Part shown: positions 1 through 31,147 of the stretch, piece by piece
Numbering within the stretch: the first letter of the stretch is position 1
Layout: the number at the start of each line of letters is the position of its first letter
Virus record (IMG/VR): IMGVR_UViG_3300046001_010423
Span: 1 to 31,147 of that record
Source: a virus
DNA length: 31,147 nucleotides
Strand: one strand, 5' to 3'
Translations under genes and position numbers: made by a program
Notes under the pieces: model-generated
Database searches by the model: none
What the model saw: only the letters and a program-made list of their open reading frames with translations
What the model was told of the DNA's origin: nothing

Positions 1-1
1 T

Positions 2-3000
2 GTTTTGTCTTCTACTTTAGGAAGAAAACCTAAGTTTTCAGAAGTTGTAACTGAATTTGCCAAAAGAACTACTCTCCAACAAGCAGAGGAATATTATAAT
101 GTTTTATCTCTAGGATGGTCTTTAAATAACTATGAGGCTTTAGATTTTAAAGGAGAATATAATAAAATATTTGACCCTTTAAAAACTTTAGCTAATAGCC
201 TTCTTGATGAATCTATGTTTACAGAAAATGATGGAGTTGAAACTAGAGAAGAAGTAGAGGCAGAAAATAAAAAATCTGCAGATAAAATAGAGCAAGAAGA
301 TGAACCAATAATTGGTTATACTGAAGAAGGAGCACCTATTAAACCTGTTGAAGGATATAAAACTGTATCTTCTGATTTGAAATTAGGTTTTCTTTCTATG
401 CAATATGATGAAGTAACAAATCCAGATGGCACAACTGAAAGAATAACTACAAGTTCTGAATTACAAGGAGAAACTCTTATAGCTTCCAGGGAATTATTAC
501 ATCCTGATAAATATAACAAAGGAGAAGTTTTAACTGTTGGTATTCCTGATGGTAGTATTCTTTCACAAACTGTAATTACTTCATATAAAAATGGAAAAAA
601 AGTAACTACTCCTTATAATATTTGGGTTGCAGAAGGATTAGCAAAAGACCCCAAATTTATGACAAGCACTGAATACATTGAATCAGTGCCTATGTTTACA
701 TACAGTTCACAAGGGATACCAGTTGCTTATGTACATGGAGTTGAGTGGTATAATACTAATAATATTGGTCCAAATGATAATCCACCTTTGCAAGCTGAAA
801 TTATTCAAAATGGTAAAAAAGAAGTATCTGAATTAAGACATGCTATTATAAATGAAGGACTTACTCATATTGAAATTCAATCTAAAACAGGTGTAAAATA
901 TGCTGAAATTCCAAAAGGAACTCCTGCTCTTACTTTAACTGAAGCTAACCCACAAGCTATTCTTGTAATAGGAATGGAACAAAATGGTCAAGTTGTTGCA
1001 AAAATAGGAACTCAAAACTTTGAAAATAATAAAAGAGTTCTATTAAATCCAGAGAAAATGAATGACACTAATCCTAAGAAAAATGGATTAGGAAAAGCAT
1101 ATGATTTAAGAAGAATAGGTACTAATGAAAAAGGACAAGAAACTTGGATGGCTTTTGATGTATTACCTATGGCTAATACTATCACTGATACTGATAGGTC
1201 TACTATTAAATGGACATTAGCTGCATTTTTTAAATTAAGTGGATATGATAGTACTCTTAGTAGTAAAACTGTTGAGTATGACCCAAATATTACAAATATA
1301 ACTAAAGAAGAAGCACAAGCTATTGCTGATAAAGTTTTTAAAGAAACTGGATATGATATTTCTAGTAGAGATGATGTTAGAAAATTTTTAGATTTATATG
1401 TAGATATGAGAATTTTTGAATATTCTCAATTTGCTAATAAATATTTTGCAACTGATACTGCTCCAACTCTTAAGACTCCTATACATAGAAGTAATGCAGG
1501 GTTAGGGACTAATGCTAAAATGATAACAATATCAGAAGATAAAACTGTTACTAATACTAATAAAACCTATGAGGATTATTATAAAGGTATCTTTAAAACT
1601 ACTGTAAAATCTTTTAATATTGGTACAGAAGAAAATCCTGTTTGGATAACTGCTGTTCAGCCAAGTATTAAATTTGGTTATAAACAAAAACCAGTAATTA
1701 CACCTGAAGTTATAGTTAAAGAAGAAGTTAAAAAAACAACAGAGGATGTTAAAGAAGCTGCAGAAAAAAGAAATTCTATTGAAGATGTTAAAAACAAGGC
1801 ACAAGAGCTATTAAAAAAGTTTGGGCTTAATAGGAATCAAACCTTTGAAGATATGCCTGTACAAGTTACAGATACTACTGCAATAGCTGGTGCATTTAAA
1901 ACTACTCCTGGAATAACTATTCAAGAAGAGGCAACTTTGGTTGATTTCATTTTTAATAGTATTTCTAAAGCTATTGGCATAGATAAAAGTTCTTCTGCTA
2001 ATAAATCAAAATTATTGTTTGACATAAAAAATGCTTACAATGATAATATACTAGCAAATAAAAAAGAACTTGAAGCAGGACATAAAGCTTTAGTAGAATT
2101 ATATGAAAGTGACCCTATAACCTATGAAGAAATACTCCCTTCTATTAAAGAGATAGAAAGAGGATTAGAAATTTATGGTAATATAGAAAATAACTGGGAA
2201 AATATTCAAGATAAAGCAGTAGAAAAAATTAAACAATATACTGGAATTAAAGAAGGAATATCAGAAGATGAAGTAGATGATACTTCTCAAAGAGAAAAAG
2301 ATTATAGTAAAACTTCTTTAGAAGAAGATGGAAAAAGCAAATCCTCCTATAGATTAAGGAGATTCTTTGCAGGTTTTGCAAGAAGAACTGCAGATGGAAA
2401 CCCTAAAGTAGGTTTTCTTGGATTGCCTGAATATGTAGGTTTTAATGAAGTTTATGATACTATTGCTCAATTACTATCTAGTCCTAATGAGTCAGCTTCT
2501 AATTTTGATGAAATGATTTCAAGATTACAAAGAGCTGAAACCTCTCATAAATGGCTTCCAGATGTAGTAGAAGCATTGCTAAAAGCTGATAATCAAATAA
2601 AAAGAGAGTTTGTTTATAATTTTACTAAACATGCTCTTTCTATGAAGTTTGCTATGTATTCTTCTAATGCAAGAGGTGGATATAGTTTAAAAATGTATGA
2701 TACTAATGCCAATGAAATCACTAAATTAATTAAGAATACTTGGAAAAGTAATTTTAAAATGAAAGATTTGGTTAAAACTGAAGAAGGAGAATATGCTATT
2801 GACAAAGTAAAAGCTAAAAATCTACAAGACCAATTTGAAAAATGGGGAGATAATGCTCCACAAATTAATAAAGAAGAAGTTAGAACTTGGCTTGGAGAAT
2901 TTGGAATTATTCTTTCTGATGATGCTTGGAAAGAGTTGACTACAGCTGGATATTATATTAATGGTAATGGCTTTTTAACTTATGATAAGTTATTTACAAG

Positions 3001-6000
3001 TCAATTTGGTCTTTTTAAACAATTAAATAATTATTTAGTAGATATAGCTGAAACAAAAGATACTGGATTTGAAGTAAATGAAAACAATCATCCTTTTACA
3101 AATCTTGGTAGAATTTTAAATGTTATGGCAACTCTTGAAAGTAAATACACTAATCAAGCTATGACTTTATCTTTTAGAGATAATGGTAAATCTATCTTTG
3201 GATTAACACCTAATAAATATGCTACTGACAGAGTATTAGCTTTAAAACAATACAATGAAGAAGGCTTTAATGAATTAGTTGATAAATTACAAAGAATTTC
3301 AATTAGTTCAGACTCTTACATCCTACAGTTATTGCAGATTGAAGAAGAATTTAGAGGAAAATTTGGAGTAGACCATATAGGTATTACAGCATTAAAAGAA
3401 CTTGGTAAAAAAGAATCTCCTTTTTCAAGTGTTACAGACCTTAGTGATATTGACCATGATGTAACTAAAATGACAGGATTTCAAGATACAAAACAAGGAG
3501 AAGTTAAAGCTACTGTTTCTGAAGATGGTTCTATAAAAGCAGGAGGTAATGGTATTGGAATGAGAATGGGTAGAATGTTTATGCCTACTATGTCTGATAA
3601 GTCTCAAATGTTGTTACTAAGTACAGGTATTTTTAACTTTTTTAAAGATAGAAAAAAATCTTTTGAAATTGACACTGACAATAATTTTACTTTTACTGAT
3701 ACACTTAAGAACTTGTTATTTAATCAATTGGTTAAACCTGAATTAAAAAGAATAGCTAAGTTTCATAAAACTATTGGTAAAACTAATATTGAAGGTTATA
3801 ATCTAGGAGCACAAATCTTTAATTTTATACCTGCTTTTAATAATATTAAAGATGCAGATGGGCATAGAATCATAGAATTAATGAGAATTGCTCCTGATGT
3901 TTATACTGCTGAATATGTAGAAGAAAAATTTAAAAGTCAATTTTCTGAAATATTAAAAAAAGTTGTAGACAGTAAAGTAGACACTAAAGTAAGTAATTGG
4001 GAATCTTCTTTAGTCAGAGATGACCAAAATAAAGTTACCAAAATTAAATTTTTTGATGAAAATTATTTATCTGAAGCTCAAGGTATTCCTTTAGAAACCA
4101 AGTTTAAACTTGGTATGTATGATTTTGTTTTAAACTCAATGGTTACTAATGCTAGTATGTATACTATAATGGCAGGAGACCCTGCTTTATTTTCTACAGA
4201 TAAGTTATTTAGTAATTTTAGTGTAGATAATATAGAAATTTCTAAAATTGCTACTGTTTATGGGAAAGAAAAAGTTTTCACAGAAGTATACAGTTCTCAC
4301 AAAGAATTTGTAAAAGCCTTAAATAGTTTTTATGCTAATGGGCTAATAACAGATGCATTATATAAAGAAATGTTAGAGAAAATTACACCTATTGCCACCT
4401 CTGGCACTGATGCTAATTATCTAACTTTAGCTGAAACTTTAGGAGTTAATCTTGGTAAAAGATTAGCACTACTTTTAGCACCTGGAAATAAAATAGCCAA
4501 TTCAAAGGGCAAAACATATATGCAAATCTTCTTAAAAGATGATGTGGGCATAGCTGAAAATATAAATTATTTAATAGGACTATACTATGGTAAAGAAGCT
4601 GAAACTAAGGCTAAAGGATTAGTTGAACAGTATTATAATGCTGAAAATGAAGCCCAAAGAAATGAAATTAAAGAAGGGTTAAAAAAATCCTATCCTTTAT
4701 TGAAAGATTACCTATTTATTCCTTCAACAGATGCACAAGAATACACAACTGTTGAGGAACATTTAAATATTCTTGAAAATCAAGGAAGAATCCCTGATAA
4801 TAAATTAACAGAAATTAGAGAAACTCTCGCTGAAGGTAAAAATCTTAGTAAAGCTCAGTTAGATTTTGTTTTACAACCTATAAAACCTGTTTATACAGGA
4901 CAAGTTATGGATGAAAAACAAGATGTAGCCAGAACAATCTATATTAAATCTTCTTCTTTTCCTTTGTTACCACAAATGACAAAAGGTAGAAGATTAGATG
5001 GTTTAAGAGTTAAGATGGAGGAACTTGAGAAAGAAAGTAAATTACCTGTAAGAGCATCTTATCAAACAGCTAATAAAGTTGGTGCAATGAACAATCCTGT
5101 TGACCCTTTTAATAAAGAAAGTCTAGCAACAGCAGGAGATTCAGCACTTATTTTAAGTAGAGATAATTTTAGAATACAACAAGATGTACCTTTTAAATCT
5201 GACTTAAAAAAAGAGGATAAAATCTCTATGGGAACTCAGATATTTAAACTATTGTTTGGAGATGGGATGTTAGACCAAGAGGACTTTGTTATTAATGGAA
5301 AAACTCTTAATGGAAGACAATTATATGATTATTTTAATGATAGTTTTTCTAAATTAATTGATATTAAAAAAAGAGGACTTTACAGAGAATTAGGTTTAAC
5401 TGCAGATGGGTTGCCAATCAATGAAGAAGTCTTTATTAAAAAACTTCAAAAGCTTTTACAATCAGAAGCTATTGATAGAGGATATCCTAGACAAGATGTT
5501 GAAGGGTTATCTTTTGTACAGAAGACTAATAGTGATGGTTCTACTTATTATGATTTTAAATTACCATTATGGTTAAGCTCTAATTCTAATAGATATGAGG
5601 CACTTTTAAATGCTATTGTTACTAATAGAGTTATCAAGCAAAAAATGCCAGGAAATAGCTTTGTAATTGGGTCTGAAGTAGGTTTTGAGATGAGTGAAGA
5701 TATTGCTGACTTAAAAGACTCAGGTATTATTAATATTGGAGGACATAAAGGAGGACCATTAAAAGGGGTACAAGATGATGTTACTGGTAAATTTACTTAT
5801 GCTGAAATATATGCTCCTTCTAAGTTTAAAGATAATAATGGTAAGTTAATTGACTTATATGAAAAAGATAAAACTACCAACAAATATAAATATTTAGAAG
5901 AAACAAAAGAAAATGGATTGCAATTAAAAGAAGGTGTAATTGACCTTGAGCTATTAAATAATTTTAGTTTTAGAACACCTACTTCTTTTCATGCTTCTGC

Positions 6001-9000
6001 TTCTATTATTAAAGTTGTTGGATTTTTACCTCCTGTAAATGGAGATTTAATGATAGTTCCTAAGAATTTTATTGCTCAAAAAGGGATAGATTTTGATATT
6101 GATAAAGAGAATACTTACCAGTTATGGAATGTTCTTAATAAAAGAACTAATAAAATTGAAGTTATTAGTGAAGTTCATAAAGAGCAAGCAATTAAAGGAC
6201 TAAGAAAAAAACTAGAAACTCCTGAAGTAGAAGGAGTTGAAAGAGATATCAATGACCCTTTGGAAGCATTTATATCTTCTGCAATAGGTAAAGATTACTC
6301 TAAAACAATGGGAGATACAAGCTTAACTACTGAAGAAAAAATAGAAGCTATCTCAGAGAAATTTGAGCAAAAAATACTAGAAAATGAATTTATAAAAGTT
6401 CATATGTCTTTATATGCTAATCCAAATGTTGAAGTACAGCAAAAAATTAACAAAGTTCTTTCTATGGATTTTGCTAGTGGACAAGCTGATTTTATTGATG
6501 ATTTAGTAAATAAAAATGTGGATAAATCTAATTTTACAATTTTATCAGATGATTATCAAAAAGCCAAAATGGGCTTAGGGGCTGCTGGTAAAATGGCTAT
6601 TGGTGTATATTCTAATTATGTTACTTTCCATTCATTGTCTCAACAAATAGAAATTCCTATTCATTTAGAGAATGGAGTAGGTGGTAGAAAAGAAATTCAA
6701 ATAGGTAATTTTAAATCAGATGGTGTACTTGGTAGTATTCTTACTTTGGATGGAGACAGAAATATTTCAGAAGTTTTAGCTGAAAAACAAAATACAGCAA
6801 CAGATAATGAAAAAGAACAAGTTTTAGGCAGAGTAAATGTAAATGGTATTACTATTAATGTAGATGCAATTTTAACTTTGCTAGGATTTGATAAAGGAGA
6901 AAAAGTAGGCTCACAAGAAACTTCTATTCCTTATTTATTTTTGTCTCAACCTATTATTAAAGATTTTGTAAAAATGACTCAAGAGAGTCAAGCAATTACA
7001 TCTGTTTATAATCATAATAAAGATAAAATGATTATTAATGCTTTGATAAAAAAATATAGCAAAGAATATGAGAAAGATAAAAATGTACCTATTTTAACTT
7101 TAGATGAGTTTAATAGATTAACTCCACATCTTACTTCAGCAAATATGATTAATGAAATCTCTTCTGAAGAGAGTAGTATTCCTGGGCTTCAATTAGCTGT
7201 ACTACAACAGTTCCTTGAATTAAAAGATTATGCTACAGAATTAAGCAGTATTCAAGGTGTTGTAAATACAACTAGTTTGGGTAAATCTATTGTGGAATCT
7301 AATCAAAAAATGAATAGACTTTCAAATCTTCCAGATAGTAAAACTATAATTGGTGCTCAACAATTAATAGGAGATTATATCCTTACAAGTAAAGTAAAGA
7401 CAAAACCTGATGGTTATGTTTTAGTTGGAAAATACTATGTAAAATCTAATACTCCACAAGGACATATAGTATTAAATGGAATTACTGTTGGGAATAGTTT
7501 ATGGAACTCTTTCTTTCCTTATGCAGATGATAATGTTAAAACAGTAGTTGCTGAAATTGAAGAGATAACTAGTTCTTCTGAAAAATCAGATACTAGAAAA
7601 ATTGAAATGCAATTTGCTATCTTTAAAGAGATAAAAAAATACATTAATTCTAACTTTAAAAATGGACTTTTTACTAATAATGCTTCAGAAGAAAGAAAAG
7701 AATTATTCATAGACACTAAAACTCATATGTCTTTAGCTAGTTACATGAATGATTTAAAAAATACTAAAATTAGTAATGTAGATACTGTAAATAAAGAAGG
7801 AGTTTACAATCTTAAAAATAGTAGATTATTTACTAAATTTGAGTTTGACTTGAATAGTAATGGAGAACCTTCTTTGATTAAGTTTAATAATTCTGCTAAA
7901 GAAAATTTTGACGAAGATTATCTATACACAGCTATTGCTGAAATGACTGTAAATAAATATCCTTTACCTGATAAAAATGGAGAAGTTTATGATACAAGAA
8001 AACTAGCTGCTGATTTAGTGGCTTATGCTTATCTTGAAGGTGGTGTACAAGAAGCAATTCAGTTTGCTAAATATATACCTATTGAATATTTAGAGGATAT
8101 AGGATTTACAGAACAAATGCAAAAGTATTCTCCTAAAAAGACTACCAATGTATTTCACAGTACACTAGGTATCAAAGAGTTTACAGAGGAAAATAACAAT
8201 CAAACACATACTTTTGTAAAACAATATATTCAACATAATCCTGGAGATGCTACACAATTTGACCCTAGTTTAGAAAAAGACCTTTTTCAAAATCCTGTTA
8301 AAGAGAAAAATAAATTGATTTCTTTTAAACTAAATGCTGAAGAATTTCCTAAGTTTATTAGTAAAAGAGAGTCAACTAAAAGTAAAAGAAAACAAGATAA
8401 ATTCAGTCTATTCCAACATATTGGAAATGGAGAGTATCAAAGAATTTCAATATTAGGTGCTTTTGGTATGAATGAATACGACTTCAACAATGAAAATGCA
8501 CACTCTTTATTAGATGATGCAGAACCTGCTGTTGTAAAAAATGTACCTAATGTTAAAAAGGCTTCAACTCTTAATGAGATGAATGATGTCTTTAAGATAG
8601 TAGGAGGAAATACTGAAGAAATCCTAACTAAAATAGCTGGGTACAGAGATGGGAAATATAGACATTTTCCTAAATTAGTTGAATTTTTACTTCCTCTTGT
8701 TAAAAATAACTTGACAATAGTAGTAGAAGATACTTCTAAAGGAGGTACTATGGCTAAAGCTAATGGAAGAACTATTGTTGAAGAAGGGTCTGATAAAGTT
8801 ATAATTGTAATTGATTCTGATTTAATGGCTAGTAATAATCATACTCAAATTGCTAGAACATTTATTCATGAATTTGTTCACTCTGTAACTATTAATGAAT
8901 TAAGTAAATATTTTGACAGAAGAACTGGTAAACAAATAACACCAGATTTGCCTTTACATGTATCAAGACTTTTACAAGTTTTTAATGCTACTAAAGTTGC

Positions 9001-9700
9001 TTTAGGACCTGAATTAGATGCTTTTAATAACAAAAGAAATAAACATTTAAAAGGAGAGTTACCATCAGATACAACTTATGGGGCTAAAGAATTAGAAATT
9101 ACTTATGCAGGGTCAAATATATTTGAGTTTGTAACAACTGCTTTAACTGAACCTGCTTTTCAAGAGAAAATGAGTCAAACTGAATTTAGAAAATCAGGAG
9201 AGTCTTTGTGGAACAGATTTAAAAGCACTGTTATGAATTTATTATCTGCAAATTCAATAGATATAAAACTTGACAGTATTACTTTTGAAGCTTTATCTAG
9301 TACTCTTGATTTTATTGAAGTTGAGGCAGAAGAAAATGCTCAAAATAATAAAATTAGAACTGCACCTAAACAGAATAGATATGGTTCAGAAGAGTTTATA
9401 GAGGTTAATAGAATGGGTAAAGAGCCTGCAATAGAAGACCAATATACTGACATCATAAATAATGCTTTAAATGGGCTGGATTTACCTATGACTGAAAGTA
9501 ATAAAGCAGAAATAGATGCTATTTTTGAAGCAAATCCTACTCTACAAAACATAGGAAGTAAAGAAGACTACACTAAGTTTCTAGGTTATGCACAAATTGA
9601 AGGCAAGAATCCTATTAAAACAGATGTAAAAGGATTTCAAAACTACATAAATGGATTAACTTCAGAATCATTAGATAATTTACCCGATATTTGTAATTAA
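2..9700 (+). CDS. crAss-like giant DNA-dependent RNA polymerase with C-terminal zincin domain (5' partial)
   Basis: This is a virion-type RNA polymerase of the YonO/crAss-like single-chain family. Residue numbers count from the TTG at base 5. The frame is open to the left edge, so the true start probably lies outside the window. The catalytic D-F-D-I-D is at about residues 2029-2033, preceded by the family-typical R-T-P-T-S-F-H-A-S and V-V-G-F-L-P-P strings and followed by K. An upstream block with ANKVGAMN (about residue 1690) and NFRIQQDVP matches the first double-psi barrel region of these enzymes. Near the C-terminus, H2955-E-F-V-H2959 is a zinc-metallopeptidase motif, with a possible third ligand in a FEFVTTALTEPAF stretch about 80 residues later. 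In the family such proteins are packaged and ejected to transcribe early phage genes; that role is inferred here. It is larger than the roughly 2,200-residue phi14:2 polymerase, suggesting fused extra domains. Confidence 0.88.
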   Translation, partial: VLSSTLGRKPKFSEVVTEFAKRTTLQQAEEYYNVLSLGWSLNNYEALDFKGEYNKIFDPLKTLANSLLDESMFTENDGVETREEVEAENKKSADKIEQEDEPIIGYTEEGAPIKPVEGYKTVSSDLKLGFLSMQYDEVTNPDGTTERITTSSELQGETLIASRELLHPDKYNKGEVLTVGIPDGSILSQTVITSYKNGKKVTTPYNIWVAEGLAKDPKFMTSTEYIESVPMFTYSSQGIPVAYVHGVEWYNTNNIGPNDNPPLQAEIIQNGKKEVSELRHAIINEGLTHIEIQSKTGVKYAEIPKGTPALTLTEANPQAILVIGMEQNGQVVAKIGTQNFENNKRVLLNPEKMNDTNPKKNGLGKAYDLRRIGTNEKGQETWMAFDVLPMANTITDTDRSTIKWTLAAFFKLSGYDSTLSSKTVEYDPNITNITKEEAQAIADKVFKETGYDISSRDDVRKFLDLYVDMRIFEYSQFANKYFATDTAPTLKTPIHRSNAGLGTNAKMITISEDKTVTNTNKTYEDYYKGIFKTTVKSFNIGTEENPVWITAVQPSIKFGYKQKPVITPEVIVKEEVKKTTEDVKEAAEKRNSIEDVKNKAQELLKKFGLNRNQTFEDMPVQVTDTTAIAGAFKTTPGITIQEEATLVDFIFNSISKAIGIDKSSSANKSKLLFDIKNAYNDNILANKKELEAGHKALVELYESDPITYEEILPSIKEIERGLEIYGNIENNWENIQDKAVEKIKQYTGIKEGISEDEVDDTSQREKDYSKTSLEEDGKSKSSYRLRRFFAGFARRTADGNPKVGFLGLPEYVGFNEVYDTIAQLLSSPNESASNFDEMISRLQRAETSHKWLPDVVEALLKADNQIKREFVYNFTKHALSMKFAMYSSNARGGYSLKMYDTNANEITKLIKNTWKSNFKMKDLVKTEEGEYAIDKVKAKNLQDQFEKWGDNAPQINKEEVRTWLGEFGIILSDDAWKELTTAGYYINGNGFLTYDKLFTSQFGLFKQLNNYLVDIAETKDTGFEVNENNHPFTNLGRILNVMATLESKYTNQAMTLSFRDNGKSIFGLTPNKYATDRVLALKQYNEEGFNELVDKLQRISISSDSYILQLLQIEEEFRGKFGVDHIGITALKELGKKESPFSSVTDLSDIDHDVTKMTGFQDTKQGEVKATVSEDGSIKAGGNGIGMRMGRMFMPTMSDKSQMLLLSTGIFNFFKDRKKSFEIDTDNNFTFTDTLKNLLFNQLVKPELKRIAKFHKTIGKTNIEGYNLGAQIFNFIPAFNNIKDADGHRIIELMRIAPDVYTAEYVEEKFKSQFSEILKKVVDSKVDTKVSNWESSLVRDDQNKVTKIKFFDENYLSEAQGIPLETKFKLGMYDFVLNSMVTNASMYTIMAGDPALFSTDKLFSNFSVDNIEISKIATVYGKEKVFTEVYSSHKEFVKALNSFYANGLITDALYKEMLEKITPIATSGTDANYLTLAETLGVNLGKRLALLLAPGNKIANSKGKTYMQIFLKDDVGIAENINYLIGLYYGKEAETKAKGLVEQYYNAENEAQRNEIKEGLKKSYPLLKDYLFIPSTDAQEYTTVEEHLNILENQGRIPDNKLTEIRETLAEGKNLSKAQLDFVLQPIKPVYTGQVMDEKQDVARTIYIKSSSFPLLPQMTKGRRLDGLRVKMEELEKESKLPVRASYQTANKVGAMNNPVDPFNKESLATAGDSALILSRDNFRIQQDVPFKSDLKKEDKISMGTQIFKLLFGDGMLDQEDFVINGKTLNGRQLYDYFNDSFSKLIDIKKRGLYRELGLTADGLPINEEVFIKKLQKLLQSEAIDRGYPRQDVEGLSFVQKTNSDGSTYYDFKLPLWLSSNSNRYEALLNAIVTNRVIKQKMPGNSFVIGSEVGFEMSEDIADLKDSGIINIGGHKGGPLKGVQDDVTGKFTYAEIYAPSKFKDNNGKLIDLYEKDKTTNKYKYLEETKENGLQLKEGVIDLELLNNFSFRTPTSFHASASIIKVVGFLPPVNGDLMIVPKNFIAQKGIDFDIDKENTYQLWNVLNKRTNKIEVISEVHKEQAIKGLRKKLETPEVEGVERDINDPLEAFISSAIGKDYSKTMGDTSLTTEEKIEAISEKFEQKILENEFIKVHMSLYANPNVEVQQKINKVLSMDFASGQADFIDDLVNKNVDKSNFTILSDDYQKAKMGLGAAGKMAIGVYSNYVTFHSLSQQIEIPIHLENGVGGRKEIQIGNFKSDGVLGSILTLDGDRNISEVLAEKQNTATDNEKEQVLGRVNVNGITINVDAILTLLGFDKGEKVGSQETSIPYLFLSQPIIKDFVKMTQESQAITSVYNHNKDKMIINALIKKYSKEYEKDKNVPILTLDEFNRLTPHLTSANMINEISSEESSIPGLQLAVLQQFLELKDYATELSSIQGVVNTTSLGKSIVESNQKMNRLSNLPDSKTIIGAQQLIGDYILTSKVKTKPDGYVLVGKYYVKSNTPQGHIVLNGITVGNSLWNSFFPYADDNVKTVVAEIEEITSSSEKSDTRKIEMQFAIFKEIKKYINSNFKNGLFTNNASEERKELFIDTKTHMSLASYMNDLKNTKISNVDTVNKEGVYNLKNSRLFTKFEFDLNSNGEPSLIKFNNSAKENFDEDYLYTAIAEMTVNKYPLPDKNGEVYDTRKLAADLVAYAYLEGGVQEAIQFAKYIPIEYLEDIGFTEQMQKYSPKKTTNVFHSTLGIKEFTEENNNQTHTFVKQYIQHNPGDATQFDPSLEKDLFQNPVKEKNKLISFKLNAEEFPKFISKRESTKSKRKQDKFSLFQHIGNGEYQRISILGAFGMNEYDFNNENAHSLLDDAEPAVVKNVPNVKKASTLNEMNDVFKIVGGNTEEILTKIAGYRDGKYRHFPKLVEFLLPLVKNNLTIVVEDTSKGGTMAKANGRTIVEEGSDKVIIVIDSDLMASNNHTQIARTFIHEFVHSVTINELSKYFDRRTGKQITPDLPLHVSRLLQVFNATKVALGPELDAFNNKRNKHLKGELPSDTTYGAKELEITYAGSNIFEFVTTALTEPAFQEKMSQTEFRKSGESLWNRFKSTVMNLLSANSIDIKLDSITFEALSSTLDFIEVEAEENAQNNKIRTAPKQNRYGSEEFIEVNRMGKEPAIEDQYTDIINNALNGLDLPMTESNKAEIDAIFEANPTLQNIGSKEDYTKFLGYAQIEGKNPIKTDVKGFQNYINGLTSESLDNLPDICN

Positions 9701-9712
9701 AAATGTAATCAA

Positions 9713-12700
9713 ATGGCATGTTCATTAACAGAATTTAGAGATAGAAAAATAAAAGAGTCTTTGGCATTAGTTTATAATGCCAAAGCCCTCGCTTACAGAC
9801 AATCAAGCCCAAATTCTATTGTAATAACTCCTAGTAGCAAGTCTCAGATTAAAACTGTAGACCAAGCATATAATACTGCTATGGCAATGGAGCAAAAAAT
9901 AGCTAAACAATTTGGAGAGCATTATAATTTTAAAACTTATGGAAAATGGACTACTATTCGTAGAGGTCATAATTCTGTAACCCTTGAAGTGAACATTCCT
10001 CCTAATCTTTTAAATGCCTATAGAATCAGACAATTAAAAAAAGAAACACCTTATTATAATACTGAAACAGCCAAAGTTGAGGAAGTTCAAAAAGGGCAAT
10101 TAAGCTTTTTTGACATAGGTGTGCCCAATGCTATAGACCAAATCAACTATAAAGTAGTTTATGACTATAAAGTTGATATGCTTAAAAAAGTAAAAAGAGC
10201 TATACAAAATGAGAGAGCTAATAAGGTACATGATAATACTCATATTACTACTATTAGTGCAAAAATAAGAAGTCTTCAAAAAACAGAGAAAAAGTTAGAA
10301 GAAGATATAGTTGCTCTTGGTGGAAAAAATCTTTCTTTAGCTCAACTTTCTTCTATTGTAGAAAATGACTTAAAAGTTATAGATTCTTTACTCGCAGACC
10401 TAAGTTTAGAAAATATACACACTGCACAAAGAATGTTAAATTTCTATCAAGGAATATCTGATGATAAATTTGGTGCTAAAAATGAATTTCTTGTAGCAGG
10501 GTTAGCTTTTGATGAAAAAAATAAATCAGTTTTATCACAAGATGTAAAAAACATTTTAGATTTAATTAAAATTAAAGTTAGTGATAGGGAGAGTGAATTA
10601 AATGCTGGAAAAAGAGAATACTTAAAAAAATTAATTGATAACTCTTCACAGGTACAAGAATATATTGATAAAACAGGAGAAGAAATTGATATAGATGAAC
10701 TATTAAAACCTCTGAAAGATATTGATATAATGTCAACATATACTTTAACTATTGATAAACAATATATATCTAAAGATAGTTTATTAGCTCAATTAATAAA
10801 AATTGAATATGAACTAAAAAGAACTGAAGAGAAGTCTAAAGTAGCAAAAATGATTGAAAGATTAGATGCTGCTAATAAAAGTATAATCAGAAAATTACCT
10901 AAAATTCCTTTTAATATAAGTTGGTTTAATAAATCTTCAAGTGAATCTGATTATTCTATTTTTTATCAAAAAAATTCAATAGGCAGTAAAACAGGAAAAT
11001 TAATTACTAAATTTTCTGGTAAATGGGATAGACTATTACAAAATACTCTTAATAACATTGACAAAAGAAGAAAAAAAGCTTATGCTCTAGCTGATAAAGC
11101 AGAGAGAGGAAACGCATTAAATAAAATAAATGCAGATAGATTTGCTTGGTATAATGCTCATACAGATTTTATAGATATTACTTTATTACCTGAAATTGTA
11201 AATGATGTTAATTTTTCAACTGATTTAGCAGGATTTGACACTACAGGGTCTGATAAATATAAAACAGACCTTATAGCAAAAATTGGTCAAAATTATTATG
11301 ATAAAATTGTTAAAGAACAAGTAGCTTTATTAAGAGATTATAAAAGCTGGATGTATGAAACAATAATTGAAGACTTACAGAGATATAATGTAAAAACTCC
11401 TATGGAGTTACCTCTTACTGCTTTAAATAGTTTAAAAGTTAAAATTTTGGTTAACAATCCTTTTGAAGTATTAAAATCTAAGAAAGAAAACCAAGGTGGA
11501 AGAGTAAGTTTTGAAAATGATAATACTTCAATACAGTATCAATCTTTAATGAATTATAATAGTTTTATTCCTAAAGAACAAATTGAGACTTATAATAATA
11601 ATACAGGGGCTACACAATTAGTAAATTCAGATTATTATAATGAAGATTTTAAAACAATAGAACAAGATTCTGATTTATATGAATTTTGGGAGTCTTTAGA
11701 AGAGTCTTTATCATATATTAATATGACCTTAGCTGATGCAGAAAAGCAATTAGTACATGGGTCTATTTTATCTATGCAAAAAAGTTTTCTTGATATTTTA
11801 TTAAACCCTGATGGAGCATCAAGAGTTAATAAAAGAGTACAATTAAGTAGTTGGCTTAAACAAGGATTAAAATCTCAGTTTGAGTCAGCGAGAGTAGATA
11901 AAGATTCAAATGATTTTGATGAAATAAATAAGAGTCAATTTAAGTCTACTGAGAGTGAAGTAGAAAAAGTCATTAGATTAACTATACTTAAAGTACAAAG
12001 AGAAACAGGATTTAAAGGGGAAGATGTTGTTAACTTAGATGTGCCTTTATCTAATGAAGCAGAACTTTACAAAGTCTTGGCAAAAGAACTTGGAAGTCCT
12101 GATACTGCACAAGGGTTAAAAGCTATTATCCCTTTTCCTAATCCTAATAATAAAAACATTTATGTTAAGGATTTAATTAAAATGTTTGCTGAAGGAGAAG
12201 TTGCCAAAACACAAACTTCTAATCTTCCAGTTCTTGTAAGAGCTTATCTTGAAATGACTGCTGAATACAAGGCTCAAAGAGATTCTCAACCTACTTTAGA
12301 AATTGTAAAAGAATTTTATGATGAAATAAAAAGAGAAGGTACTAATAGGTCTTTTAAAAATTGGGCTATTAATAAAATGAGAAGCAATAAAGAGAAAAAA
12401 GAAATTGGTAGTGATAGGGTTAATGCTAAAATAAGAATGGACAATTGGTATAATAAAAATATCAAAGGTCTTTCTGATGTAAGCACTGCAGGATTTGTAA
12501 CTGTAACTTATACTGACTATGAGAAAGATTTAATTAAAGAGTTAAATTATAAATTACAAAATGCTAATTTAACTGAGGCAGAAAAGGAAGAAATTCATGC
12601 AGAAATCGAAATCATTGGTAAAAATATTACTCTTACCAATGTATATAATGCAATAATTAATTCTTTTGCAATCTTTAAAGGTCTTGCATACTCTTTGAAA

Positions 12701-14431
12701 AGTACTATTACAAACAGATTTCAAGGATTTACACAAGGAATGGTTCATGCAGGAAGATATTATAGTGAAGAAAATTTTTATAAGGCTAATGGTTTTGTTT
12801 TTTACAGAGGACTCTCTAAACTTCCTGGTAATAGTTCTTATAAAGAAGAAGTGAAAAAAGTAAAATTACTTGTCAATTTACTTAATATTATTCAAGATGC
12901 TACTAATGAAATGGACAGAGCAAGAAGGAGTTCTGGAGTTTCTTCAGGTGTAAGACAAGTTATTTCTCCTTATTATGCCACTGAATATGTAGAGTGGAAT
13001 AATCAAGTTCCACAAATTTTGGCGATGTTGGGGGACAAAACTATTAAAGATGTTAATGGAATAGAATATCCTATTTTTGATGGGACAGGGTTGCCTGCTT
13101 ATGAAATTAAAGATGGTAAACTTAAACTAAAACCTGAATTTGCAGATTTAGAAAATGAACACACTAAAGATAACCTTTCTACTTGGGAGAATGTTTCTAG
13201 TAAAGAAGCAGGAGCTATTAAACTTTATATGAGTGAAGTTATCTCAATTGCTAATGGGGATTACTCTAAATCTGGAGTTACTTTAATAAAAAAATATGCA
13301 GTTGGTAAAACAGTAATGTTATTTAAAAGTTGGTTGCCAAATTATGTTTGGGCTAGAATTGCCTATAAACAAGACAATTTAATACTAGGTAAAAAAGGAA
13401 TAAATGGTATATACACTTCTCATAGAACTAGTACTGCTCTTGTAACAGCAGGTACATTAGGTTTTCTTGCTGCAGGACCTGTGGGTACACTTATTGCAGG
13501 GGCTGCTGCTATAGGAGTTAGTAGATTTATAGCCAAAAAGATGGATAGAGAAACAGGTGGATTATTCTCTGACTTACTTGCAGTAAAAGAAATGTCAATT
13601 TTTGCTAGAGCTATTGTACAAAAAATGATAGCTTTACCTGTAAATGGTTTTTCAGGAAAACAACGAATTGGTAGTGCTGATTTAAGTAGTATTGCTGTTA
13701 GTAAGGAAGATGAACAAAATTTACAAAGTATTGTGGGAGAAATTTCTATTTTACTTACTCTTGTTTTATTTAAAATATTGTGGAAATCTGCACTTGGTGG
13801 AGGAGATGATGATGAACCTAAAACATTTGGAAATGGACAACCTAATCCATATTATACTAATAATGCTAGAACTGAAAAAGAAAAAACAATGTATTTTATT
13901 CTTGAAAATCAAATATCAGGAATGATAAATGAACTTGAATCTTTTCAAAATCCTATTTCTTTTACTGTTGATACTTATAATTCTAATATTGCAATAAAGA
14001 CTTTTACAAATATTGTTAAATTACCAGCAACTCTAGCTGGTATATTTAATGGTACTGATACTATTAAATCAGGTGTAACTGCAGGTCAAAGCAAAGCAGG
14101 TAATTTAGGAAAGGATTTATTTTTACCTTCTTTTGTTAAACAATTAGGCTTTGAAAAATCTGCTCAAAGAGATTTTAATAGTACAGAGTACATAGATACA
14201 ATGTTTGATACAGATTATAAAACAGAAAGAAGTGAAATTAAAGGACAAAGAACAGAATACAAACTTGAACAAATTGAAAATCTAAAAGAAGATTATAATT
14301 ATGATAATTTATCTGCAGAAGAGCAAAAACTTACTTTAGATATAATAGAAAAACAAGTTAATCAGGGGATAGAAGTTGAGCACCCTTACCCAGCTAGATT
14401 TTCTTATGATGAAAATCAAAAGAAACAATAA
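9713..14431 (+). CDS. giant virion-associated protein downstream of the RNA polymerase, probable ejection/cargo protein
   Basis: This 1,572-residue protein starts 12 bases after the polymerase stop and must be co-transcribed with it. I recognise no enzymatic motif. Most of it is charged, Lys/Asn-rich and predicted helical, with coiled-coil-like stretches near residues 180-350. Two hydrophobic segments lie near the C-terminus: a Gly/Ala-rich one around residues 1243-1268 (GTLGFLAAGPVGTLIAG) and a second around 1344-1360 (ISILLTLVLFKILW). These could cross or perturb the host membrane. A Lys/Glu-rich tail follows. In crAss-like phages the genes beside the RNAP encode other giant proteins that travel inside the virion and are ejected, so a cargo or membrane-channel role is inferred from position and hydrophobicity. 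Transcription probably ends at the hairpin just downstream. Confidence 0.7.
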   Translation: MACSLTEFRDRKIKESLALVYNAKALAYRQSSPNSIVITPSSKSQIKTVDQAYNTAMAMEQKIAKQFGEHYNFKTYGKWTTIRRGHNSVTLEVNIPPNLLNAYRIRQLKKETPYYNTETAKVEEVQKGQLSFFDIGVPNAIDQINYKVVYDYKVDMLKKVKRAIQNERANKVHDNTHITTISAKIRSLQKTEKKLEEDIVALGGKNLSLAQLSSIVENDLKVIDSLLADLSLENIHTAQRMLNFYQGISDDKFGAKNEFLVAGLAFDEKNKSVLSQDVKNILDLIKIKVSDRESELNAGKREYLKKLIDNSSQVQEYIDKTGEEIDIDELLKPLKDIDIMSTYTLTIDKQYISKDSLLAQLIKIEYELKRTEEKSKVAKMIERLDAANKSIIRKLPKIPFNISWFNKSSSESDYSIFYQKNSIGSKTGKLITKFSGKWDRLLQNTLNNIDKRRKKAYALADKAERGNALNKINADRFAWYNAHTDFIDITLLPEIVNDVNFSTDLAGFDTTGSDKYKTDLIAKIGQNYYDKIVKEQVALLRDYKSWMYETIIEDLQRYNVKTPMELPLTALNSLKVKILVNNPFEVLKSKKENQGGRVSFENDNTSIQYQSLMNYNSFIPKEQIETYNNNTGATQLVNSDYYNEDFKTIEQDSDLYEFWESLEESLSYINMTLADAEKQLVHGSILSMQKSFLDILLNPDGASRVNKRVQLSSWLKQGLKSQFESARVDKDSNDFDEINKSQFKSTESEVEKVIRLTILKVQRETGFKGEDVVNLDVPLSNEAELYKVLAKELGSPDTAQGLKAIIPFPNPNNKNIYVKDLIKMFAEGEVAKTQTSNLPVLVRAYLEMTAEYKAQRDSQPTLEIVKEFYDEIKREGTNRSFKNWAINKMRSNKEKKEIGSDRVNAKIRMDNWYNKNIKGLSDVSTAGFVTVTYTDYEKDLIKELNYKLQNANLTEAEKEEIHAEIEIIGKNITLTNVYNAIINSFAIFKGLAYSLKSTITNRFQGFTQGMVHAGRYYSEENFYKANGFVFYRGLSKLPGNSSYKEEVKKVKLLVNLLNIIQDATNEMDRARRSSGVSSGVRQVISPYYATEYVEWNNQVPQILAMLGDKTIKDVNGIEYPIFDGTGLPAYEIKDGKLKLKPEFADLENEHTKDNLSTWENVSSKEAGAIKLYMSEVISIANGDYSKSGVTLIKKYAVGKTVMLFKSWLPNYVWARIAYKQDNLILGKKGINGIYTSHRTSTALVTAGTLGFLAAGPVGTLIAGAAAIGVSRFIAKKMDRETGGLFSDLLAVKEMSIFARAIVQKMIALPVNGFSGKQRIGSADLSSIAVSKEDEQNLQSIVGEISILLTLVLFKILWKSALGGGDDDEPKTFGNGQPNPYYTNNARTEKEKTMYFILENQISGMINELESFQNPISFTVDTYNSNIAIKTFTNIVKLPATLAGIFNGTDTIKSGVTAGQSKAGNLGKDLFLPSFVKQLGFEKSAQRDFNSTEYIDTMFDTDYKTERSEIKGQRTEYKLEQIENLKEDYNYDNLSAEEQKLTLDIIEKQVNQGIEVEHPYPARFSYDENQKKQ

Positions 14432-14452
14432 AATGGTAGCCTAAATTTTTTG

Positions 14453-14492
14453 ATAAGCCAAACCTCAATTAAGAGATTTGGCTTATTTTTTT
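14453..14492 (+). terminator. Rho-independent terminator of the + strand giant-gene operon
   Basis: The 10-bp stem ATAAGCCAAA / TTTGGCTTAT (14453-14462 with 14477-14486) is extended by an inner CTC/GAG pairing (14464-14466 with 14473-14475). It is followed on the + strand by a run of T to 14492. It lies 21 bases after the stop of the second giant gene. On the minus strand the same hairpin follows the small ORF ending at 14491, but the tract after it there (CAAAAAATTT) is a poor T-run, so it works best for the + strand. Confidence 0.85.
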
Positions 14493-14652
14493 AAAATTGT
14501 ACACTATGTTCTAACACAGCAATTGTTGCATTCTTTCCTTTACTTTTAAGTAGTGTAAAAAGGATATTACTTATTTTTACTACTTTGTCTCTGCAGGTTG
14601 GTAAACCATTGATAATCTTTATTATAAAGATTTCTCCTAAATTTGCTCTCAT
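14491..14652 (-). CDS. small hypothetical protein (53 aa), last gene of the minus-strand block
   Basis: This short ORF reads MRANLGEIFIIK at its start and ends AVLEHSVQF before TAA. It fills most of what otherwise looks like an empty convergence zone between the two arms. Support comes from its composition, which reads like normal protein (mixed Lys/Ile/Asn/Gly with a Cys), and from its stop lying right against the hairpin at 14453-14492. No motif or family is recognised. The start is the first ATG in an A-rich upstream context; no Shine-Dalgarno is seen. It is separated from the upstream gene by the second hairpin (14744-14781), so it may have its own promoter, or it may not be expressed. 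It is too short to be certain. Confidence 0.4.
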   Translation of the reverse strand: MRANLGEIFIIKIINGLPTCRDKVVKISNILFTLLKSKGKNATIAVLEHSVQF

Positions 14653-14743
14653 AATCTTTTACTTATTAAATAATAGTTGTTATATTTGTGTTCAAGTTTG
14701 TGGTAAAACTTTCATTTTAATTATTTTTGAACGATTAATTAAC

Positions 14744-14781
14744 AATAACCTCCTATTAATTTTAGGAGGTTATTCTTTTTT
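14744..14781 (+). terminator. strong hairpin with T-run, terminator at the convergence point
   Basis: There is a perfect 12-bp stem, AATAACCTCCTA (14744-14755) pairing with TAGGAGGTTATT (14763-14774), with a 7-base loop. On the + strand it is followed by C and six T. It begins directly after the stop codon of the minus-strand gene at 14780, so it may also serve that gene. However, the minus-strand tail (GTTAATTAATCG) lacks a T-run. It may act as a barrier that stops + strand read-through from entering the minus-strand block. Confidence 0.75.
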
Positions 14782-15148
14782 ATGGAAAATAGTGCCATAA
14801 TTTTTCTGAAAAGTCTTCAGCTTTTTTATCTAAAGTCTCTACTAAAGGAAGCCCTTCTATTGTTTCTCTTCTAACCATTAGGTATTTAGCTAAAACTAAA
14901 CATCTATTAAGGTGTACTAAAACAAGTTCTCTTTTGCTAACAGTTCCTTTTACATAAGCTGTAGTTTCTACAGGATAAAGATACACTTCTAAATTCCATA
15001 ATTCTTCAAAATGAATCCTAACACTAGAAGTAACAGTAAATTTTTTTTTACCAGACTTTTCTATATACTCAAAAGTAGTATGGTCAGGAAAAATAGGCAT
15101 TAATTTAATCCTAGCTTTCTCTTCTTTTACGATTTTTTCTGTAGACAT
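14780..15148 (-). CDS. hypothetical protein (122 aa)
   Basis: No family is recognised. The protein is Lys/Glu-rich with alternating beta-like strands in the middle (KFTVTSSVRIHFEEL, LEVYLYPVETTAYV) and ends in a helical segment rich in Leu and charged residues. There is no signal peptide or membrane segment. Its start overlaps the end of the upstream zinc-ribbon gene by 38 bases, which suggests translational coupling, or a slightly later true start (a Met lies at residue 17). It is the distal member of a run of small genes read towards the convergence zone. Confidence 0.6.
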   Translation of the reverse strand: MSTEKIVKEEKARIKLMPIFPDHTTFEYIEKSGKKKFTVTSSVRIHFEELWNLEVYLYPVETTAYVKGTVSKRELVLVHLNRCLVLAKYLMVRRETIEGLPLVETLDKKAEDFSEKLWHYFP

Positions 15149-15323
15149 CTTTTCTAAGTTTTTGATTCTCTATTATTTGTTCCATGTGGTCTTTATAATA
15201 AGCAGCATTATACTTCTTAAGACAACTTTTACAAGTTCCTATCACTGATGGCACTGGATTACTAGAATCATTAAATTCTTTAATATCTTTTTTCTCAAGA
15301 CATTTTATACAAAGCTTTTTCAT
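15111..15323 (-). CDS. small zinc-ribbon protein (70 aa), HNH-associated type
   Basis: C5-x2-C8 and C31-x2-C34 form a four-cysteine zinc-binding site, spaced as in the N-terminal ribbon of many phage HNH-type proteins (CxxC, a K-D-I-x-x-F stretch, then G-T-C-x-x-C and a basic KKYNAAYYKDH segment). The tail is strongly basic (RKNRKRRES), which would suit nucleic-acid binding. No HNH catalytic residues follow, so it is either a stand-alone ribbon or a reduced remnant. Its ATG overlaps the stop of the upstream 59-residue gene as ATGA, indicating translational coupling. The DNA/RNA-binding function is an inference. Confidence 0.6.
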   Translation of the reverse strand: MKKLCIKCLEKKDIKEFNDSSNPVPSVIGTCKSCLKKYNAAYYKDHMEQIIENQKLRKDVYRKNRKRRES

Positions 15324-15499
15324 CCTTTTAGTCTTTCTTTTACTTTTTGTAAATACTCAATTGCTTTATCAATGTCATCCATATCAATATAAGCAACTTC
15401 ATTTCTATGGTCATTTATTGCAATAGCTACATTAAAGCCATTATCTTTTATATATAAGCCATCACCTATATACTCTACAGGTACTAATTCTTTTGCCAT
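15320..15499 (-). CDS. small hypothetical protein (59 aa)
   Basis: This ORF starts MAKELVPVEYIGDGLYIKDN and ends YLQKVKERLKG before TGA. It fills the gap between the 76-residue and 70-residue genes almost exactly. Its stop overlaps the next ATG (ATGA), and its start lies one base beyond the upstream TAA, which is the same packing as the neighbours and the best evidence that it is real. The sequence looks like a small alpha/beta protein: a beta-hairpin-like first half (LYIKDNGFNVAIAIN), an acidic turn (DMDDIDKA) and a C-terminal charged helix. No family recognised. Confidence 0.65.
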   Translation of the reverse strand: MAKELVPVEYIGDGLYIKDNGFNVAIAINDHRNEVAYIDMDDIDKAIEYLQKVKERLKG

Positions 15500-15500
15500 T

Positions 15501-15731
15501 TTATGTATTTTTTAAGTTAAACACTTCTTCAAATGTTATATTGTCTAAACACCTATCTATAAATCTAAGTGTACCATCTTTCTGTAACCAATACCAACCT
15601 CCCTGAGACTTCACTAAAGCATCTCTAATAGAATTAGAAGTACAAAAGGCATGTAACCTTTTAGTACTTCTAATTGTATCAGTAGGCTTAATATTTTGAG
15701 GTCCTGTACTAAGCCAAAGTTTAGTTTCCAT
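15501..15731 (-). CDS. hypothetical protein (76 aa)
   Basis: No family is recognised. The protein begins METKLWLSTGPQN, has a Trp-rich middle (GGWYWLQKDGTLRF) suggestive of a beta-hairpin, and two cysteines (residues 30 and 61) without a metal-binding spacing. There are no membrane or signal segments. Its ATG overlaps the stop of the upstream gene (TAATG pattern at 15731), so the two are probably translated together. Compact soluble protein, function unknown. Confidence 0.55.
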   Translation of the reverse strand: METKLWLSTGPQNIKPTDTIRSTKRLHAFCTSNSIRDALVKSQGGWYWLQKDGTLRFIDRCLDNITFEEVFNLKNT

Positions 15732-15940
15732 TATCTTCTTCTTCTGTTTTTACTTAAAGTTAGCCCTTCTTGAGACATACCTTCATAAGCTTTGTTAAAT
15801 TCCTCTTCAGTCATTCTTGTATCTGGAGCTATTAACTCCCCATCTGCTCCAATTACTTTTACATAATTAATGTAAAAATAATAAGGAGAAGAAACACATT
15901 TTTTATGTTCCTCCTCCCATTGTCTTTTACTTTTTCTCAT
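15731..15940 (-). CDS. hypothetical protein (69 aa)
   Basis: This is a small protein with basic ends: MRKSKRQWEEEHKK at the start and KNRRRR at the C-terminus. The middle carries an aromatic strand (PYYFYINYVKVIGADGEL) and an acidic T-E-E-E-F-N-K-A-Y helix. The terminal Arg/Lys clusters could bind nucleic acid, but this is only a composition argument. No known family. It is spaced one base from the upstream gene and overlaps the downstream one at TAATG, consistent with one polycistronic message. Confidence 0.55.
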   Translation of the reverse strand: MRKSKRQWEEEHKKCVSSPYYFYINYVKVIGADGELIAPDTRMTEEEFNKAYEGMSQEGLTLSKNRRRR

Positions 15941-15941
15941 T

Positions 15942-16655
15942 TTAACAACTTGCTATTCCAAAGAAAACATATTCTCCTGGAGCTTCATGAGGTCCCTCTT
16001 TATACTTGATTTCAGCTACAGTGGCATTTTGTATAGACCTTCTCTCAACTACAACAAAAGTTTTTCTTTTTGTTTTCTCAGTATGTATTCTTGCTACTTT
16101 TACAGCATCAGCCTTTAAAGCTGAATGTCCAAGTTCTCTATCATAGTCATAAACTACATAAACCATTTTCCAGACTCTTGTACCTTTAAGCACTTTGTCT
16201 TCAACAGTAGTTTTGACTTTGTTTTTGTTTAATACAGGCTCTCTTTGACAAATACCATAAGCATTACCTTTAGTAAGCCTATTTTCATTATCAAGTTTGT
16301 TTTGAAATTCACTTAATGATGGTAGTTTACTTTTTTTATATTCTTCAGTAAGGTCTCTAAAACCTGCTGTGGCATTAATTTCTCCAGTATAACCTTGTTG
16401 ATGACCATATTCATCCTCTGCTGCATCAGAAGCTTTTTTATATGCTTCTTGCATACTATAACCAGATGCTCTGGTATAAAATCTATTTCCTCCCATCTTT
16501 AATTTCTTTAAAAATTTCTTTTTTTTTTGTCTAATTATTTCATCAATGACTCTTCTCATTCCATACCCTTCTCTTTGTTCTTTTGAGTTACCAAAGTCTA
16601 TAAGTTCTTGAGCTTGTTCTGAACAGGTATCAATTATTTTCTGTATTCTATCCAT
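15942..16655 (-). CDS. hypothetical phage protein (237 aa)
   Basis: No family is recognised. The first 60 residues are helical and very basic (IRQKKKKFLKKLKMGGNRFY), a possible nucleic-acid-binding patch. A central helix is rich in Ala/Glu/Lys. The C-terminal third alternates strand-like segments (VWKMVYVVYDYD, TFVVVERRSIQN) and ends GEYVFFGIASC, giving an alpha-then-beta look. There are no transmembrane helices and no obvious catalytic motif. It is the largest protein in the small-gene run downstream of groEL. Its start overlaps the preceding gene's stop by one base, so translation is probably coupled. Confidence 0.65.
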   Translation of the reverse strand: MDRIQKIIDTCSEQAQELIDFGNSKEQREGYGMRRVIDEIIRQKKKKFLKKLKMGGNRFYTRASGYSMQEAYKKASDAAEDEYGHQQGYTGEINATAGFRDLTEEYKKSKLPSLSEFQNKLDNENRLTKGNAYGICQREPVLNKNKVKTTVEDKVLKGTRVWKMVYVVYDYDRELGHSALKADAVKVARIHTEKTKRKTFVVVERRSIQNATVAEIKYKEGPHEAPGEYVFFGIASC

Positions 16656-16966
16656 TATATTATATTTTCAAGTGGATAAATTTCTTTAAAAAGTTGATGT
16701 CCTGTTTTACCATTACCAAATTCATCACTATAATAAACATTATGTAAATCTTGTAATGGTATTAGAAGGTCTTTTTTAATCTTAGCTATAGCCAAGCTAG
16801 TATGGTAAATAGCAAATTTAATCATTGCTTCTTCAATTGCTGGGCCTGCCATTTTTTCAATAGCATCTTTTTGCATTCCCTCTTTAGATACTTTACCTAA
16901 AGCTTTGTGGTCAGATAATGTATGTCTAAAGACATCAATTGCTCTGAGTTTTATTTCTTTGCTCAT
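16655..16966 (-). CDS. hypothetical protein (103 aa)
   Basis: This is a largely helical soluble protein without a recognisable motif. The first half is rich in Lys and Ala (IEKMAGPAIEEAMIKFAIYH) and the second half holds an aromatic stretch (DLHNVYYSDEFGNGKTGHQLF). The GNGKTG string resembles a P-loop only superficially: there is no preceding strand and no Walker B, so I do not call it an ATPase. It overlaps the upstream zinc-ribbon gene by four bases (ATGA) and the downstream gene by one base. Function unknown. Confidence 0.6.
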   Translation of the reverse strand: MSKEIKLRAIDVFRHTLSDHKALGKVSKEGMQKDAIEKMAGPAIEEAMIKFAIYHTSLAIAKIKKDLLIPLQDLHNVYYSDEFGNGKTGHQLFKEIYPLENII

Positions 16967-17181
16967 AATCCTATTTTTTTTAAAATTAAAATGTCATTAT
17001 CATCATAACTATAACAATCTGGGCAATAATGATTATCCCCTTCTTTAATATAATAAGCTTCCATTGCAATATCTTGAGCTGTATTAATATCATTCCAACA
17101 AGAATACATAGTATTTTCATCTGCACTTTTTTTACAATTATCACAAACAACTGTAAACATTTGAACTTTTTCTATTGACAT
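16963..17181 (-). CDS. small zinc-ribbon protein (72 aa)
   Basis: C13-x2-C16 (VVCDNCKK) and C53-x2-C56 (HYCPDCYS) are two metal-binding knuckles separated by about 36 residues, the layout of a zinc ribbon. The protein is acidic between and after the knuckles (YSYDDNDILIL). Such small ribbons in phages are often adaptors for nucleic acid or protein binding; no specific role can be assigned. It follows the dUTPase-like gene by four bases and overlaps the next gene by four bases. Confidence 0.6.
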   Translation of the reverse strand: MSIEKVQMFTVVCDNCKKSADENTMYSCWNDINTAQDIAMEAYYIKEGDNHYCPDCYSYDDNDILILKKIGL

Positions 17182-17185
17182 ATAA

Positions 17186-17662
17186 TTAGTCCTTTAAATC
17201 ACTAGGAGGAAACTCTTTTACTTGTTCCCACATAGTATGAATTACTTTTGTTACTACTCCTTGAGCAATTCTGTCTCCAAGGGTAACTCTACATAAAAAA
17301 GGAGTATTGTTGATTAAAACAACAGTTATTTCTCCTTTGTAAGCTGCTGAAATTGTTCCAGGAGAATTAGCAACTAAAAGTCCTTTCTTCAAGGCATTTC
17401 CTGCTCTATCTCTGATTTGAATTTCATATCCTTGTGGAACATCTGCTGTAATCCCTGTACCAATTAAGACTCTTTCAAAACCTCTTAAAGTAAGATAACC
17501 TTCTTCAAGAGATTTTTGAAGTTTGCTATCTAATTGTACTTCTTTGTTTCCTTTAAATAGTTTTTTAAAGCTTTTAGCCATCAAGTCAAAACCTGAAACT
17601 AAATTATTTTCATAAAGAGGGACAAAAACTCCCTCTTCAGTTTTTATTTGCATTTTAATCAT
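17186..17662 (-). CDS. dut: dUTPase-fold protein with altered active-site motifs
   Basis: This is a trimeric dUTPase-family protein, which normally converts dUTP to dUMP and diphosphate. Motif I is present as GFDLMA (24-29), with the helical spacing after it enlarged by a Lys-rich insert (31-55). Motif II reads RDRAGNALKKG (84-94) instead of the usual R-P-R-S-G, so Pro and the phosphate-binding Ser are replaced. Motif III reads GTISAAYKGE (102-111), with Ser105 where the catalytic Asp is expected. Motif IV is kept as GDRIAQGV (129-136). The C-terminal P-loop-like motif V is absent, as the chain ends EFPPSDLKD. The fold assignment is firm; catalysis by the standard mechanism is doubtful. It overlaps the upstream gene by eight bases and sits in the run of small genes after groEL. 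Confidence 0.8.
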   Translation of the reverse strand: MIKMQIKTEEGVFVPLYENNLVSGFDLMAKSFKKLFKGNKEVQLDSKLQKSLEEGYLTLRGFERVLIGTGITADVPQGYEIQIRDRAGNALKKGLLVANSPGTISAAYKGEITVVLINNTPFLCRVTLGDRIAQGVVTKVIHTMWEQVKEFPPSDLKD

Positions 17663-17861
17663 CTTTTGATGTTTTACAGTTTAATAATATGTCAAAATAC
17701 TCATCATAATAAGCATTAAACAATTCTTGTGCTTGTTCTGTGTATGTAGAATTTCCTTCTTCATCAAATATATAAATAAGAGTTTGGTCATCAAGTTCTT
17801 TATTTACATCTCTTTCAGCTAATTCAGCTGCAGCTTCTACAATATTAATTTCTAAGTTCAT
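17655..17861 (-). CDS. small acidic hypothetical protein (68 aa)
   Basis: This is a strongly acidic protein, predicted mainly helical: EAAAELAERDVNKELDDQ, then IYIFDEEGNSTYT, then an aromatic/acidic helix (FNAYYDEYFDILL). No family is recognised. The charge and size are those often seen in phage DNA-mimic or protein-inhibitor proteins, but nothing in the sequence proves this. It overlaps the dUTPase-like gene by eight bases and the upstream 119-residue gene by four bases, so the three are probably translated as a coupled set. Confidence 0.55.
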   Translation of the reverse strand: MNLEINIVEAAAELAERDVNKELDDQTLIYIFDEEGNSTYTEQAQELFNAYYDEYFDILLNCKTSKDD

Positions 17862-18217
17862 ACTATACAGGGTATTATCTCCTCTAATGAGAGGAAAATT
17901 TGTTTTTCAAATCCTTGTTGTTTAAAGAAAAGAAATTGTCCTTTCTTTCTAATTAATTCAAGTGGAATTAAGTAGTGAATATCATCTACTACTAATCTTA
18001 TAGTCTTAAAGATTGTTGCAGTTTTTAATAATTGAAAATTAAATCCATAAGAATTTGATTTTCTATGAAGATGTTTTGAGGAGTCTCTAAACATTACAAT
18101 AATCTGATTCTCTTCATCAATAGTGCCTAGTTTTCTAGGATATGCCTCAGATTCTAATTGTAAAAAAATGTTATCTTTTCTTCTATATAATTTATTACCA
18201 TGTTCATCTTGTATCAT
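17858..18217 (-). CDS. hypothetical protein (119 aa), first gene after the groEL terminator
   Basis: This is a beta-rich soluble protein without a recognisable family. It starts MIQDEHGNKLYRRKDN and has alternating hydrophobic strands (NQIIVMFRDSS, KTIRLVVDDIHYLIPLELI, GQFLFFKQQGF). There is no signal or membrane segment. It lies 55 bases downstream of groEL, on the far side of a strong terminator, so transcription of this gene and those after it needs read-through or a promoter near 18.22-18.27 kb that I could not identify. Confidence 0.55.
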   Translation of the reverse strand: MIQDEHGNKLYRRKDNIFLQLESEAYPRKLGTIDEENQIIVMFRDSSKHLHRKSNSYGFNFQLLKTATIFKTIRLVVDDIHYLIPLELIRKKGQFLFFKQQGFEKQIFLSLEEIIPCIV

Positions 18218-18238
18218 ACTTTTGTTCTTTTATTTATA

Positions 18239-18268
18239 CAAAAAAAGGGGAGACTTTCATCTCCCCTT
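18239..18268 (-). terminator. Rho-independent terminator after groEL
   Basis: There is a perfect 9-bp GC-rich stem, AAGGGGAGA (18245-18253) with TCTCCCCTT (18260-18268), and a 6-base loop. Read on the minus strand the stem is followed by seven T (the A-run at 18240-18246). It begins five bases after the groEL stop. This is the clearest terminator on the minus strand and would end the transcript running from the replication genes through groES-groEL. Confidence 0.88.
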
Positions 18269-18272
18269 ATAG

Positions 18273-19883
18273 TTATCTGAAATTAGGTAGCCTTGGTTGA
18301 GGTTGATTTTGTTCTACAATGTCCACAAGGGTACATTCAGTGGTCAATATCATTCCTGCAATAGAACTTGCATTTTCAAGTGCAATTCTGGTTACTTTTA
18401 CAGGGTCAATAATACCAGCTTTAAACATGTCTTTTACATATTTATTTTCTTTGGCATCATACCCTGAATTAGTAGGACCTTCTAATACTTTATTAAGTAC
18501 AACTTCTCCATTAACTCCTGCATTTTCTGCTATTTGTTTAAGAGGTGCTTCACAAGCTTTTAAAATTATTTTTACACCTGCTTTTTGAGCATCATTGCAA
18601 TCAAGACTTATTCCTTGTGTAGCTTGAATTAATGCTACCCCCCCACCACAGACAATTCCTTCTTGTAAAGCAGCTTTTGTTGCATTAAGAGCATCTTTGA
18701 TTCTCTCTCTTTTTTCCTTTGCTTCAACTTCAGTAGGAGCACCTACATAGATAACACCAACACCATTTTTAAGTTTGGCAATTCTTTTATCATACTGCTC
18801 TTTTTCATAATCATTTTCAGCTGTAACTTTTTGAGCTTCAATTTCTTTGATTCTAAAATCAAGCATTTCTTTAGTTCCACCACCACCAACTAAGGTAGTT
18901 TTATGATAGTCTATTTTAACAGACTCACAATATCCTAAATCAGTTTTTGTAGTTTTGGATAAAAATCTATTCAATTGCTTGCTTCTGATAGTTCCTCCTA
19001 CTACTATTGAGATATCTTCAAGATAATCTTTTTTTCTTTCTCCAAAGCCTGGGCTTTTAACTATTGCAATGGCAGCTTGAGCTTCCATTTTATTAATAAT
19101 TAAAGTTCTAACTACTTCAGGGTCAAAATCTTTAGCAATGATAAGTAAAGCTTTTCCTTGACCAATAGAATGTTCTAAAGCAGACATAATCTGCTCCATT
19201 TTTTCAATTTTTTCCTCTGCAACAAGAATGCACACATCCTTTAAATGGACTTCTCCATCAGGTGTATTTACAAAATAAGGAGAAAAATAACCACTATCAA
19301 ATTCCATACCTTCAGCTAAATCTACATAAGTAGAAGTTGTGGTAGATTCTTCAATAGAAATCACACCCTCTTTGCCTACTTTAGAATAAGCCTGACCAAT
19401 CATTTCACCAATTTCTTCATCATTGTTGGCAGAAATCATAGCAACCTGTTGCATTTCTGCCCCTTCAGTTCCAATTGTATGTGCTAACTTTAAAAGGTTT
19501 TCAGTAATAGCTTTTACAGCTTTATCCATTCCTCTTTTAACTTCAATAGGATTTAATCCTACTGCAATAGCTCTAAGACCTTCTCCTACCATTACTTGGG
19601 CTAAAACAGTGGCTGTAGTAGTTCCATCTCCTGCTTTTTCATCAGTTTTTGAAGCTACACCTCTTACTAAAGCTGCACCCATATTTTCCAATCTATCTGT
19701 TAAATCAATAGATTTAGCTACTGTAACTCCATCATTAATGATTAGAGGCATTCCAAAAGGAGCATCTATCATTACATTTCTTCCTTGAGGTCCAAGTGTT
19801 ACTTTAACAGCATTTGCCATTTTATCAACTCCTCTTTTGAGACCTTTTTTTGCTTTGTCGCTGTACTTGATTTCTTTTGCCAT
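18273..19883 (-). CDS. groL: GroEL-type group I chaperonin, 60 kDa, phage-encoded
   Basis: This is a full-length (536 aa) chaperonin subunit, expected to form ATP-driven double rings that fold proteins in the cytoplasm. The equatorial ATP site is intact: GPQGRNV (31-37), DGVTVA (51-56) and GDGTTTATVL (from 85), including the catalytic-type Asp86. The second equatorial half has the expected R-I-K-D-A-L-N-A-T and CGGGVALI strings. The apical domain is present (FDSGYFSPYFVN, then the LLIIAKDF strand). The C-terminus ends QPQPRLPNFR and lacks the flexible Gly-Gly-Met repeats of most bacterial GroELs. The gene starts one base after, or overlapping, the groES stop and is followed by a strong terminator. 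A phage copy probably folds phage structural or giant proteins; that is inferred. Confidence 0.96.
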   Translation of the reverse strand: MAKEIKYSDKAKKGLKRGVDKMANAVKVTLGPQGRNVMIDAPFGMPLIINDGVTVAKSIDLTDRLENMGAALVRGVASKTDEKAGDGTTTATVLAQVMVGEGLRAIAVGLNPIEVKRGMDKAVKAITENLLKLAHTIGTEGAEMQQVAMISANNDEEIGEMIGQAYSKVGKEGVISIEESTTTSTYVDLAEGMEFDSGYFSPYFVNTPDGEVHLKDVCILVAEEKIEKMEQIMSALEHSIGQGKALLIIAKDFDPEVVRTLIINKMEAQAAIAIVKSPGFGERKKDYLEDISIVVGGTIRSKQLNRFLSKTTKTDLGYCESVKIDYHKTTLVGGGGTKEMLDFRIKEIEAQKVTAENDYEKEQYDKRIAKLKNGVGVIYVGAPTEVEAKEKRERIKDALNATKAALQEGIVCGGGVALIQATQGISLDCNDAQKAGVKIILKACEAPLKQIAENAGVNGEVVLNKVLEGPTNSGYDAKENKYVKDMFKAGIIDPVKVTRIALENASSIAGMILTTECTLVDIVEQNQPQPRLPNFR

Positions 19884-20134
19884 TATGCTTCTATTTTACA
19901 AATTATTGCTTCTTCCCTGCATTTTATAAAGGTAATTCCCTCTATAATAACCTCACTATGGTCATACTCTTCAAAGTAGACTAAATCCCCAATTTGAGAA
20001 TTACTTACATTTGGTCCAATATGGGCAATAGTACCAACATATTCTTTAACTCCTTCTGTGAAGAAAGCCCCCTCTTTAGGGGGTCTCTCTGTTAGCAGAA
20101 TGAAGTCTTTTTTTAACTTAATTTTAGACACCAT
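19883..20134 (-). CDS. groS: GroES-like co-chaperonin (83 aa)
   Basis: The short co-chaperonin should cap the GroEL ring. The core strands are recognisable: KLKKDFILLTER at the N-terminus, YVGTIAHIGP, IGDLVYFEE and the C-terminal EEAIICKIEA that matches the usual E-x-D-I-L-A-I-V ending. It is shorter than the about 97-residue bacterial GroES. The segment equivalent to the mobile loop reads PPKEGAFFTEGVKEY, lacking the canonical G-G-I-V-L contact tripeptide and several residues, and the roof hairpin region is reduced. The stop and the groEL start overlap, the classical groES-groEL arrangement, which supports the call. It may be matched specifically to the phage GroEL rather than the host one. 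Confidence 0.85.
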   Translation of the reverse strand: MVSKIKLKKDFILLTERPPKEGAFFTEGVKEYVGTIAHIGPNVSNSQIGDLVYFEEYDHSEVIIEGITFIKCREEAIICKIEA

Positions 20135-20140
20135 ACATTT

Positions 20141-20716
20141 TTATTTAATTGATTTATGAAAATACTCTTCTTCTTGCTTAAGGGTGAAATCTAGTTCACC
20201 TGTCCAACTTAAGTGGTCAACAGTTGTGTTGAACTCTTTATTGATAATGGCTACAAAATCTATTTGATACATTTCATCTTTTACTAAGACTTTGAGTTCT
20301 TCTTCTCTTCCTTTAAAGAATTGATTTAGAGCCTCATAATCATACATTTTACTAAATTCACTTGTTTTGAATTTAGCATAAGCCCCTTTATAATCTTTTG
20401 GTATTTGAATAGCTATCATATGTAAATGACCTAAATGCAAATCATCAAAAGCATAATCAAAACCAAAATAGTCTTGCAATTTAAGCCAATTCATTGTAGA
20501 TTTAAAACTTAATCTTGATAAATTTGTATCTACCAAGATAAAAATATGTTCATTTAAGTTAATTCCTATTTCTGTTAGAGAAAAATCTCCAATTCCAATC
20601 CCTAATTTAAAGAGGTTTCTGATTTTATCTTCAAAAACCTCTCCATAAGATTTCAAACAAGGAAGTAAATACTTTTTAGTTTTATTTCTGTAAATTGTTC
20701 CTAGTTGTACCTTCAT
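20141..20716 (-). CDS. conserved-looking hypothetical protein (191 aa) between nuclease and groES
   Basis: No family is recognised with confidence. The N-terminus is basic (YRNKTKKYLLPCLKSYGEVF), followed by a glycine-rich strand (FKLGIGIGDFSLTEIGINL) and a hydrophobic strand (HIFILVDTNL). A central LHLGHLHMIAIQIP segment contains three His and could bind metal, but the spacing is not a known motif. It is soluble, with no signal or membrane segments. Its ATG overlaps the stop of the PD-(D/E)XK gene, and it ends six bases before groES, so it belongs to the same transcription unit that runs from DNA processing into chaperonins. Confidence 0.6.
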   Translation of the reverse strand: MKVQLGTIYRNKTKKYLLPCLKSYGEVFEDKIRNLFKLGIGIGDFSLTEIGINLNEHIFILVDTNLSRLSFKSTMNWLKLQDYFGFDYAFDDLHLGHLHMIAIQIPKDYKGAYAKFKTSEFSKMYDYEALNQFFKGREEELKVLVKDEMYQIDFVAIINKEFNTTVDHLSWTGELDFTLKQEEEYFHKSIK

Positions 20717-21852
20717 TACTCTATTAGTATTAGTCCATCACTTTCAACTGTCTCTTTGTCATACTCAAAGCCATTTTCTTGATGCCATACGTATAAAGCT
20801 AAAGCATCTATAAAACCTTTTATAGGTTTATGATGTATAAGCTCTTGACTTTTTAGGGCATATTTAGGTGTAATTCCTGTTACTAATAGAGCAGGTCTTC
20901 CAAATTTACCAAGGTTTAATTGGTTAGGGCTAAGTATAAAAGAAATAGGTTTACCAGTATTATATCTGGTTTCTCCAGTAATGGCATTAGTTTTATGTAC
21001 AGTTGTTTCAACTAAAAATATAAAATCAGCTACAGAATAATTTTCATTTATATTCATATCAACTGGACAAGTTGCTTGTCCTACTCTTAATGCATAAAGA
21101 GCTTCAGTGTAGAAAGAAGCTTGAATATTATATCCTCTGCTTTTTACAGCATAAGGAAATTCAACTGTATTTGCCCCCATAGTTTTAATATCAATAGGAA
21201 AAATTATTTGTGTTTCTCTATCAATGAATACTTTATCTAATAAAGCTTTACAAAGAACTCCTCCAAAAGTAAAGTAAATAGGCACTTGATGATAAATATC
21301 AATATGAGAAGCAGATTTAAAATACTTATTAGTATATTTTCCTGTTTCCAAAGACATTACTATATTCTGTACTAGAGTTGTTTCAATAGAACTAAGAATC
21401 TGTTTACCATAAGCCAACTTAAGTTGTTCAAAGTATTCAAATCCACCTTCCATTATTTTATTTACTCTAGTCTCTTCTTTCCAATTTGGTTGATAAGCAT
21501 GTACCATAATAGCTTCTAATGTATAAGCTACATATTGATGAATATCTCCTTCAGGAGCATTGTCATCAAAACAAGCACTATCAAATACTTGTTGCACAAT
21601 ACTCATTATGGTATCTGAAGGTTTCTTCCCTTCAAATGAAAAGAATTGTAAATCATAATTTTCTTTTCCTTGAGTAAGCCAGACATCTACTGCAGAGCCA
21701 ATAACAAAATGTCCTTTCTCTTCATAGTATAACTTCTTCTCATCTCTTTCTAAATAATCAACTCCTTTAATAAGTAGTTTTAAATAGGATTGGCTCACAG
21801 AACCATCAGCAAAGTACTCTTCCACTTCTTGTGGATTGCCATATCTAATCAT
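20716..21852 (-). CDS. PD-(D/E)XK exonuclease-like protein (Cas4/RecB/YqaJ type)
   Basis: This is a 378-residue putative DNA exonuclease. The metal-binding core is visible as LLDKV with Asp206, followed by FPIDIKT with Asp221-I-Lys223, spaced as in the D...(D/E)xK fold. A downstream Q-A-S-F-Y-T-E-A-L helix matches the Q-x3-Y motif of the Cas4/RecB-nuclease-like group. An early IGSAVDVWLT segment (51-60) corresponds to the helix that often carries a His in this group; here it carries Asp56. In phages such exonucleases resect ends for single-strand annealing recombination. The RecA-like ATPase and SSB-like protein upstream fit that role. It overlaps the neighbouring nuclease gene by eight bases. 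Confidence 0.72.
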   Translation of the reverse strand: MIRYGNPQEVEEYFADGSVSQSYLKLLIKGVDYLERDEKKLYYEEKGHFVIGSAVDVWLTQGKENYDLQFFSFEGKKPSDTIMSIVQQVFDSACFDDNAPEGDIHQYVAYTLEAIMVHAYQPNWKEETRVNKIMEGGFEYFEQLKLAYGKQILSSIETTLVQNIVMSLETGKYTNKYFKSASHIDIYHQVPIYFTFGGVLCKALLDKVFIDRETQIIFPIDIKTMGANTVEFPYAVKSRGYNIQASFYTEALYALRVGQATCPVDMNINENYSVADFIFLVETTVHKTNAITGETRYNTGKPISFILSPNQLNLGKFGRPALLVTGITPKYALKSQELIHHKPIKGFIDALALYVWHQENGFEYDKETVESDGLILIE

Positions 21853-22300
21853 AATTAATCATTTTTATTAGTTTAATAAAATCTTTAAAAGTCATACTGA
21901 CTATTTCATCAAATTCACTTCCTTTTTTACCTTGCCCAATATCCTTTTTGTGAATTAGAACTTTCATATTTTGTTGCTCAGGATAATGAGCAGGAAAGTT
22001 CTTTGTTAATCCTAGTTTAATCTTTTCTAGTTCTACCTCAACTTTAAGCCCTTTCTGTTTACCATGTTTAATTTGGAAACAGAAGGGGTCAGTAAAGCAT
22101 AAATCTACTCCTGAAGCATCTAACAAGGCTGAAGCCTGTCTTGATGTTTTGCATTTTTCAAATCTAGGGTGCAAGTCTCTGAAAAAATTAGCATAATATC
22201 TTTCGAGAATATGCCCATTTTGTCTGTTTCTTGCACCTTGACTTCTTACTCTTCTTTCAGGTTTTTGTTCCTCTAAATTTTCTTCTTCATTAGATTCCAT
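21845..22300 (-). CDS. small PD-(D/E)XK nuclease, Holliday-junction-resolvase-like
   Basis: This 151-residue protein has the pattern of Hjc/VRR-like nucleases. Glu33 sits in GHILERYYANFF (helix 1). ASGVDL with Asp66 is followed by CFQIKHG with Gln76-I-Lys78, giving the acidic residue plus (D/E/Q)xK signature. Basic residues (QGARNRQNGH, KHGKQKGLK) surround the site, as expected for DNA binding. The first 20 residues are Glu-rich and then Arg-rich, and are probably disordered. Resolving or nicking branched phage DNA is the likely role by family; substrate specificity is unknown. It overlaps the upstream cassette gene by 11 bases and the exonuclease gene by eight, so expression is tightly linked. 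Confidence 0.65.
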   Translation of the reverse strand: MESNEEENLEEQKPERRVRSQGARNRQNGHILERYYANFFRDLHPRFEKCKTSRQASALLDASGVDLCFTDPFCFQIKHGKQKGLKVEVELEKIKLGLTKNFPAHYPEQQNMKVLIHKKDIGQGKKGSEFDEIVSMTFKDFIKLIKMINYD

Positions 22301-22970
22301 CTATTATTTTTTTATTAAACGAATTAAGATACTCTTGAAGTTCTGTTATATTCCTAAATTTAGGAATTGCAACATTATTTTTAAAGTATCTTTTTACTAT
22401 GTCTTTAGTTATTATCACTTCCACACCTTCTTTTAAGTGCATAGGAGCAATAGTATCATAGACTTTCTTGTATACATTCTTGTACTTTGGTTTAGTAGCA
22501 AAATCAAGAGAAAACAATAAAGCATAGTTTTCAGTTTTTTCTGCATTTAAATCTTGTCCAAGATTAGGAATATGACTTGTTTTTATCCCTACCATAAATA
22601 GAATATTTGGCATGTCATTAATTAACTCATAAATACACCCTTTAAATACAAAAAGGTTATAAGTCATTGTAGCAGTTTTAAAAGCCTTTGGTAAACTGTT
22701 ATTATATAATGCATTAAAAAAACGTGGATAAGTTCTATAAGGGTATCCCTCATCTCTACTATCTTCAGTTCCTTTAGGAATACCATAATTAATAACTTTC
22801 TTATTATAAACTGTCTTATTAATTTTAACAGAAAACAATGGAAAGTAATCATTGTCAATAGATAATCCTTCTCCTTGATACCATTCTAATATTGCTCCAA
22901 TTGCTATAGAATTTTCTTTTAAGTATTTGAAATTATCATTTACTTGAAAATTTAAAAGTTGACTTCTCAT
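22290..22970 (-). CDS. uncharacterised cassette protein next to the E1-like gene (possible PRTRC-B-like position)
   Basis: This 226-residue soluble alpha/beta protein is not recognised by motif. It starts MRSQLLNFQVNDNFKYLK, has strand-rich stretches (YFPLFSVKINKTVYN, MTYNLFVFKGCIYELIND) and a C-terminal charged helical tail. Position is the main clue: it overlaps the E1/ThiF-like gene by one base in a cassette that also encodes JAB and Ub-like proteins. In plasmid PRTRC cassettes an E2-like protein B sits near ThiF, and the single Cys in VFKGCIYE could be compared with the E2 active-site region. I see no convincing E2 signature, so this is only a hypothesis to test by structure prediction. 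Confidence 0.6.
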   Translation of the reverse strand: MRSQLLNFQVNDNFKYLKENSIAIGAILEWYQGEGLSIDNDYFPLFSVKINKTVYNKKVINYGIPKGTEDSRDEGYPYRTYPRFFNALYNNSLPKAFKTATMTYNLFVFKGCIYELINDMPNILFMVGIKTSHIPNLGQDLNAEKTENYALLFSLDFATKPKYKNVYKKVYDTIAPMHLKEGVEVIITKDIVKRYFKNNVAIPKFRNITELQEYLNSFNKKIIDGI

Positions 22971-23644
22971 TATGATACCATATTTAATGGTATGAAATAT
23001 TCATACATAAATGGCACATCTCTTACTTTTGTTACTGCTAAGACATTGGTCATATGATTAGTAAAGAAACCAATCATTAAACTTGCTATCATAGAGGCTG
23101 AATGTGAAGTTTGTTTTAGTGTACAGTTTTCTGCCATTACTACAGAGTCATCAAATAAATGGTCTCTTTCATATTCATCAGCAGTTTCATTGGTAACACA
23201 AAAAATCTGCATCTGCTCCATAAGCAATCTTCCATCAATAAATATAGCAAAAGGATTTTCTGTATTATCTTCTCTCCATCTTTTAAACATTACTTTTCTG
23301 GCTTCCATATTATCAAAAGCAGAAAACATATAAGGAGAAGTCATCCCATTTTCATCATACTTTTCATTAAAAACCATAACATCCATATCAGAAAATTCTA
23401 ATATCATTTCTCTCACAGCTTCCACTTTATCCATTCCTATATGTTTTTTACTGAATAATTGACCTCCCATATTATGAACTTCAACTGTGTCAAAGTCATA
23501 AACTAAAGGAAAATATCCTGTTCTGGCTAACAAAAATGATAGCCAACTGCCAATTCCACCTGCACCACCTATTATACAGGTGGTGGGTTCTTTAGGAAAC
23601 CAAGGTGCATCCTTGAATCTTCCTCTTATTTGTATTGCATCCAT
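22970..23644 (-). CDS. E1/ThiF-like adenylyltransferase
   Basis: This is a 224-residue Rossmann-type E1-like enzyme that would adenylate the C-terminus of a ubiquitin-like protein. The nucleotide loop is GGAGGIGS (26-33). Asp50 in VYDFDTVEVHNMGGQ aligns with the canonical D-x-D-x-V...N-x-x-R-Q segment, but Gly61 stands where the conserved Arg should be. Lys73 (GMDKV) and the AFDNMEAR block (Asp111-Asn112...Arg116) are intact. Cys174 in AENCTLKQTSHSASM sits where E1/ThiF proteins carry the thioester-region Cys. Its length fits a minimal single-domain ThiF/PRTRC-type protein. It overlaps the JAB gene by one base, so the two should be made together. Activity is plausible, but the Arg loss is unusual. 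Confidence 0.85.
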   Translation of the reverse strand: MDAIQIRGRFKDAPWFPKEPTTCIIGGAGGIGSWLSFLLARTGYFPLVYDFDTVEVHNMGGQLFSKKHIGMDKVEAVREMILEFSDMDVMVFNEKYDENGMTSPYMFSAFDNMEARKVMFKRWREDNTENPFAIFIDGRLLMEQMQIFCVTNETADEYERDHLFDDSVVMAENCTLKQTSHSASMIASLMIGFFTNHMTNVLAVTKVRDVPFMYEYFIPLNMVS

Positions 23645-24855
23645 TATGATAATGCTATTAATCTGTTCAACATTATATTCAGTCCACTAAGAAGATGTTC
23701 TATTACTTCATGAGTATCAAAAGATTCTTCTAGTATTTCCATTACATCTTCTGTAACTAATCTAAAGAAGTCTGTATCAATTTGTCCAAATCCATCCCAA
23801 TATTGTTCAAATAAAGCTGGGTACATATTAAGAAACTTTGCAGTAAACTCAAATGTATTTACTTTGCCTGCATCTAAATCTTCTAAAGCTGATTCAGGAG
23901 TGTTGGAAATTAAAGGAGACTCGTGACCTAATCTCAAGATAAAAGCTGTAAAATCAGCTAATTTTTCTTCGTGAGACATTTTAGATACATCTCTATTAGT
24001 GATAGGAGGTGTATCAAAATCATCAAGTTTTAATTGTTTTGAATCAAACCAATCATCATCTGATATAAATTTTCTATTTGCTAGAAAAGCATCAGCTCCA
24101 TTTGGTCCTGCTTCATATGGATTCTTAGCTGGAATAACATTTCCAAAAGCACTTGTATGTGTGGTAGGATAACTTTTTATACTTTTAAGCCTAGCTAGTT
24201 CTTCTTTCTCTTCTGCTTTTTGTATAATCTCTTCAAGCCTATCAGAAAAAGAATTTTCAACAAAAGGTAACTCTTCCTTTACTACAATATCACAATCAAA
24301 AGTGAACATTATTTGTTTTGTATTCTTTAGGTTTAAGTTCCAATTTTTTCCTGTTTCATCTTTACATTCATAACCTTTGACATTTCCTCTGAAAGCAACT
24401 TTAGCTACCATTTCTTCAAAGTTGTTTACAATCAATGAGAGATAATAATTATGAAACTCTGAGTTATCATTCAACTCAGACATATCTGTCCCTGAGAAGT
24501 AAGATTTCATACTATTGTGACTATGTACCATACCAATCTTCCACCCTAAACTTTGAGGATTATTCATTCTATAGTCAATAAGGTCATCATCTAAATCATA
24601 TTCTGTATATGCTTTAGTTCCTTTATTCATAGGATAAATATCTTCTACAGTAAATTCAACTTTGTCAAATTGTTTAATACTGCCTTTTACAGAGTAAAAT
24701 AATACTCCTGACCACTCTACTAAACTGATTTTACCACAAAGAAGTTTTATCTTATTAGATACTTCTTGTGGGATTATTAGCTTTGGACAATTGCTCAGAG
24801 ATATAACATCTAAATCTCTGGGTTTTAATGGTTTGTTCAATTCTTGATTTTGCAT
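23644..24855 (-). CDS. JAMM/JAB-domain metallopeptidase (Ub-like isopeptidase type)
   Basis: The N-terminal domain carries a complete JAMM zinc site: Glu47 (VEWSGVL), then H111-S-H113-x7-S121-x2-D124 (MVHSHNSMKSYFSGTD). This is the signature of isopeptidases that cleave ubiquitin-like proteins from targets or mature their precursors. About 200 residues of Lys/Glu-rich helical sequence and an acidic C-terminal domain follow, without a recognised family. That makes it longer than minimal prokaryotic JABs, possibly for substrate or partner binding. The start overlaps the upstream E2-like ORF by 101 bases. A later start would remove little of the JAB domain, since strand 1 (CPKLIIPQEV) begins near residue 23. 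It is coupled to the E1-like gene downstream. Confidence 0.88.
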   Translation of the reverse strand: MQNQELNKPLKPRDLDVISLSNCPKLIIPQEVSNKIKLLCGKISLVEWSGVLFYSVKGSIKQFDKVEFTVEDIYPMNKGTKAYTEYDLDDDLIDYRMNNPQSLGWKIGMVHSHNSMKSYFSGTDMSELNDNSEFHNYYLSLIVNNFEEMVAKVAFRGNVKGYECKDETGKNWNLNLKNTKQIMFTFDCDIVVKEELPFVENSFSDRLEEIIQKAEEKEELARLKSIKSYPTTHTSAFGNVIPAKNPYEAGPNGADAFLANRKFISDDDWFDSKQLKLDDFDTPPITNRDVSKMSHEEKLADFTAFILRLGHESPLISNTPESALEDLDAGKVNTFEFTAKFLNMYPALFEQYWDGFGQIDTDFFRLVTEDVMEILEESFDTHEVIEHLLSGLNIMLNRLIALS

Positions 24856-25942
24856 ATTCTTTTAAGTCTTTGTGAATAAAAAAAGGTTTTTCTGCATTTA
24901 ATGCTCTTTCTTCTTCTGATTGATATATTACTTTAAATTCTATTAATTCTCCTTTGAAATACCAACTAATTGTATTCAATTCTTCTACTGGGTCTAATAA
25001 AGCATCAGGAAATTCAGTAGGTAAACTTCTTCTACTGTAATAATTTCCTTTTTCATCTTTGATACATAATGTATTCCTAATATCTACAGGGTATACTCCA
25101 GAAACATCTCCTTTATATTTTAGAAAGTCTTCAAATTTATTGTTATCTATAACTTTAATTTCTCCATTTTCTACTTTAAAATTGATATTCATTTCCCATA
25201 AAGGCAAATAATCATAAAACTCTTGTTGTTTATAAGAAGAAGGATGATTTATTTCAGCCCTACCTGAAACATATTTCATATAGATATGAGGTCTTCCCTC
25301 AATAGATTCCCATTGTACATACAAGTCCAATTGTAATAGAAACATCTTAAAGATGTTGGAATCATATCTGCTAGATAACATTGATAAGATTTGATTAATT
25401 TCACTAGACCCTTTACAGAAATTTCTATATGTAAAAACAGCATTTGAATCTCCTGTTTGTCCATAACTAGAAAATTTACTTGCTTCTCTTGTCTTTTTTA
25501 TTTCAGTGTAAGGTCTACTGGGTAGATGACTATGTTGATATTTAGACAACACTTCTTCATCTGTTACTGTCATTCTTTTTCCTTTGAAATCATCAAAAGT
25601 TATTCCTACTCCATTGTAAGCTTGTATACTTTGCAATTTAATGTATAAATCGTGTATAGTATGCTTCATTTCTTCTGAATTACTGATTACAATTTTAGGA
25701 AAATGAATTACAAATTCAGCTTTTAATACTATTTTATCTTTAATTGCAAAGCATCTTTCAAACTGAATGTCCCATCTATTAGGAAAAACATATTGTAATT
25801 GTTCCATAATAGAAGACATATTTATTGTGATTATATCACTAAAAGCTAACCTATCTCTTAAAACTAGATTTGTAACTAAAAGAATTTTTTCTTCTGTTGT
25901 TTTACGATTTATTGCTGTTAGATATTTTTCTATTTTATCCAT
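24755..25942 (-). CDS. candidate E2-like (UBC/UEV-fold) protein of the Ub-like cassette
   Basis: This 395-residue protein lies between the Ub-like and JAB genes. Its first half shows an order of elements suggesting a prokaryotic E2/UEV-like fold: strands (WDIQFERCFAI, IVLKAEFVIHFP), an SEEMKHTIHDLYIKL segment, then YQHSHLP with His137 and His139, and later RNFCKGSSEI with Cys176. An H-x-H region followed by C-x-G is how several prokaryotic E2-like families present the active site. The assignment rests on this pattern and on the neighbours, not on a firm family match. The C-terminal half is beta-rich (DIRNTLCIKDEKGNYYS) and unassigned. A hairpin separates it from the Ub-like gene upstream. It could instead be a non-catalytic scaffold. 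Confidence 0.5.
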   Translation of the reverse strand: MDKIEKYLTAINRKTTEEKILLVTNLVLRDRLAFSDIITINMSSIMEQLQYVFPNRWDIQFERCFAIKDKIVLKAEFVIHFPKIVISNSEEMKHTIHDLYIKLQSIQAYNGVGITFDDFKGKRMTVTDEEVLSKYQHSHLPSRPYTEIKKTREASKFSSYGQTGDSNAVFTYRNFCKGSSEINQILSMLSSRYDSNIFKMFLLQLDLYVQWESIEGRPHIYMKYVSGRAEINHPSSYKQQEFYDYLPLWEMNINFKVENGEIKVIDNNKFEDFLKYKGDVSGVYPVDIRNTLCIKDEKGNYYSRRSLPTEFPDALLDPVEELNTISWYFKGELIEFKVIYQSEEERALNAEKPFFIHKDLKEYAKSRIEQTIKTQRFRCYISEQLSKANNPTRSI

Positions 25943-25955
25943 TTTATTTAAATTA

Positions 25956-25986
25956 AAAAGTCAGGATACATAATATCCTGACTTTT
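25956..25986 (-). terminator. hairpin/terminator between the Ub-like gene and the rest of the cassette
   Basis: There is a perfect 13-bp stem, AAAAGTCAGGATA (25956-25968) with TATCCTGACTTTT (25974-25986), and a 5-base loop. It is nearly symmetric, so it could act on both strands. On the minus strand the stem ends in a T-run. It lies 22 bases after the Ub-like stop and ends 13 bases before the next start codon. Partial termination here would give more Ub-like protein than E2/JAB/E1. Confidence 0.8.
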
Positions 25987-26008
25987 ATATTAATTATTGG
26001 TCAATTAT

Positions 26009-26896
26009 TTATTGAACATCTCCAAACATTCTTCTCATTTCAGCTTCCTGATTTTTAAGAATTTCTTCATCATGTCTTTTTTCTTCAGCAAGAATTTGTC
26101 TAGCTTCTTCTTCTTCTTTAGCTTTAGCTTCTGCTATTTCTTTTTCTTTTAAAAGACTCTCTACTTTAAGATTAACAGCATCTTCAAGACTTAACGCATG
26201 ACTTTTCATTACATCAATTTCTTCTTTAATACTTTTAACAAAATCTTCTTCAAGAATTTCTGGAAAAACTATAGAATCTATTGCAACTAAAATTGCAGAA
26301 AAAGAACAAGCAAGAGGAGATTTAATTTCTATAACAGTATCTGTATCAGAAGCAAATACTTGCATATCTTCAACTTCTTCTTTGGATTCCTTTACAGATT
26401 CAACAACAGCTTCTACTTTTTCTACCATTTGTCTAGTAGGTTTAGGTCTACTGTTTTTAGCAGAAGTAGCTTTTTTCTTTTTAGCTGGTGCTTCAACAGG
26501 AACTAAAGTAATTCCTTTCCAAGTTGCCAATAACCCTCTAAGTTCCTCAGTCCCCTTAGTGGTATAATTCTTTCCCACATTAAAGTGAGCTTTAGCATTT
26601 TCTCCACCTGTTGCACTAAGAATAGTACAAATTTCAGCTCTAAGTTCTTTGTAACCAATAGTATTAATATCAGCACCTGCTTTAGTTTTCTTTGGCATAA
26701 GAAACAAAGTAAAACCTGTAGTTGGCAATATTGCAGCATCAGCTTCAAGAGTTAATTTAGACTCTCCAATTACTGATTTCATACCATTATAGGTAATCCC
26801 TTCTCTATTCAAATCATTTTGTAGTTGACCCCAAGTTGTGGCACTGGTTTCTACACTCTTTTCTCCCATTTGGGTAGAATAAACTTTTACAATCAT
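26009..26896 (-). CDS. N-terminal beta-grasp (ubiquitin-like) domain protein with coiled-coil tail
   Basis: Residues 1-75 look like a prokaryotic ubiquitin-like beta-grasp domain of the PRTRC-C/Prok_Ub kind. There is a first hairpin (MIVKVYSTQMGEKSVET), the helix TTWGQLQNDLNREGI, then strands KSVIGESKLTL and GFTLFLMPKK. A second small helical module follows (about 82-130), then a Lys-rich linker (KKKKATSAKNSRPKP), an acidic region, and a long charged coiled coil (about 240-290, rich in K/E/A). There is no terminal Gly-Gly; the chain ends MFGDVQ, so conjugation would need processing or a different chemistry, or the domain may work non-covalently. It is the first gene of the Ub-like/E2-like/JAB/E1 series and follows the primase gene by 11 bases. 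Confidence 0.6.
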   Translation of the reverse strand: MIVKVYSTQMGEKSVETSATTWGQLQNDLNREGITYNGMKSVIGESKLTLEADAAILPTTGFTLFLMPKKTKAGADINTIGYKELRAEICTILSATGGENAKAHFNVGKNYTTKGTEELRGLLATWKGITLVPVEAPAKKKKATSAKNSRPKPTRQMVEKVEAVVESVKESKEEVEDMQVFASDTDTVIEIKSPLACSFSAILVAIDSIVFPEILEEDFVKSIKEEIDVMKSHALSLEDAVNLKVESLLKEKEIAEAKAKEEEEARQILAEEKRHDEEILKNQEAEMRRMFGDVQ

Positions 26897-26907
26897 CTTG
26901 ATTATTT

Positions 26908-27936
26908 TTAAGTTATTAATTTATTTTTTCTTAGAAATTTTTGTAACTCTTCTTCCCCTTTGATTTTGTATAAATCTGAAGGGTCTGATATGTTCTCTTT
27001 TAATAGTTTTATTGGTAAACTCAGAGATATTGCTTTATTTGGATAAATAGTATTAATATATTCAGCAATTTCTGCTGAAGCCTTTATGCCAGTGTTATCA
27101 TTGTCATAAAAAACTACTACTTTTTCAAAGCCTCCTACTAGATTTAGGAGATATTCTTCACAAGGTTTTTGACCTTCATTTTGAAACCATCTTACTTCTA
27201 ATCCTTGATTTTTAAGTACTCTATAATCTTTATAAGATTTAGTAATTACTAATAAAGGTCCCGAAGTTATAAGAGAACTATTTCCTCCTATATCATTTTG
27301 ATTACAATTTGTAACCCATTTTCCTTGCCCTACAATATCAGGGGTATAAATTTTAATTCTCTCTCCAAAATTTCCTATAATATAAGACCTTGTATTAGGT
27401 CTAATGACAACATATGTCTTGAATCTTTTTGAAAAAATTTTATACCATATTACAGGGAAGACTTCATCTTCCATTAAATTGGCTTTGGTTATACCATATC
27501 CACTCCAAAATTCTCTATCTTTAGCATTATTAAATGCTCTAGCTTTAAATGGAATATCTTTATTTACCTTTTCATTCTGGGTAATCTCTCTTTTAATACT
27601 AGGAGGTTTTATCACTGTACTTGTTGCTATGTTAGTAGCAATTATTTCCAATGATTTAAAAAAACTAACCCCATAAGTATCTTGAATAGCATTAAAACAA
27701 TCTCTATGTTTTCTTTTTGTGGCTTCTGCCCAATCAATAAAATATAAAATGTCCTTATACCATTCAAAATAACAATCAGGAGTTTTATCCTCTCTGAAAG
27801 GAGATTTAATGTATTTATGTTCTTCAGGAGTAGAACCAAAGACCATTTTAAAAATATCCTCCTGAGAAATTCTCTCAAGAATATTTTCTTTAGTCAAATA
27901 AGCACTTGTTCCTTCAACATATCCATATTTTTCCAT
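26908..27936 (-). CDS. DnaG-like primase with TOPRIM domain, zinc ligands lost
   Basis: This is a 342-residue primase-type protein that would synthesise primers for phage DNA replication. An N-terminal SPFREDKTPDCYFEW (45-59) matches the C-P-F-H-x-E-K-T-P-S-F motif of DnaG zinc domains but with Ser and Arg instead of Cys and His, so no zinc site. The TOPRIM part shows LLVITKSYKDYRVL (228-241), where many primases have Glu instead of Lys, then VVFYDNDNTG (274-283) with the D-x-D pair Asp278/Asp280. The T-K-S-x-K-D variant is known to me from other phage TOPRIM proteins. There is no helicase domain. The position next to the SSB-like and RecA-like genes fits a replication module. Confidence 0.75.
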   Translation of the reverse strand: MEKYGYVEGTSAYLTKENILERISQEDIFKMVFGSTPEEHKYIKSPFREDKTPDCYFEWYKDILYFIDWAEATKRKHRDCFNAIQDTYGVSFFKSLEIIATNIATSTVIKPPSIKREITQNEKVNKDIPFKARAFNNAKDREFWSGYGITKANLMEDEVFPVIWYKIFSKRFKTYVVIRPNTRSYIIGNFGERIKIYTPDIVGQGKWVTNCNQNDIGGNSSLITSGPLLVITKSYKDYRVLKNQGLEVRWFQNEGQKPCEEYLLNLVGGFEKVVVFYDNDNTGIKASAEIAEYINTIYPNKAISLSLPIKLLKENISDPSDLYKIKGEEELQKFLRKNKLIT

Positions 27937-27959
27937 CTTTCAAAAGTATTAAGATAAGT

Positions 27960-27987
27960 AAAGGGAGCTAAATTAATAACTCCCTTT
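27960..27987 (-). terminator. hairpin after the SSB-like gene
   Basis: The 8-bp stem AAAGGGAG (27960-27967) with CTCCCTTT (27980-27987) has a 12-base loop, between the SSB-like stop and the primase start. On the minus strand it is followed only by TTTAC-type sequence, so termination may be partial. It could set different expression levels for the abundant SSB-like protein and the primase. Confidence 0.5.
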
Positions 27988-28002
27988 TAATTTAATTATA
28001 TA

Positions 28003-28797
28003 CTACCAGTTATCTCCTGATACAGCTGCACCAGTGGTTGTACTAGCACTTGCATTCATTTGAGATGCACCTGCTGATTCAGCTTCTTTCTGCATTGTAG
28101 CAAAATTAGAAGCCATAAACCAACCATTTCTTGTGAAAGGGTGTACATTTCCATCAGCATCAACATATCTTAAAGCAGTTTCTGAGTCTCCTGCATTAAG
28201 TTTTTGTTGTTTTTCCCAAGCATTTACAGGGGCTATGTGAACACATAACCATCTACCATGCTTCATATTCTTAGGAAATTCTAAGAAAGTTCTTTTGGCT
28301 TCTCCTGAAATACCCCATTGATATTGTGCAAAAGCATCTAGCTTAATTGTAGCAAAATTTGTAGGCAAAAGATGTGCAAGAATATGACAATAATGCTTAA
28401 AACTTTGAATTTGAATTGATAAAGCAGCTTTGATAGCTTCTTTAGGTACAAAACAACCAACAATATGCACTAATACTGCACTCATTTCATTTTGAGCTTG
28501 TTTAAAAGCTGGATGATTTGGGTCAGTAACTTCAATTTGTGCTTTAGTTACAGGGTCTTTTGCAAAAGCTTTACTAATAGCAAACTTTCTTGCACTTTTC
28601 TCTTTACCATCAATATTGAAAACAATATCAATAGCCTCTGCTTCAGCTCCATCTTTACCACCATTGGCAGTAAATTCAAACTTAGTTAATAACACATTCC
28701 CTGAATTTAATCCAAAGACAAAAGATGATGATTCTGGTCCTTCTGACTCATCATATCCATAACCACTACCTTGTGGTACATTTTGATTCTCACTCAT
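28003..28797 (-). CDS. probable single-stranded-DNA-binding-like replication protein
   Basis: This 264-residue protein has a beta-rich first half (SSFVFGLNSGNVLLTKFEFT, EAIDIVFNIDGKEKSARKF), a central helical part, a second beta/aromatic part (GRWLCVHIAPV) and a low-complexity Ala/Ser/Thr tail ending SGDNW. This order, with an ordered core and a flexible C-terminal tail ending in acidic/aromatic residues, resembles phage SSB proteins. No sequence signature proves an OB fold. It sits between the RecA-like ATPase and primase genes, and it ends at a hairpin that may allow high expression. An alternative is a structural DNA-binding protein. The stop is TAG. Confidence 0.5.
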   Translation of the reverse strand: MSENQNVPQGSGYGYDESEGPESSSFVFGLNSGNVLLTKFEFTANGGKDGAEAEAIDIVFNIDGKEKSARKFAISKAFAKDPVTKAQIEVTDPNHPAFKQAQNEMSAVLVHIVGCFVPKEAIKAALSIQIQSFKHYCHILAHLLPTNFATIKLDAFAQYQWGISGEAKRTFLEFPKNMKHGRWLCVHIAPVNAWEKQQKLNAGDSETALRYVDADGNVHPFTRNGWFMASNFATMQKEAESAGASQMNASASTTTGAAVSGDNW

Positions 28798-28833
28798 AAT
28801 AATTTCTTATTTTGTAAAATTAATAATTTGTTT

Positions 28834-29274
28834 TTAAAGAACTGAATCTGTTTCAGTTAAATCTTGCTCCCAAGGTTCTAAAACAGGTGCAGAAGCTTGT
28901 GGTTCTTGTCTTACATCATTGTCTGACACTTCTTCAGTTTCATACACTTCAATTTCTTCAACTTCTTCAACCTCATCCTCAACCACTATTGGTGCTGGTG
29001 CTGGTGTTGAAATTTGAGAAATTTCAGGTGCTTGTGTTCCTTCAACTGTATCATCAAATAATACAAAACCTGGAGCACTTTTGGTTTTTAGTCCTTTTAG
29101 GGAAGGATGCGAAAATAAATCTTTCAAGTCTTTACCTGAAAGAGCATATTTTGCTTGAATCATAGGTCTTGAAAGACCATTCTTTAAATCATTTTGTACA
29201 CCACTTACTGTAAGTTGTACTTGTCTTGGGGATGTAGCTGCAGCTCCATTCTCATTTGTTCCTAAATTTGACAT
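28834..29274 (-). CDS. hypothetical protein with helix-turn-helix-like core and acidic tail (146 aa)
   Basis: Residues 18-60 (VQNDLKNGLSRPMIQAKYAL, then KDLKDLFSHPSL) resemble a helix-turn-helix of the kind that follows a G-x-S-R-x-x-I-A-x-x-Y pattern. After about residue 75 the chain becomes low-complexity: Pro/Ala-rich, then a very acidic stretch (VVEDEVEEVEEIEVYETEE), ending WEQDLTETDSVL. A DNA-binding head with an acidic interaction tail is plausible, but the family is not recognised. It lies between the RecA-like ATPase gene and the SSB-like gene, so a replication or recombination accessory role is inferred from context only. Confidence 0.55.
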   Translation of the reverse strand: MSNLGTNENGAAATSPRQVQLTVSGVQNDLKNGLSRPMIQAKYALSGKDLKDLFSHPSLKGLKTKSAPGFVLFDDTVEGTQAPEISQISTPAPAPIVVEDEVEEVEEIEVYETEEVSDNDVRQEPQASAPVLEPWEQDLTETDSVL

Positions 29275-29329
29275 TTGTCTTAAATTTAAAAGATTAATAA
29301 ATATTTATTCCTATTTTAGCATAGGTGCT

Positions 29330-29755
29330 TTACTCTCCATTATTGTAGTCATCAACAGCTTTGATAACTGCCCCTAAATCATTTAAGATGTAAAGGTCTT
29401 TGAACATTCCAACAGGTGATTTAGCTGGATATTGTCCATCAAAATTGGTTACAAAAGATTTTGTAACTTTTTTATCTTTATCATTCCAAATTTGTTTACC
29501 ATATAAAACAATAGTAAATAGACCTTCAAGAGTTACCTTATTATCTAACATTTTACCAATAGTTTTAATCTTATAACTTGTTTGAAATCCATTCTCAATT
29601 TCTTCACTGTGAGTTAACACAATAAAATTGATATGTGCTGGTAATCCTATTCCTGTATTCAATACATCATAGGCATTTTTTGCTAGTTTATTAAACTTAT
29701 CAAATCCTGCTTTCAATGCTTGAGCCATAAACTCATCTGCAAGAATGTATTGGTA
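29330..29755 (-). CDS. RecA/AAA-type ATPase, exon 2 (C-terminal 141 residues)
   Basis: This is the C-terminal half of the intron-split ATPase. After splicing it begins YQYILADEFMAQAL directly behind the Walker B aspartates of exon 1. The LPAHINFIVLTHSEE strand is the expected next core strand, with the polar sensor residues at its end. The segment continues through beta strands (LEGLFTIVLYGKQIW) to a helical C-terminus. An ATG two codons into the unspliced frame (29758) could be mistaken for a start, but that ATG belongs to the last three bases of the intron. Confidence 0.85.
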   Translation of the reverse strand, partial: YQYILADEFMAQALKAGFDKFNKLAKNAYDVLNTGIGLPAHINFIVLTHSEEIENGFQTSYKIKTIGKMLDNKVTLEGLFTIVLYGKQIWNDKDKKVTKSFVTNFDGQYPAKSPVGMFKDLYILNDLGAVIKAVDDYNNGE

Positions 29756-30704
29756 CATACATTTGTTATCTGAAAGGCTCTTTATCCTTTCATTCTATAC
29801 TTTCATATTCCCATTTAAAATTGTAGGCTGTTTTTCTTTTCTTTTTACAACAAGCATGTATATTTTTTATAGTTGATTTATAAACACCATCCACATTAAT
29901 ATATTTTGCTGCTTCAAAAAAAGAAGTCCATTTTTTAACAAAAATACCCTCTTTAGTAAATTGTATTATAGGAGTTGCAGTAGTTTTTCTTTTAGCATTT
30001 CCAGCATTTAAAATCCAAGATTCTGTTTTAGGTCTTGAATTTAATCTACTTATATTTGCTTTAGCTTCTTCTGTATGTCTATATCCTAAACATCCTGTTC
30101 CTCCTAAATTACCTTCTCCACCATCAGATAGGTTTGTTAAATTATACCCCCAACTTTTAAATTGTGAAATCCAGTATTGTTCCCAAAAAATCCAATTAGA
30201 TTCTTCAACAATATCTAAAATTTCAATTTTTGGTCTAAGTTCTTGTTTTTTTAGTGAAACAATCCAATTTCTTTTATGATTAGTTTCTCTTGCAAGTTTA
30301 TACTCAGAACAATGGTCATACCATCTATCTATTAATTTTCTGGTTGTTTGTCCTATATATCTGATTTCTCCTGTTTTAGGGTCAGATAAGGTGTAAATAT
30401 TTACCATAGTTATTGTATTTTTATTTTATAAAAATACAATTTTTTAGATGATAACCATAATATATGGGTAATTTTATTTTGTAATTATTTGTATAGTTCA
30501 GACTATCTCTTTATAAGCCTTTAAATGTTGGTACACATAAGCCTATATCCCGCACTCTTGGTAATTCATTCTCCTCAACACCACTTGTTAGGACAGTATT
30601 TACTAGTCGTTGTTCCTTATACATATTTCTATATATCTTGGATAAGGGTTATCTTTTACTAAGACTTTCCCAGATTCACGAGATTTAATGATGACTACCG
30701 TTTA
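29756..30704 (-). ncRNA. group I self-splicing intron in the ATPase gene
   Basis: The intron is 949 nt. P1: exon end GATGAT (30710-30705) pairs with GTCATC (30695-30690), with the U.G wobble exactly at the splice site. P10: GGTA (30699-30696) pairs with exon 2 TACC. P7: GACTA (30608-30604) pairs with TAGTC (30505-30501), in group I R/S-like contexts (CAACGACTAGTAA; AGAGATAGTCTGAAC). The intron ends in G (ATG|TAC), as required. A GAAAGG/CCTTTC hairpin lies just before the 3' end. The homing endonuclease ORF lies after P7, in a peripheral loop. Excision restores the frame across Walker B. The exact subgroup is not determined. Confidence 0.88.
29790..30407 (-). CDS. intron-encoded GIY-YIG homing endonuclease with NUMOD DNA-binding modules
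   Basis: This 205-residue protein carries the GIY-YIG fold at its N-terminus: NIYTL (3-7) and RYIGQT (16-21), with Arg23/Arg28 on the following helix and Glu76 (WEQYWI) as metal ligand, then GYNLTNLSDGG. A NUMOD3-like segment follows (GYRHTEEAKANIS, 108-120). The C-terminal part (TPIIQFTKEGIFVKKW, then SFFEAAKYINV) is a NUMOD1-like DNA-binding helix-turn-helix. Such enzymes cut intronless alleles and so spread the intron. It is encoded inside the group I intron, after the catalytic core, in the same direction as the host gene. The enzyme looks intact. Confidence 0.9.
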   Translation of the reverse strand: MVNIYTLSDPKTGEIRYIGQTTRKLIDRWYDHCSEYKLARETNHKRNWIVSLKKQELRPKIEILDIVEESNWIFWEQYWISQFKSWGYNLTNLSDGGEGNLGGTGCLGYRHTEEAKANISRLNSRPKTESWILNAGNAKRKTTATPIIQFTKEGIFVKKWTSFFEAAKYINVDGVYKSTIKNIHACCKKKRKTAYNFKWEYESIE

Positions 30705-31004
30705 ATCATCAATAACTATATTCTTGATTTCAGGTCTTTTAGCTCCAATATATTGCATCACTTTGATAATATCATAAGGATTACAAGAGTCTAAATAATT
30801 ACCTTCTTTTGGTGGAGTATTTGCATCAAACTTTACAGGAATGTACATTTTTCTCCAACCTCTAAATGGTAATGGTTTCCCTTTTACATTAAAGAAAAAG
30901 GTTTCTGCTGGGTTCAATCCTATAATATCTAATTCAGGTATTGAGCCTACTGATGTGGTTTTTCCAAATCCACTTTCTGTTACTACTGCTATTGCATTTG
31001 ACAT
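30705..31004 (-). CDS. RecA/AAA-type ATPase, exon 1 (N-terminal 100 residues)
   Basis: This is the N-terminal half of an ATPase that is 241 residues long after splicing to exon 2. Walker A is TESGFGKTT (residues 9-17, Lys15) near the N-terminus. Walker B is KNIVIDD, ending in Asp99-Asp100 at the exact exon end; the unspliced frame then hits TAA in the intron. Spliced, it reads NIVIDDYQYILADEFM, which fits small RecA-like NTPases (Sak4-like) of crAss-like and other phages, thought to aid single-strand annealing recombination. The intron insertion point in the most conserved active-site codons is typical of homing introns. No clear Shine-Dalgarno precedes the ATG. A 7-bp hairpin (31023-31029 with 31043-31049) lies just upstream. 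Confidence 0.85.
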
Positions 31005-31147
31005 AGTTAATTAATAATTTCCATACCCTGTATTTTCAATTAAGGGTATAAAAGAGTTAATATTTCCTTTCATTATGGTCTTAAAATGGACAGGACATTC
31101 AGTGTCCCTACTTTCAACTAAATGGATTGAGATGTAGTTAGGATCCT

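Follow-up and report, generated by a model that had tools for sequence, protein, structure and literature searches.

The window, i.e. the whole stretch of 31,147 nucleotides analysed here, carries on its minus strand (positions 22290–26896) five consecutive open reading frames of 295, 395, 403, 224 and 226 amino acids, which we read as a compact phage-borne system for the conjugation and deconjugation of a ubiquitin-like protein (UBL) with a PRTRC-like layout; that this system most likely serves counter-defence or the avoidance of exclusion is a reading we favour tentatively. The enzymology predicted from the conserved sites is well supported by sequence, and counter-defence is the leading reading of its role, as suggested by the exchange of the cassette with rIIA-rIIB. 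crAss-like phages are among the commonest human gut viruses, and bacterial ubiquitin-like pathways are known chiefly as anti-phage defence. A large branch of gut and environmental crAss-type phages has an apparent ubiquitin-style kit amid its DNA replication genes; if our reading is correct, a phage-encoded UBL conjugation pathway has been retained as core equipment.

An earlier note on this DNA had described five adjacent minus-strand genes set between a primase and recombination nucleases, and both statements were confirmed. The upstream neighbour is a DnaG-type primase (26908–27936, minus strand; phrog_12622, E = 2.9e-61), while the downstream boundary is formed by a RusA-like resolvase (21845–22300, minus strand; phrog_15993, E = 1.7e-13; phrog_244, E = 1.5e-5) followed by an exonuclease VIII-like nuclease (20716–21852, minus strand; phrog_412, E = 4.4e-20). 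A profile scan of the window placed all five cassette proteins close to phage protein families without known function. The label ‘crAss-like’ given in the earlier note holds in a broad sense. The window shares its replication block, along with a giant RNA-polymerase-like open reading frame, with Crassvirales, but the closest isolates are the Flavobacterium phages Fpv1 and Fpv3 (Fipvunavirus), whose NCBI lineage contains no Crassvirales placement.

The first gene (26009–26896, minus strand) encodes a protein of 295 amino acids, designated here as UBL precursor, for which an N-terminal beta-grasp domain had been proposed and structure prediction named as the check that could refute it. The AlphaFold2 model (pLDDT 83 overall, about 93–98 across residues 1–70) revealed a beta-beta-alpha-beta-beta arrangement followed by a flexible tail and then helices, with residues 2–68 adopting the ubiquitin/SUMO/NEDD8 fold. 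Foldseek matched this model to ubiquitin, SUMO1, NEDD8, ISG15 and BfUbb with a probability of about 1.00, and to TtuB as well; the best E-value was just about 2e-3 because the beta-grasp domain accounts for 70 of the 295 residues. Searches of Pfam, NCBIfam and PDB profiles returned no significant relative of the protein, and its comparison with PRTRC_C by hhalign was not significant. Past the last strand follows a glycine tail that reads K-[TVI]-K-[SA]-G (PKKTKAG in the window protein, continued by a helical C-terminal extension), and its Gly74 is the sole invariant residue of the alignment (70 of 70 sequences). Nine short UBLs stop 1, 1, 1, 1, 1, 3, 3, 5 and 5 residues beyond this glycine (e.g. 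...MPKQTKSGE and ...ATKEIKSGK), two extend 11–50 residues and 117 more than 50 residues beyond it, and none of them terminates exactly at the glycine. The short ends match those predicted for a precursor cut after the glycine, and as even these proteins pass it by 1–5 residues, cleavage would be needed. Since most UBLs are precursors with a long helical extension, cleavage at Gly74 is a prediction.

The third gene (23644–24855, minus strand), whose start overlaps the second by 101 bp, encodes a JAMM/JAB metalloprotease of 403 amino acids. Its complete E...HxH...S/D zinc site consists of E47, H111, H113, S121 and D124, exactly as first noticed, and these residues are kept at 96–100% in 97 non-redundant homologues. 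The Pfam scan gave a weak match to Prok-JAB (E = 0.0077), PDB profiles matched CSN5 (E = 0.0015) and JAMM1 (E = 0.064), and hhalign aligned the protein with PRTRC_A (E = 2e-6, 89%). A genome scan with the JAMM protein matched a Chitinophaga locus and a single MAG contig, and beyond these only a weakly scoring Heimdallarchaeota MAG contig. The fourth gene (22970–23644, minus strand) encodes a minimal E1 of 224 amino acids, a ThiF-type adenylating enzyme. Its adenylation core with Cys174, also proposed before, is supported by Pfam ThiF matches of the window protein (E = 3.5e-13) and of the family consensus (E = 2.2e-28); D50, D52, K73, D111 and R116 are conserved at 100% and C174 at 98%, which places the catalytic residues D50, K73 and C174 in the same 96–100% range as those of the protease. 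The usual arginine of the N-x-x-R-Q motif is replaced by glycine. The nearest solved sequences are UBA2 and UBA5 (PDB profiles). A match with PRTRC ThiF reaches the cysteine region (hhalign, E = 5.8e-18, 99%), although part of it is common to the superfamily: the E1 portions of E2-E1 fusions matched as well, at 1.3e-12. A plasmid search with the E1 yielded a single weak match, which was not a PRTRC plasmid.

The second gene (24755–25942, minus strand) encodes a protein of 395 amino acids, the E2-like candidate. The pattern H-x-H...C-x-G pointed out in the earlier note corresponds to H137-S-H139...C176-x-G178 and belongs to a family motif Y-x-H-S-H-(11-37)-C-x-G, in which the cysteine and the glycine are invariant (C176 and G178 100%, H139 98%) and the spacing of 11–37 residues exceeds that of the classical HPN...C arrangement. 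The AlphaFold2 model (pLDDT 86, pTM 0.82) consists of a helix, a four-strand meander, a loop that carries HSH and the cysteine, and further helices. Tsg101/Vps23 UEV domains recur weakly among its Foldseek matches in the PDB (probability 0.06–0.21), while strong E-values against BFVD were obtained for phage homologues only. Pfam, NCBIfam and PDB profiles gave no significant match, nor did hhalign with PRTRC_B and Prok-E2_B. The proposed E2 identity is plausible as to motif, topology and PRTRC-like position, but no profile matched and the UEV similarities are weak (probability at most 0.21). We call the protein a candidate E2 solely for its place in the gene order, its cysteine and its topology, and this is the least secure of the cassette assignments.

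The fifth gene (22290–22970, minus strand), abutting that of the E1, encodes a protein of 226 amino acids designated P5. An open reading frame of 136–461 amino acids directly adjoins the E1 gene in 146 loci. Conservation of this fast-evolving partner is low and it was detected by profile in few loci; neither Pfam nor PDB profiles gave a significant match, no family or fold was found, and hhalign with PRTRC_F was not significant. The profile checks suggested in the earlier note gave matches to ThiF and, weakly, to Prok-JAB, but no significant Pfam match for the UBL, the E2-like protein or P5.

The genes are conserved as a set. In a first, redundant collection of 165 loci, the order UBL-E2-JAMM-E1 occurs in all untruncated loci but one (L064, in which the UBL was not detected), with median spacings of 63, −104 and −11.5 bp, and of −1 bp between E1 and P5. 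The five-gene order is found in the isolates crAss001 (gp79–gp75), DAC15 (DAC15_91–87) and Flavobacterium phage Fpv3 (gp55–gp51), and likewise in bajarodcaudo virus 1 and cr111_1; in crAss001 the genes are labelled ‘thiamine biosynthesis protein’, ‘metalloprotease’ and ‘hypothetical’. With the primase as an independent anchor, 38 loci were chosen by the upstream primase alone and at least 6 kb of downstream sequence: UBL, E2, JAMM and E1 were all present in 32 of them and all absent from the other 6. The gene set is thus kept together, and fold, motifs, conservation and co-occurrence agree on the originally suggested cassette of a Ub-like protein, a JAB isopeptidase and an E1.

In each of the six primase-sampled loci without the cassette, its slot is occupied by rIIA-rIIB. 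Environmental loci of this kind have primase and UDG followed by an rIIA-like gene (phrog_612, E = 4.1e-65), which encodes a GHKL ATPase-like protein (HATPase_c_3), an rIIB-like gene (phrog_609, E = 5.1e-27) and then the same resolvase and exonuclease. Across all loci, rII was found in 8 environmental loci and both modules together in none; among 24 larger records (51–105 kb), 20 have the E1 without rIIA and 4 have rIIA without the E1. The human-gut Steigviridae phage cr116_1 has rIIA-rIIB between primase and UDG, in the slot where cr111_1, a relative from its subfamily, has the cassette. A primase tree built by a ‘quick’ method from sequences picked for the cassette/rII question requires five changes by parsimony, at least three of which are forced by well-supported branches. 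The T4-type rIIA-rIIB module thus shares the genomic slot of the cassette in relatives, but has no sequence relation to it and never accompanies it in the records examined. The rule of one module or the other does not extend to all Crassvirales, as crAss002 (Intestiviridae) has a primase homologue and neither module.

RexAB exclusion or immunity is overcome by divergent rII modules, which are dispensable where RexAB is absent (PMC11879866). The role of rII is called still unclear nearly seven decades past its discovery (PMC11879866). Because rII counters RexAB exclusion, we read the UBL conjugation and deconjugation of the cassette as counter-defence, and the repeated exchange in place favours this role over modification of replication proteins. 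It is quite possible, if short of probable, that the two modules, repeatedly swapped at one site, both neutralise a membrane- or replication-linked host exclusion; an exchange at a single locus can also stem from a recombination hotspot instead of a common function. The exchange offers a comparative handle on rII function, which is testable in cultured phage-host pairs.

The main rival, possible but on the doubtful side, is a variant in which the same UBL enzymology acts on the replication, recombination or repair machinery of phage or host and the rII exchange is incidental. The position of the cassette amid replication genes is equally compatible with such a target: it has a fixed place between primase (or UDG) and resolvase/exonuclease, and its PRTRC relatives adjoin plasmid ParB genes. 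It would also belong to the middle-gene class of crAss001, judging from position and strand, and these genes are expressed 10–30 min after infection and have largely replication and recombination functions (PMC8375218). However, it is rIIA-rIIB and not replication genes that replaces the cassette in at least three lineages, and primase, UDG, resolvase and exonuclease persist unchanged in loci without it.

In the counter-defence mechanism that we prefer, the JAMM protease would cut the UBL precursor after Gly74, and the E1 would adenylate the exposed glycine and hold the UBL as a thioester, with Cys174 as the candidate cysteine. The E2-like protein may then receive the UBL on Cys176 and attach it to a target protein at a lysine, from which the JAMM protease could also strip it. 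Because P5 evolves fastest, it is the foremost candidate for binding a target or an adaptor. The system would act in the middle stage of infection, filling the role that rIIA-rIIB has in relatives.

Parts and order of the cassette are those of PRTRC plasmid cassettes (TIGR03735–TIGR03738; PRTRC_A/B/C and ThiF), which form class 6d in Iyer et al. 2006 (PMC1779556). The order C-F-B-A-ThiF matches the phage order UBL-E2-JAMM-E1, in which F has no counterpart. In both, the Ubl tail is of the K-G type and the E2 cysteine stands in C-x-G, and E1 and JAMM are similar by profile. In contrast to PRTRC, the phage UBL and E2 are not alignable by profile, the genes sit in a phage replication block and P5 follows the E1. 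Matches to the partners ParB, PRTRC_E and PRTRC_F were absent among the window genes scanned, and scores stayed far below the NCBIfam cut-offs for ThiF (26 of 144.75 bits) and PRTRC_A (12.9 of 101.8), with no match to B and C. New are the phage setting, the missing PRTRC partners, the all-or-none presence and the one-or-other content with respect to rIIA-rIIB. The cassette goes unmentioned in both Yutin 2021 and Shkoporov 2018, and we found no published description of a Ub-like cassette of crAss-like phages in the open-access literature, an absence that is not proof.

This PRTRC-like gene order also argues against a sulfur-carrier or transfer module (ThiS/MoaD-like) feeding the modification of small molecules or nucleic acids, an alternative already raised in the earlier note and one that we consider improbable. 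The E1 is small, and the top match of its consensus is to ThiF-type sulfur-carrier adenylyltransferases (E = 4.3e-27), as would suit such a module. Yet a JAMM protease and an E2-like protein with an invariant cysteine are always linked to it, no sulfurtransferase, thiolation or other sulfur-mobilising gene was seen in the inspected loci and the annotated or scanned flanks, and the UBL fold matches the ubiquitin type, even though TtuB is among those matches.

Bil operons (BilABCD), a bacterial ISG15-like defence, comprise the same four predicted activities, i.e. Ubl, E1, E2 and JAMM. The Ubl domain is present twice in BilA, and the E1, BilD, is in two parts (PMC11354881), whereas the phage cassette has one Ubl domain and an E1 of 224 amino acids, and the CEHH motif of BilB differs from the phage E2-like pattern; tandem Ubl, two-domain E1 and CEHH are all absent from the cassette, and PADLOC returned no Bil-named match. 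Moreover, Bil is a host defence operon and the cassette is phage-borne. CBASS type II (Cap2/Cap3) and 6A-MBL/E1-E2 systems resemble it in E1-type adenylation and, for Cap3, in JAB-type isopeptidase logic, but the cassette has separate E1 and E2 genes, no cGAS-like or MBL gene, and a true beta-grasp UBL as modifier. That the cassette is a decoy or antagonist of such host defences (Bil, CBASS type II, E1-E2), its JAMM stripping host conjugates and its UBL competing for host enzymes, seems rather unlikely to us. The presence of JAMM in all intact cassettes, the distant relationship of host E1-E2 defence E1s to the cassette E1 (PADLOC, E = 1.2e-6) and the counter-defence logic of the rII exchange speak for it, but an E1 and an E2 of its own with conserved active sites would be superfluous for a stand-alone antagonist, and the cassette data do not indicate a host target. 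Phages lambda and T1 encode a Ubl with glycine, TAPI, and a JAB protease, TAPK (PMC1779556); these are tail-morphogenesis genes without E1 or E2, unlike the cassette, and a tail-assembly reading was set aside. Pupylation was set aside as well, as no Pup/PafA-type protein was seen. A chance or misannotated assembly of unrelated genes, compatible with the lack of significant Pfam matches for UBL, E2 and P5, is very unlikely and strongly contradicted by the UBL structure (AlphaFold2/Foldseek), the E1 Pfam match, the full JAMM motif and the all-or-none conservation.

Several cassette genes are interrupted by insertions. The JAMM gene is split at IH^SH in loci L002 and L075 and near this site in L045 and L073, the E2-like gene at YMH^SH in L077, and the E1 gene near GGAGGIG in L036 (with the same insertion in L130) and near FIDGRL in L146; group I introns were confirmed by Rfam in L075, L077 and L036. 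Homing elements usually target strongly conserved sites. Their location at active-site codons of JAMM, E2 and E1 thus independently marks these codons, including HSH of the E2-like protein, as constrained.

The genes of the E2-like protein and the JAB-type metalloprotease (JAMM) have 101 bp in common (window 24755-24855), which are read in different frames. This overlap is kept among the collected loci with a median length of 104 bp. One of them (L144, 6100-8173) carries two E2-like genes in tandem, both being near full-length. In part of the family, the extension following the glycine of the ubiquitin-like precursor (UBL; window 26009-26660) shows a weak similarity of the HeH/LEM or SAP-like type and may bind nucleic acids.

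An ORF on the opposite strand, which is annotated as an endonuclease, breaks the JAMM gene of Flavobacterium phage Fpv1 at the HSH motif (L002, 6061-7054), whereas the JAMM gene of Flavobacterium phage Fpv3 is uninterrupted. The Sak4-like annealing gene of the window (29330-31004) is present in two pieces, corresponding to positions 1-82 (30702-31004) and 83-212 (29330-29758) of phrog_2872. The ORF which splits them (29790-30407) reads like a GIY-YIG endonuclease; a search of the split gene for an Rfam intron at gathering score was negative.

A block including UBL-E2-JAMM-E1-P5 was identified on the chromosome of Chitinophaga sp. YR573 (L167), apparently as an integrated relative; its UBL is short and carries the C-terminus ...SELGRK. 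A stand-alone E1 relative with 28% identity to the cassette E1 occurs near topoisomerase genes in jumbo phages of Xanthomonas/Erwinia (L007, 6001-6684), whose genomes measure about 227 kb; the rest of the cassette is absent there.

Immediately downstream of its recombination genes, the phage of the window encodes a GroEL and GroES-like pair (18273-20134) matching Cpn60 (5.7e-64) and Cpn10 (2.2e-4), respectively. In one rII-bearing phage, a gene with a match to a phosphatase family (L236, 10891-11352; phrog_335, 1.4e-46) adjoins rIIA.
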